From: Archaeoglobi archaeon
GTDB taxonomy: Archaea; Halobacteriota; Archaeoglobi; Archaeoglobales; Archaeoglobaceae
DNA length: 46,506 nt
Assembly (NCBI GenBank): GCA_029259415.1
Contig: JAPDIW010000045.1
Location: forward strand, 1 to 46,506
Reading direction: 5' to 3'
Below are positions 1 to 46,506 of the stretch, in pieces (position 1 is the first letter of the stretch; the number at the start of each line of letters is the position of its first letter). Both the position numbers and the translations under genes were made by a program. The notes under the pieces are model-generated. The model ran no database searches and was not told the origin of the DNA. It saw only the letters and a program-made list of their open reading frames with translations.

Positions 1-2
1 CC

Positions 3-794
3 TCTATGGGCTTCACGATAACATTTCGCTCTTTCGCTCTTGCCTTAAAAGACTTTAAAGGCTTTTCAGTTGGGATGGTTCTCAACTTTGTTTTCGCCCC
101 CATCATCTGCTTCGCTTTGGCATTTGCAGTTCCACAAAGAGAAATAGCCGTTGGACTGATCCTCATTGGTGCAGTTCCCTGCGCCGGTATGGCGATTGTG
201 TGGGCCGGGCTGCTTGACGGCGATGTTCCGCTTGCTGTGATCATAAACACAGGCACCATGCTCCTCGCGCCATTCTTCATCCCGATCATCATGCTCTGGC
301 TCGCGGGAAGCTACGTGAAGATAAACGCCCTCGCAATGCTCCTCAACCTGATTTACACCATACTCCTTCCTGTCATCGCGGGGATGTTGCTGAGGGAGCT
401 GGCGGAGAGAGAGACGGATGTGAAGAAGTATCTCCCTCTCTGCCCCGCAATATCTTCTCTCTGTGCGGTCTTTCTGATGTTCATCGCCGCCAACACATCG
501 ATGCCCGTGATACTCAAAAATCTTAGCCTTTTGCCGCCTCTTCTGGCATCTACAGTCGCGATCTTTCCGATCCTCTTTGCCTTCGCATACTTCCTGAGCA
601 GCAAGCTCTTTGATAAAGCAAAGAATATCGCCATTACGTATTCCTGCGGAATGAAGAACCTGCCAATCGCCTTGGCAATCGCAATCATGTCATTCGAATC
701 GCTAACGGCTTTGCCGATAGCCGTTGCATTTGCATTCCAGATGCTTACGGCTGTGGCTTTTTATCGCATTTACCGAGCAAAAGGAGGTGGTTAG
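3..794 (+). CDS. ACR3/bile-acid:Na+ symporter-like permease (5' partial)
   Basis: Polytopic membrane permease of the BART superfamily, closest in motif to arsenite efflux permease ACR3. The stretch GAVPCAGMAIVWAGLLDGD (about residues 55-73 of the visible part) matches the ACR3 TM4 motif, in which a conserved Cys follows Pro and a Trp lies seven residues later; that Cys is required for arsenite transport in characterised ACR3 proteins. The frame is open to the window edge. Alignment with the paralogue at 1937-2941 shows that about 55-60 N-terminal residues lie outside the window, so the ATG at 6 is internal. A Shine-Dalgarno sequence for the next gene lies in its last codons. The substrate (arsenite or another anion) is inferred. 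It is probably co-transcribed with the UspA gene that follows without a gap. Confidence 0.8.
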   Translation, partial: SMGFTITFRSFALALKDFKGFSVGMVLNFVFAPIICFALAFAVPQREIAVGLILIGAVPCAGMAIVWAGLLDGDVPLAVIINTGTMLLAPFFIPIIMLWLAGSYVKINALAMLLNLIYTILLPVIAGMLLRELAERETDVKKYLPLCPAISSLCAVFLMFIAANTSMPVILKNLSLLPPLLASTVAIFPILFAFAYFLSSKLFDKAKNIAITYSCGMKNLPIALAIAIMSFESLTALPIAVAFAFQMLTAVAFYRIYRAKGGG

Positions 795-1256
795 GTGTTT
801 AGAAAGATTCTGTATCCCACGGACTTTTCGGAGCCCGCGAGGAAGGCTCTGGATTATGTGAAGAAGTTGAGAGAAGCTGGAAGCGAGGAGATCGTAATTC
901 TCCACGTCGTGGAGAAGGGAATTGTAGAGGCTTATGAAGAGGCGTTTGCGTGGGCTGGGAAGGATGTTGTTGCTGAAACTGAGAAGCTGGATGAGGAGCT
1001 GATTGAGAAGGCGAAAAAGCAGATGGAAGAAGATGTTAAGGAACTCGAAGGTCTGGGTTTTTCGGTCAAAAAGCATATCACGATCGGAAGTCCCTGGGAG
1101 GAGATTCTGAAAGTTGCGGAGAGCGAAGATGTCAGCCTTATAGTTATGGGCTCTCACGGATGCGGAAGGCTTAGCTGCGAGCTTGAGAAGCTGATAGGCT
1201 CCACCACTGAAAATGTGGTGAGGCATGCGAAAAAGTCCGTGCTGGTGGTGAGGTAA
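795..1256 (+). CDS. Universal stress protein (UspA family)
   Basis: Small cytosolic UspA-fold protein, 153 aa. It begins with the typical FRKILYPTDFSEPARKAL strand-helix and ends with the ATP-binding C-terminal pattern (VMGSHGCG ... GSTTENVVRHAKKSVLVVR). In ATP-binding Usp proteins the loop is G-x2-G-x9-G-S/T; here 12 residues separate GSHG from GS, a three-residue insertion, so nucleotide binding is probable but not certain. The GTG start at 795 directly follows the stop of the permease and has a strong GGAGGTGG ribosome site just upstream, inside the permease's last codons. This arrangement implies translational coupling. Archaeal Usp proteins are often paired with transporters, so a regulatory role for the adjacent ACR3-like permeases is a reasonable inference. 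Confidence 0.88.
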   Translation: MFRKILYPTDFSEPARKALDYVKKLREAGSEEIVILHVVEKGIVEAYEEAFAWAGKDVVAETEKLDEELIEKAKKQMEEDVKELEGLGFSVKKHITIGSPWEEILKVAESEDVSLIVMGSHGCGRLSCELEKLIGSTTENVVRHAKKSVLVVR

Positions 1257-1286
1257 ATCAACAACAGAAGATTGAAGGCAATTAAA

Positions 1287-1937
1287 ATGAAAGATATTTT
1301 CAAAAACATTTTCGGAACTAACAATTTGAAAAAAGTTGCAAAGATAATCCATGAGAAATTAGCTGCTAGTCCTGTGGCAATCAGGTTGGTGTTTGAAGGA
1401 GAAGATTTAAGAGGAGAAATACATCCTATCTCAAGAATTTGTGCCGCCATTGATAGAGCTACGAACGATTCTTTTATTCTTCCCCATTCCTCCCTAACAT
1501 GCCCAATCGCAAAGTTCGTTCTGAGAGGAGAGGGAAAGGAGGAAGCCGCTGAAAAATTATTCAAAGAGAAACTTGTAAGTTCGGAAAAAGCTGCAAAGAA
1601 TCTCATAAACTCCATTCCACATTTCAAAGGAAACATAATAGGATTACAGCTTTCACCTGTTGAGAAGGCCAAGTTTAAACCTGATGTATTGGTTTTCATC
1701 TTGAATCCGAGAGATGCGATGAGATTAGCCCAAACTTTGGCTTACAATGGTAGGCCGATTAGGGCAGAGTTCAGCAGCATTACAGCTGCATGCGGCGAAA
1801 TTATAGCAATGCCGATAAAGGAGAAGAGGCCGAATTTATCCCTCGGATGTAAAGGGAGTAGGAGATTCTTGAAAGATTCCGAACTTTTGTTTTCTGTGCC
1901 TTACACCTTAATTTCTCGTCTTTTGGAGGGGGAGTGA
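1287..1937 (+). CDS. DUF169 family protein
   Basis: Protein of about 216 aa of the DUF169 family (COG2043), function unknown. The family signature is visible in the C-terminal half: a conserved CGEI near residue 170 followed about 15 residues later by LSLGCKGSR and a terminal FSVP block, with conserved cysteines that could bind a metal or cluster. The frame is open from a TTG at 1272, but the ATG at 1287 has GAAGG about 8 nt upstream and is preferred. The gene ends in a GGAGGGGGAG stretch that serves as ribosome site for the following permease, and its TGA overlaps that gene's start. It sits between two permeases of the same family, suggesting one transcription unit concerned with one solute. 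Confidence 0.72.
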   Translation: MKDIFKNIFGTNNLKKVAKIIHEKLAASPVAIRLVFEGEDLRGEIHPISRICAAIDRATNDSFILPHSSLTCPIAKFVLRGEGKEEAAEKLFKEKLVSSEKAAKNLINSIPHFKGNIIGLQLSPVEKAKFKPDVLVFILNPRDAMRLAQTLAYNGRPIRAEFSSITAACGEIIAMPIKEKRPNLSLGCKGSRRFLKDSELLFSVPYTLISRLLEGE

Positions 1938-2941
1938 TGGGAATGAAATCTAAAACTGAGGAGCAATCTAAACTGGTGAAGTTCAACATGTTTTTCAGAA
2001 GATACATGACCGTTTGGGTTTTTGCAGCAATTTTCTTCGGCTTCGCATTTGGTTATTACACGAAGCTCAACCTGAGCTTCCTCGTCCTTCCTCTCGTCTT
2101 CGTCATGATATACGTCATGATTATCCCGACACGCTTCAGCCTCTTCGTGAAGGTCTTTCAGTCTCCGAAGGAGCTTCTTCTCGGACTGCTGAACATTCTC
2201 GTCATTGCCCCGATTATAGCCTTCGCAACATCTTATCTTCTCCGCAGACCACAACCTCGTGGCGGGCTTTACTTTGGCTGGTGCCGTACCGCCGGAGGGA
2301 TGAACGCAGCCTGGACCGGGCTGCTCGGCGGTAATGTCCCTCTCGCAATCGTCTTGCAGGCTTTAACGCTGATCCTATCTGTCGTTCAGGTTCCGTACAC
2401 TCTGCAGCTTCTCGTTGGAACTTACGTCGAGATACCTGTTTCACTTCTCATGAAAAGCCTCTCGGTCCTCGTCTTCCTGCCGCTCACAGCAGGCTTCCTG
2501 ACGAGGCAGGCAATCGTCAAAATGGCTGGAGAGCGGAAGATTGACGAAATCAGACCGCTCTTTCCCGTTTTGTCTGGTATGGCGGCTCTTGGAGTTGTTT
2601 TTGTTGCAGCATCGCTGCAGGCGAGCAGGATTATCTCCAATCCGAGCATCATATCTTCTGCAATCGTAGTTGCCGCTATCTATTACACAATGCTCTTCTT
2701 CACCGGCACGGCAATTTCGAGGGCTGCAAAGCTGAACTATGAGAATTCGATCCCGGTTATTTACGGTGGAGCAACAAAAAACCTATCAATCGCCATAGCC
2801 CCCGCAATAGCTGCCTTCCCGCATTCAAGCGTCGTCTTGGCCGTTATAGCCTGCTTCATGGTTCAGATGCCGATGGCGAGCCTGTTCTTCAGGATTGTGC
2901 CAAAGATTCTTAAAAAGGAGAATGTTAGTTTGATAGCATGA
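1937..2941 (+). CDS. ACR3/bile-acid:Na+ symporter-like permease with locally shifted frame
   Basis: Second BART-superfamily permease, about 334 aa with roughly ten hydrophobic segments. It is paralogous to the partial gene at the window start (shared WxGLLxGxVPLA and GGATKNLSIAIA-type motifs). The ATG at 1937 overlaps the preceding TGA and follows GGAGGGGG; a GTG at 1934 is the alternative. Between about 2243 and 2293 the translated protein reads RRPQPRGGLYFGWCRTA, which does not resemble the family. The +1 frame over exactly this stretch gives LVAGFTLAGAVPP, matching the paralogue's GLILIGAVPC, and the frame returns at GGMNAAW. The gene therefore appears to carry one extra base near 2242 and one missing base near 2293, compensating each other and scrambling TM4. 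Even after correction the ACR3 Cys is Pro here, so the substrate may differ. Confidence 0.75.
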   Translation: MGMKSKTEEQSKLVKFNMFFRRYMTVWVFAAIFFGFAFGYYTKLNLSFLVLPLVFVMIYVMIIPTRFSLFVKVFQSPKELLLGLLNILVIAPIIAFATSYLLRRPQPRGGLYFGWCRTAGGMNAAWTGLLGGNVPLAIVLQALTLILSVVQVPYTLQLLVGTYVEIPVSLLMKSLSVLVFLPLTAGFLTRQAIVKMAGERKIDEIRPLFPVLSGMAALGVVFVAASLQASRIISNPSIISSAIVVAAIYYTMLFFTGTAISRAAKLNYENSIPVIYGGATKNLSIAIAPAIAAFPHSSVVLAVIACFMVQMPMASLFFRIVPKILKKENVSLIA

Positions 2942-3466
2942 AGGCACTGTTTATATCCGGGAGTCCGAGAAAAAGGAGCAATACAGATTACTTGCTTGAG
3001 ATAACGAGATCCGTAACGGGAGGAGACTTTATAAAGCTGTCCGATTACAGTGTAAATCCATGCAACTCGTGCAGGGCTTGCCTGAAACTCAAAGAGTGTG
3101 TCGTTAAGGATGACATGAAGTTAATATATCCAATGCTATTCGAGAGCGATGTCATAGTTCTTGGATCCCCGGTCTATTTTAACAACGTTTCAGCTCAAAT
3201 GAAAGCTTTTATGGGACAGGACTTGGTGTATAAGGGGTAGGCTGAGGAACAAAATTGGTGGTGCGATAGCTGTTGGGAGGAGATACGGAATCGAGAGCGC
3301 AATAACAGCCATTAACGCATTCTTCTTAAAGCACGAGATGATCCCAGCGAACAGAGGAGTTTGTGGGATCGCTTTTGAAGAGGGGGAGATTCAAAACGAT
3401 CAGGAAGCTATTAACGCTGCGAAGGAGCTGGGATGCAGGATAAAGGAACTTGAAAATCTTAAGTTT
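2938..3466 (+). pseudogene. Iron-sulfur flavoprotein (Isf/NADPH-FMN reductase family), frameshifted
   Basis: Flavodoxin-fold FMN protein of the iron-sulfur flavoprotein type known from methanogens and Archaeoglobus, which transfers electrons from ferredoxin and helps remove O2 or H2O2. The first frame has the FMN loop SGSPRKRSNTDYLL and a compact cysteine motif NPCNSCRACLKLKEC (C-x2-C-x2-C-x5-C) for a 4Fe-4S cluster, then GSPVYFNNVSAQMKAFM. It then runs into a stop at 3238. Continuing in the +1 frame from about 3213 gives MDRTWCIRGRLRNKIGGAIA and IPANRGVCGIAFEEGEI, the expected second half of the family. One extra G in ATGGGAC at 3211-3217 explains the break. The start overlaps the preceding permease stop (ATGA). 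The end is not sharp because the second-half frame continues into the SdpI-like region without a stop. A sequencing error is the alternative to decay. Confidence 0.75.
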
Positions 3467-3996
3467 AAAGTAGGGTCTCTGCAAATATCCGCAAAACTCT
3501 TCTTAGTCCCACTGATCTCTGTAGGGTTGTTTTTGCTTTTTATAGCAATTCCAAAAATAGACCCTTTAAGCACAACATTGAAGAGTTCAGGAAATACTAC
3601 GACGGGTTTGTTGTTCTGATAATCCTGTTTCTGTTTTACGTTCATGTTCTGACCATCTTGTGGAACATTGGCGCCAGATTCAGCATTGTTCAGATATTGG
3701 CGCCAGCTTTTGGTTTCCTGTATTTTTACTGCGGAATTTTAATAGAGAACGCAAAGAGGAACTGGTTTATTGGAATAAGAACTCCTTGGACACTGAGCAG
3801 TGAGAGGGTGTGGGAGAAAACGCATAAGATTGGGGGGAAGTTGTTTAAAGCTGCCGGAGTTATCGCTTTTATTGGCACATTCTTCCAGAATTATGTGTTA
3901 TTTTTCATTTTCGCCCCCATAATTTTGGTTGCTGTCTATACGATCGTTTACTCTTACGCTGAGTATCGAAAGGAGTTCAGAACTCGCGGTAATTAA
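3467..3996 (+). pseudogene. SdpI/DUF1648-like membrane protein, frameshifted
   Basis: Membrane protein related to SdpI, the bacterial immunity protein family. The first frame gives a transmembrane segment VPLISVGLFLLFIAIPKIDP. A shift near 3563-3569 (CCCTTTAAG, one base missing) is needed to continue as HNIEEFRKYYDGFVVLIILF. The last 112 codons contain the hallmark NWFIGIRTPWTLSSERVWEK of SdpI proteins followed by two more hydrophobic segments. No own start codon is visible: the N-terminal frame is continuous with the Isf second-half frame, so either a stop/start junction was lost or the start is a non-standard codon. Downstream, 3997-4115 is non-coding. Function (membrane protection or signalling) is not predictable. 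Confidence 0.65.
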
Positions 3997-4119
3997 AGCA
4001 ATACCTTAAAACATGCATAAGGATATCGCCTTAACGCATATTGGGGCTACATAGAGAGTTCCAAGAGTAAATCTGATAGCCGGAATTATTAGGCGGATAT
4101 GGTAAGTAGCGCCACAAAA

Positions 4120-4127
4120 TTTATATG
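4120..4127 (+). promoter_or_regulatory. TATA box of the arsR-permease-ABC operon
   Basis: The sequence TTTATATG stands 45-52 bp before the ATG at 4172. The expected transcription start, about 25 bp downstream, falls near 4147-4150, inside the inverted repeat at 4136-4164. Inferred from position and base composition only. Confidence 0.5.
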
Positions 4128-4135
4128 TTTTTCTG

Positions 4136-4164
4136 CAATATTCAAGCCAGAAACTCGAATATTG
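4136..4164. promoter_or_regulatory. Perfect inverted repeat, likely ArsR operator
   Basis: CAATATTC (4136-4143) and GAATATTG (4157-4164) form a perfect 8-bp inverted repeat with a 13-nt spacer. The repeat covers the predicted transcription start between the TATA box and the first codon of the ArsR-type regulator. A dimeric winged-helix repressor bound here would block initiation, so autoregulation is the natural reading. Confidence 0.6.
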
Positions 4165-4171
4165 TGGTAAT

Positions 4172-4495
4172 ATGTGCATGGACTGCGGTGAGCACTGGGT
4201 ACAGAGTAAAAACTTCGAGGATTTCAGGCGAATAGTTAGGGCTTTACACTGCCCTACGAGATGGCTAATTGTAGACTGCCTGAAGGATGGAGAAAAAAGC
4301 ACGAAGGAGATTTTGGAGTGCCTGCTTGAGAAAGACGAAGCCATAACATCTTCAGGTCTATACTACCACCTGTCAGAACTCAAAAATGCCGGAATAGTGG
4401 AGGTTACAGGATATATCGAGCAAAAAGGTGCGCCACAAAAAGTGTGGAAACTCAAAACGAGAAAAATTGTAATTGATTTGGTGAAAGGTGATTAA
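4172..4495 (+). CDS. ArsR-family winged-helix regulator
   Basis: Cytosolic DNA-binding regulator of 107 aa. A winged-helix domain spans about residues 18-95: RIVRALHCPTRWLIVDCL, a recognition-helix region ITSSGLYYHLSELKNAGIV typical of ArsR/HTH_20 proteins, then a wing GYIEQKGAPQKVWKL. Four cysteines are present (C2, C5, C27 and C36), with a third Cys-rich motif at ECLLEK; C2 and C5 (MCMDCGEHW) could sense metals, thiols or oxidants. The start at ATG 4172 is preferred for position; ATG 4178 would delete one Cys of the pair. The gene is first in a run of tightly packed genes to 7912, and an inverted repeat lies just upstream, so it probably represses its own operon. Confidence 0.82.
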   Translation: MCMDCGEHWVQSKNFEDFRRIVRALHCPTRWLIVDCLKDGEKSTKEILECLLEKDEAITSSGLYYHLSELKNAGIVEVTGYIEQKGAPQKVWKLKTRKIVIDLVKGD

Positions 4496-4978
4496 ATGAC
4501 CGTTACTGCAATTCTCATTAATGGTATAGCCATCATTGCTCCTTCGATAGCGTTTATCAAAGATAAGGAAAAGGCAGTTAAATCTCTTAAAGTAGCTGGG
4601 AAATCTTTCATCAGAGTACTTCCAATGGTCTTAGTAATCATACTTGTCATCGGTTTACTGCTTGGATTTACACCACCTGATCAAATATCAAGATTTGCGG
4701 GCGAGCAGTCTGGATTATGGGGTGTGTTGCTTGTGGGTGCAGTTGGTGCGCTAATGCACATCCCTTCCCTATTGGCATTCCCTTTAGCTGCATCTCTCCT
4801 AGAGAATGGGGCAGCAGTGGGTGTGGTTGCCGCTTTTATCACCACATTGACTATGGTTGGAATAGTCACGTTACCTCTGGAGATAAGAGAACTCGGGAAG
4901 GAGATAGCGCTTCTACGAAATAGTATTAGCTTCGTTATCGCAATTATAATTGCGCTCATTATGGGGGCGATTCTGTGA
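4496..4978 (+). CDS. Half-size COG0701/ArsP-like permease, subunit A
   Basis: Integral membrane protein, 160 aa, four to five hydrophobic segments. The central part HIPSLLAFPLAASLLENGAA is characteristic of one half of the COG0701 (DUF318/ArsP_1) permeases, whose full-length members have two such halves. It starts one base after the regulator stop and ends in a GTGA overlap with subunit B. The two proteins are homologous over this motif (AFPLAASLL here, AFPIASALLKKGA there), so they probably assemble as a heterodimer equivalent to one full-length permease. Known family members export organoarsenicals or other small solutes; the cargo here is unknown. Confidence 0.72.
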   Translation: MTVTAILINGIAIIAPSIAFIKDKEKAVKSLKVAGKSFIRVLPMVLVIILVIGLLLGFTPPDQISRFAGEQSGLWGVLLVGAVGALMHIPSLLAFPLAASLLENGAAVGVVAAFITTLTMVGIVTLPLEIRELGKEIALLRNSISFVIAIIIALIMGAIL

Positions 4979-5529
4979 GTGAGCAAGAAAACATGAAAGA
5001 AAAACAAGAAAAACAAGGGATAATACGAGATTTGATTACATTAGGGGTAATTTCAATTGTTACGTTAACACTTCTTTACATCTTTCCAGATAAAAAAGAG
5101 CCAGTACTCAGTACACCATGGAATTTTTTCATTGAGATGATGTTGATACTTCCTGCAGTGATGGTGATGCTAGGTCTTTTTGCGGTATGGGTGCCAAAAG
5201 ATATTGTTGTGAGGTATCTTGGAAAGGCATCTGGTGTAAAGAGTATTTTTCTTGCTCTAATCCTTGGCGCATTACCTACCGGCCCACTATATATTGCCTT
5301 TCCAATTGCTTCTGCGTTACTCAAAAAAGGCGCTAAAATATCCAACATCGTCGTCTTCTTATCTGCTTGGGCATGCATAAAGGTTCCGCAGGAAATGGTG
5401 GAGCTCCAGTTTCTCGGAGTGCGGTTCATGCTGTCACGACTGTCTTTGACCATAATTTTCGTTGTAATTATGGGTATATTTATTGAAAAAGTAATTGGAT
5501 GGAGGGAGGTGACTAAAAATGGTTGTTGA
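4975..5529 (+). CDS. Half-size COG0701/ArsP-like permease, subunit B
   Basis: Integral membrane protein, 184 aa, GTG start overlapping the stop of subunit A. It has a charged N-terminal cytosolic tail rich in E, K and Q (residues 1-17), then about four membrane segments. The motif LPTGPLYIAFPIASALLKKG parallels that of subunit A and is followed by SAWACIKVPQEM, with a membrane cysteine near residue 134 that could contact a thiophilic substrate. Its 3' end overlaps the following ferredoxin gene by 11 bp. Tight coupling suggests stoichiometric production of both halves. Confidence 0.72.
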   Translation: MSEQENMKEKQEKQGIIRDLITLGVISIVTLTLLYIFPDKKEPVLSTPWNFFIEMMLILPAVMVMLGLFAVWVPKDIVVRYLGKASGVKSIFLALILGALPTGPLYIAFPIASALLKKGAKISNIVVFLSAWACIKVPQEMVELQFLGVRFMLSRLSLTIIFVVIMGIFIEKVIGWREVTKNGC

Positions 5530-6316
5530 AGCTATACCAAAAATGACAGGGATGATCTATGCGATAATCGGATTTTTCATTTTAGTCGTCCTGTTCTATA
5601 AAAATAGATTCAACAGGAAAATTGGATATCTTTTTATTGTTACCTCAACCATCGTCGGATTCCTCGTTTTTGCACCTATGTTTCCAAACCAGTTCCAACT
5701 GCTAATTCTCGGTAAGGTGTGGGAGAATCAGGTTGCAGTCGTGGGTTTTTTGCTGTTTATCGTTCTGACATTTGTGTTCGGTAGGATTTTTTGCGGTTAT
5801 CTTTGCCCCATCGGAGCGATACAGGAATTAGTTTACAGTGCACCTGTAAGGAAGTTGAGAATTACAAGCAAAACTCTACCGGTTCATTTACTCTTTTTTA
5901 TCGTGTTCCTCTTTTTTGGTCTTGTTTTTTCAGTGGGAATTCTTACATATCTCGGATTTCGTGATTTCTTTTACCTAAATATTACGTCACCTTTTTTCTA
6001 CGTCTTTTTGGTGCTGTTGGTGATATCTGCTGTCATTTATAGACCATTTTGTCGATTTTTCTGTCCATACGGTGTGCTACTATCTCTGGCTTCCGCCAGA
6101 AGTCTGTTCAAACTGCGGCGAAATGATAGTTGCATAAACTGTAAAAAATGTGAGAGAGCCTGTCCTACAAACGAGGCAGACGGCGATGCGAAACTTGAAT
6201 GTTATCTGTGCAATAGGTGTGTAGATGCTTGCCCTGTTAATGCGATTGAATACGTTAGGAATGATTTCCTAAGCAAAATAGTGAGGTGTGTAAAGAATGA
6301 TAGCGATAGAGGCTGA
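5519..6316 (+). CDS. NapH/NosR-like polytopic 4Fe-4S ferredoxin
   Basis: Membrane-bound electron-transfer protein, 265 aa. Several membrane segments surround two cytosolic-side CxxxCP motifs, FCGYLCPIGAIQE (about residue 90) and FCRFFCPYGVL (about residue 180). These are followed by a classical two-cluster ferredoxin domain, CINCKKCERACPTNEADG and CYLCNRCVDACPVNAIEY. This order is the COG0348 pattern of NapH, NosR C-terminal and CcoG-like proteins, which move electrons between the quinone pool or cytosol and a partner across the membrane. The ATG start is inside the 3' end of the permease gene and the stop lies inside the ABC ATPase gene. Its partner oxidoreductase is not in this window. Confidence 0.82.
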   Translation: MVVEAIPKMTGMIYAIIGFFILVVLFYKNRFNRKIGYLFIVTSTIVGFLVFAPMFPNQFQLLILGKVWENQVAVVGFLLFIVLTFVFGRIFCGYLCPIGAIQELVYSAPVRKLRITSKTLPVHLLFFIVFLFFGLVFSVGILTYLGFRDFFYLNITSPFFYVFLVLLVISAVIYRPFCRFFCPYGVLLSLASARSLFKLRRNDSCINCKKCERACPTNEADGDAKLECYLCNRCVDACPVNAIEYVRNDFLSKIVRCVKNDSDRG

Positions 6317-7199
6317 AGGCTTAAAGAAGAAATTCGGCGATGTTGAAGCTCTGAAATGTGTATCGTTTAAGGTGAAAAGAGGAGAGATTTTCGGTTTCCT
6401 CGGCCCAAACGGAGCCGGTAAAACCACTACTGTTAGGATTCTGACGGGTATAATAAAGCCAGACTCCGGAAAAGCGAGAGTAAACGGCTACGATGTTGTT
6501 GAGGAGACTCTGAAGGCTAAGGAGTCAATCGGAGTTCTGCCAGAAGTGTCAAACGCATATCCTGATTTAACAGCCTGGCAGAACATAATGCTCATCGCAA
6601 GTCTTTACGGGATGCGTAAAAGAGATGCAGAGGCGAGAGCTAGCGAATTGCTCAAAGAGTTTGGAATTTATGAGCGGAAAGATGCAAAGGTTAGAGGATT
6701 TTCTAAAGGCATGAAACAGAGACTGATGCTCTGCATGGCTCTGATAAGCGATCCGGAAATTTTGTTCTTGGATGAACCGACAAGCGGCTTAGATGTCCAG
6801 AGTGCGAGGATGATAAGGGAGAAGATTTTAGAGATAGCAAACGAGGGGAGAACGGTGTTCCTTACATCCCACAACATGGATGAGGTAAACATGCTGTGCG
6901 ACAGGATTGCGGTGATAAATAAGGGCAAAATCGTTACGATAGACACTCCTGAAAGACTGAAGAGCAGAGTTGGAGGGAATGTTGCGATTGAAGTGAGTTT
7001 TGGAGGTAAGGTGGAGCTGAACATGGAGAATGCGGAGAAAGTAGGAGACAAATACGTGATATACACAGCCGATCCATACAAAACGATCTGCGAGGTAGTT
7101 GACTTTGCGAGGAAGAGTGGTGCAGAGATAGTCTCAATCAACACCCGAACCCCAACGCTTGAAGATGCCTTTTTAAAGCTCTTGGAGGTAGAAGGATGA
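6297..7199 (+). CDS. ABC transporter ATP-binding protein (ABC-2/NosF type)
   Basis: ATPase subunit of an export ABC transporter, 300 aa. Walker A GPNGAGKTTTVRIL (about residues 39-52), signature FSKGMKQRLML (about 137), Walker B ILFLDEPTSGLD (about 157) and switch histidine in TSHNMDE. The C-terminal 90 residues form the regulatory extension common in DrrA, NodI and NosF-type ATPases, ending in RTPTLEDAFLKLLE. It overlaps the ferredoxin gene (20 bp) and the permease gene (ATGA). The NapH-like neighbour resembles nos and other metal-centre assembly loci, so export of a sulfur or metal-assembly compound is a possible role. Multidrug-type export is an equally valid reading of the sequence alone. 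Confidence 0.88.
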   Translation: MIAIEAEGLKKKFGDVEALKCVSFKVKRGEIFGFLGPNGAGKTTTVRILTGIIKPDSGKARVNGYDVVEETLKAKESIGVLPEVSNAYPDLTAWQNIMLIASLYGMRKRDAEARASELLKEFGIYERKDAKVRGFSKGMKQRLMLCMALISDPEILFLDEPTSGLDVQSARMIREKILEIANEGRTVFLTSHNMDEVNMLCDRIAVINKGKIVTIDTPERLKSRVGGNVAIEVSFGGKVELNMENAEKVGDKYVIYTADPYKTICEVVDFARKSGAEIVSINTRTPTLEDAFLKLLEVEG

Positions 7200-7912
7200 A
7201 GTGCCTGGCAATTGCAAAGAAGGATATAATGATGTATTATTTGAAGGGTCCAGTTGTAATTTTCGGCATTCTGCTACCTTTATTCCTATTTTTAGCCTTC
7301 TGGGTTGGCAGAGATCTTCCCTTGAATTTTTTGATGGCAGGGTTGCTTTCAATGACCGTCTTCTTTGCCTCAACTTCCGTCTCACCGGTTATAGCTCCAT
7401 GGGAAGGACAGATGAGAACGCTTGAAAGACTGCTCGTATGCCCCGTCTCAACATCAACAATCATTTTTGGAGACGTTATCGCCTCGCTATCCTTTGGAAT
7501 TTGCATGTCTCTCATCCCATTGCTCTTGGCACTTTGCTTCGGATTCACTCCAAATCCTGTCATAATTCCTGCAATACTTCTGGCTGCTTTTTGCTTCTCC
7601 TGCCTGGGCTTGCTGTTTTCAGCCTATCCGACAAATCTGCCTTCGACGGTCATGATGATCTCATCGCTTGTTCGCTTTCCGCTCATATTCATAAGCGGAA
7701 TTTTCATCCCTGTTCAGGAGCTTCCAGCCTGGGGAAAGGCTGTTTCAATGATCTCTCCTCTCACGTATTTCACGGATATAGCGAGGGATTCGTTCGGAAT
7801 GAACTCTTTTCTACCGATTTACCTCGATTTCATCATTTTAGCTGGGTTCTCGATTGGGTTTTTAGTATCAGCCATTAAGCTTCATGAGCACGCTTTGTTG
7901 AGAAGATTGTGA
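7196..7912 (+). CDS. ABC-2 type transporter permease
   Basis: Membrane subunit, 238 aa, six hydrophobic segments. It has the ABC-2 permease pattern: an N-terminal amphipathic start (CLAIAKKDIMMYY), a central cytosolic loop WEGQMRTLERLLVCPVSTS that couples to the ATPase, and the family signature FPLIFISGIFIPVQELPAWG before the last segments. It is coupled to the ATPase by an ATGA overlap and is the last gene of the operon; a hairpin lies 72 bp downstream. The cargo is unknown. Confidence 0.85.
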   Translation: MKCLAIAKKDIMMYYLKGPVVIFGILLPLFLFLAFWVGRDLPLNFLMAGLLSMTVFFASTSVSPVIAPWEGQMRTLERLLVCPVSTSTIIFGDVIASLSFGICMSLIPLLLALCFGFTPNPVIIPAILLAAFCFSCLGLLFSAYPTNLPSTVMMISSLVRFPLIFISGIFIPVQELPAWGKAVSMISPLTYFTDIARDSFGMNSFLPIYLDFIILAGFSIGFLVSAIKLHEHALLRRL

Positions 7913-7983
7913 TGTTTGGTAGTCTTTGCCACTAACAGGAGTACGCTGCATCCTTTACCGATTTTTTAAGTCTCAGAGATATT

Positions 7984-7999
7984 AGAAGTTTTTACTTCT
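7984..7999. terminator. Hairpin between convergent genes
   Basis: AGAAGT-TTTT-ACTTCT is a perfect 6-bp stem with a 4-nt loop. It lies between the end of the ABC operon (7912) and the end of the opposite-strand permease gene (8009). With the nearby T-runs (GATTTTTTAAG at 7962-7972) it could terminate transcription from both sides. Confidence 0.4.
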
Positions 8000-8008
8000 C
8001 CTATCCAC

Positions 8009-9661
8009 TCATCTCAAACGTTTGTAATGCTTAGCTTTTCTCAAAGCCTCTTCCTTGAACTTTTTCTTTTCGAAATGGAGGTCGAGGCAGTGCTGGGGGG
8101 TTAATTCCAGCTTTTCCCTGATGTCTCTCACGATTCTATCCTTTTCCTCCTTCTCTACGGCATCAGTCAGTACCAGCAGATCGACATCGTTAGCTCTCTC
8201 AGCCTCTCCTCTCGCTAAGCTTCCAACGAGGTAAACTTCGCTGTCATTGTATCTTCTTCCAATCTCGCTCAACACCCTTGGAATCCACTTTTCCCATTCT
8301 CTAAGATTCTTTTCTCTTTCTACCAGTCTTCTGTCAACGTATCTGCCGATTTCTCTTCCTGTAAACCACCTGTAGGTAAACTCGAAGAGGAATGAGGCCA
8401 GTATTAGGGAGAGCATAACCAGCAAGGAGAAGAGATTCTCCTCTGCCATTTTAAGTGCAAGGATAATGAAGGCTGAAAATGCCATCACCGCCCCAACGAA
8501 ACACACGAAAGGATTGGTCTTAACCTTATCCCTGAGTTTGACCGCAGCAAGGTTCACGGCGGCAAATATAAGCAGGAATCCGCCGCTTCCGGCTGTGGCT
8601 ATTGTTTCGAGGTTCGCTGTGGAAGATACAATCATGGAAAGAACTGAGATTACTATTAATCCTTCGTAAGCCTGCTTCCACAGTCTTTTCCCCACAAACT
8701 CAGGAAGCTCTCCAAATTTTGCAACCATGTAGCTTGCTCTAGCAGTGCCATAGAGAGTTGCATTGATTGCTGAGCTTGTTGAGGCGAGTGCAGCAAAGGT
8801 GACGAACCAGAAACCGAGTTGGCCGAGAGACGGCTCTGCTGCGATGGCCAAAGCATAGTCTCTAGCCTCCACAACCTTCTCGTAGGGCAGTGTTCCGACA
8901 GTTATTACGGCTATTAAAACATAAACGGTGATGACAACAGCCACTGATGTGTAGAAAGCCTTCTCAAGAACCTTCGGATGCTCAACGTCGCCACCAGCGT
9001 TGGCAATCAGCTCAAATCCCTCATATGCAAGAAATATAATCATCCCTCCGGCAATGATGCTTGCAGCATCTGCCCAGTTAGAAGGCATAAGCCTCTCTGG
9101 ATTTACAAAGACAATTCCCGCTGCCGAAACGATGACCAAGACTGCGAGCTTGAATGCAACAAGCAAGTCTTCAGTTCTCCCGCTTACAACAGCTCCGAGG
9201 GCGTTTAAAACTGTAAAGAGGATGATAACGAAAGCGATAAAGAAGTCCTTCAAAAATGGGGCTCCAATGCTGTTTGCAGCGTAGCTTCCGAAGGCGTAGG
9301 CGTAGAGAGCAATCATGACAACATAGCTAACCAGGAGAAGGACGTTCAGACCTCCGGAAAGCAAACCTGTTCCGTAAGCCTTAACTATGAACTCTATGGT
9401 TCCACCTTCGCTTGGGAACCTGAGGCTCAGCTTTGCATAGGAGTATGCTGTGATTAACGCTACCAATCCAGCGATGAGAAACGCAATTGGGGCTGAACCC
9501 TTCGCAATCTGCACGCTTAAGCCGAGAACTGCAAATATACCACCACCGATCATTCCTCCTATGCCGATACTAACAGCTTCCCAGAACCCGATTTTCTCTC
9601 GCACTGGGATGAGCTTGAAAAAACAAAATAAAAAGTTACGGTATTTAGCGGCATGTCCCAT
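8009..9661 (-). CDS. APC-family amino-acid permease fused to a nucleotidyltransferase domain
   Basis: Fusion of 550 aa. Residues about 20-430 form an APC-superfamily permease: GFWEAVSIGIGGMIGGGIFA at TM1 is the substrate/ion site of the family, and about twelve hydrophobic segments follow. Residues about 445-550 are cytosolic and carry the polymerase-beta-like nucleotidyltransferase motif GSLARGEAERANDVDLLVL (GS ... D-x-D). Archaeal APC permeases more often end in UspA domains, so this fusion is unusual. The ATG at 9661 has a GGTGAGG site at 9667-9673 and a TATA-like ATATAACA at 9693-9700. An alternative start at the GTG before REKIGFW would remove a 20-residue leader. Nucleotidylation of a transporter partner is possible but unproven. 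Confidence 0.82.
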   Translation of the reverse strand: MGHAAKYRNFLFCFFKLIPVREKIGFWEAVSIGIGGMIGGGIFAVLGLSVQIAKGSAPIAFLIAGLVALITAYSYAKLSLRFPSEGGTIEFIVKAYGTGLLSGGLNVLLLVSYVVMIALYAYAFGSYAANSIGAPFLKDFFIAFVIILFTVLNALGAVVSGRTEDLLVAFKLAVLVIVSAAGIVFVNPERLMPSNWADAASIIAGGMIIFLAYEGFELIANAGGDVEHPKVLEKAFYTSVAVVITVYVLIAVITVGTLPYEKVVEARDYALAIAAEPSLGQLGFWFVTFAALASTSSAINATLYGTARASYMVAKFGELPEFVGKRLWKQAYEGLIVISVLSMIVSSTANLETIATAGSGGFLLIFAAVNLAAVKLRDKVKTNPFVCFVGAVMAFSAFIILALKMAEENLFSLLVMLSLILASFLFEFTYRWFTGREIGRYVDRRLVEREKNLREWEKWIPRVLSEIGRRYNDSEVYLVGSLARGEAERANDVDLLVLTDAVEKEEKDRIVRDIREKLELTPQHCLDLHFEKKKFKEEALRKAKHYKRLR

Positions 9662-9692
9662 AACATCCTCACCATTTGAAGTAGAACATGTT

Positions 9693-9700
9693 TGTTATAT
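9693..9700 (-). promoter_or_regulatory. TATA box of the permease-nucleotidyltransferase gene
   Basis: Read on the minus strand this is ATATAACA, about 35 bp before the ATG at 9661. It predicts a short leader containing part of the GGTGAGG ribosome site. Confidence 0.4.
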
Positions 9701-10035
9701 GGACTTATCCAGCAATTTTAGGCCCATAGCAGCATAAAAAGTATTTTCAAGGCTTGAAATCCCGAGATAAGGGCTCCTTCTGAATCCGCCATCAGAGTTC
9801 TGGAGTGGTAGCAAGTATCTTCTCGTTTCCTGATCTGGTTCGATCTGTCCCGCAATGTCCAGAATCGAGAGTGCGTAGTACGTTTCCTCAGGTAAGGCGG
9901 ATAGCTGCTAGGACTTTTAACGTAACCGCCTTCACGATACCGAAATCTTTTAACAAATCTGACGAGTTTCCAGTCTTCCACTCCCAAAACTGAAACGCAG
10001 TAGAAAGTTTCCGAAGGAAAATGAGTTGTTGACCT
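9695..10035 (-). pseudogene. Prenyltransferase/terpenoid-cyclase-repeat fragment, frameshifted
   Basis: Decayed fragment of about 113 codons. On the minus strand one frame reads FPSETFYCVSVLG ... REGGYVKSPSSYPPYL, and after a one-base shift near 9889-9892 another reads EETYYALSILDIAGQIEP, LLPLQNSDGGFRRSP and GISSLENTFYAAMGLKLLDK before a stop. The repeated GGF/Y-x-x-SP and E(E/N)T-YYAL elements are the alpha-alpha barrel repeats shared by protein prenyltransferase beta subunits and squalene-cyclase-like enzymes. No start codon or N-terminal repeats are present, so it is truncated as well as shifted. Its end overlaps the promoter of the permease gene. The full-length family has six or more repeats; two to three are left here. 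Confidence 0.6.
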
Positions 10036-10228
10036 TTATTAAGTTATGATTGGAGAATTAAGACGGTTTAATCTTATACACAATTTTTTGTAGTCTGAGC
10101 AAACGCAATTGAAATGGAGGAAAAAGTTTAACACGCTATTCGCTCGACTATAATTATATGTATCTGTTTTTTTATTTATTTACGAATTTCGAAATATTAT
10201 GATGATAACAATAATAGAAACAGAAATC

Positions 10229-10236
10229 TATAAATA
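10229..10236 (+). promoter_or_regulatory. TATA box of the 83-aa winged-helix gene
   Basis: TATAAATA, centred 26 bp before the ATG at 10258, implying a leaderless or nearly leaderless transcript. Confidence 0.55.
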
Positions 10237-10257
10237 ATTTGTAAATTTAATGTAGTT

Positions 10258-10509
10258 ATGGGAGAGAAAAGGTCGCGTTTCGAGATTTTCGTTGCCATTT
10301 TGAAAGTAACAGGCAGCGGAGCAAACATGACCAAGATTGTTTATGGTGCGAACATAAACTTCAAAATGGCTCAAAATTACATTGAATACCTTCTCGATAA
10401 AGATTTTCTTGTGCTAACCTCAGAAAATGGGAAAAAGATATACAGCACCACCGAGAAAGGGAGAGATTTTGTAAAAAAATACGGTGAACTGGAAGAGTTA
10501 GCTGAGTAA
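10258..10509 (+). CDS. Small winged-helix regulator (COG3432/ArnR1-like)
   Basis: Single-domain DNA-binding protein, 83 aa. Helices at residues 7-20 (FEIFVAILKVTGSG), 22-35 (NMTKIVYGANINFKMAQNY) and a recognition helix running into YIEYLLDKDFLVLT, then the wing NGKKIYSTTEKGRDFVKKY. This is the archaeal COG3432 winged-helix type. It stands alone behind its own TATA box; the 10021-10257 region upstream is AT-rich with no other visible gene. It and the next tiny gene precede the DUF1102 operon in the same orientation, so local control of that operon is an inference from position. Confidence 0.78.
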   Translation: MGEKRSRFEIFVAILKVTGSGANMTKIVYGANINFKMAQNYIEYLLDKDFLVLTSENGKKIYSTTEKGRDFVKKYGELEELAE

Positions 10510-10547
10510 ACCTCAGTGCGTGTGTTCAGTAGCCGTACTTCGAATTC

Positions 10548-10555
10548 TTTAAATA
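10548..10555 (+). promoter_or_regulatory. TATA box of the 58-aa gene
   Basis: TTTAAATA, centred 26 bp before the ATG at 10578, so the transcript should be leaderless. Confidence 0.5.
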
Positions 10556-10577
10556 TTCTTGCCACACAATTCAAACC

Positions 10578-10754
10578 ATGTTAAAAAATATTGACAAAAT
10601 CCTAGAAATGATAAAAGACAAAAGGCTGCCAAAAGAAAAGATATCGCGAAAAGAACTCAATATTTTGCTTGAACTCGGATTGGTAGAAATAAAAGACGGA
10701 GAAATCGTGATTACTGAGTGGGGAGATAAGTTTCTGAACCTTCCTACTGAATAA
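10578..10754 (+). CDS. Mini winged-helix-like protein, 58 aa
   Basis: Tiny basic/acidic protein starting [20 protein letters not shown] and ending [20 protein letters not shown]. The pattern of short helices followed by a two-stranded wing ([17 protein letters not shown]) resembles the C-terminal half of archaeal winged-helix regulators. The reading frame is supported by its own TATA box at leaderless spacing, Lys/Ile/Glu-rich codon use like its neighbours and a clean stop. It may be a dimeric mini-regulator or an antirepressor-like partner of the 83-aa protein. No family name can be given. Confidence 0.6.
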
Positions 10755-10804
10755 TCTTACTGAAAATCTCTTCTGATTTTGGCTTCTGATTTTATTTTCA
10801 AATA

Positions 10805-10814
10805 TTATATATAA
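10805..10814 (+). promoter_or_regulatory. TATA box of the DUF1102 surface-protein operon
   Basis: TTATATATAA, a strong TATA box. The predicted start of transcription is near 10834-10838, giving a leader of about 30 nt, unlike the leaderless genes nearby. The leader contains a ribosome site GAGGTG at 10857-10862. Confidence 0.6.
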
Positions 10815-10835
10815 CATTTTGAACAACATATCTTA

Positions 10836-10850
10836 TCGGCTGAATGCCGA
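10836..10850 (+). other. Small 5'-leader hairpin of the surface-protein mRNA
   Basis: TCGGC-TGAAT-GCCGA is a 5-bp perfect stem at the predicted 5' end of the operon mRNA. It could stabilise an abundant transcript or be a regulator half-site pair. Evidence is only the repeat and its position. Confidence 0.35.
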
Positions 10851-10867
10851 GAAAGTGAGGTGAAAAA

Positions 10868-11467
10868 ATGAGAAAAATGCCATTGGGCATATTGGGAGCA
10901 ATGGTGGCTCTGAGCCTTGTCATTGGTGTAAGCGCTACCTTTAGTGACTACAACGCCGATAGAAGCATACACTGGAACATAACAACTGACGATACGGAAC
11001 TGATAGACCTGAAACCTATTCAGCCCTATGCTTATATTGCTGACAACGGAGAGCTTGTGGTTGACTTCTCGCCTAACAACCCGAATTATCCGGGTTATGG
11101 CGATGGAGTGAGTCCAGCAAGCGAATATAACTTCAACGAGGTTTTTGCAGTGAGCAACCATCTCTGGGAAAACATGCCAATAGTTGTGAGAATTACATCA
11201 TCCAACACGCACGTTGAATTCTACTCACACGAGGGTGGAGTTTATGCGGTGGATGGTGGTGCATTAGCAACGGCTTCAGACAGTGCCAGGGATGATGTGT
11301 GCTTCGTTCTTGGGCCAAATTCAGAGAAGAAGATTGGAATGGATCTTAGCGCTAACGGAGACAGTCCGGGAGACGTGTGGGATTTGACAATGACAGTGAA
11401 GGCCTACAGGCTTGGAACCGAGCCTGCTGAGCTGAGTAACTGTGGACAACCGGTGGTGGTAGAATGA
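10868..11467 (+). CDS. DUF1102 secreted surface protein, paralogue 1 (TasA-like candidate)
   Basis: Exported protein, 199 aa. A hydrophobic signal segment (PLGILGAMVALSLVIGVSA) is followed at once by TFSDYNADRSI, which recalls the A-x-FSD start of mature TasA/camelysin-type fibre proteins cleaved by SipW-like peptidases. A beta-rich body follows with NNPNYPGYGDG (about residue 70), the block that defines this local family, then SPASEYNFNEVFAVSN, resembling the P-G-x-x-y-x-F-x-v-x-N strand of the camelysin fold. Two Cys (C145, C192) may form a disulfide. ATG 10868 has a strong GAGGTG site. It is the first gene of a six-gene operon; its stop overlaps the next start (ATGA). Confidence 0.75.
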   Translation: MRKMPLGILGAMVALSLVIGVSATFSDYNADRSIHWNITTDDTELIDLKPIQPYAYIADNGELVVDFSPNNPNYPGYGDGVSPASEYNFNEVFAVSNHLWENMPIVVRITSSNTHVEFYSHEGGVYAVDGGALATASDSARDDVCFVLGPNSEKKIGMDLSANGDSPGDVWDLTMTVKAYRLGTEPAELSNCGQPVVVE

Positions 11468-11991
11468 AAAAGTTGGCAGGTCTTCTGCTTCTGATTGTTG
11501 GTTTAACGCTGACGATAGGGGCGGGAGCAAACTTCAGGTATTACGAAGCTGAGAGGAGCATAACTGTGAACATTACGTCAGATGACAACGAGTTTATTGA
11601 CCTTACACCATTGCAGCCCTATGCCTACCTGAATAACGGAAAGTTGACTATTGAGATGTCACCCAACAACCCGAATTATCCGGGTTATGGTGACGGAATG
11701 AGCGTCAACACAATATACGTGTTTGAAGAGATGTTCAACGTAAGCAACGAGCTTTGGGAGAATGAAAATGGTGACTTCCCGGTTTGCGTGCAGATATCGA
11801 TAGGCGATGGTGTTGAAGTCTTTGCTGGAGACTACGACAACCCAATTAGCGGTCCGGGAACACAATTGCAGTTTACCGTGTACCATGACGAGCCAGTTCC
11901 AGTTGGATTCATATTCAACAACACCGACAAAGAAATGGGCGCACAACAGGTTCAGATGAGCATTAATGCCGTAGCAGGAGCTTGCGAGTAA
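11464..11991 (+). CDS. DUF1102 secreted surface protein, paralogue 2
   Basis: Exported protein, 175 aa, clearly duplicated from paralogue 1. Signal segment LAGLLLLIVGLTLTIGAGA is followed by NFRYYEAERSITVNIT, then LQPYAYLNNGKLTIEMSPNN and the shared NPNYPGYGDG. FNVSNELWENENGDFPVCVQ matches FAVSNHLWENMPIVVR of paralogue 1, so both share a strand ending in VSN-x-LWEN. Two cysteines (in FPVCVQ and the terminal ACE) differ in position from paralogue 1. It is translationally coupled to paralogue 1 and followed by a 35-nt gap containing a short AT-rich stretch and a GAGGAAAG ribosome site for paralogue 3. Confidence 0.75.
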   Translation: MKKLAGLLLLIVGLTLTIGAGANFRYYEAERSITVNITSDDNEFIDLTPLQPYAYLNNGKLTIEMSPNNPNYPGYGDGMSVNTIYVFEEMFNVSNELWENENGDFPVCVQISIGDGVEVFAGDYDNPISGPGTQLQFTVYHDEPVPVGFIFNNTDKEMGAQQVQMSINAVAGACE

Positions 11992-12026
11992 AGCTCCTCA
12001 AATTTAATTTTTTATGAGGAAAGCAA

Positions 12027-12476
12027 ATGAAAAAAATCATAATTGCGATAATATTACTTCTCATAGCTCTCGGATTGAGGGCTCCGGCCATCTCTGTCAT
12101 GGCTGCAGATACCATTAGCGGAGTTTTGCTTTACTCCACTTCACCCTACGCCAAGAATGAGGGCAATCTGACGATAGACATTACCGAAAACAACCCGAAC
12201 TATCCGGGCTATGGCAATGGCCTGAGTCCGGGTTCAGTTTACAGGTTTGATGGATTGTTAACTATAGAGAACAGCAACGACTTTCCGGTTTGCGTTATAC
12301 TCGAGTCTCAGAGTGATCTGGTAAAATTTTACACTGATGATCAGTCATTGCCAGCAATCAGCTTCACACTCGATGTGAATGAAAGCATGTCTGTGGGTGT
12401 GGAGCTCAACACAGCAGAGCTTGGACTGATGGAGGAGTATTACAGCATTCAGATAATGGAAGGCGGTTGCCAATGA
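12027..12476 (+). CDS. DUF1102 secreted surface protein, paralogue 3 (short form)
   Basis: Exported protein, 149 aa. Signal segment KIIIAIILLLIALGLRAP precedes a body that keeps the family block NNPNYPGYGNGLSPGSVYRF and a strand TIENSNDFPVCVILES, but lacks the FSDY/FRYY start after the signal. The SPGS-x-Y-x-F-x(5)-I-x-N arrangement is the clearest resemblance in the operon to the TasA/camelysin core strand. C-terminal Cys (GGCQ) pairs with FPVC as in paralogue 2. It may be a minor or capping subunit. Its stop overlaps the signal-peptidase start (ATGA). Confidence 0.72.
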   Translation: MKKIIIAIILLLIALGLRAPAISVMAADTISGVLLYSTSPYAKNEGNLTIDITENNPNYPGYGNGLSPGSVYRFDGLLTIENSNDFPVCVILESQSDLVKFYTDDQSLPAISFTLDVNESMSVGVELNTAELGLMEEYYSIQIMEGGCQ

Positions 12477-13495
12477 AACTGTCTGATATTCTCCTGCTCG
12501 TTCTACTGGCGTTCCTGCTGGCATCAACAGCAGGATTCGTGCTTAATAGACCAGTTCTGCTGTCTTACGTAACTTCAGACAGCATGACTCCAACTTTAAA
12601 CAGAGGTGACCTTTTCCTCATAAATCCGCTTGCAGAAGCAAGGCCAAATGATATAGTCGTTTTCAACCTGAACGGCCACTGGACGGTCCACAGAGTTGTG
12701 GCGGAAACTGATGATGGTTACATAACCAAAGGAGACAACAATGTCGCCACAGACCAGCAGGGAGGTACGAACACGGTCAAAAGGGAGAGTGTTGCCGGAG
12801 TGGTTCCAGTTATATTCGGCAGTCCACTAAAAGTTCCTGAAGTTGGAAACTACATTCAGAGACTTTCTGGAACAACAATAAACATACTGCTGGCAATCTT
12901 CATGATAATAGGCGGAGCGACACTGTTGACAGGGAAGGGAGAAGCAAGGAAAAAGGAAAAGAAGGTTTACAGGCTGAGATACAAGACCCTCTACGTTGCG
13001 GTCTCAACAGTGTCGATTGCTATGCTTCTGCTCTCTATACTGGCTACATGGGGGACTGCTGGTTTCAGCTATGCCTCAACGCTGGCAGGGGGTCAGAGAG
13101 AGGGATGGTATCTGCCCGATTCGGAGTTTGATAAGCAGATTGAGATAAAGAACAACGCCCTATTCCCACTCATTTACGTTTTCAGTTTAGAAAGTGATAG
13201 GGCTGAATTGCAGGAATCAAGCAAAATTCTCTCAGCAGGAGAGAAGGCAGAATTGAACGTTCACGTTAAAGTTCCTTCAGAAACGAGAATTTATTATGAC
13301 GAAATAGTGGTTCAGGCTTATCCGCTAATTCTTCCGTCGGAGATCATAATCAGAATGCACAGTTTAAGTCCTCTCCTACCGCTTGCAGCCTTCGCAATGG
13401 AGCTTGCGGTGGTTTTGAGTGTAATCTACTACGCAACAAATGCGGGAGAGGAGGAGGTTATAAGATTGAATAAAAGAAGGAGGTTGAAATTATGA
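12473..13495 (+). CDS. Signal peptidase I (S26B, SipW-type) with extra C-terminal beta domain
   Basis: Membrane signal peptidase, 340 aa from ATG 12473; an in-frame TTG at 12467 is a less likely start. Residues 1-27 form a membrane anchor. The catalytic domain has the Ser box VTSDSMTPTLNRGDL, the ER/archaeal-type His box WTVHRVVAE (His replaces the bacterial Lys) and the Asp box GYITKGDNNVATD. Residues 29-135 therefore suffice as an active S26B enzyme. A second membrane segment (about 140-155) is followed by a third (TLYVAVSTVSIAMLLLSILA), a beta-rich outer domain of about 100 residues (QIEIKNNALFPLIYVFSLES) and a last membrane helix near the C-terminus. Such an appended domain is absent from housekeeping signal peptidases and suggests a dedicated enzyme for the adjacent surface proteins. 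Confidence 0.85.
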   Translation: MKLSDILLLVLLAFLLASTAGFVLNRPVLLSYVTSDSMTPTLNRGDLFLINPLAEARPNDIVVFNLNGHWTVHRVVAETDDGYITKGDNNVATDQQGGTNTVKRESVAGVVPVIFGSPLKVPEVGNYIQRLSGTTINILLAIFMIIGGATLLTGKGEARKKEKKVYRLRYKTLYVAVSTVSIAMLLLSILATWGTAGFSYASTLAGGQREGWYLPDSEFDKQIEIKNNALFPLIYVFSLESDRAELQESSKILSAGEKAELNVHVKVPSETRIYYDEIVVQAYPLILPSEIIIRMHSLSPLLPLAAFAMELAVVLSVIYYATNAGEEEVIRLNKRRRLKL

Positions 13496-14322
13496 GAAAA
13501 TTAATATTAATTCTTGCAGCTACTCTCGTGCTCGTTCTGGGGGCGAGCGGGAACTTCAGAGAGTATTATGGAGCGAGGGGTGTTGCCGTCAGCATCGCGG
13601 ACAACAACAGCTCTTACATAGCATTTGAATGTCCGGAAATAACGCTCTACTTGCAGAGCGGAGAAAGCTCAGGTGTAATTTCGGTTAAAAACAACCTTGG
13701 AGAGGACGCTGAGCTGTATTTCTCCACACCTGATGACATTTTAACATTCACCAATCCAACGTTTCTGTATGCAGGTGAGGAAAAGCTTGTTGAAGCTGAG
13801 TTCACAGGAGGTCATGGTGAATACACAATCCCGATAGATATCGAAGCGTTCTGGGCAAACGGCTCAGCCAGAATTCCTGCGTGCAGCGTTGAGGTTGTTA
13901 ATCCGCTGGTAAAAATAAGCAAGATACTTCTCGAAGGGGACACAGAAGTTCCGCTGTTTGAGAGAGAGGTCTGGAAGTTCAGAATTCTGGTTGAAAGTGA
14001 AATCGGGGATAATTATACAATCCTTGACACAATCCCGGCAGAATTCGAGGTTCTGAGTATAACTTCATCCAGTGGCAGTCACACAGAGCATCATCCTGGA
14101 GTGGGAAGAAGCGGTGTGACTAAAATAGTATGGGAAGTCCACGTTGAAGGGTCAGAATTTATGGACGTTACGGTTGCGACAAAGCTCAACCCTGCAGGGA
14201 AGCAGGAGTTCACAAGTCCGGGAAGTTACAATCTTAACGATGGTGCGGAAATAAAGGGGCTTGGAATAGTCAGCAATCCCATCATCGTTAATGCAGTGAG
14301 AGGTGTTAATAATGGAGAGTAA
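13492..14322 (+). CDS. Secreted DUF1102-like N-terminus with DUF11-like repeat domain
   Basis: Exported protein, 276 aa. The N-terminus (LILILAATLVLVLGAS then GNFREYYGARGVAVSIADNN) repeats the start of paralogues 1 and 2, showing common ancestry, but the NPNYPGYG block is missing. Residues about 50-135 resemble a beta sandwich with Cys 48 and Cys 130. Residues 145-270 (EVWKFRILVESEIGDNYTIL ... FEVLSITSSSG ... SYNLNDGAEIKGL) look like the DUF11/isopeptide-type domains of cell-surface adhesins. It may be an anchor or adhesin of the putative fibre. It overlaps both neighbours (ATGA at its start, 11 bp at its end). Confidence 0.62.
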   Translation: MRKLILILAATLVLVLGASGNFREYYGARGVAVSIADNNSSYIAFECPEITLYLQSGESSGVISVKNNLGEDAELYFSTPDDILTFTNPTFLYAGEEKLVEAEFTGGHGEYTIPIDIEAFWANGSARIPACSVEVVNPLVKISKILLEGDTEVPLFEREVWKFRILVESEIGDNYTILDTIPAEFEVLSITSSSGSHTEHHPGVGRSGVTKIVWEVHVEGSEFMDVTVATKLNPAGKQEFTSPGSYNLNDGAEIKGLGIVSNPIIVNAVRGVNNGE

Positions 14323-15223
14323 GTATAAAAAGATAGCCACGGTGGCGCTGTCAGTCACAGCATCTCTGCTGGCTGTTATGGCTGTTTACGCGTTCTCAAC
14401 GCCATCTGAGAACGTCAAAAATGTTGTTGATGAGGTTGTTGTGCAGAAGGGGAACTTTGAGCATTATGCAACGCTCTCGAATGAATCAATTTACGGCAGG
14501 AAGGCGTCGCTTGATTACTATCCTGAGGGAATAACGGAGAGCATTGAAGGTGTTTACAGCTACACTGTAAGCCCTGAAAAAGTTGGAGAGTATAAAATGG
14601 TTGTAAAGACCACATACTACGTTCAGGAAGGCAGGAGCAAAGTTCAAGTTTGGGAGGAAACGCTGAGTGAAGAGCAGGGAGAATTTGCTGGAACAGTGAG
14701 CATTCCAGTTACGCTGAACTTCGCCGAGATGAACGAAATGCTTAATGCTGTAAAAGATGGCACGGCATTACCGAGACTCACAAGAGTTACGGAAATGATT
14801 TTCACGGCAAACACCGAAAATGAGAGTTTTAACCACACAATTACGCTGAATGAGGGAAGCAGCCTTTACAGCTTCTCAGACACGTCGAAGAGCACAAGAA
14901 CGGTTTACAGCACGAGAGAGGTTACGGAGAACAGCTTTGGCGGTGTCAGTGTGAACAACGCAAGAATACTCTATGCAGCGATGGCCATCTTTACTGCAAT
15001 ACCAGTTGCGGTGATCAACAGAGACTCGATAAGGAGAGAGAAGAAGAACCCGCATGTCGTCAACGGTAGAAGAGAGGGCGGGAAAATAATACTTGAAACT
15101 GAGGAAGACCTCAAAAAAGTTTTCGCAATGTCGGACAGCCCTGTTGTTAGAACAGAGATTGACGGTGTTGCTGTTTACTCGATAGTAGCAGAAGGTGTGG
15201 TTTACGAGTATCGGGAGCCGTAA
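14312..15223 (+). CDS. DUF5305 membrane protein
   Basis: Membrane protein, 303 aa. ATG 14312 has GAGGTG about 7 nt upstream; an in-frame GTG at 14303 is the alternative. An N-terminal membrane segment (VALSVTASLLAVMAVYAF) leads to an extracytoplasmic beta-rich domain of about 190 residues that begins FEHYATLSNESIYGRKA, typical of DUF5305. A second membrane segment (ILYAAMAIFTAIPVAVI) leads to a cytosolic C-terminal domain of about 70 residues (GGKIILETEEDLKKVFAMSD). DUF5305 proteins accompany signal-peptidase/SipW-like genes in several archaea (family knowledge). It is the last gene of the operon and could act as assembly platform or anchor; that is inference. Confidence 0.7.
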   Translation: MESKYKKIATVALSVTASLLAVMAVYAFSTPSENVKNVVDEVVVQKGNFEHYATLSNESIYGRKASLDYYPEGITESIEGVYSYTVSPEKVGEYKMVVKTTYYVQEGRSKVQVWEETLSEEQGEFAGTVSIPVTLNFAEMNEMLNAVKDGTALPRLTRVTEMIFTANTENESFNHTITLNEGSSLYSFSDTSKSTRTVYSTREVTENSFGGVSVNNARILYAAMAIFTAIPVAVINRDSIRREKKNPHVVNGRREGGKIILETEEDLKKVFAMSDSPVVRTEIDGVAVYSIVAEGVVYEYREP

Positions 15224-15225
15224 TT

Positions 15226-15262
15226 TCTTTTTTGTTTTTTATTTTTTAAAAATTTTTTCTAA
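15226..15262 (+). terminator. T-rich terminator after the surface-protein operon
   Basis: Two long T-runs, TTTCTTTTTTGTTTTTTATT and AAAAATTTTTTCT, immediately follow the DUF5305 stop. This is the usual form of intrinsic archaeal termination. Confidence 0.6.
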
Positions 15263-15323
15263 AAACACCAGCCAGAAAAACATCAACCGATAACACTTAA
15301 ATCTCAAGGAATAAAGTGACGCG

Positions 15324-15956
15324 ATGGGCAAGCTTGAAGATTACCTGGGCGTTTACTTCATAACCGATTCGAGGTTTGGCTACACACACGAGGAGCTTGC
15401 TGAGAAGGCTTTAAGGGCGGGAGTCAAGACAATACAGTTCAGGGAGAAGAAGCTGAGCACCAGGAGGATGTACGAAATAGGGAAGAGGATAAGGGCGCTA
15501 ACGAAAGATTACGGGGCATTATTCTTCGTAAACGACAGAATAGATGTGGCCTTGGCCGTTGATGCGGACGGCGTTCACATCGGCCAGGACGATATGCCTG
15601 CGGAGGTCGCAAGAGAGATTTTTCCCGGCTACATCGGCGTCTCTGCGAGCAGTATTGAGGAGGCAAAGAAAGACGAGAAGTATGCGGACTATCTTGGCGT
15701 GGGGCCAGTTTTCCCAACAAAAACGAAGGAGGATGCGGGAGAGGCAATAGGTGTTGAGGGGCTGAGGAAGATAGTTAAGAATGTGAAAGTTCCCGTTGTT
15801 GCCATTGGCTCGATAAACAGGGAAAATGCGGTTGAAGTTCTAAAGACCGGCGTAGCAGGAATCGCGGTTATATCAGCCATCGCTGCAGCTGAAGACCCTG
15901 AGAAAGCTGCAAGAGAGCTGGTTGAGCTCGTAAGAAAGTTTAAATCGAGGTTGTAA
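15324..15956 (+). CDS. thiE: Thiamine-phosphate synthase
   Basis: Joins hydroxymethylpyrimidine diphosphate and hydroxyethylthiazole phosphate to thiamine monophosphate. It is a full-length TIM-barrel enzyme, 210 aa. Family motifs: VYFITD at strand 1, TIQFREKKLSTR (diphosphate binding), FVNDRIDVALAVDADGVHIG with the Mg-binding Asp residues, GVGPVFPTKTK, and VVAIGSINRENAVEVLKTG at the phosphate site. It stands alone; a TATA-like ACTTAAATCT at 15295-15304 is placed for a leaderless transcript from ATG 15324. The thiazole substrate must come from genes outside the window. No THI-box riboswitch is visible in the 100 bp upstream. Confidence 0.95.
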   Translation: MGKLEDYLGVYFITDSRFGYTHEELAEKALRAGVKTIQFREKKLSTRRMYEIGKRIRALTKDYGALFFVNDRIDVALAVDADGVHIGQDDMPAEVAREIFPGYIGVSASSIEEAKKDEKYADYLGVGPVFPTKTKEDAGEAIGVEGLRKIVKNVKVPVVAIGSINRENAVEVLKTGVAGIAVISAIAAAEDPEKAARELVELVRKFKSRL

Positions 15957-16062
15957 TCGCAGGAAATTCCGAAGGATTGCTCTAAACGATAACTTTTTTA
16001 AAATTACAAAACTGGCAAGTAATAACGTCAGGTTAAATTGTATTGGCGAGAGGTTAGTTATA

Positions 16063-17041
16063 ATGTTCGACTGGAAGGTTGCGGCGGATGAATTTCCAGC
16101 AGCTTTATTCATCGTTAACCAGTACGGCGGGATAATTTACATCAACAAGATACTGTCGGAAAGATAGACTTTTAAGGAAGCAAGCGAGGAACCTTACAAA
16201 TTTTACCCGCCTGAAGATTATGCAAAACTGTAAATTTAATTATCAAGACGTTCCAGGATAAGAAAAAGAATCCCGATCCCCCTCTAATAGTAAAGTCCCT
16301 CTCTAAAACCGGAGAGGAATTCTGGATTGAGGTAAGAACTAGGTATGCGGAGATAGGCGGAGAACCCTACTGTCTGGTTGCACTCACAGACGTTACGGAG
16401 AGGGTGAGGCTTCAAAGGGAGGTGAACTCGCTCAACGAATACCTCAGGTTTCTGAACAGCATGCTTAGGCACGATATACTGAACATCTTCACGAGAATGC
16501 TGGCATATGTTGATTTTTTAGAGGAAAAGTGCAATGCCGATGAACTGAAAAAGCTGAGAGAAAGCATAGAAGCCGGAGTGAACCTCGTCCACAAGATCAG
16601 GGAGCTTGAACTATCAACAGACCAAACAAAGAAGATTTACAGCCTTAAAGAAGTCATCGACGAAGTTTCAAGAGGCTACGATGTAAAAGTCACTGTAGAT
16701 GGAGATACGAAGATTCTCGCCAATGAGGGGATATTCAACGTGTTTGAAAACCTCATAGGCAATGCAGTCAAGCACGGTGGGGCGACGGAGGTAAAGATAA
16801 CAATAACCGAAAATCGTAAGATCACGGTCAGGTTGGAGGACAACGGAAAAGGCATCCCCGCAGAAGTCATAGAAAAAATTTTCGAGCGCGGATTCACGAC
16901 AGGCAAGGGAAGCGGTCTTGGACTTTACATCGTCAAGAAGCTCATAGAAAGTTACGGAGGAGAAATAAGGTTGAGATAGCTGATGGAGGAGCCGTTTTCG
17001 TGATAGAGTTACCCCGGGTAAAAGACAGGCAGGGGGAGTAA
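16063..17041 (+). pseudogene. PAS histidine kinase, decayed (stop codon plus two frameshifts)
   Basis: Remnant of a soluble PAS-HisKA-HATPase sensor kinase, closely related to the intact kinase at 29043-30023. From ATG 16063 the PAS domain reads FDWKVAADEFPAALFIVNQY but meets an in-frame TAG at 16165. The same frame then continues TFKEASEEPYKFYPPEDYAK, shifts once near 16228-16232, and goes on through TGEEFWIEV and the coiled coil. The kinase core is well preserved: H-box LNSMLRHDILNIF, N-box NLIGNAVKHG, DNGKGIP and GKGSGLGLYIVKKL. A last one-base loss near 16972 hides the normal end ADGGAVFVIELPRV, which is present in another frame to 17041. A 191-aa open frame from 16404 covers the catalytic core, so residual expression is conceivable. 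Confidence 0.8.
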
Positions 17042-17054
17042 GTTTATCAAAGAA

Positions 17055-17063
17055 CTTTTATAG
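17055..17063 (+). promoter_or_regulatory. TATA box of ftr
   Basis: CTTTTATAG, centred about 24 bp before ATG 17083. This spacing predicts a leaderless transcript and favours that ATG over the in-frame GTG at 17068. Confidence 0.5.
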
Positions 17064-17082
17064 TTTCGTGAAACCTTGTAAC

Positions 17083-17988
17083 ATGCTTGAGCTGAACGGT
17101 GTGCCGGTTGACGACACCTACTGTGAGGCTTTTGATGGCATCTATTCGAGAATTCTCGTAACTGCAAAGCACAAGTGGTTGCTGAAGAAAGCTGCTTATT
17201 CCGCTACTGCTTTGCCCTCAACAGTTTTTGGAGAGGCTGAGGGCGGTGTGGAGCTGTGGCTGTCCCCTCAGGAAACTCCTGACGGGAGGCTGGGGGCAAT
17301 CTGTCAGATATGGGTTCAGAAGTCCAAGAAGTTTTTGGACGTGCTGATGAGGGAGATGGGGAAAAGAATAAGGCAGGGGATTCTTGTAGTCCCAACAACC
17401 AGAGTTTTCAACGCCACGGACAGCGAAACGACTTTCGATGCCGAAATCAACGTGGGAAGGTGCGGAGATGGTTATGAGTGGGAGGACGAGATGTGGGGCA
17501 GGAAAGTCATTAGAGTGCCGATAATGTTCGGGGAGTTCATTATCGAACGCTACATTGGTTATGCTGAAGGCATAGCGGGTGGAAACATCTGGTACTTCTG
17601 CGAGAGTGAGGAAGCAGCTCTGGAAGCGGGAGAGGCGGCGGTTGAGGCACTCAAGAAGATCGAGGGGGTCATCACATCATTCGACATATGCTCTGCCGGA
17701 AGCAAGCCCGAAACCAAGTATCCGGAAATGGGGCCGAGCACAAACCACTACTTCTGCCCAACGCTGAAAGGCAAAATCCCAGACTCGAAAGTTCCCGATG
17801 GTGTCAAATCGATTCCTGAAATTGTCATCAACGGAATAACAAGGGAGGCTGTTGAGAAGGCCATGTATGTCTGCATGGATGTCGTGAGCAGAATTGACGG
17901 AGTTGTGAGGATTTCAGCTGGCAACTATGGAGGAAAGCTCGGCCAGCACAAGATATACCTGAAGGACATCATAGAGAAATACTCTTAA
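17083..17988 (+). CDS. ftr: Formylmethanofuran:tetrahydromethanopterin formyltransferase
   Basis: Transfers the formyl group between methanofuran and tetrahydromethanopterin, a step of the reverse C1 pathway by which Archaeoglobus oxidises lactate-derived acetyl groups to CO2. It has 301 aa, the usual length. Diagnostic blocks: NGVPVDDTYCEAFDGIYSRI at the N-terminus, ETPDGRLGAICQI, FIIERYIGYAEGIAGGNIWY, and AGNYGGKLGQHKIYL near the end. The N-terminal third has many substitutions (for example VELWLSPQE) relative to typical Ftr sequences, so this may be a second, divergent isoform. It is a single gene with its own promoter, just downstream of the decayed kinase. A T-rich tail at 17988-18021 probably ends the transcript. 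Confidence 0.93.
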   Translation: MLELNGVPVDDTYCEAFDGIYSRILVTAKHKWLLKKAAYSATALPSTVFGEAEGGVELWLSPQETPDGRLGAICQIWVQKSKKFLDVLMREMGKRIRQGILVVPTTRVFNATDSETTFDAEINVGRCGDGYEWEDEMWGRKVIRVPIMFGEFIIERYIGYAEGIAGGNIWYFCESEEAALEAGEAAVEALKKIEGVITSFDICSAGSKPETKYPEMGPSTNHYFCPTLKGKIPDSKVPDGVKSIPEIVINGITREAVEKAMYVCMDVVSRIDGVVRISAGNYGGKLGQHKIYLKDIIEKYS

Positions 17989-18021
17989 ATTTTGATTTGA
18001 TTTATTTTCCCACTTTTTATT
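17988..18021 (+). terminator. T-rich terminator after ftr
   Basis: AATTTTGATTTGATTTATTT followed by CCCACTTTTTATTC directly behind the ftr stop. A run of T-tracts without a hairpin is typical of archaeal termination. Confidence 0.45.
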
Positions 18022-18087
18022 CAATTTAAAGTAAAAAATTAAATTGTCCCCAGAGCAAAGCTTTTAAGATTGAGAATAACATTGGGC

Positions 18088-18360
18088 ATGGATTTGATAT
18101 GCATGTACGTTTTCAAGGGTGAAGAGAGCTTTGGGGAGAGCATAGACGTTTATGGCGACTACCTGATAGTAAAGGTCGGCTCGGAGTTTCTTGCGGTTCC
18201 CAAAAAAAGCATAAAATCTGTGGAGGATGGAAAAATTGTTCTGGGTGAGTTCGACGAAGAGGAAGCGAGGGAGATTGGGAGTAAATGGGTTGAGGAGAAG
18301 TCGAAGCCCGTAACTCTTGAAGAGCTAAAATCGTATGGGTTTGGTGAGGAAGAAGAGTAA
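18088..18360 (+). CDS. DUF5749 family protein
   Basis: Small acidic protein of about 90 aa ([20 protein letters not shown] ... [11 protein letters not shown]). A beta-rich N-terminal half with [20 protein letters not shown] precedes a charged helical tail. It matches the archaeal DUF5749 type, of unknown function. The frame is open from a TTG at 18070, but a TATA-like CTTTTAAG at 18060-18067 places the transcript start at about 18088, the ATG chosen here. Its TAA overlaps the ATG of pth2, so the two are co-translated; a link to translation quality control is inferred from that. Confidence 0.7.
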
Positions 18361-18707
18361 TGGTCCTGAAGCAGGTAATCGTCGTCAGAGACGACCTGAA
18401 GCTATCGAGGGGTAAGCTTGCAGTCCAGGTAGCCCATGCGGCTATTATTGGCTACCTCAAGTCCGGCAGCAGTTTGAGGAAGAAGTGGCTTGACGAGGGG
18501 CAGAAGAAAGTCGTTTTGAGGGTAAAAAGCCTTGAAGAGTTGCTTGCAGTCAAGTACAAAGCGGAATCGCTCAAACTTGTAACCGGAGTTGTGCAGGACG
18601 CAGGCTTGACGGAAATCCCACCTGGAACGATTACCGCTGTTGTAATCGGGCCTGACGAGGAGAAGAAAATTGACAAGGTGACAGGCAGCCTCCCCCTTCT
18701 GAAGTGA
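18360..18707 (+). CDS. pth2: Peptidyl-tRNA hydrolase, archaeal/eukaryotic type
   Basis: Releases peptides from prematurely dropped peptidyl-tRNA. It has 115 aa, the full Pth2 length. Conserved blocks: [20 protein letters not shown] (catalytic Lys region), [38 protein letters not shown] with the catalytic Asp, and [25 protein letters not shown] at the end. It overlaps the DUF5749 stop (TAATG), so the DUF5749 and Pth2 proteins are made from one transcript. The stop is directly adjacent to the opposite-strand radB stop. Confidence 0.95.
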
Positions 18708-19364
18708 CTAAGGTTCTATACCTCTCTCGGTAATCCGGTAAAAGCAGCTTTTTCCTTCTTTCATCCACCTGTGCTTTATTAGAGTTGCTTTCCTCAGCTC
18801 ATCACTTCTCTCAAGGGCAATTATGACCTTCGACAGGTGCTCAAGACTCGGCCCGCCGAGCGGGCGATCAGTTCCTGAAGCTACATCTGTGTACATCTGG
18901 TTGGTTATCACAACAGCCACGTCGTACTTTCTCGCAATGCCGAGCAGGAAGGTGAGCTGTGATGTAAGCTCCCTTTTTATCTTAATCTGCTTTCTCTCAT
19001 CTTCAAGCTCACTTCTGTATAAGGAGGTGAAGCAGTCCACGATAACGAGCTTTACTTTTTCACTTCTGCAGAGCTTTTCCGCCTCCTTAATTGCTACTCC
19101 CTGCTGTCTGAAGCTGAAAACCTCATAAACAAAAACGTTGGAAAAAAGCTTTTCATCGCCAAAAATCTGCTTCACCCTCTCTCCTGAGAGCCCCTCAGTG
19201 TCGATGTAAGCCACTTTGAGCTGCTCTGCAGCATTTTTAGCCAGCATCAGACACAGAGTGGTTTTGCCCGTACCTCCATGTCCGTAAATCTGAGTAACTG
19301 TCCCAGTTTCAACTCCCCCACCGAGAAGCGAGTCTATGCACTTACTCCCGCTCGGAATCAGCAT
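18708..19364 (-). CDS. radB: DNA repair and recombination protein RadB
   Basis: RecA/RadA-type recombinase paralogue found in Euryarchaeota, thought to assist RadA and Holliday-junction processing. It is a single ATPase core domain of 218 aa without the N-terminal HhH domain of RadA. Walker A YGHGGTGKTTLCL (about residue 27), Walker B LVIVDCFTSLY (about 105), and the loop region ITNQMYTDVASGTDRPLGGP. ATG 19364 has GGTG about 7 nt upstream; GTG 19373 would add three residues. It overlaps the 3' end of larC by 23 bp, so both come from one transcript. Confidence 0.93.
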   Translation of the reverse strand: MLIPSGSKCIDSLLGGGVETGTVTQIYGHGGTGKTTLCLMLAKNAAEQLKVAYIDTEGLSGERVKQIFGDEKLFSNVFVYEVFSFRQQGVAIKEAEKLCRSEKVKLVIVDCFTSLYRSELEDERKQIKIKRELTSQLTFLLGIARKYDVAVVITNQMYTDVASGTDRPLGGPSLEHLSKVIIALERSDELRKATLIKHRWMKEGKSCFYRITERGIEP

Positions 19365-20529
19365 CTTTCGCACCGTCGACTTTCTTCATGATCTCCCTAT
19401 AAACGACATGCGGTGGAATGTTTAAATCCTCTGCTATTGCCACAACATCGTCAAACTCTGGCTTAAGGTGCAGAAATCCGGGATGCGACCTTTTCACCCT
19501 AACCTCAAATTCCTTACCGCGAATTTTAACCTTCACTGCCTCTTCACTCCTCTCCGAGATCACCCTGTGGTGTACAGGCATAACTCTGACACCCAGACTT
19601 CCCGTGAGCCTCATAACCTCCCTGGCAACATCCTCTGACCTGTGCATGGGGGAGATGACCTTTAAAATGCTTACAGGTCTCATTTTCTTTCCGTAAGCCG
19701 GAAGGATTACCACGTCAAGCACGTCGCCTCTCTCGAATAGCTTTCTCATCGCGTAACCAAGCATTTCACCGCTCAAGTCATCTACGTTGGTCTCGATAAC
19801 TGCAACGCTGTCGTGAAAAGCAGTCTCACCGAGGATCAACCTCAGAACGTTTGGAACATTGGTTTCTCTATTTCCTGCTCCACATGAGACCTCTGTAACC
19901 TTTATCGGAAAGGGTTTTAGCGGTTTGCAGTAATGCGACAAAATTGCTGCTCCTGTTGGCGTTAAAAGCTCACCCTCGTCGTCCATTATAAACTCCAAGG
20001 ATGAGCTTTTCAGGATTTCAAGCACTGCAGGAGCGGGAACGGGATACTTACCGTGAGAGAACTCGGTGAATCCAGAACCCGCTCTTATTGGTGTTGCGAA
20101 AAAGGTGTATCCTTCTTTTTTTAAATTTTCAAACGCCTTTACGCAGCAAACAACATCGAAAATTGCATCGTCAGCCCCAACTTCGTGAAGAACACTCTCT
20201 CTGTAATCTCTGCCGTGAACTTTCCCCTCGGCTTTGGCTATGATCTCAAAAATCGCCAAAGCATTTTCTTTGACTTCATCCTCAAGATTTGAGTCTCTTA
20301 TTATCTTTAGAACGTCCTCAAACTTCCTTTCCCCACCTCTCTCCTCAACCTCAACCCTTTTAGCATTTATTCCTTTAACGTTAACGTTGGTAACCTTAAA
20401 GCTGACGTCAATGCCAAGAGAACTAACAACTTCTTTAATTTCCTCTTCATCAATCCCAACACCGAGCAGTGAAGCAAGAATCATGTCCCCACTCGCCCCG
20501 TTGAAAGCATCGAATATTGCAACCTTCAT
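19342..20529 (-). CDS. larC: Nickel-pincer cofactor nickel-insertion protein LarC
   Basis: LarC inserts nickel into the pyridinium bisthiocarboxylate cofactor used by lactate racemase and relatives. It has 395 aa and is complete in one frame, whereas several bacterial larC genes need a programmed frameshift. Motifs: IFDAFNGASGDMILASLLG at the N-terminus, LHEVGADDAIFDVVC, TPIRAGSGFTEFSHGKYPVP, GELLTPTGAAIL, IETNVDDLSGEMLGYAMRKL and HLKPEFDDV. The ATG has GGTGAT about 6 nt upstream. LarA, LarB and LarE are not in the window. Archaeoglobus grows on lactate, so cofactor synthesis for a LarA-type racemase or epimerase is a sensible role. Confidence 0.92.
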   Translation of the reverse strand: MKVAIFDAFNGASGDMILASLLGVGIDEEEIKEVVSSLGIDVSFKVTNVNVKGINAKRVEVEERGGERKFEDVLKIIRDSNLEDEVKENALAIFEIIAKAEGKVHGRDYRESVLHEVGADDAIFDVVCCVKAFENLKKEGYTFFATPIRAGSGFTEFSHGKYPVPAPAVLEILKSSSLEFIMDDEGELLTPTGAAILSHYCKPLKPFPIKVTEVSCGAGNRETNVPNVLRLILGETAFHDSVAVIETNVDDLSGEMLGYAMRKLFERGDVLDVVILPAYGKKMRPVSILKVISPMHRSEDVAREVMRLTGSLGVRVMPVHHRVISERSEEAVKVKIRGKEFEVRVKRSHPGFLHLKPEFDDVVAIAEDLNIPPHVVYREIMKKVDGAKDADSERE

Positions 20530-20601
20530 CAGATCACCACAAGCCTTTTTTATCTCTAAAATAAAAACTGTTTAGGTGTAAAAAGGTTGATGGGTGATAA
20601 T

Positions 20602-23022
20602 ATGGAAATCACGCTAAAAGTAAATCAGGCGTATCCGAGTGATTCAGGAAGAGGAATCGCGAGATTGGATCCAGATACGATGTTAAAACTTCAAATCTCC
20701 CCCGGAGATATAATTGAGATAGAAGGAGCCAGGAAAACCGTTGCAAAAGTATGGAGGGCTCCGAAGAGGGACTGGGGGAAGAACATCATCAGAGTTGACA
20801 GGTTTATTAGGGAGAATGCAGGAGTTGGTGTTGGAGATGTTGTCAAGGTAAGGAAAGTAGACTATCAGCCTGCAAAAACCGTAATACTCGCTCCGCTCAA
20901 GAAGATGGACTTGAGGATTTACGGGGTTGATATTGGGGAGTATCTCAAGCATCAATTCCTTAAGAGGCCGGTTGTTGAGGGTGATTTAGTACCGCTCGTT
21001 GGTTCCCCAGCACTCTCAGGATTTGGGAGGTACAACCAGCAGAATCAGGCTGTGGTTTTTGTTGCAGTCAAGACCGAGCCTAAAGGGCCTGTTGTCATCG
21101 ATGAAACCACGAAAGTCGTTTACAGGGACAGGCCGGCGAAGGGCTTCGAGAGATTCGGGAAGGCTGGAATCACGTACGAGGACATAGGAGGTCTTAAGGA
21201 AGAGCTGCAGAAGGTAAGAGAAGTTATAGAACTGCCTTTGAGGTATCCAGAACTCTTCCAGAGACTCGGAATTGACCCGCCGAAAGGTGTGCTGCTCTAT
21301 GGCCCGCCTGGAACGGGAAAAACGCTGATAGCAAAAGCTGTTGCCAACGAAATTGGGGCGAGCTTCTTCACCATTAACGGTCCGGAAATCATGAGCAAGT
21401 TTTACGGTGAATCTGAGCAGAGGCTAAGGGAAATCTTTGAGGAGGCGAAGGAAAACGCTCCGTCAATCATATTCATAGATGAAATTGACTCTATCGCTCC
21501 GAAAAGAGAGGACGTTACCGGAGAGGTTGAGAGGAGAGTTGTGGCACAGCTTCTAACTTTGATGGATGGACTTGAGGAGAGAGGGCAGGTTATAGTCATC
21601 GGTGCCACAAACAGGATTGATGCTGTTGATCCGGCTCTGAGAAGGCCCGGCAGGTTTGACAGGGAAATTGAGATTGGAGTTCCCGACAGAGAGGGAAGAT
21701 ACGAGATTTTCCAGATACACACGAGGAACATGCCTCTGGAGGCTAAATACAGCAGGGAATTTGTCCTCGATGCAATTGAAAGGTATAAGAGGCAGATTGA
21801 TGATCCAGAATTGATTAAAAACCTCGATTTCCTTTACGATGAGGTTAAAAATCTGGAAAAAGAGGAGGAGGTCAGAGCTGCTGTGAAAAACCTTTTACCG
21901 CAGGAAATCATCGACGAGCTTGAGGTCGAGATAACGAAGTCGATGCTGCGCAGTCTTGCAGACCAAACACACGGGTTCGTCGGAGCGGACATTGAAGCTC
22001 TCTGCAAAGAAGCTGCCATGAAAGCTCTGCGGAGATATCTACCTCAGATTGACCTCAACGAGGACGAAATTCCGCTGGAGCTACTCGAATCAATCAGGGT
22101 TACGTGGAATGATTTCATGGAAGCTTTAAGAGAAATCGAGCCGTCAGCGATGAGGGAAGTGTTTGTGGAGATTCCAAAGGTTACGTGGGACGATGTGGGA
22201 GGACTTGAAGACGTTAAAAGGGAGATAATTGAAGCCGTTGAATGGCCTCTTAAGTTCCCGGAGAAGTTCAGAAAGTTTGGAATCAAACCTCCGAAGGGTG
22301 TGCTGCTCTACGGCCCACCCGGAACGGGAAAAACGCTGATAGCAAAGGCCGTGGCGAATGAGAGCGAGGCGAACTTTATAAGCATTAAAGGCGGGCAGAT
22401 TCTGAGCAAGTGGCTCGGAGAGAGTGAAAAAGCGGTGAGAAAGATTTTCAGAAAGGCGAGACAGGTCGCTCCATGTATAATCTTCTTTGACGAGATTGAC
22501 GCCATAGCACAGATGAGAGGAATAGATGAGGGCAGCAGGGCTGTTGAGAGAGTTCTAAACCAGCTGCTTACCGAGATGGACGGGCTTGAGGAGCTGCACG
22601 GGGTTGTTGTTATAGGTGCGACCAACAGACCCGATATCCTCGATCCGGCGTTGCTGAGGCCCGGCAGGTTTGACAGGCTTGTTTACGTCAGACCACCAGA
22701 TAAGAAGAGCAGACTGGCGATTTTCAAGATTCACACGAGGGACATGCCGCTCTCAGACGACGTTGACATTGAAGAGCTTGCTGAACTCACAGAGGGCTAT
22801 GTTGGTGCGGACATAGAGGCAATATGCAGGGAGGCGGTGATGCTGGCAATCAGGGAGAACATTAACGCAGAGAAGGTGGAGATGAGACACTTCCTTGAGG
22901 CTTTGAAGAAGATAAAGCCGAGCGTCAACGAGGCAATGCTGAACTTCTACGAGAGGTTCGAGGAGAGGATGAAAACGGAAAGGATGCAGGTAAAGACAAA
23001 GCCTTTCGTGGGCTACGGCTGA
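20602..23022 (+). CDS. cdc48: Cdc48/VAT AAA ATPase
   Basis: Hexameric unfoldase of about 806 aa acting in archaeal protein quality control with the proteasome. N-domain (double-psi barrel, residues 1-90), then a Cdc48 domain 2, then two AAA modules, each with Walker [14 protein letters not shown], Walker B ([31 protein letters not shown]) and arginine-finger region RRPGRFDR or LRPGRFDR. The C-terminal tail ends KTKPFVGYG; a penultimate Tyr is present as in HbYX tails, but the residue before it is Gly. ATG 20602 has GGTGAT 6 nt upstream; ATG 20590 and TTG 20587 are in frame but lack that spacing. It is divergent from larC, with only 72 bp between starts. Confidence 0.95.
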
Positions 23023-23027
23023 AGTTT

Positions 23028-23237
23028 TCAGGCTATCCTGTAATTTTTCAATTTTTCGTAATCTGGCTCAGCTCCAAGTCCATTTTTCTCGGGAAGCTTT
23101 GCGTAGCCCTTCTCGATTTCAACGCTGTCGTCCAGCACTCCAAACATCACCTCTTTCCACCACAGCGGGTCGAGGGGAGTTTCTATATAAGGACAAAGAT
23201 TCTCAGGCAGCGAGGCGGCAAGATGTAAATTTGCGGG
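23028..23237 (-). pseudogene. Enolase-superfamily (MR/MLE) C-terminal remnant
   Basis: On the minus strand an open stretch of about 70 codons reads ANLHLAASLPENLCPYIE, TPLDPLWWKEVMFG, then EKGYAKLPEKNGLGAEPD and YEKLKNYRIA before a stop. This is the C-terminal end of mandelate racemase/muconate lactonizing-type enzymes (the H-L-A-A-S-x-P block and the KLPEKNGLG-x-E-x-D tail). A TAG lies directly upstream at 23238-23240, and no barrel domain is found further up. It is a truncated remnant behind cdc48. Function, if any, was dicarboxylate or sugar-acid chemistry. Confidence 0.65.
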
Positions 23238-23343
23238 CTAGTCTATTCTGGTTCCAACACGAGTTAAATACAGCAGAAATTTTTTCAATTTATATATATA
23301 GTGTATGAACTATTAACCCAAACTTGTTAACAGTTGTAATATC

Positions 23344-23360
23344 AAGTTAACAATTAACTT
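23344..23360. promoter_or_regulatory. Palindrome AAGTTAA-CAA-TTAACTT upstream of secreted orphan
   Basis: Perfect 7-bp inverted repeat with 3-nt spacer. The surrounding 23310-23390 contains four more TTAAC or GTTAA elements (near 23312, 23327, 23381 and in the repeat itself). It sits between a TATATATATA stretch (about 23288-23300) and the start of the secreted protein gene, a position suited to a regulator binding site. Confidence 0.45.
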
Positions 23361-23424
23361 TTCAAGTCAATAAACTTTATTAACATTTGATGTCAATATT
23401 CAATATCCAAGGAAGGTGATGATT

Positions 23425-24576
23425 TTGAGCAAAGCAATAGCAGCACTAATTGCAATAACACTTCTTGGAACCGCCGTTTATGCGGAGGTTCTGATGGAGA
23501 ACACGGCGATTGTAACTGTCGACAGTCCTGAAAAAGCAGTGCTTCATACCTTCGTTCTATTCCCTGACGGATTCAGGCATGCGGGTAAATACGAGGTTGC
23601 GGGAAAGAAGAGTTTAGCGTTGTATTTGGGCAGCGCTAAATCAGCCTGGATGAATGAATACAGAAAAAATGGAAGACTTTCACAGCCCTTGATTCTTCTT
23701 GTTGCAGTATCGGAGAATGGTGTGGATGTTAAAGGCGTAAATCTTGATTGGGATGATTTGAGGAGCGAAGAAGTCAAGCTGAAATTCAATAAGGATGAGA
23801 GGATAAAGAAAACCATTTCAAAGCTCGAACAGCCTCAACCCCTCAGTAGTGACCTCTACTGGGCTATCGAGGATTACTACGAGTACACTCTGCCTGTCGT
23901 TTTGAGCTACGTGAAGCCCGATTCTTCAACATGGGGCGTCATGGACTTCTTCTACGGCAGATACTTGAAAGTTGGTTTCGCTGTAAACACCTTCATCAAT
24001 TCATGGAGCGTGGCGGGGTACAATATAATTCAGAAGCACAATAGTGGAAGCGATATTTGCGGTTTTGATGTCGGTGATGACTGCTACATCTGGATGAATG
24101 TCAGATACCGCTACGAGAAGTGGGTCTACTACCTCGATGACGACCCAATTCTAACAATGGAGCACGTATACGTAAAGGACTTCTATCCTGAAACCATAAC
24201 TGCCGGAACGTCCAAACCGCCAAACGCAAGACTGGTGCCTGTTGACAGCTGGAACTATATGGGGAGCTACACTGCAAGGAGTTCGACGTATCCTTACTAC
24301 CTATTCAACGTCTTTGACCTCACCACAGACCACCTCGCCATCGACTGCCTCAAATTCATCGACGCTCTGGTGCTTGCAGGCAAAATATCTGGCAGAGCAG
24401 CAACTGCTGCAGAACTCATCGGACTCTTTGTAGATGTGGACTTCGAGTATGACAACGTTGTGGCGTTCGACATAGATTTGGCACTCTATTCATATCCGGG
24501 AACAACACACACCGTGTACATGGCTGAAAGTGAAGCTGTAAAGAGCGTTCCAGCAGTTTATTTTGAAGTGCGTTGA
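23425..24576 (+). CDS. Secreted protein of unknown function, 383 aa
   Basis: I do not recognise a family. A signal peptide (AIAALIAITLLGTAVYA) with likely cleavage after AYA/AVYA leads into an extracellular domain rich in Tyr, Trp and Asp. Residues about 130-290 contain many aromatics (YWAIEDYYEYTLP, YYLDDDPILTMEHVYVKDFY) and a Cys pair in DICGFDVGDDCYIW. The C-terminal third has a weakly hydrophobic helix (FIDALVLAGKISGRAATAAE), too polar to be a clear membrane anchor. TTG 23425 has the best spacing to GGAAGGTGAT; ATG 23419 and GTG 23416 are in frame. It is monocistronic with a T-rich end, in a region of gene remnants. Confidence 0.7.
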   Translation: MSKAIAALIAITLLGTAVYAEVLMENTAIVTVDSPEKAVLHTFVLFPDGFRHAGKYEVAGKKSLALYLGSAKSAWMNEYRKNGRLSQPLILLVAVSENGVDVKGVNLDWDDLRSEEVKLKFNKDERIKKTISKLEQPQPLSSDLYWAIEDYYEYTLPVVLSYVKPDSSTWGVMDFFYGRYLKVGFAVNTFINSWSVAGYNIIQKHNSGSDICGFDVGDDCYIWMNVRYRYEKWVYYLDDDPILTMEHVYVKDFYPETITAGTSKPPNARLVPVDSWNYMGSYTARSSTYPYYLFNVFDLTTDHLAIDCLKFIDALVLAGKISGRAATAAELIGLFVDVDFEYDNVVAFDIDLALYSYPGTTHTVYMAESEAVKSVPAVYFEVR

Positions 24577-24949
24577 GTTTTGAGTTTCAATTTTTAATAA
24601 TGAATTTAATTTTTTTAATTTTGTTAGTGAAGTCTAATTTACCATTTCATAGTTTGTAGCCCAAATACAATCTGCTATGTTGGAATTTCTGTACCCAATT
24701 GACGATGGGTAGTTTGTGTTATACACTATCTGCTCAGGATGTTATCCAGATCACCTATTCGTGCTGCATTTTTTCAGCAAATGGTATGAAGCTAATAATT
24801 TCCCCGATGTTCAGAGAGCTATAATGGGAAACGTGTAGAGTGAAACATTGTGTAAGGTCACTAAGCTGGAATGAAAGAGTATAGATTTTAGAACTTTGGA
24901 TTTTTTATCGTTTGGCAAACTTTTTAAAATTATAATCATAAATCTAAAC
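24577..24949. other. Non-coding gap with T-rich terminator and a possible gene remnant
   Basis: The stretch begins with T-rich sequence (TTTTTAATAATG ... TTTTTTTAATTTTG) that fits termination of the upstream gene. On the minus strand, 24634-24741 holds an open stretch of about 35 codons (HPEQIVYNTNYPSS ... IADCIWATNYEMVN) with protein-like composition but no start; it may be the tail of a lost gene. An ATTATAATC TATA-like element at about 24929-24937 belongs to the next gene. No RNA gene is visible. Confidence 0.4.
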
Positions 24950-26675
24950 ATGGCGCAGATTTCTGGAGGAGAATTGCTCGTAAGGTGTTTAATCAAAGAG
25001 AACGTCAAGTACATTTTCGGGGTTCCGGGAGGACAGCTTCTGACCTTTTTGGATGCGATAAAGAGAGTTGGGGAGAAGCACGGAATGAAATTCATCAACT
25101 GCAGGCACGAGCAGGCTGCAGCAAGCATGGCGGATGCCTATGCAAGGACAAGCGGTGAGATTGGGGTTTGTGTTGGCACAATTGGCCCGGGTGGGGCTGA
25201 TTTAGTTCCCGGAGTTTATCCCGCTTACGCCGACAGCGTTCCAATGCTGGTGATTACAGCACAGAACCAGACGTGGAAGAGCTACCCGGACCACGGCTCC
25301 ATGCAGGCTTTAGACCAGTTCCACCTCTTCAAGCCAATAACGAAGTGGAATGCTGTGGTCTCACACTGGGAAAGAATTCCTGAGCTCGTTCAGAGGGCAG
25401 TAAGGGTTGCCCTCTCGGGCAGACCCGGGCCGGTGCACCTCGATTTTCCATCAGACGTGCTTTACAACGGTAACGAGGAAAGTTTTGCAAAGGTTTACCC
25501 TCCTGAACGTTACAGACCGATGAAACCTCCAGTCGGAAACCCAGAGCTTGTGGAGATGGCTGCAGAGATGCTTTACAATGCTGAAAGACCACTCATCCAC
25601 GCAGGCACTGGAGTTCTGAGAGCAAAGGCATGGAATGAGCTGAGGGAGCTTGCAGAGTATCTGGGAGCGGTGGTTACGACCACAATGGGTGGGAGAGGAG
25701 CCATTCCGGAAGATCATCCTTTATGCATTCTTCCAGCCAGTCCGGCAGCAATAATGGCCCAGAACGAGGCTGATGTAGTCCTAGTTGTGGGAAGCAAGAT
25801 GGGAGACTTGGACTTCTGGGGAAGACCGCCTGCGTGGGGAGACCCTGACCAGCAGAAGACGATTCAGACGACATCGACCCTGAAATGATCGCCCTTAACC
25901 GCCCCGTTGATGTTGGAATCGTGGGTGATGCAAAGGAGACGCTTAAGGCTTTGATTGAGGCTGTTAAAAAGAAAGGTGAGAGAAGGGAACCGGTTGACAG
26001 GCTTAAAGACTACAGGAAAATGCAGCAGGAGTGGTTGGAAGGATTTCTGAATCTGGCAGAAAGCAGAGAGAAGCCAGTTCATCCGTTGAGAGTGATTAAG
26101 GAGGTCAGGGAGTTCTATCCAAGGAACGCGATTTCCTGTGTCGATGGCGGCAACACGGCAGTCTGGGCTTCTTATCTGAACAGGATTTACGAGCCCAACA
26201 CGTTCCTATGGGCTGCTGATTCGGGGCATCTCGGCACAGGTTTGCCGTATGCCATTGGAGCAAAGCTTGCAAACCCAGACAGGCCGGTTTACCTCATTGC
26301 AGGCGATGGGGCTTTCGGCCTCACAATGGAGGAGCTTGAGACTGCGAGCAGGGAAGGTGTGAAAATTACGGCAATCGTTATGAACGGCAGCTGGGGGATG
26401 ATCAAGGGCTCGCAGAAGGCTGCGTTTGGCGGTAGATTCATTGGAGTCGATTTCAAGGATGACAGGTACGATAAGGTTGCGAAGTCAATGGGATGGTACG
26501 GGCAAGGGTTGAGGAGCCTGAGGACATTGCGACCGCCCTTGACAAGGTTGAGACCTCAGACAAGCCAGCCCTGCTGGACGTGAAAATCTCGCAGGAAGCA
26601 AACCTCTCACCGCCTGACTTAGTAACCCTCTCGATTGTGTGGCTCGAAGGCTGCAATCCGCCTCCGGTAGAATGA
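24950..26675 (+). pseudogene. Acetolactate-synthase-like TPP enzyme, twice frameshifted
   Basis: Large-subunit type ThDP enzyme related to acetolactate synthase (2 pyruvate to acetolactate and CO2). Frame 1 (24950-25870) has FGVPGGQLLTFLDA, the catalytic-Glu block NCRHEQAAASMADAYA and the central domain to WGDPDQQKTIQ. A missing base near 25872 must be supplied to continue as DIDPEMIALNRPVDVG. The third domain holds the ThDP motif IAGDGAFGLTMEELETASRE and IVMNGSWGM. A second missing base near 26499 hides the tail RVEEPEDIATALDKVE, which runs in another frame to the TGA at 26675. About 575 codons in all, the full family length. TATA spacing indicates a leaderless ATG at 24950. Other ThDP decarboxylases are possible. 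Decay or sequence error cannot be separated here. Confidence 0.8.
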
Positions 26676-27849
26676 AGGCCTTAGTAGTTGACCTTAACCT
26701 CTTTAAGGCGGCGCTGAACCTGCTGCTTGGAAGAATCACGAAAAGTGTTTACTACAGCCCGCTGTCAATGCTGAAATACCACGAAAACTATCCCGAACCG
26801 GAATTACCGGGAGAGAACTGGGTTAAGATTAAAACAAACCTCTGCGGGATATGCGGCTCAGATCTGAGAGTCATAACTCTCGAAGAGAGCTTCTACTTAG
26901 CTCCTCTAACCTCTTTTCCATTTGTTCCTGGCCATGAGGTTGTAGGAGAGGTTGTTGAGGTTGGAAACAACTTGAACGTTTCGGAAGGAGAGAGGGTTGT
27001 TGTAAACCCTGCCCTTTGCTGTAGAGTAAGAGGATTTGAGGAATGTGAAGCCTGCAGAAAAGGACACTTTGCAGTCTGTCACAACACGGACAGAGGAAGG
27101 ATCTTTCCCGGCATCTTCACCGGTATATGCAGAGACACTGGTGGAGGTTGGGCTGAGCACTTTGTTGCCCACAACTCTCAGCTTGTAAACGTTCCTGCCA
27201 GCATTAAGGACGAGAACGCGGTGTTTGCAGAGCCGTTGACCATAGGAATCCACTCAGCCCTTAGAAGCTTTCCAGGAGATGATGAGGTTGTTGCGGTGGT
27301 GGGATGTGGAGTTATCGGCATCTGCACCATTATTGCGCTAAGACACCTTGGCTTTAAAGGTGAGATAATCGGAATTGACATCAGCGAGAGACAGGCGGAA
27401 ATGGCGAAGAAATTCGGGGCTGATGAAGTGGTAACGGAGAATCCCGTCGAGAGTATTGCGGAAATGATGGGAGGTAGAGTCTATCAACCGCCGAGAGATA
27501 GACCAATGTTCGTTGGTGGTGGTGTGGATGTTGCATACGAGTGCATGGGAATACCGCAGACGGTTGACACCGCTCTAAGAATTACCAAACCGCTTGGAAG
27601 GGTGGTGATTGCTGGAACAGTTGCAAAGATGGACGTGGACTGGGCTCCGGTGTTTGCTAAAGAGCTAACCGTTCTGGGAACCTTTGGGTGTGGGATTGAG
27701 GGATTTAACGGGGAGAGAAAGGATACCTTTGGCATTGCACTCGACATTCTCCAGAAAGCCGATTTATCGCAACTTCTGACCCACTTGAGGACTACAGGAA
27801 AGCTCTGAAGGCTGCAATTGAAAAAGGAAAAGTGGGGCAGTTAAGGTAG
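26672..27849 (+). pseudogene. Zinc-dependent alcohol dehydrogenase (MDR family), 3' frameshift
   Basis: Medium-chain dehydrogenase/reductase, about 390 codons, related to butanediol and sorbitol dehydrogenases. Catalytic zinc ligands in NLCGICGSD and VPGHEVVG, structural-zinc cysteines between NPALCC and ACRKGHFAVC, and a Rossmann motif VVGCGVIGICT. ATG 26672 overlaps the TGA of the ThDP-enzyme gene (ATGA), so the two were one operon, consistent with an acetolactate/acetoin/butanediol-type branch (inference). The open frame ends early at 27808 (SQLLTHLRTTGKL). The expected tail PLEDYRKALKAAIEKGKVGQ is present in another frame up to a stop at 27849, so a base or short segment is missing near 27781. 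The catalytic domains are intact, so activity could survive. Confidence 0.8.
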
Positions 27850-27858
27850 CCTTCGACT

Positions 27859-28991
27859 TCACTCTTTGAGCAGCATAGCAAGAAAGAAGGACACAACGAG
27901 AAGTGCTGCAGAAAGAATAAGGACTGAATCCCAGCCTGCGGCTCTCGCCATGCCCTCAAATCCGGCAATCAACACCACTGAACCCACCTGGGAGAAGAGC
28001 CATAGTGATGAGTTGGCAGTCCCGGCAAATTTCTCTCCAACGGACGTGGCGGAGAGGTCGAGAGCAAGCGGAAGAGCGGAGATAAAGAAGAATCCCAGTA
28101 TGAACAGCACTGCTGCCACCATTCCCATACCAATTGCAGCGGTATGAGCGTAGAACAGGATGGCGGACAGGATGAAGCACAGGTAAAGAAATGGCTTTCT
28201 TTTACCTGCTTTGTCCGATAACGCTGGTATGACATATACTGCCAAAAATTCCGGCCCAGAAGGAAAGCTGAGGCTGTCAGCCCGGCTGTTTCCACATCCA
28301 ATCCATGCTCTTCAAGAACCGGTTCAACCCATGTAAGGTATGCGGTGAATATCCCACCCCCACGAAGGCGATGATTGAGAGGATCAGAACGTTCCTGTTT
28401 TTCAGTACATTGAGGTACTCTCTGAGCTTGTGTTCTTCCTCAAACCCTCCTTCTGCCTCCTTGCCGAGTAGGTAAAACAGAATAAGCACAATGAAGGCGA
28501 AAGCACCGTAAGTCAGCAGCATGCTTTTGAAGCCTGTGCTAACAGTCAGGGCCAACAATCGTGCCAATGAAGAGTGAAATGCTCCCCAGACCAGTTGCAA
28601 GTCCCGCCTCCTCGATGGGAAACCAGCTTTTTACGAGCTTTGATATGCTGTTGAAAATGAAAGGCTGCCCGACGGCTGTTAGAGTTTGAAATACTAGCAG
28701 AGCTTCAAATGTAGTTGCAAACGCCCTCAACAATCCAAACACTGCAAAAAAGGCGCTGCCAATCAGAACTGCCCTTCTGAACCCCCTTCTGTCCACATAA
28801 TATCCCACAGGCAGTGCAAGAACTATGAAGACAATCGGAAAAACTGCGGAGAGCAGTCCAACCTCAGCATCCCCCACGCCGTAGATTTCCTCCACGATGG
28901 GCAGAATGGGCGAGAAAGTTATCCACATAACCTGCGAGACGATACCTGCGAGAATGTACACTCCAAGAACAACCCAGCGGTAGGAACTCAT
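27859..28991 (-). pseudogene. MFS transporter, frameshifted three times
   Basis: Major-facilitator permease of about 380 codons, twelve expected helices. The N-terminal part to 28555 contains the motif-A loop GYYVDRRGFRRAVLIG. Breaks are needed near 28552 (after SLFIGTIVGP), near 28355 (in a G-rich run GTGGGGGTGGGA) and near 28250 (before LAVYVIPALSDKAGKRKPFL). The C-terminal helices to 27859 then read through to FFLAMLLKE. All three breaks are single-base, two near short homopolymers. It is convergent with the dehydrogenase gene with only 9 bp between ends. The substrate is unknown; uptake or export linked to the neighbouring pathway is a guess. Confidence 0.75.
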
Positions 28992-29042
28992 AATACAAAA
29001 TAATTAATTTTAGCATTTATTGTCTTTGACGATTGAATAAGT

Positions 29043-30023
29043 TTATTTCGGAAATTCTATAAGGAAAGAAGCCCCTTCTTTGCTGTCTTCGAGCTTGATT
29101 GTTGCTCCGTACGTCTCAAGCAGTTTTTTGGCTATATACATGCCCAGTCCGCTACCCATTCCTGATGTAACTCCTTTTTCAAAGATTCTGTCTCTCAGTT
29201 CTTCAGGGATTCCTATTCCGTTGTCCTTTACTCTTATGGACACTTTGCCGTTTTCTTCCCACACTTCAATGGTTATCTTGTTAGCTCCACCGTGTTTTAC
29301 CGCGTTGCTGAGGAGATTCTCAAAGACACTGTAAATTCCGTCGTTAGCCATAACCTCGGCGTCACCTTTCATCTCAATCTTGATGTTATAACCTCTGGAG
29401 ACTTCTTTAACGACATCACCTATCCTGTACGTGCCTGTTGGCCCATCACCGGCAGTCTCAAGAGTTCTTATCTTTTTAATTAGCTCTACGCCCTTTTCCA
29501 CGTTTGCTTCAATTTGTGAAACGTACTCTAAGTCGTATTTTTCTTTCAGGAGATCAGCATATAGGTGTATACTTGTGAACACATTAAGCAAGTCGTGTCT
29601 CATTATGCTATTCAGGAGTTTGAGATAATCCAGCAAATTGTTGATTTTGTTCTGCATCACCATTCGCTCTGTAATGTCAGTGAAAGTGAGCACGGTGTAC
29701 TTTTCACCAGCATCTACCGCTTTAACCCTGATCGCAACCCACTGGTAGCCATCTCTTTTTATGGCTTTGAGTAGGAGAGGGTTCGGTAACTTGTCGAACT
29801 CCCCTTTCAAGATATATTTGAAAGCTTCAAGCGCCACTTTTCTGCTGTCGGGATGGATTAGTGAGAAAGGATCTTTTGTCCAGTTGTCTGTCTCAACTCC
29901 AGTTTTGTATGGCAACCTATTGTTGTAGTACACAACCCTTCCACTTTGATCAAGGATAGCGATACCTACTGGCATGTCCTCAACTGTCCTCTTCCAGTCT
30001 ATCGGTTTGGATGTTTTGCTCAT
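29043..30023 (-). CDS. PAS-domain histidine kinase
   Basis: Soluble sensor kinase, 326 aa, without membrane segments. PAS domain residues 10-115 (MPVGIAILDQSGRVVYYNNR ... TVLTFTDITERM), coiled linker, then a HisKA-like helix with H-box LNSIMRHDLLNVF (about 142), N-box NLLSNAVKHG, DNGIGIPEEL and GMGSGLGMYIAKKL. It is a close relative of the broken kinase at 16063-17041, and the pair lets the breaks there be placed. No response regulator lies next to it, as usual for Archaeoglobus kinases. The redox or ligand input to the PAS domain is unknown. Confidence 0.9.
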   Translation of the reverse strand: MSKTSKPIDWKRTVEDMPVGIAILDQSGRVVYYNNRLPYKTGVETDNWTKDPFSLIHPDSRKVALEAFKYILKGEFDKLPNPLLLKAIKRDGYQWVAIRVKAVDAGEKYTVLTFTDITERMVMQNKINNLLDYLKLLNSIMRHDLLNVFTSIHLYADLLKEKYDLEYVSQIEANVEKGVELIKKIRTLETAGDGPTGTYRIGDVVKEVSRGYNIKIEMKGDAEVMANDGIYSVFENLLSNAVKHGGANKITIEVWEENGKVSIRVKDNGIGIPEELRDRIFEKGVTSGMGSGLGMYIAKKLLETYGATIKLEDSKEGASFLIEFPK

Positions 30024-30280
30024 GCTGTATTATCAACTTCGCTCCTCTCGTAAATAAAACGTTAACGGTGGCGTAAGAGCTTCTGCTATATCGGATAGAG
30101 TGATGAGAAGTCATATTTTTGTAAATTGATCTTAAATAATTTTGTCGAGCTTTTCCCAACTGTGACTTCCTAAAGTTACCTCCTGCTATCGAACACCATG
30201 GTAAAAGTCGGGATCTTCAGAACTGAGACTCTGAGATTACTTTTAATTACCTATTGATTTTGTTACAAACCTTCTACAAA

Positions 30281-31420
30281 TTAATCCCCAAGCAGACACC
30301 TCGCTATTCTGCTGCTGTATAGACATTCGCTGCATGAAGGCTGGTTGGCGTAGCAGTCAACATTTGTCTCAGCATACCAGCAACCCTCGACGTAAGGACA
30401 GTCGGCACACCACGGAAAGTTTTCCATATCCCCTCTGAGTTTCTCAAAATCGGCCATTTTATCAATCACATCATCAACATCCTCTTTCAGAACATTACCA
30501 ACAGTGAACTCCTCAATTTTCTTGTTATGCTCGTTAACGTACTCGCTGTGGGTGTATGCGAAGGACATACAGCTCGAAATTGTTCCATCAACTCTCAGAA
30601 AAGCAGAATTTTTGTAAGGACACTCTCTCGCTTTTGAATCCCCGAAAAATGAGGGTTCGATAAGCTCCACACCATACTCTCTTGCCGTTTCTCTCAATCT
30701 TTCAAAAACCTCTTCCGCCCTGAAAGCCATCTCGATTCTGTCCTTTCTACCAAATATGGAGAGAAGGTTGATGGAGTAACCTTTCGAGTAAACATCCTTC
30801 AGCAAGTGCTTGTATCTTCTGAGAGACTCACCTCCACCTCTTGAGCAGTCCCTGATAGCCTCAACAAGAATGCTCTCGTCCAGTCCGAGCACTTTTTCAA
30901 CTGTTATCCTGCTACCCTCGAAGTAAACCCCTTGCTCGTAAACTGCAGGATTTGATGCAACAACGTTCGTTGCGAGCATCCCTGCACCAAATTCAGCTAT
31001 TCTTTCGAAGAACTGTGGGAGGAGTTCGAGGTTCTCCCTTGTTACGACAACCTCTGCAATTCCTCTCTCACCCAGCTTTTTGAGCAGTCCAACAGCCCTG
31101 TTAACCTCAAGCCCTCTTCTGAATCTATCGTTAACGTCAATCGACACTCCTACTTTATCCACCACATCGAGAATTTCCGAGTCGAGCATACCATTGGTGC
31201 TGATTATAATCTTCCCGTTAAATCCCTCAATTTTCCTGAAAAATTCGGGATACAGCAGTGGTTCTCCGTAACCGTAGATAACGTACTCCTTGGCCACACC
31301 CTCCACCTTTTCAAGAGCTTCAAGGGGAAAGTCTCTTAGAGGGACATTTTTTCGATGGCAATACTTGCAATCGAGTGTGCAGAAAGTTGTTGGTTCAATT
31401 TGAAGCTTCTTTAGTCTCAT
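30281..31420 (-). CDS. Radical SAM protein with SPASM-like C-terminus
   Basis: Radical SAM enzyme, 379 aa. The N-terminal SAM cluster motif is FCTLDCKYCHRKN (C-x3-C-x2-C, residues 13-20), followed by YGYGEPLLYPEF and IIISTNGMLD as in MoaA/SPASM proteins. The C-terminal 120 residues contain about twelve cysteines (ECPYKNSAF, TISSCMSF, WCADCPYVEGCW and CSECLYSSRIARCLLGD), enough for one or two auxiliary clusters. Its ATG overlaps the stop of the MoaD-like gene. In archaea, related enzymes sit near tungsten-containing aldehyde oxidoreductases and are thought to mature their cofactor; no such oxidoreductase is in this window. A peptide-modifying role is the alternative. Confidence 0.82.
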   Translation of the reverse strand: MRLKKLQIEPTTFCTLDCKYCHRKNVPLRDFPLEALEKVEGVAKEYVIYGYGEPLLYPEFFRKIEGFNGKIIISTNGMLDSEILDVVDKVGVSIDVNDRFRRGLEVNRAVGLLKKLGERGIAEVVVTRENLELLPQFFERIAEFGAGMLATNVVASNPAVYEQGVYFEGSRITVEKVLGLDESILVEAIRDCSRGGGESLRRYKHLLKDVYSKGYSINLLSIFGRKDRIEMAFRAEEVFERLRETAREYGVELIEPSFFGDSKARECPYKNSAFLRVDGTISSCMSFAYTHSEYVNEHNKKIEEFTVGNVLKEDVDDVIDKMADFEKLRGDMENFPWCADCPYVEGCWYAETNVDCYANQPSCSECLYSSRIARCLLGD

Positions 31421-31686
31421 CCTCCAGCCACCGGTGGAAAGACAGCTATTCTGGCATTTTCACTCAATTTCCCAATCATCTCGTCCTTTATGTTCCTTCC
31501 GTTGACGGTTATTATCCTGTCATTTCTGAAATTCCCGTTTTCGTCGAAAATTTCTTTCAAAAAGTCCTCACCCAGTTTTTTTGAAGCAGCAATAAAAGCT
31601 CCCTTTAAAGTGCCATCGCACTCAACTTCGATGGATTTTCCGTACTTTTCTCTCAGGGTTGCGTATAGTTCAATCTTTACTTTCAC
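31417..31686 (-). CDS. MoaD/ThiS-like ubiquitin-fold sulfur carrier
   Basis: Beta-grasp protein, 89 aa. It starts KVKIELYATLREKYGKSIEV and ends IAVFPPVAGG with the free Gly-Gly needed for adenylation and thiocarboxylation by an MoeB/E1-like enzyme. The insertion between strand 2 and the end (DEMIGKLSEN) is that of MoaD proteins. The GTG start at 31686 is exactly 25 bp from a TATA-like element (TTTTTAT on the minus strand, 31708-31714), so translation is probably leaderless from GTG. It is followed by the radical-SAM gene with a 4-bp overlap. A sulfur donor for tungstopterin or another radical-SAM product is the likely role. Confidence 0.85.
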   Translation of the reverse strand: MKVKIELYATLREKYGKSIEVECDGTLKGAFIAASKKLGEDFLKEIFDENGNFRNDRIITVNGRNIKDEMIGKLSENARIAVFPPVAGG

Positions 31687-31749
31687 AAAGAAGGTTAGTT
31701 TTTCAGGATAAAAACCTTCTTTCGAAACGATTGATTAGGCATAAAAACC

Positions 31750-31757
31750 TTTAAATT
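31750..31757 (+). promoter_or_regulatory. TATA box of rbkR-ribB
   Basis: TTTAAATT, centred about 29 bp before ATG 31783 and only 12 bp before ATG 31765. The position shows that 31783 is the start, because 31765 would lie upstream of the transcript. Confidence 0.5.
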
Positions 31758-31782
31758 TTCTGAGATGCTTCTCACATATGAG

Positions 31783-32430
31783 ATGCTTGAAGTCCTCAAA
31801 TCCCTGGCAATGATGAACGCAACAAGGAAAGTTGTGAAGATAAGCTCGAAGGAGCTTGCGGAGCGTATTGGTCAAAGTCTTCAGACCGCGGCAAGAAAGC
31901 TGAAAGAGCTTGAGGATGAAGGGCTGATAGACCGCACACTCACGAAAGATGGACAGTTCGTCGTTATAACGGAGAAGGGAAAGCAACTCCTTTACAAGGA
32001 GTACATGGACTACAAGAAAATTTTCGAGGACGAGGGAACGATTAAGATAAAGGGAGAGGTTTTCAGTGGGGTTGGAGAGGGGAGATACTACGTCTCGCTT
32101 GAAGGATATAAAAAACAGTTTAAGGAGAAGCTGGGTTTCGAACCCTATCCCGGCACGCTCAACCTCAGAATTCCGAAGGAGCAGATGTACTTCAGGAGAA
32201 GGCTTGATGAGGAGAGAGGGATTCTGATTGACGGATTCTCGACAGAGGACAGAACCTTTGGAGAGGTTAAGGCATTCAGGTGCAGGATTAACGGTATTGA
32301 GGGTGCTATAGTAATTCCGAAAAGGACACACTACCCGTCGGAAATCCTTGAGGTAATTTCTCCCGTAAAGCTTAGAGATAAGCTCGGATTGAAGGACGGG
32401 GACTTCGTGGAGGTGGAGGTGATTTTATGA
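31783..32430 (+). CDS. rbkR: Bifunctional regulator/CTP-dependent riboflavin kinase RbkR
   Basis: Archaeal protein joining a DNA-binding domain to an enzyme that makes FMN from riboflavin with CTP. Residues 1-85 are a winged helix (SSKELAERIGQSLQTAARKL, then ITEKGKQLLYKEY). Residues 90-215 are the kinase (GEVFSGVGEGRYYVSLEGYK, LGFEPYPGTLNLRI and IVIPKRTHYPSEILEVISPV). In other archaea RbkR represses riboflavin genes and senses FMN. It overlaps ribB by 4 bp (ATGA), so it probably autoregulates this pair. An open frame extends to ATG 31765, but the promoter position argues against it. Confidence 0.93.
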   Translation: MLEVLKSLAMMNATRKVVKISSKELAERIGQSLQTAARKLKELEDEGLIDRTLTKDGQFVVITEKGKQLLYKEYMDYKKIFEDEGTIKIKGEVFSGVGEGRYYVSLEGYKKQFKEKLGFEPYPGTLNLRIPKEQMYFRRRLDEERGILIDGFSTEDRTFGEVKAFRCRINGIEGAIVIPKRTHYPSEILEVISPVKLRDKLGLKDGDFVEVEVIL

Positions 32431-33143
32431 TACTCGACTTTGAGGAATCGTTGAGAGCATTCAGGAAAGGCTCACCCGTGCTGATTTACGACTTCGAGGA
32501 TAGAGAGGGGGAGACGGACATAGCAATCCCTGCGATCCATGTGGGAAAGGAAGAGGTTGCAATGATGAGGATTGATGGAGGGGGGTTGATTTGCGTCGCG
32601 ATACACCCGGTTGCAGCAGAGAAGCTCGGATTGCCGTTCATGCATGACGTTCTAAGGGTTGCGAGTGAGGAACTGCCGGAAATAAAGAAAGTTGCAGATG
32701 CGGATGACATAAAGTACGACTCAAGAAGCTCCTTTTCCCTATGGGTGAACCACAGAGACACTTTTACGGGGATAACTGATATCGACAGGGCTTTGACGAT
32801 AAGGAGAATCGGGGAGGTTGTTGACGAAGTAATGATGGGCAAAGAAGTCGATTTTGGCAGCGAGTTCAGGAGTCCGGGGCACGTTGCTCTGCTTAGGGCT
32901 GCAGATAAGTTAACCTACGAAAGGGTTGGACAGACTGAGCTCAGTGTTGCTCTCGCAGAGATGGCGGGAATCGCTCCTGCAGTTGCAATCTGCGAGATGC
33001 TTGATGCAGAAACTGGCAGGGCTTTGACGAAGGAGAAAGCTATGGAGTATGCCGAGGAGAAGGGCATACCGTTCATCGATGGAAGAACGATAGTTGAGCA
33101 CTACAGAAAGTTCAGGGAAGTGGAGGTTAGTCTGTTCGTTTAA
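32427..33143 (+). CDS. ribB: 3,4-Dihydroxy-2-butanone 4-phosphate synthase
   Basis: Converts ribulose 5-phosphate to the four-carbon riboflavin precursor and formate. It has 238 aa, single domain, no GTP cyclohydrolase II fusion. Acidic loop YDFEDREGETDIAIPAIH holds the metal and substrate residues; further blocks GGGLICVAIHPVAAEKLGLP, FSLWVNHRDTFTGITDIDRA, FRSPGHVALLRAAD and AEMAGIAPAVAICEMLD. It is co-transcribed with rbkR, which directly links the regulator to the pathway. Confidence 0.94.
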   Translation: MILDFEESLRAFRKGSPVLIYDFEDREGETDIAIPAIHVGKEEVAMMRIDGGGLICVAIHPVAAEKLGLPFMHDVLRVASEELPEIKKVADADDIKYDSRSSFSLWVNHRDTFTGITDIDRALTIRRIGEVVDEVMMGKEVDFGSEFRSPGHVALLRAADKLTYERVGQTELSVALAEMAGIAPAVAICEMLDAETGRALTKEKAMEYAEEKGIPFIDGRTIVEHYRKFREVEVSLFV

Positions 33144-33159
33144 TCTTTCGAAGTTTTTC

Positions 33160-33179
33160 GGGGATACAATTATATCCCC
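33160..33179. promoter_or_regulatory. Inverted repeat spanning the TATA box of the DUF166 gene
   Basis: GGGGATA-CAATTA-TATCCCC is a perfect 7-bp inverted repeat. Its centre contains the TATA element ATTATAT (33169-33175), about 25 bp before ATG 33198. A protein bound here would block TBP directly. Confidence 0.55.
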
Positions 33180-33197
33180 TCAAACAATTCTAATTTC

Positions 33198-34040
33198 ATG
33201 TTCCAGTCAGACCTCAAACTGATAGTGTTCCAGCACGGTTTCTTTGGAGAAAGATTTGTGGCAAATCTGATGAACTATCCCAACTCCTGTCCCTCTTACG
33301 GTGCATGCGGGATTGATGGCTGCACTCAGTGCAAGGAGGGATTATACAACTTCTCCAAGAACATAATCGCCGTTTTTTCCATGCCGGATCCAAAGACAAT
33401 GCCAGATTTCATCGAAAATGCGGAGGACTTCCTGCCCAAGGCCATTCCAGAAGCCGACATTGCGATTGCGATCAACCTTCATCCTGACGTTCTTGCAGTG
33501 CTGCCTGAGAAGCTGGAGGGGAAGGTTAAAGCTCTCATAGTCCCCGTTGAGGAGTCGAGATGGTGCTCTCCGGGACTGGCGAAGCAGATCAAGGAGAAGT
33601 GTGATGAACTCGGAATTGAGTTTGCAGCACCCAAACCTTTCTGCAACTTAAGGCCGAATGAGGAGCATCCGGTCATCAACAGGATGATTGAGGAGATGAG
33701 AATTGGCTATCCGGAGTTCGAGATCGAGCTGCTGGAGGATGGTAAGGCTTACGTCAGGATTTCAAGGTCCCAGCCTTGCGGATGTGCTTACTACATCGGC
33801 GTGAAGCTGAGGGGGTTTGACTTCACTGAGGTGAAAGAGGGGAAGATGAGGGAGCTCTGGAATGTTATTGCCGAGGCTCATCACAGCTATCCTTGCACGG
33901 CGAGCATGGAGAGAGACAACGAGTACGATGAAACCCTGCTCCACATAGCGGGATACATAGCGAGGCATGCGGTTAATAAAGCCCTTGGCTATGAGGGGGA
34001 CGAGGACATTCCGGAGCACATCAAGCACATCGTTCTGTGA
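33198..34040 (+). CDS. DUF166 family protein
   Basis: Protein of 280 aa in the DUF166 family (COG1810), present in methanogens and Archaeoglobus, function not established. It was once compared to thymidylate synthase. It has an N-terminal Rossmann-like part (LIVFQHGFFGERFVANLMNY) and a cluster of cysteines CPSYGACGIDGCTQC (C-x5-C-x4-C-x2-C) suited to an iron-sulfur cluster. Further C-terminal cysteines occur in RSQPCGCAYY and SYPCTASME. The transcript is likely leaderless from ATG 33198. The 3' end overlaps the convergent kinase gene by 20 bp. Confidence 0.8.
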   Translation: MFQSDLKLIVFQHGFFGERFVANLMNYPNSCPSYGACGIDGCTQCKEGLYNFSKNIIAVFSMPDPKTMPDFIENAEDFLPKAIPEADIAIAINLHPDVLAVLPEKLEGKVKALIVPVEESRWCSPGLAKQIKEKCDELGIEFAAPKPFCNLRPNEEHPVINRMIEEMRIGYPEFEIELLEDGKAYVRISRSQPCGCAYYIGVKLRGFDFTEVKEGKMRELWNVIAEAHHSYPCTASMERDNEYDETLLHIAGYIARHAVNKALGYEGDEDIPEHIKHIVL

Positions 34041-35748
34041 ACTTTTTTGGCAGTCTTACGATGAACACAGCACCACTTGGCTCGTTGTCCTTAACCACTA
34101 TGCTTCCTCCGTAAAGCTCCACTATTTTTTTAACGATGTAAAGACCCACTCCTGTGCCCCATCCAGAGGAAAAACCTTCTTCGAAAATTTTATCCTTGAT
34201 TTCGTCTGGGATACCTTTCCCGTTATCCTTTACAACAAGAACCCCCCATCCGTTCTCGGCATGCGTTTCCACAACTATTTCAACATCCGATTTTCCTGAA
34301 TGCTTGACGGCGTTGTTTAGAAGGTTGAATACGACGGTTTTGATTCCTTCGTTAGCGATGACGTTGACTTCTTCGAGATTCAGTTTAATGTTTGCCTCTT
34401 CGAAACTTTCTGCAACCTCTCTCACAACCTCGGCGAGGTTAATTTCTTTTCTGACATCCCCGGCAATTTCGAGGTTCTTTGCTTCGTAAATCAGCCTTGA
34501 AATTCTATCTATCCTTGACATGGCTGTCTTAAAAAGCCCATCATCCTTTACCTCGATAGCTGCCCTTATAACAGTCAGGTCGTTGAGAATGTCGTGCCTG
34601 AGCATTTTGTTTAACAGGGAGAGGTAATCACTCTTGCGCTCAAGCTCACTCGTAAGCGTGTGGATTTCGGTGGTGTCCATTGCAGTAGAGGCTACGGCAG
34701 GTTTGCCCTGGTAGTTTATTCTTACCAGCCTTGCGGTAACCCACCTGACCTCTCCGCTTTTTGTTATTATTCTGAAACTAACATCGCTGGATTCTTCTTC
34801 TCCAGTCTCTATGCTCCTGTATTTCTTTAAAACATACTCTCTGTCTTCGGGATGAATCAGCAAGCCCAGATTTTCCATGCAGGAAACTTCATCTTTTCTG
34901 TAACCAACTATATTTTCGAATGACTCGTTTGCATAAACGATTTTACCATTCTGGACGATGTGAATTGGAGCAAGAGATTTTTCAATCAGAGATCTGTGAA
35001 ATTCCTCACTCTTCTTAATTTCCGTTATGTCAATGCCTGTGATTGCCACAGCCGGCTCGTTCTTGTAGGTTATTCTGGTACCTCTTACTCTCGCCCAAAC
35101 TTCTTCTCCCGATTTTGAGAGAACTCTGAAATCGTGGGATTCAACATCGCTCTTTCCGGAAATAAGCCTCTGATACTTCTCAGCAACAATATCTATGTCT
35201 TCCGGATGAATGAATTTGAATGGATTTTTGCCAGTTATTTCCTCTTTTCTGTAACCAGTAATTTCCTCGAATGCTTTGTTCACATAAGCAAAAACACCGT
35301 TCTGGATAATTGCGACAGGCGCGATGGAATCCTCGATCAGCGACCTGTGAAACTCCTCGCTCTCTCTCAGTTTGCTCTGGAGCACCTTGTTTGCTGTAAT
35401 GTCTATCCAGTTGCCGACCCCCAGCAGCTCATTGCCAATTTTCATGGGTAGAACGTATCCCCAGACCCACCTTCTTTCGTTGTTCTTGGTCAGGTAGCTG
35501 ATTTCAAGAAAAACGGGTTTACCCCCTATGCCTTTCTTGTACGCCTTGGCAACCTTCTCATGATGTTCGGGAACAACGAGTTCGAAAACGTCTATTCCGC
35601 AAATTTCATCTTTTCTGTAGCCTGTGGTCATCTCCACAACCTTGTTCACGTACCTTATCCTCAAATTTTCGTCAACTATTATTAACCCCACCAACGAGTT
35701 CTCTACAATCTTGCTGAGAGATTCAGGGTCATTCATCAGATTCATCAT
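34021..35748 (-). CDS. Triple-PAS histidine kinase
   Basis: Soluble sensor kinase of about 575 aa. Three PAS domains in tandem (starting near LVGLIIVDENLRIRYVNK, IAPVAIIQNGVFAYVNK and LAPIHIVQNGKIVYANE), each with a PAC tail; the second and third are similar enough to be a recent duplication (EFHRSLIE-x-S-x-AP repeated). The kinase core has H-box NKMLRHDILND, N-box NLLNNAVKHSG, DNGKGIP and GWGTGVGLYIVKKI. A TATA box (TTTAAATA on the minus strand, 35773-35780) puts the transcript start near 35752, so ATG 35748 is preferred over TTG 35769 or ATG 35766. No response regulator lies nearby. Confidence 0.88.
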   Translation of the reverse strand: MMNLMNDPESLSKIVENSLVGLIIVDENLRIRYVNKVVEMTTGYRKDEICGIDVFELVVPEHHEKVAKAYKKGIGGKPVFLEISYLTKNNERRWVWGYVLPMKIGNELLGVGNWIDITANKVLQSKLRESEEFHRSLIEDSIAPVAIIQNGVFAYVNKAFEEITGYRKEEITGKNPFKFIHPEDIDIVAEKYQRLISGKSDVESHDFRVLSKSGEEVWARVRGTRITYKNEPAVAITGIDITEIKKSEEFHRSLIEKSLAPIHIVQNGKIVYANESFENIVGYRKDEVSCMENLGLLIHPEDREYVLKKYRSIETGEEESSDVSFRIITKSGEVRWVTARLVRINYQGKPAVASTAMDTTEIHTLTSELERKSDYLSLLNKMLRHDILNDLTVIRAAIEVKDDGLFKTAMSRIDRISRLIYEAKNLEIAGDVRKEINLAEVVREVAESFEEANIKLNLEEVNVIANEGIKTVVFNLLNNAVKHSGKSDVEIVVETHAENGWGVLVVKDNGKGIPDEIKDKIFEEGFSSGWGTGVGLYIVKKIVELYGGSIVVKDNEPSGAVFIVRLPKKFTERCA

Positions 35749-35839
35749 TACAATTACTATTGTCATCAACAGTATTTAAATTATTCTATTTGCCTTCCCA
35801 CTTTCACAAATTTTTTACGTCAAAATGGTAATTTCGTCC

Positions 35840-36565
35840 ATGCATAACGAGCTGCTATGGTTTGCACTACTGCTGGCAAGCTTTACGGGGATAATAATAG
35901 CCTACAGAATTTTTGGCAGAACTGGACTCTATGCTTGGACGGCGATGGCGATAGTTCTGGCAAACATTCAGGTCATGAAAACGATAAAGTTCTTCGGTCT
36001 GGTTACTGCGATGGGCAACATCGTTTACGGAACAACCTTCCTCGTTACAGACATATTATGCGAAAATTACGGTAAAAGAGAGGCTAAGAAGGCTGTTGAG
36101 GTTGGATTCTTCGTCCTCATAGTCTTCACTCTACTCATGCAGATCTGCCTAGCTTTCATACCCGACGAAAGCGACACTCTCAGCCCTGCACTTGAGCAGA
36201 TTTTCGGCATCATGCCGAGAATAACGGTGGCAAGCCTTACAGCCTACCTGGTTTCGCAGTTACACGACGTGTGGGCGTTTGACTTCTGGAAAAGAAGGAC
36301 AAAGGGAAGATTTCTGTGGCTCAGGAACAACGCTTCAACGATGGTCTCACAGCTCATCGACAATGCGGTATTTACATGGATTGCCTTCGTCGGCTTCGGC
36401 ATATTCTGGGAGCAGGTGTTCCCGTGGGAGCTTATAGCTGAGATTTTCGTAACTTCCTACATAATGAAGTTCATAGTCGCAGCTCTCGATACGCCATTCG
36501 TTTACCTCGCAAAAATGATTAAGAGCGATGCTGACAGGTCAGAGGTTATATTAAAGACCCATTGA
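35840..36565 (+). CDS. Queuosine-precursor transporter (YhhQ/VUT family)
   Basis: Membrane transporter of about 241 aa, six or more helices, of the COG1738/TIGR00697 family. Bacterial members take up queuosine precursors such as preQ0; in archaea the same molecule feeds archaeosine. Family marks: NIQVMKTIKFFG, NIVYGTTFLVTDILCENYGK, and the C-terminal NASTMVSQLIDNAVFTWIAF. ATG 35825 is in frame upstream, but a T-rich TATA-like element (AATTTTTTAC, 35809-35818) suits a leaderless start at ATG 35840. Convergent with the MarC gene, overlapping it by 15 bp. Confidence 0.85.
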   Translation: MHNELLWFALLLASFTGIIIAYRIFGRTGLYAWTAMAIVLANIQVMKTIKFFGLVTAMGNIVYGTTFLVTDILCENYGKREAKKAVEVGFFVLIVFTLLMQICLAFIPDESDTLSPALEQIFGIMPRITVASLTAYLVSQLHDVWAFDFWKRRTKGRFLWLRNNASTMVSQLIDNAVFTWIAFVGFGIFWEQVFPWELIAEIFVTSYIMKFIVAALDTPFVYLAKMIKSDADRSEVILKTH

Positions 36566-37192
36566 AATCAATTTTTCTGCAAGTCCGTCAAAGACGAACT
36601 CAACGGCAATCGCAGCCAGAAATATGGCGAGTATTCTTGCTGCAATATCCGCACCGCTCCTGCCGAGCAGCCTGATGATAGGGGCGCTGTAGATGTGGCT
36701 CAGCCTGACGATTAGGTAAACCAGAGCAGCGCTGAGTACCACGAGTAGCTTCATGATTACATCTCCTGCCTGTGAGTAAAGTACAATTCCTGCCGTAATC
36801 GCTCCTGGACCTGTGTAGAGCGGTAAAGCGAGAGGAAAAACGGCTATTGAGTCAATATCTATGCTTTCCTCGGCTCTTCTTCTGTAAGCCTCTCTCCTCG
36901 TTCCACCGAGGAGAATGTCAACTGAGGAGATGAAGAGTAGTATTCCGCCCGCAATCTTTAAACTGCTAATCGAAACACCGAAGTAGTCGAGAACTTTCCC
37001 GCCCGTTACCATTGTGACGAAGAGAATCAGGAAAGCGATGATTGTGGCTCTTTTCGATATCTTCTCTCTGTACTCATCGCTGAACCTCTCTGTTAAAGCT
37101 ATGAAAATCGGTAGATTTCCTGGCGGGTCGATTATTATGAACAGCGTCGTGAAGCTTGCCAGAAAGAAGCTGAGGTAAGCAGCGACATCCAT
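36551..37192 (-). CDS. MarC-family membrane protein
   Basis: Polytopic membrane protein, 213 aa, six helices. The N-terminal FFLASFTTLFIIIDPPGNLP and the repeat-related GPGAITAGIVLYSQAG mark the MarC/UPF0056 family, whose function is unknown despite its multiple-antibiotic-resistance name. Two internally similar halves carry the IDPPGNLPIF and LPLYTGPGAI motifs. It starts 2 bp after the metE-like stop and is last in the three-gene operon. Confidence 0.87.
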   Translation of the reverse strand: MDVAAYLSFFLASFTTLFIIIDPPGNLPIFIALTERFSDEYREKISKRATIIAFLILFVTMVTGGKVLDYFGVSISSLKIAGGILLFISSVDILLGGTRREAYRRRAEESIDIDSIAVFPLALPLYTGPGAITAGIVLYSQAGDVIMKLLVVLSAALVYLIVRLSHIYSAPIIRLLGRSGADIAARILAIFLAAIAVEFVFDGLAEKLISMGL

Positions 37193-37194
37193 AA

Positions 37195-38130
37195 TCAGCC
37201 CTCATCCACCGCTTTTCTCACGTTTTCCAGCAGCTGGATGGCGAGTTCCTGAGATGGGAAGGAGAACAGCCCACAGTCAGGACCAATGTAAGCAAGCAGC
37301 TCTCCAAAGCGGTCCTTGGCCATTTTTATTCTCTCAGCGATTTTCTCCACAGGCTCAACCTTCTGGATTGCGAGGGAGATTAACTCCTCATTCCCCCAGG
37401 CGTTAACCCCGTGCATGGCGTTGAACTCTGCGATTATTCCGTCTATGTCGCTCCTTGCAACACCAATTCTCAGCTTTTTTTCAGCAGAAGCCACCACCTC
37501 AGCGTCGATAAAGTCCATGTTCTCAGGTTTCTTTGCACACTCGATACCAATGACGTCAATGGATGTTTCCAGGATTTTTTCGTAGTAGAGTGGTTCATGC
37601 AGGTGAATCTGGACGTCTTGAGGAATGTTGTATTCCAGAGCTTTCTGAAGTAGCTCCTCATCCGGCTGAAGGTCTGGAGCCAATCCAAGGCTCGGCTCGT
37701 CAATGCTTACGCAGACGACGTTATCATATCTGGCAGCGTTTTCAACGAAACGCCTTACTGATTCTGCAAGGTTCAGCAGAACGTCCTCGTAAATCACACC
37801 TCCGAACTCCTTGTAGTAGAGCTCGAACGGGCCTGTGATGCAGACTCTCACCGAATCAGCTTTTATTTTCTCCACGTACTCAAGTTCAGGTATCACGGCC
37901 TTATTCTTAGAAATCAGGTAGGGCTCCTCCTGAAAGGCCTTTATCGGCTCGATGAACATTTTTATCATATCTCTGAATTGCGGGTAGGTGGGAGCGTCGA
38001 GAAACTTTGCCTTCATCATGAAAGCTCTCTGAACCATTTCCTCGTATTCCTTTGTGCCGAGGTTTCTCTCCACCCAGTCTCTCGTAATCCCTTTCGGAAG
38101 CGGGAAACTGCCGATATCGTCAACCTTCAT
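37195..38130 (-). CDS. MetE C-terminal-type methyltransferase (archaeal methionine synthase family)
   Basis: TIM-barrel zinc methyltransferase of 311 aa. This is the short archaeal form that corresponds to the C-terminal half of MetE and transfers a methyl group to homocysteine. DDIGSFPLPKGITRDW at the start, CVSIDEPSLGLAPDLQPDEE, VQIHLHEPLYYEKI (His as zinc ligand), GIECAKKPENMDF (Cys) and GPDCGLFSFPSQELAI (last Cys ligand). The methyl donor of such archaeal enzymes is a corrinoid protein rather than folate (family knowledge). It starts 2 bp behind the 100-aa gene, which may be a dedicated partner. Confidence 0.82.
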   Translation of the reverse strand: MKVDDIGSFPLPKGITRDWVERNLGTKEYEEMVQRAFMMKAKFLDAPTYPQFRDMIKMFIEPIKAFQEEPYLISKNKAVIPELEYVEKIKADSVRVCITGPFELYYKEFGGVIYEDVLLNLAESVRRFVENAARYDNVVCVSIDEPSLGLAPDLQPDEELLQKALEYNIPQDVQIHLHEPLYYEKILETSIDVIGIECAKKPENMDFIDAEVVASAEKKLRIGVARSDIDGIIAEFNAMHGVNAWGNEELISLAIQKVEPVEKIAERIKMAKDRFGELLAYIGPDCGLFSFPSQELAIQLLENVRKAVDEG

Positions 38131-38131
38131 A

Positions 38132-38434
38132 TTACTGCTCTAGGATTCCTCCTCTTATGGCGAGCCTCTCAATCTGATCTCTCAGCTCCTCCAGACTGTC
38201 CATGAGCTCTCTCCAGCAATCGTCTTTGCAGTTTGCATAATTTTCTCTCAGCTCTCTCAGCCTTAACTTTATTCTCCTTACCTGATCAGCGTAAATCTCC
38301 TCGTTCTCAGTCCCGTAGAATATGTTGCTTATTCTCCCTATTGCAGCCCTCAGAAGTCTTATCCTTTCCTCAACATCCCCGCTATAGTCAAAGGTTTCGA
38401 GAAGCTCTTCAAGATGTTCTTTTATTGAAACCAT
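38132..38434 (-). CDS. Helical protein of unknown function, 100 aa
   Basis: Family not recognised. It is almost all helix with heptad-like spacing (EERIRLLRAAIGRISNIFYG, then VRRIKLRLRELRENYANC), probably a helical bundle or coiled coil. Two close cysteines, CKDDCW, could bind a metal or form a disulfide. A TATA-like TTTTTTAAAC on the minus strand at about 38453-38463 predicts a leaderless ATG 38434. The one-base gap to the metE-like gene suggests a subunit or corrinoid adaptor role, which is inference. Confidence 0.72.
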   Translation of the reverse strand: MVSIKEHLEELLETFDYSGDVEERIRLLRAAIGRISNIFYGTENEEIYADQVRRIKLRLRELRENYANCKDDCWRELMDSLEELRDQIERLAIRGGILEQ

Positions 38435-38474
38435 ATAATTGGTTGCTTTTCATGTTTAAAAAAAGTTGGGTTGA

Positions 38475-39290
38475 TCACTCCCAACCACCCCTCTTGGTGA
38501 AGAAATACAGGAAAAGCAGTCCAGATGCTGCAATGATAAGGACTGCTGATGTTTTGTCAACTCTTATTTCAGGCTCTGCCTTGAATTCGAGTGTGCAGTC
38601 CGATTCACACCGGTAAACGCTGTAATCCTCACCGCTGAACTGCTTAACTCCCAGATAACTCACGTTGCTTTGGTTGACGACCGGAAGAGTCGTCAGGACG
38701 AGGATCGTCTGATTTTTGGTAGCTAATGAGAAAAATGGTTTTGTCAGCTTGTAAGTGATTGATACATCACCCGTGCTGTTTGCGGGAACGATTATTTTCT
38801 CCAGAATAAGTTTTCCGTCAACTTTAAGCAAATCGAGAAAACTAAGCGATGAGTCCGTTATCTCTAGACCAGAATGCTGGGGGAGTGGAATTGCGATGTC
38901 GCCTTCAAAGTTTGCCTCTCCTGAATTTGTTATGAGGATTATCTCCAGCACTTCGAGGTTGGGCTGGATGATTACATGCCTAATCACGCTCAAATTTTCC
39001 GTTTTGTTGGTGAACAGCAGGTTGAAGGTGATGGTTTTGTTACCATCAAGTTTCAGATCTTCGACAAACGTTTTGTTGAGCGCAAAAAGCTTCAGGGTGT
39101 AGTTTCCTGGTGGTAAACTTAAAACTGAACCATTTTTCACCGTTTCAACTTTTGAAAAGTTCTCTCCAAGTATGTTCAGCTCCGCCGTGCCGTTGTAACC
39201 CTTTGTAAAAATCTGGACACTAAACTGGTTGGCTGAGGACGCCACAATTCCTGCTGTGATCAAAAGCAAAAAAAGCGCAAGCTTCCTCAC
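38475..39290 (-). CDS. Membrane-anchored surface protein of unknown function
   Basis: About 271 aa. The GTG at 39290 overlaps the glycosyltransferase TGA (GTGA); an upstream in-frame ATG at 39317 lies inside that gene. Signal peptide KLALFLLLITAGIVASSA, then a beta-rich outer region with Asn-Lys-Thr sequons (NKTFVED, NKTITF, NKTENL), suggesting N-glycosylation, and a C-terminal membrane anchor SAVLIIAASGLLFLYFF with a short basic tail. Two Cys near the C-terminus (YRCESDCTLEF). No family is recognised. Its coupling to a glycosyltransferase fits a glycosylated envelope protein. Confidence 0.75.
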   Translation of the reverse strand: MRKLALFLLLITAGIVASSANQFSVQIFTKGYNGTAELNILGENFSKVETVKNGSVLSLPPGNYTLKLFALNKTFVEDLKLDGNKTITFNLLFTNKTENLSVIRHVIIQPNLEVLEIILITNSGEANFEGDIAIPLPQHSGLEITDSSLSFLDLLKVDGKLILEKIIVPANSTGDVSITYKLTKPFFSLATKNQTILVLTTLPVVNQSNVSYLGVKQFSGEDYSVYRCESDCTLEFKAEPEIRVDKTSAVLIIAASGLLFLYFFTKRGGWE

Positions 39291-40249
39291 TCTACCACCC
39301 TCTGCATCGCTCCCCACTCAACCTCTCTTTTTCTGACAAAGGAGAACAAAGCTTTTACCGCTGCGTACTGAAGCATAAGAGCGTGGATAAACAGGCCGAG
39401 AGTCACCTTAACCTTTGAAATCTTTCGGAAGTAGGCAATGAGAAGGAAAGGTGACAGCAGTAAGAGAGGCAAGTAGAGTATGGGTATGAATGTGAGAGTG
39501 AGGGCCATGTACCACGAAAACCTTACACCTAATGAGGCATTTCTCATCTCCTTTCTGTAGCGCCATAACTGCAAACCCCCGTAGTACCACCTCTTCCTCT
39601 GGTTGTAGAGGTCTTTCCAGGTGATTGGTGCCTGCTCATAAATCCTGGAAGTTTTGACCAACACCGCTTTTCTTCCCTTCGCGTGCATTCTCGTCGCAAA
39701 GTCTGCATCCTCCGCAACAGCCGACTCATTCAACCCTTCTTTCATCAAAAATTCCGCCCTTAAAACCCCAATCAGCCCGTTGAACTGTCTGAACTTGCTT
39801 TTTCCAAGAAGAAAGTTGATCAAGTAGTACTCTGCCTCCACCGTCTCAGAGACGAGGTTAATCGGGTTGCTGATGTATCTCTTAGTTGAGGCGATGTAGC
39901 AATCCTCGCAGTTTTCCAGAGCTTTGACGCACTCAACAATAAAGTTCTTCTCAGGCCTCGAATCGACATCGAAGATTGCGACATAGTCAGGTTTGAAGTC
40001 GGAAAGGTGTCTGAGAGCATCATTTATTGCTCCAGCCCTCTTCCCCCTCCTGTCTTCCCTGAAAACAACCTCGACCCCCAATCTTCTGGCTGTTTCCGGT
40101 CTACTGTCACTTTCACCGTTGGAATCTATCACATAAACGAATTTAACGTCAAAATCATCGTAATCAAGGGATTTCAGGTGCTCGATGCTCCGCCTGATTA
40201 TCTCCTCGCTCTCGAAGGGGGAAACAGGAACTACTACGGCAAGCTTCAT
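39287..40249 (-). CDS. Membrane glycosyltransferase family 2
   Basis: Processive-type GT2 enzyme, 320 aa. Cytosolic catalytic domain ([20 protein letters not shown]), a DxD sugar-nucleotide motif in [14 protein letters not shown], the acceptor-base block [14 protein letters not shown], and Q-x2-RW in [14 protein letters not shown]. Two to three C-terminal membrane helices ([20 protein letters not shown]) form the anchor or pore. The Q-x2-RW motif is typical of polysaccharide synthases of the cellulose/chitin/hyaluronan group. It starts within the stop of gatB (ATGA) and is followed by the surface protein. Product unknown. Confidence 0.87.
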
Positions 40250-41661
40250 GAGAGCAATTCTTCTATCAGCTTGGCCGTGTCCGCAGGATCAGCCCTTCCG
40301 CGTGTCTTCTTCATGACCTGCCCGACGAGGAAGTTCAGAGCCTGCTTCTTGCCACTCAGGTAATCTTCAACCGCTTTTGGATTCTCCTCGATAGCTTCCT
40401 TGCAGAATCTGATAATCTCCTCTTTGGGAATTGCAAAAAGGCCTTTCTTTTGAATTATCGTGTCGATTTCTCCACCTTCGTCAAGCTTTGTTCTTATTAC
40501 CTCCACAACACCTTTCTCCGTTATTTTCTCCTCGTCAAAATACTTCAGGAGCTTTGAAAACTCTTCAGGCTTGAAGATCTCCCAGCACTTTGCAAAGTTC
40601 CATCCTCTGTAGTTCAGCTCTCCCCTAAGAACATCAACAATCCAGCTCGCCGCAAGCTTTGGATCAACGTGCTTCGCAACCTCCTCGAAGTAGTCAGCCA
40701 TCTTTACGTCCAGAATCAGGACTTTTGCAAAGTTATCCCCAATGCCGTATTCTCGCTTTAACCTCTCTCTCTTCTCCTCAGGCATCTCAGGCAGAGTTCC
40801 CTCAACCTCTTTCACGATTTCATCGGTTAAAATTGGTACCAGGTCTGGCTCGGGGAAGTAGCGGTAGTCCTGCTCCTCCTCTTTGCTCCTCAGCGAGACC
40901 GTTATATTTCTGGCCTCATCAAAGTGCCTTGTCTCCCTAACAACAGTTCTGCCCCTCTGCAGCAGGTTTTTCTGTCGCATTATCTCATAGCTAAGAGCTT
41001 TTTCAACACCCTTAAAGGATGAAATGTTCTTAACCTCAACTCTCCCGCTCCCCCTGATGGAGATGTTGGCATCAACCCTCATCGCACCTTCCAGATCGCC
41101 GTCGAAGACGTCAAGGTACTCCAGAATCATTCTCAGCTTGTTCAGGAACAGTCTCGCCTCCTTCGGGGAGTTCATGACAGGCTCGGTGACAATTTCGAGC
41201 AAAGGAGCCCCGCTTCTGTTGTAGTCAACAAGAGAGTACTTTGCTGTTGTTATGGAACCCTTGTAACTCAGCTTCCCCGGATCTTCTTCCATGTGTATTC
41301 TCTTTAGCTGAATTCTTTTTTCCTGACCGTCAAGCTCAATTGTAACATGCCCGCCAAGAGCCAGGGGGCGGTCGTACTGGCTGATCTGAAATCCCTTTGG
41401 AAGGTCGGGGTAGAAGTAATTCTTCCTGTCAAAAACCGTGAAGGGCTGAATTTCGGCATTTAATGCCATGGCAACCTTGACCGCAGCTTTAACAGCCTCC
41501 TTGTTGACTACCGGCATAGCTCCAGGCATTCCAAGGCATACGGGGCAGACGTGTGTGTTGGGAGGGCTGTGATGATAGTTGAGGGGGCATGAGCAGAAAA
41601 GTTTAGTTCTGAGCTTGTTAAGCTGAACGTGAACTTCAAGACCTATTACCACGTCATCCAT
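40246..41661 (-). CDS. gatB: Aspartyl/glutamyl-tRNA amidotransferase subunit B
   Basis: Kinase/tRNA-binding subunit that, with GatA and GatC, converts misacylated Asp-tRNA(Asn) or Glu-tRNA(Gln). It has 471 aa, the expected length. [20 protein letters not shown] and [17 protein letters not shown] hold the zinc Cys (C-x1-C ... C-x2-C), [20 protein letters not shown] and [16 protein letters not shown] follow, and the C-terminal YqeY-like tail ends [20 protein letters not shown]. The frame is open a further 96 codons upstream to 41949, but that region is alkA in the opposite strand. ATG 41661 lies 25 bp from a TATA element. gatA and gatC are not in the window. Confidence 0.94.
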
Positions 41662-41700
41662 AATGGCTGCACTAAAAGTCGTATTAAAAAGGTTGTGAAC
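41662..41700. promoter_or_regulatory. Overlapping divergent promoters of gatB and alkA
   Basis: Only 39 bp separate the two start codons. Minus-strand TTTTTAATAC (41681-41690) is about 25 bp from gatB ATG, and plus-strand ACTAAAAG (41671-41678) is about 26 bp from alkA ATG. Both mRNAs should be leaderless, and the two TBP sites nearly touch. Confidence 0.5.
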
Positions 41701-42585
41701 ATGTGGAGGATTGAGCTGGAGAGCGAGGTGAACTGGGAGCTTAAGATGAAGTTCTTTCTGCTGCCGGAACTTCCAACTCCCGATGTTGTAGAGGGTAGCA
41801 TTTGGAGAAGGGCGATTGTGCTGGAGAACGAAGCATTTGCCGTTCTTGCTTATCCTGAGAGAGAGAAAGCGATAGCTGTTGAAGGGAACTTCACCAGTAA
41901 AGAGTGGAAAACGATCAGAGAGAAGCTTGTCGAGTACTTCGGCCTGCAAAATCCAGAGGAGCTTTACGAATTCATGGAGGGCGATGAGAAGCTGAAAATG
42001 CTCAAAGAGCGGTTTTACGGGTTTGGAAGGGCTGGTCTGATGTCGATGAGCGTTTTTGAGGGAATCGTCAAAGCTGTAATCCAGCAGCAGATTTCTTTTG
42101 TCGTTGCGGAGAAAATAGCTGCAAAAGTTGTCCAGAAATTTGGCGAAACTGTTGAGTGGAACGGTTTGAAGTTCTACAGCTTCCCCACTCAGAGGGCCAT
42201 ACTTAAGGCTGGAGTGGAGAGGTTGAGGGAGTGTGGGCTGAGCAGGAGGAAAGCCGAGCTAATTCTGGAGATTGCCAGGGAGGAGAGCCTTGAGGAGTTG
42301 AGGAAGGCAAGTGAGGATGAGGCGTATGAGTACCTCACGTCGTTCAAGGGCATTGGAAGGTGGACAGCAGAGCTGGTTCTGTCGATGGTACTGGGGAAGA
42401 ACGTTTTTCCTGCAGATGATCTGGGGGTGAGGAGGGCAGTTTCTAGGCTGTACTTCAACGGCGAGCTTCAGAGTGCTGATAAAGTCAGGGAGGTGGCGAG
42501 AAAGTTCGGAAGATATGCGAGAGACATACTGTTTTACCTCTTTCTCTACGACAGATTTTTTAGTAAAAAGTCAGAATTAATTTGA
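41701..42585 (+). CDS. alkA: DNA-3-methyladenine glycosylase AlkA
   Basis: Base-excision repair glycosylase removing alkylated purines, 294 aa from ATG 41701. HhH-GPD motif: [20 protein letters not shown] (helix-hairpin-helix) followed by [16 protein letters not shown], with the catalytic Asp in PADD. A family-specific N-terminal TBP-like domain (residues 1-90) precedes, and [20 protein letters not shown] lies in the core. The upstream open frame from 41629 overlaps gatB and is not the start. A TATA-like element at leaderless distance supports 41701. Confidence 0.92.
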
Positions 42586-43139
42586 TGTTCCCCGAAATTG
42601 AGGAAATCAGAAGGAAGAGAAAGAAGCTTGGGGTAAGTCAGAAAAAGCTCGCCGAGCTTGTAGGGGTGAGTCAGCCTTTAATAGCGAGAATTGAGGCTGG
42701 AAAGTTCGATCCCAAGCTCTCTCTGGTTAAAAAGATTATGAGGGTTCTTGAAGAGATTGAAGGCGGGAGAGTTGAGGCGAGGGTTGTGATGAACTCTCCT
42801 GTTATCTCCGTCTTCCCGAATGACTCATTGAAGAGAGTTGCGGAACTGATGATGGAAAAGGAGATATCCCAGATTCCGGTAATGGAAAACGATGAGCCGG
42901 TTGGCGGGATAACTGAGGCAGACATCGTAAAGGCAGTGCTGGAAAAGGGTTCGAGGGCAGAAAGCGTAAGGGTGAGGGAGATAATGGGAGAACCTTTCCC
43001 TTCAGTTGACCCAGAAGAAAGCGTTAATACAGTTTCTAAACTCCTGATGGAGCACCCCGCTGTTCTCGTTGTTGATAAGGGGAAGGTTGTTGGGATAATT
43101 ACGAAGCAGGATGTGATGAAGTTTCTGACTAGAAGCTAA
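42585..43139 (+). CDS. HTH (Xre-type) plus CBS-pair regulator
   Basis: DNA-binding protein of 184 aa. An N-terminal helix-turn-helix (KLGVSQKKLAELVGVSQPLI, residues 15-35) is followed by a pair of CBS domains (VISVFPNDSLKRVAELMMEK and PFPSVDPEESVNTVSKLLME). CBS pairs bind adenosyl ligands such as AMP, ATP or SAM, so this is a ligand-sensing regulator found in many euryarchaea. The ATG overlaps the TGA of alkA (TGATG), so it is coupled to that gene; energy- or SAM-dependent control of repair is speculation. Confidence 0.88.
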   Translation: MFPEIEEIRRKRKKLGVSQKKLAELVGVSQPLIARIEAGKFDPKLSLVKKIMRVLEEIEGGRVEARVVMNSPVISVFPNDSLKRVAELMMEKEISQIPVMENDEPVGGITEADIVKAVLEKGSRAESVRVREIMGEPFPSVDPEESVNTVSKLLMEHPAVLVVDKGKVVGIITKQDVMKFLTRS

Positions 43140-43203
43140 TTTTGGATTTATGAGGCATTGTAGGAAATATTACCTTCAAAAAATAAAAAAGAGAGAAGAA
43201 TAT

Positions 43204-43725
43204 TCAAGGCAATGCAATTCCGACAACGTTTGCGTAAGCCATTGCCAAGAAAATCCACGCATCTATGAATGAAAGAGCTCCGGCTACCTTGCCGAAGGTA
43301 TGGTTTCCTGTGTAATTTGCGAGTGACAGGAGCCACGTAACCAAAACTAGAAGCCCCAAGGCCGCGGCTAACGTCATGTGTCCAATCTGGAACGCAAATA
43401 ACGTAAATCCAAGGAAAAGGACACCCGTAAACCAGACCGCATGGTTTATAGCCATTCTGTTTGTTCCACCAAGTATTAAAGCAATACCGAGGAACCAGAG
43501 AAGCATTATGAATGCTGCTGCAACAGTTGCCCCAAATATGTCCCCTCCAAGTATCACAAACACCATTGCTATTGTTTCCATTATCGCTCCAGAGAACAGC
43601 ACGATACCGAAGTCCTTTGGCTCATTTTTCCCGATGCCCATCTCTACAAAGCCTATGACCAACAGCATCACGGCCGCTTCCCATAGAAGGGTGTTCATTG
43701 CCACATGCGCCAGGTTTTCCGACAT
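43204..43725 (-). CDS. GPR1/FUN34/YaaH-like (acetate) transporter
   Basis: Membrane protein of 173 aa with six hydrophobic segments, similar in size and C-terminal pattern (LLSLANYTGNHTFGKVAGAL, then AWIFLAMAYANVVG) to the YaaH/SatP acetate-succinate transporter family. The family's N-terminal NPAPLGL-type motif is not obvious, so an AmiS/UreI-type channel is the alternative. TATA-like TTTAAATATT on the minus strand (43747-43756), 25 bp from ATG 43725, predicts a leaderless monocistronic mRNA. Confidence 0.55.
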   Translation of the reverse strand: MSENLAHVAMNTLLWEAAVMLLVIGFVEMGIGKNEPKDFGIVLFSGAIMETIAMVFVILGGDIFGATVAAAFIMLLWFLGIALILGGTNRMAINHAVWFTGVLFLGFTLFAFQIGHMTLAAALGLLVLVTWLLSLANYTGNHTFGKVAGALSFIDAWIFLAMAYANVVGIALP

Positions 43726-43746
43726 GTATCGTAATTAACAATAATA

Positions 43747-43756
43747 ATATTTAAAA
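43747..43756 (-). promoter_or_regulatory. TATA box of the YaaH-like gene
   Basis: TTTAAATATT on the minus strand, centred 25-26 bp before ATG 43725. The 43757-43831 stretch up to the end of ccmB holds no gene. Confidence 0.5.
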
Positions 43757-43831
43757 CTTTCGAAACTAAAAAACATGTTATATCTAACCAATAAGAATGA
43801 TGAGGAATTTTTATTATTCAGACATTGGGGA

Positions 43832-44464
43832 CTAAACAACCCTATCAGCAGTAATCATTGACAGGCTCGAAATAATGCCTGTGTAGGCTACAACAAACAG
43901 GATTCTTTCGAAGTCAATAAAACCTTCAAGCGCAGCATTAACAATCATCACTGTTGAGTTGATGAGTGGAAAAATTACGGGAAAAAGCATAACCGGGAGG
44001 AGCATCTCTCTTGCCCTGGAATGAGAAAGCAGGGGGGATAGGGAGGTGATGGTGACTGATAAAGCACCATTGCAGATGGCGAAGGCAGTAAAGGCAAGGG
44101 CAAAGTTACCTTCAACATCGAAAAGAGCATAGCAGATAGGAAAGATGAATGTCTGGACGGCAAGCATGAGGAAGAGGTTGAAAACCATTTTTCCGGCAAT
44201 TATCTCCTGAGGGGTTAGAGGTGAGGCCTTCAGCCCCTCAATCGTGCCTGAATCGTATTCTCTGAGAAAAGACGCTGAGTAGCCGAGCATTCCGGTGAGA
44301 AAGAAAATGATGAGGAGGAGAGGGGAAAATATTCTTCCCGGCTCCGTAATTGATGCATTGAAAAGGAAAGCCGCAGTAAGGCTGAAGAGAAGCATTAAAC
44401 TTATGTTCGACTTGTTTTTTAACTCAAGTCTCAAATCCTTCTTTGCAAGCTCAAGAAACTTCAT
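43832..44464 (-). CDS. ccmB: Heme exporter permease CcmB-like
   Basis: Membrane permease of the cytochrome c maturation ABC transporter, 210 aa, six helices. KFLELAKKDLRLELKNKSNI is the cytosolic entry, followed by FLREYDSGTIEGLKASPLTP, the CcmB coupling loop, and ALSVTITSLSPLLSHSRARE. ATG 44464 lies inside the 3' end of ccmA and fits the family N-terminus; an 18-residue upstream extension of the frame is unlikely. With CcmA it exports or handles heme, or helps release holo-CcmE. Confidence 0.82.
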   Translation of the reverse strand: MKFLELAKKDLRLELKNKSNISLMLLFSLTAAFLFNASITEPGRIFSPLLLIIFFLTGMLGYSASFLREYDSGTIEGLKASPLTPQEIIAGKMVFNLFLMLAVQTFIFPICYALFDVEGNFALAFTAFAICNGALSVTITSLSPLLSHSRAREMLLPVMLFPVIFPLINSTVMIVNAALEGFIDFERILFVVAYTGIISSLSMITADRVV

Positions 44465-45104
44465 TGAGAACCTCCAATGCATCTTCAAAGCTATTTCCAC
44501 TGTAAACAAGCCTTCCATTTCTCAAAACTATAAATGTATCACAAATTTTTGCTTCCTCAAGATTGTGGGTTGTGAAAAGCAATGTTCCAGTAAAACTCTC
44601 AGCAACATCCAGAACCTTTTTTTTAACTGCTAAATCAAGTCCCGACGTTATCTCGTCGAGTATGAGCAATTCGGGGTCGTTTATAATGGCTTTTGCAAGT
44701 GAAACTCTCTGCAGATATCCTCTGGACAGCTCATTAACTTTGGTGTCAAGATAGTCCGAAAATCCAAACCTTTCCGCCAGCTCCTCTATTTTCCGCTGTT
44801 TTCCGTAAATTTTTGCGTAAAATTTGAGATTCTCCCTGACAGTGAGTTCACCGTACAGCATGGGGTTGTGGGTTGCTATGCCAATTCTTTTTCTTGCATC
44901 TGGAGATGTAGAGGGGTCTTTCCCAAAGACTTTCACCTCTCCCTCAGTTGGCCTGAGTATTCCCGCGATTACTTTGGCAAGTGTGGACTTGCCAGCACCG
45001 TTGTAACCTAATATGGCTACTTTTCCAGAATTTAACTCAAAATTTATGTCTTTCAACACACTTCTCCTTCCAAACCGCTTTGAAAGGCCTCTAACTTTAA
45101 TCAT
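44451..45104 (-). CDS. ccmA: Heme exporter ATPase CcmA-like
   Basis: ABC ATPase, 217 aa, the short CcmA type. Walker A GYNGAGKSTLAKVIAG, signature LSRGYLQRVSLAKA, Walker B LLILDEITSGLDL (Ile in place of the usual Pro), switch His in FTTHNLEEA. It starts 2 bp after hisB and overlaps ccmB by 14 bp, so the ABC exporter is read from the his transcript. Assignment to heme export depends on the CcmB partner; other small ABC exporters cannot be excluded. Confidence 0.82.
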   Translation of the reverse strand: MIKVRGLSKRFGRRSVLKDINFELNSGKVAILGYNGAGKSTLAKVIAGILRPTEGEVKVFGKDPSTSPDARKRIGIATHNPMLYGELTVRENLKFYAKIYGKQRKIEELAERFGFSDYLDTKVNELSRGYLQRVSLAKAIINDPELLILDEITSGLDLAVKKKVLDVAESFTGTLLFTTHNLEEAKICDTFIVLRNGRLVYSGNSFEDALEVLNEVS

Positions 45105-45106
45105 GG

Positions 45107-45646
45107 CTAGTCCAGAACACCCTTTGCACTTCTGTAGTCATTACCGCTCTTTTTTAAGGCTTTTTTCAGAGATATAGCTATTGCCTTGACAGCAGCCTCC
45201 ATTTTGTGGTGTGAGTTCTTTCCCTTAACGCTGAGGTAAACGTTAAGCCCCGCGTTTCTGCAGAGCGTGTCGAGAAAGTGCAGAAAATCCTCCTCTTTCA
45301 TCTCTCCATCTCCGAACTCCCCATCAACCACAAGCACACCTCTCCCGCTGAAGTCGAGACCGCAGATAGCAACAGCATCATCCATTGGAACTATCGCATC
45401 CCCGAACCTTTCCAAACCCTTTTTCTCCATCTCAGCCAGAGCTTTGCCGAGCACAATAGCAACATCCTCTATGATGTGATGCTCAAGGTCTCCTCTGGCC
45501 TTCACCTTCATCGCAATTCCGGAGTGCCTTGATAGTGTTTTCAGCATGTGGTCGAGAAATGGGATTGAGGTATCGACCTCAGTCTTTTCTGCACCGATGG
45601 TTACGACGACTTCAGTTTCTTCAGTTTTTCTGCTAAACTTTTTCAT
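45107..45646 (-). CDS. hisB: Imidazoleglycerol-phosphate dehydratase
   Basis: Histidine biosynthesis, dehydration of imidazole glycerol phosphate to imidazole acetol phosphate. It has 179 aa, single domain, with the two metal-binding repeats: PFLDHMLKTLSRHSG and DLEHHIIEDVAIVLGKAL in the first half, FLDTLCRNAGLNVYL and NSHHKMEAAVKAIA in the second (HHxxE twice). The start overlaps the 3' end of hisA by 14 bp, forming a hisA-hisB operon. Confidence 0.95.
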   Translation of the reverse strand: MKKFSRKTEETEVVVTIGAEKTEVDTSIPFLDHMLKTLSRHSGIAMKVKARGDLEHHIIEDVAIVLGKALAEMEKKGLERFGDAIVPMDDAVAICGLDFSGRGVLVVDGEFGDGEMKEEDFLHFLDTLCRNAGLNVYLSVKGKNSHHKMEAAVKAIAISLKKALKKSGNDYRSAKGVLD

Positions 45647-46349
45647 ACTCCACCTTTATTGCTTCCTCAAATTTAAGCTTTTTAGTGTACAAAGCTGAGC
45701 CAATTACAACTCCCGCCGCTCCAGCCCTTTTAACAAACCTGACGTCATCAATGCTCGTTATACCGCCAGCAACGTAAACGGGATTCCTTACAGCCTTGAC
45801 GACCTCTGCAATCTTTTCTCTCTCTATTCCCGAAACAAGACCCTCAACGTCGATGTTTGTGTAGAGGAAGGAGACTTTGAGGTCGTCGTAAATTTCTGCC
45901 AGCTGAATTGGAGTTAAGCTTGCAGTCTCTTTCCATCCTTTTACTGCAACTCTGCCTTTTTTCGAGTCTATGGCTATCATGACCCTTCTTTCCCAACTCT
46001 CTGCAAATTCTCTAACCTCATCCACTTTCTCCACCGCAATAGTGCCGAAAATAACCCTCTCCACACCCAGATCGAAAAGTCTCTCTGCAACCTTGAAATT
46101 CCTTATTCCCCCGCCAACCTGCACCTCTGCAAATGAGGCGATTTCTGCAATAATATCTTCATGCCTCATCCTTCCCTGAAAGGCACCGTCAAGGTCGATT
46201 ACATGGAGAACCTTCGCCCCCTTCTCCACCCATTTCTTTGCTACTTCTACTGGATTATCTGCCTCAAAAGTTACCTCATTTTCCTTTCCCTGTCTCAATC
46301 TCACAACTTTGCCATCCTTGAGGTCGACAGCGGGAATTACACGAAACAT
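45633..46349 (-). CDS. hisA: ProFAR isomerase HisA
   Basis: Phosphoribosylformimino-AICAR-P isomerase of histidine synthesis, a (beta-alpha)8 barrel of 238 aa. Two-fold repeat: VIPAVDLKDGKVVRLRQGK with catalytic Asp, VQVGGGIRNF phosphate site, TNIDVEGLVSGIEREKI with the second Asp, and VYVAGGITSIDDVRFVKRAG. A TTTTTTAATT element on the minus strand at about 46365-46374 gives a leaderless ATG at 46349. It heads the operon hisA-hisB-ccmA-ccmB. Confidence 0.95.
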   Translation of the reverse strand: MFRVIPAVDLKDGKVVRLRQGKENEVTFEADNPVEVAKKWVEKGAKVLHVIDLDGAFQGRMRHEDIIAEIASFAEVQVGGGIRNFKVAERLFDLGVERVIFGTIAVEKVDEVREFAESWERRVMIAIDSKKGRVAVKGWKETASLTPIQLAEIYDDLKVSFLYTNIDVEGLVSGIEREKIAEVVKAVRNPVYVAGGITSIDDVRFVKRAGAAGVVIGSALYTKKLKFEEAIKVEYEKV

Positions 46350-46394
46350 TGAGGAAAATAAACAAGAGGAATTAAAAAATTTGGCCCTGTTTCA

Positions 46395-46505
46395 TCATAC
46401 TTGGAATTTCACCTCCACCATATAACCCTTACCAACCAACTTCCCAATAAACGACTCATACCTCTCCCTCTCAGCATACCTTCTCAGCAGCAAATTCAGC
46501 AGATT
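46395..46505 (-). CDS. C-terminal end of an uncharacterised protein (partial)
   Basis: An open frame enters from the right edge and ends at a TGA at 46395-46397 (36 codons: NLLNLLLRRYAERERYES ... GKGYMVEVKFQV). Composition is protein-like and the alternative frames contain stops. The rest lies outside the window, so no family can be named. Confidence 0.5.
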   Translation of the reverse strand, partial: NLLNLLLRRYAERERYESFIGKLVGKGYMVEVKFQV

Positions 46506-46506
46506 T

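Follow-up and report, generated by a model that had tools for sequence, protein, structure and literature searches.

The locus studied here raises the question of what is made by six genes encoding three DUF1102 proteins, a signal peptidase and two accompanying proteins. They occupy positions 10868-15223 of the window, the whole 46,506 nt stretch of DNA that was analysed (Archaeoglobi archaeon GCA_029259415.1, contig JAPDIW010000045.1, forward strand). The original prediction read them as co-directional, overlapping genes for a TasA-like surface fibre, set between a TATA box and a T-rich terminator. A tight operon in the order A1, A2, A3, SP, D and DUF5305 was indeed observed, with all six genes on the same strand and flanked by TATA-like and T-rich stretches. 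Four of the junctions overlap, by 4 nt (A1/A2, A3/SP and SP/D) or 11 nt (D/DUF5305), while A2 and A3 are separated by a 35-nt gap. The features of the locus are as follows:

10258-10509, + strand: upstream winged-helix HTH_45 gene (HTH_45 E=2e-24), whose role may be that of a regulator
10805-10814, + strand: TATA-like promoter element TTATATATAA, ~53 nt 5' of A1 (pattern reading only)
10868-11467, + strand: A1, DUF1102 paralogue 1, candidate fibre subunit combining a donor strand with an acceptor fold (DUF1102 E=2e-58)
10937-10990, + strand: A1 mature residues 1-18, candidate donor strand TFSDYNADRSIHWNITTD (AF2 model, column conservation)
11464-11991, + strand: A2, DUF1102 paralogue 2, candidate fibre subunit (DUF1102 E=1e-56)
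12027-12476, + strand: A3, DUF1102 paralogue 3, possible acceptor-only end subunit (DUF1102 E=4e-27; motif absent)
12473-13495, + strand: SP, ER/archaeal-type signal peptidase (TIGR02228, 63.2 bits)
13492-14322, + strand: D, TapA/TafC-like candidate cap or initiator (profile comparisons, DUF11 in orthologues)
14312-15223, + strand: DUF5305 membrane protein, candidate anchor or platform (Pfam 2.6e-6, hhalign)
about 15226-15262, + strand: T-rich stretch after DUF5305, candidate terminator (pattern reading only)

The DUF1102 operon recurs in approximately two-fifths of the Archaeoglobi genomes searched, where the DUF1102 genes are accompanied by a DUF5305 gene, a signal peptidase gene and, in almost every case, D. 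A. fulgidus DSM 4304 presumably has it too. As this gene set recurs in nearly unchanged order in the Archaeoglobi loci examined, the operon is not a chance arrangement. The SP gene directly follows the DUF1102 genes here and in almost every locus examined, the exceptions being two in which D lies in between (L041 and L042) and one that is cut off (L058), and an HTH_45-like gene is also found upstream of A1 in several relatives. A contig search with SP as query gave matches in two Archaeoglobi MAGs. In a survey of 59 genomes, DUF5305 was present in 25/25 genomes with DUF1102 versus 3/34 without it, and D in 23/25 versus 0/34. The original prediction was to fall if DUF1102 did not co-occur with the peptidase in other genomes, an outcome that did not arise.

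All three of the paralogues predicted to be DUF1102 proteins belong to this family (PF06510; A1, 197 bits; A2, 191 bits; A3, 96 bits; cut-off 22.2), of which the papers searched make no mention. Directly after the signal segment, mature A1 begins with TFSDYNADRS and mature A2 with NFRYYEAERS, in agreement with the TFSDY and NFRYY starts first noticed, and D begins with NFREYY. A3 lacks both the FxxY start and the F-x2-Y-x-A-x-R motif; it does carry the SPGS-x-Y-x-F stretch with I-x-N following that had been ascribed to it (SPGSVYRF..IEN). The motif F..[YF].A.R occurs in 56/66 DUF1102 proteins, 9/20 D proteins and 0/313 control ORFs, and a candidate donor-strand consensus can be written as F-x2-Y-x-A-x-R-x-[VI]-x-V-x-[VI]. 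In the DUF1102 alignment, conservation is higher over the N-terminal 18 residues than over the remainder of the protein (2.49 versus 2.10 bits) and it alternates there, each of the odd positions 5-15 exceeding each of the even positions 4-14. Such every-second-residue conservation, in an N-terminus that is unpaired in the A2 model, fits what is expected of a donor strand. Furthermore, two relatives encode DUF1102 as a fusion with a VWA-type domain, matching the expectation for a fibre-tip adhesin. A twin-arginine test found no RR in the signal starts of A1 (MRKMPLG), A2 (MKKLAG), A3 (MKKIII) and D (MRKLIL). A type IV pilus or archaellum was rejected, as neither an assembly ATPase nor a platform gene is present in the operon and its signal segments resemble ordinary signal peptides.

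Structures were predicted with AlphaFold for mature A1 and A2 as monomers (pLDDT 82 and 87.7, respectively). Both models are beta-rich with 10-18 unpaired N-terminal residues, as for a beta-sandwich with a free N-terminal strand: residues 1-8 of A1 have pLDDT values below 50 and residues 1-10 form no strand, while the N-terminal 18 residues of A2 are unpaired and unstructured. Foldseek comparison against the PDB gave 7UEG as the top match of both (A1, E=7e-5; A2, E=1.3e-3; probability 1.00), followed by FimA for A1. The best matches of A2 were 7UEG and 7PNB, with the Sulfolobus 0406 thread, CfaB, FimG and Csu among those after 7UEG; for both models the top fold matches are mainly donor-strand pilins. 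The TM-scores to 7UEG are only 0.36-0.46, short of a tight superposition, so the case for a related fold is carried by the Foldseek probability together with the kind of proteins matched. TasA itself lies outside the top 50. 7UEG is AbpA of the Pyrobaculum calidifontis bundling pili, in which a hyperthermophile builds a TasA-like fibre by means of donor strands (PMC9674648). No sequence match to the operon proteins was found for it. Predicted folds unrelated to TasA, lacking an open beta-sandwich with a free N-terminal strand, would have told against the original prediction, and this outcome did not occur.

Three further proteins are encoded alongside the putative subunits. SP is a member of the S26B (ER/archaeal) signal peptidases (TIGR02228, cut-off 51.85 bits; SEC11, E=2e-14) and matches the SipW model below its cut-off (1.5e-6). 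Its catalytic Ser37 and His73 are invariant in 32 homologues, which bears out the predicted replacement of Lys by His; this replacement was dismissed as a special feature, being ordinary in archaeal and ER-type signal peptidases. The C-terminal membrane helices of SP, read from hydrophobic segments, enclose an extracytoplasmic domain of ~110 residues. The DUF5305 protein falls just below the Pfam threshold (PF17231; 27.5 bits, cut-off 29), but profile comparison supported the assignment: hhalign relates it at E=3e-12 to the DUF5305 proteins of haloarchaea, among which one reaches 3e-44 against PF17231. Two helices are predicted in it, at about 8-26 and 217-235, consistent with a membrane protein. 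In D, a signal and a donor-like N-terminus (NFREYYGARG) are followed by a domain bracketed by the conserved Cys47 and Cys131 and then by a DUF11-like domain. The window's D alone gave no family match; DUF11 is matched by 12/19 aligned D orthologues, and the D profile matches the DUF1102 N-termini over its own N-terminal part, as was foreseen for a fourth protein sharing the same start.

The DUF1102 proteins have homologues in haloarchaea. Comparison by hhalign of the Archaeoglobales and haloarchaeal DUF1102 proteins gave E=1e-24, and 17/18 of the haloarchaeal proteins compared match TafE of the Haloarcula Taf ('Tat-fimbriae') system. The haloarchaeal profile matches 9P0A over its full length (E=1e-28), while the Archaeoglobales profile does so at E=0.04 over the signal, the N-terminal strand and the first half; 9P0A, identified here by its label 'Pilin' and the sequence match, is a solved pilin of haloarchaeal-type sequence, unlike the Archaeoglobales proteins. 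Three bona fide Taf loci (L098-L100) encode TafA, TafE, TafF and TafC along with a signal peptidase and DUF5305, the peptidase bearing the C-terminal extension of SP and matching the SP profile at E=2e-83. The haloarchaeal subunits begin with GAF-x2-V-x-A-x-R, and TafC has a similar start ahead of another domain, as in D (hhalign E=9e-12 against the TafC-type profile). The two systems nevertheless differ in gene order, in the absence of a twin-arginine signal from the Archaeoglobus proteins, in the domain of TafC (LamG-type, versus DUF11-like in D) and in TafF, which is long with predicted C-terminal membrane helices, whereas A3 is short. The tafi fimbriae are reportedly Tat-dependent (Galeva et al.). 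None of A1, A2, A3 and D matched the NCBIfam models for TafA, TafE, TafC or TafF, their relatives reached 6.5e-6 (TafA), 2.6e-5 (TafF) and 1.3e-6 (TafC), short of the cut-offs, and a search of the window's own genome with the TafA model found nothing.

Considered together, these data suggest that the operon probably makes a thin surface fimbria with subunits linked by donor strands. It is improbable that A1-A3 and D are instead ordinary proteins of the cell surface, secreted or anchored in the membrane (lectin-like or cell-envelope proteins, for instance), that are matured by a dedicated peptidase and do not polymerise. Beta-sandwich folds are frequent in lectins and adhesins, and further down the Foldseek lists yeast flocculins and GOLD domains are weakly matched; however, the top matches of both models are mainly donor-strand pilins, a monomer would have no evident use for an N-terminus that is conserved yet unstructured, and homology leads to a solved pilin and to the proteins of Taf fimbriae.

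Less probable still is that the DUF1102 proteins are true members of the TasA/camelysin family (Peptidase_M73, PF12389), with which they share the layout of signal, F-S-D start, PG-x-F-x-I-x-N type motif and adjacent SipW-like peptidase. A1 matches the family over the signal and N-terminus at E=0.16, but with 12.2 bits against a cut-off of 22.5; A2 and A3 gave no match in the Pfam search, and 1/70 DUF1102 homologues did so, at 0.093. Against the Archaeoglobales M73 proteins, hhalign aligned 38 C-terminal columns (probability 49.5) rather than the full length, and a PDB profile search likewise gave no support for membership, which is largely refuted by sequence. Those M73 proteins match the TasA structures 5OF1/8AUR (3e-7), and their operons, absent from the window's genome, likewise combine multi-copy fibre proteins with a signal peptidase and a homologous DUF5305 (hhalign E=4e-18). 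The Bacillus system shares the operon logic, the F-S-D-type mature N-terminus and a SipW-type peptidase encoded within the operon, but is ordered tapA-sipW-tasA and has no DUF5305; its TapA is an Ig-fold partner that serves as strand donor only (PMC10151520). The TasA-like fibre originally proposed thus stands as regards the dedicated peptidase gene, the conserved free N-terminal strand and the fold match with TasA-like AbpA, and fails as regards family membership. By sequence-level evidence the nearest family is the haloarchaeal Taf fimbria, not TasA, and the operon probably represents a Sec-type, hyperthermophile variant of the archaeal donor-strand fimbriae, in which polymerisation is what we infer. 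Least probable is an S-layer-like lattice or cannula-like sheath formed through the same strand exchange. Several paralogues could fill a lattice, and the presence of the 'Hyper2 tube' 9BAB among the A1 matches shows that the fold class can also build tubes; that match, however, has only E=0.012, and pilin and fimbrial protein are the annotations carried by the nearest homologues.

For the donor-strand fimbria, a path of assembly can be proposed. A1, A2 and D would leave the cell via Sec, and the adjacent SP would cut the signal peptide, freeing the conserved N-terminal beta-strand. By donor-strand complementation this strand would slot into the neighbouring subunit, whose beta-sandwich is incomplete, chaining A1 and A2 into a fibre that may function in adhesion or biofilm formation. 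D, in which the strand precedes other Ig-like domains, may start or cap the fibre in the manner of TapA or haloarchaeal TafC, while A3, with a DUF1102 body and no strand, may terminate it at the opposite end. The growing fibre would be kept attached to the membrane by DUF5305 together with the extra domain of SP. A bolder and rather doubtful extension is that the N-termini encode a division of labour, with D donating only (initiator or tip), A1 and A2 donating and accepting (shaft) and A3 accepting only (terminator). SP would then be the assembly platform through its extracytoplasmic domain, with cleavage and strand hand-over as one step, and the SP and DUF5305 pair, serving both the DUF1102 and the TasA-type subunit families despite their distinct sequences, would be a general archaeal donor-strand fibre machine.

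If correct, this reading would give a function in Archaeoglobales to DUF1102 and DUF5305, families so far of 'function unknown', and a common peptidase and DUF5305 module would link the Pyrobaculum pili with the TasA-type operons and with the Taf fimbriae of haloarchaea. The assembly and anchoring of donor-strand fibres in the absence of a chaperone-usher pathway would become testable in vitro with this six-gene hyperthermophilic kit, in which parts that only donate, that donate and accept, or that only accept a strand can be recognised. The operon is also a candidate, at the molecular level, for the means by which Archaeoglobus attaches to surfaces.

The six genes predicted to form a surface fibre operon in this Archaeoglobi archaeon were all found on one strand, in the following arrangement:

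10805-10814: TATA-like stretch in the 5' flank of the operon (sequence reading)
10868-11467, plus strand: A1, DUF1102 paralogue 1
11464-11991, plus strand: A2, DUF1102 paralogue 2
12027-12476, plus strand: A3, DUF1102 paralogue 3
12473-13495, plus strand: SP, signal peptidase
13492-14322, plus strand: D, fourth protein with the shared N-terminus
14312-15223, plus strand: DUF5305 gene
about 15226-15262: T-rich stretch in the 3' flank (sequence reading)

The overlaps described between neighbouring genes were present at A1/A2, A3/SP and SP/D (4 nt each) and at D/DUF5305 (11 nt), but A2 and A3 are separated by 35 nt. The three paralogues were assigned to DUF1102 by Pfam (A1, 2e-58; A2, 1e-56; A3, 4e-27), and SP scored 63.2 bits against the archaeal signal peptidase model TIGR02228 (cut-off 51.85). 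The last gene did match DUF5305 in Pfam, though below threshold, while D matched no family in the family-model searches. An HTH_45 gene (10258-10509) lies ahead of a 58-aa ORF (10578-10754) just upstream of the operon. The ORF has a winged-helix match below threshold (HTH_45, E=0.0009), and the pair may regulate the operon. The minus strand at 8009-9661 encodes a 550-aa amino-acid-permease-like protein with a C-terminus that appears nucleotidyltransferase-like by eye (LVGSLARGEAERANDVDLLVLTD), an unusual fusion.

DUF1102 was found in 25/59 Archaeoglobi genomes, with the gene order A-A-(A)-SP-D-(DUF5305) in the fetched loci, subject to minor variants (D precedes SP in two loci). The expected pairing of DUF1102 with the peptidase was borne out, as both occur together in every fetched locus but one, which is interrupted by a contig end. 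DUF5305 occurs in 25/25 DUF1102-positive and 3/34 DUF1102-negative genomes (Fisher 1e-13) and D in 23/25 (some copies decayed or short) and 0/34, respectively, although such p-values overstate independence given that the genomes counted are related. Despite this kinship, presence is scattered within genera, which argues for the operon being gained and lost as one unit. Possible decay is seen in the peptidase gene of one locus, which lies in two frames (L057:5706-6723; genome G025), and in a D-type remnant with two stop codons (G040 C59:56800-57168).

The pattern F-x2-[YF]-x-A-x-R follows the signal segment in 56/66 DUF1102 proteins and 9/20 D proteins, with a looser version in 18/20 of the latter; among 313 control ORFs the strict pattern was absent and the loose one occurred in 14. 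Profile comparison likewise links the N-terminal part of D to the N-termini of DUF1102 proteins, at up to 1e-9. A3 and a few further third paralogues retain the DUF1102 body and lack the motif. The A2 model (pLDDT 87.7) has no secondary structure in residues 1-18, and in the A1 model pLDDT is below 50 for residues 1-8. Conservation is 2.49 bits in the N-terminal 18 columns versus 2.10 bits in the remainder, and odd positions 5-15 (2.06-4.21 bits) each exceed all even positions 4-14 (1.28-1.88 bits), a split of 12 values with a chance probability of 1/924. As it is unpaired in the models yet conserved in alternation, the DUF1102 N-terminus has the look of a donor strand, the function served by the N-terminal strand of TasA (PMC9674648).

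Folds unrelated to TasA, which would have spoken against the original prediction, did not emerge from the A1 and A2 models, which share most of their alignment and are not fully independent. Foldseek comparison against the PDB placed the Pyrobaculum calidifontis bundling pilin AbpA (7UEG) first for both (A1, E=7e-5; A2, E=1.3e-3; probability 1.00). Next came FimA entries in the A1 search and the Sulfolobus thread 7PNB in the A2 search, and further down, among others, CfaB, Csu and FimG with donor-strand peptide. Since TM-scores were 0.36-0.46, the likeness of the predicted models to 7UEG is one of fold class and company of matches, not close superposition. No TasA structure was among the best 50 matches of either model, and the TasA/Peptidase_M73 family label calls for revision, the DUF1102 proteins failing the M73 tests.

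A separate multi-copy Peptidase_M73 operon exists in some Archaeoglobales and is absent from the genome studied here. Its products match PF12389 (15/15 aligned members) and TasA (5OF1/8AUR, 3e-7). In the Archaeoglobales loci examined (L069 of G001, L070 of G004, L071, L072 and L073; 2-4 M73 proteins and one or two signal peptidases each) the last genes of this operon encode a signal peptidase and DUF5305, the latter homologous to that of the DUF1102 operon (E=4e-18). In L069 and L070 a subtilisin-type protease-like gene (by eye) follows, in two frames in L069. Because both operons have a signal peptidase and a homologous DUF5305, the two subunit families appear to be served by the same accessory pair, the strongest argument that the DUF1102 system works like TasA without being TasA.

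DUF1102 is also present in haloarchaeal-type genomes, and the haloarchaeal profile can be aligned with the Archaeoglobales one across 172 columns (E=1e-24). The solved 'Pilin' 9P0A is matched at full length by the haloarchaeal profile (E=1e-28), and at 0.04 by the Archaeoglobales profile by itself. Using the fimbrial families TafA, TafC, TafE and TafF (NCBIfam of 2026), 17/18 haloarchaeal DUF1102 proteins matched TafE and 14/18 TafA. Matches of Archaeoglobales members were weak (best 6.5e-6 for TafA; 1.3e-6 for TafC, among D relatives), and the proteins of the operon itself matched no Taf model. Loci with TafA, TafE, TafF and TafC above cut-off also encode the same peptidase, which matches the SP profile at 2e-83, together with DUF5305 (Pfam, 3e-44). 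The alignment of D with TafC-type proteins (E=9e-12) spans the signal, the N-terminal strand and the first domain. The gene sets thus correspond part by part, A1/A2 with TafA/TafE, D with TafC, and SP and DUF5305 with their Taf-locus counterparts; A3 may correspond to TafF, as suggested only by its absent N-terminal motif. The Taf system is the 'tafi' (Tat-fimbriae) of Haloarcula hispanica. Unlike these, the Archaeoglobus proteins lack a twin-arginine motif, which would make their system a Sec-type version. In the Haloarcula-type locus L098 a DUF7344 gene, probably winged-helix, lies between TafA and TafC, a position comparable to that of the HTH gene upstream of the operon.

SP Ser37 and His73, the usual pair for this peptidase class, are unchanged across 32 homologues. 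The genome has one further signal peptidase match, shorter and weaker, which makes a housekeeping role for SP improbable. The catalytic part of SP is followed by a pair of membrane helices, an extracytoplasmic stretch of about 110 residues and a final helix, an extension kept as far as haloarchaea which might, at a guess, hold the fibre or hand over subunits. The DUF5305 protein, with an outside domain flanked by one membrane helix per side and a conserved inner tail, has a topology that would suit an anchor.

Subunits would be exported, most likely through Sec, and cut by SP just before the F of the mature N-terminus, setting free the N-terminal strand for donor-strand addition between subunits. 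TapA, with a complete Ig fold and an unstructured N-terminal strand, is able only to start a filament (PMC10151520). D is similar in plan, its N-terminal strand preceding a domain between near-invariant Cys47 and Cys131 and a DUF11-like domain. Two relatives encode DUF1102 proteins, strand included, that continue through a Pro/Thr-rich linker into a VWA-type domain; these fusions (L041:5959-7527 and L042:5695-7263, VWA/integrin-beta-like and NEW3-type domains) lie in the second DUF1102 operon that these genomes carry and are likely fibre-tip adhesins. TafC incorporates a LamG-type domain, and both domain types are as expected of adhesive tips. The predicted surface fibre with a dedicated peptidase is well supported by co-occurrence, the N-terminal strand, predicted fold and Taf homology, while the roles proposed here for the individual proteins are inferred. 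Among archaeal donor-strand fimbriae, the predicted fibre is best placed in the DUF1102/Taf branch, where it would be a Sec-type representative from a hyperthermophile and a parallel to TasA.
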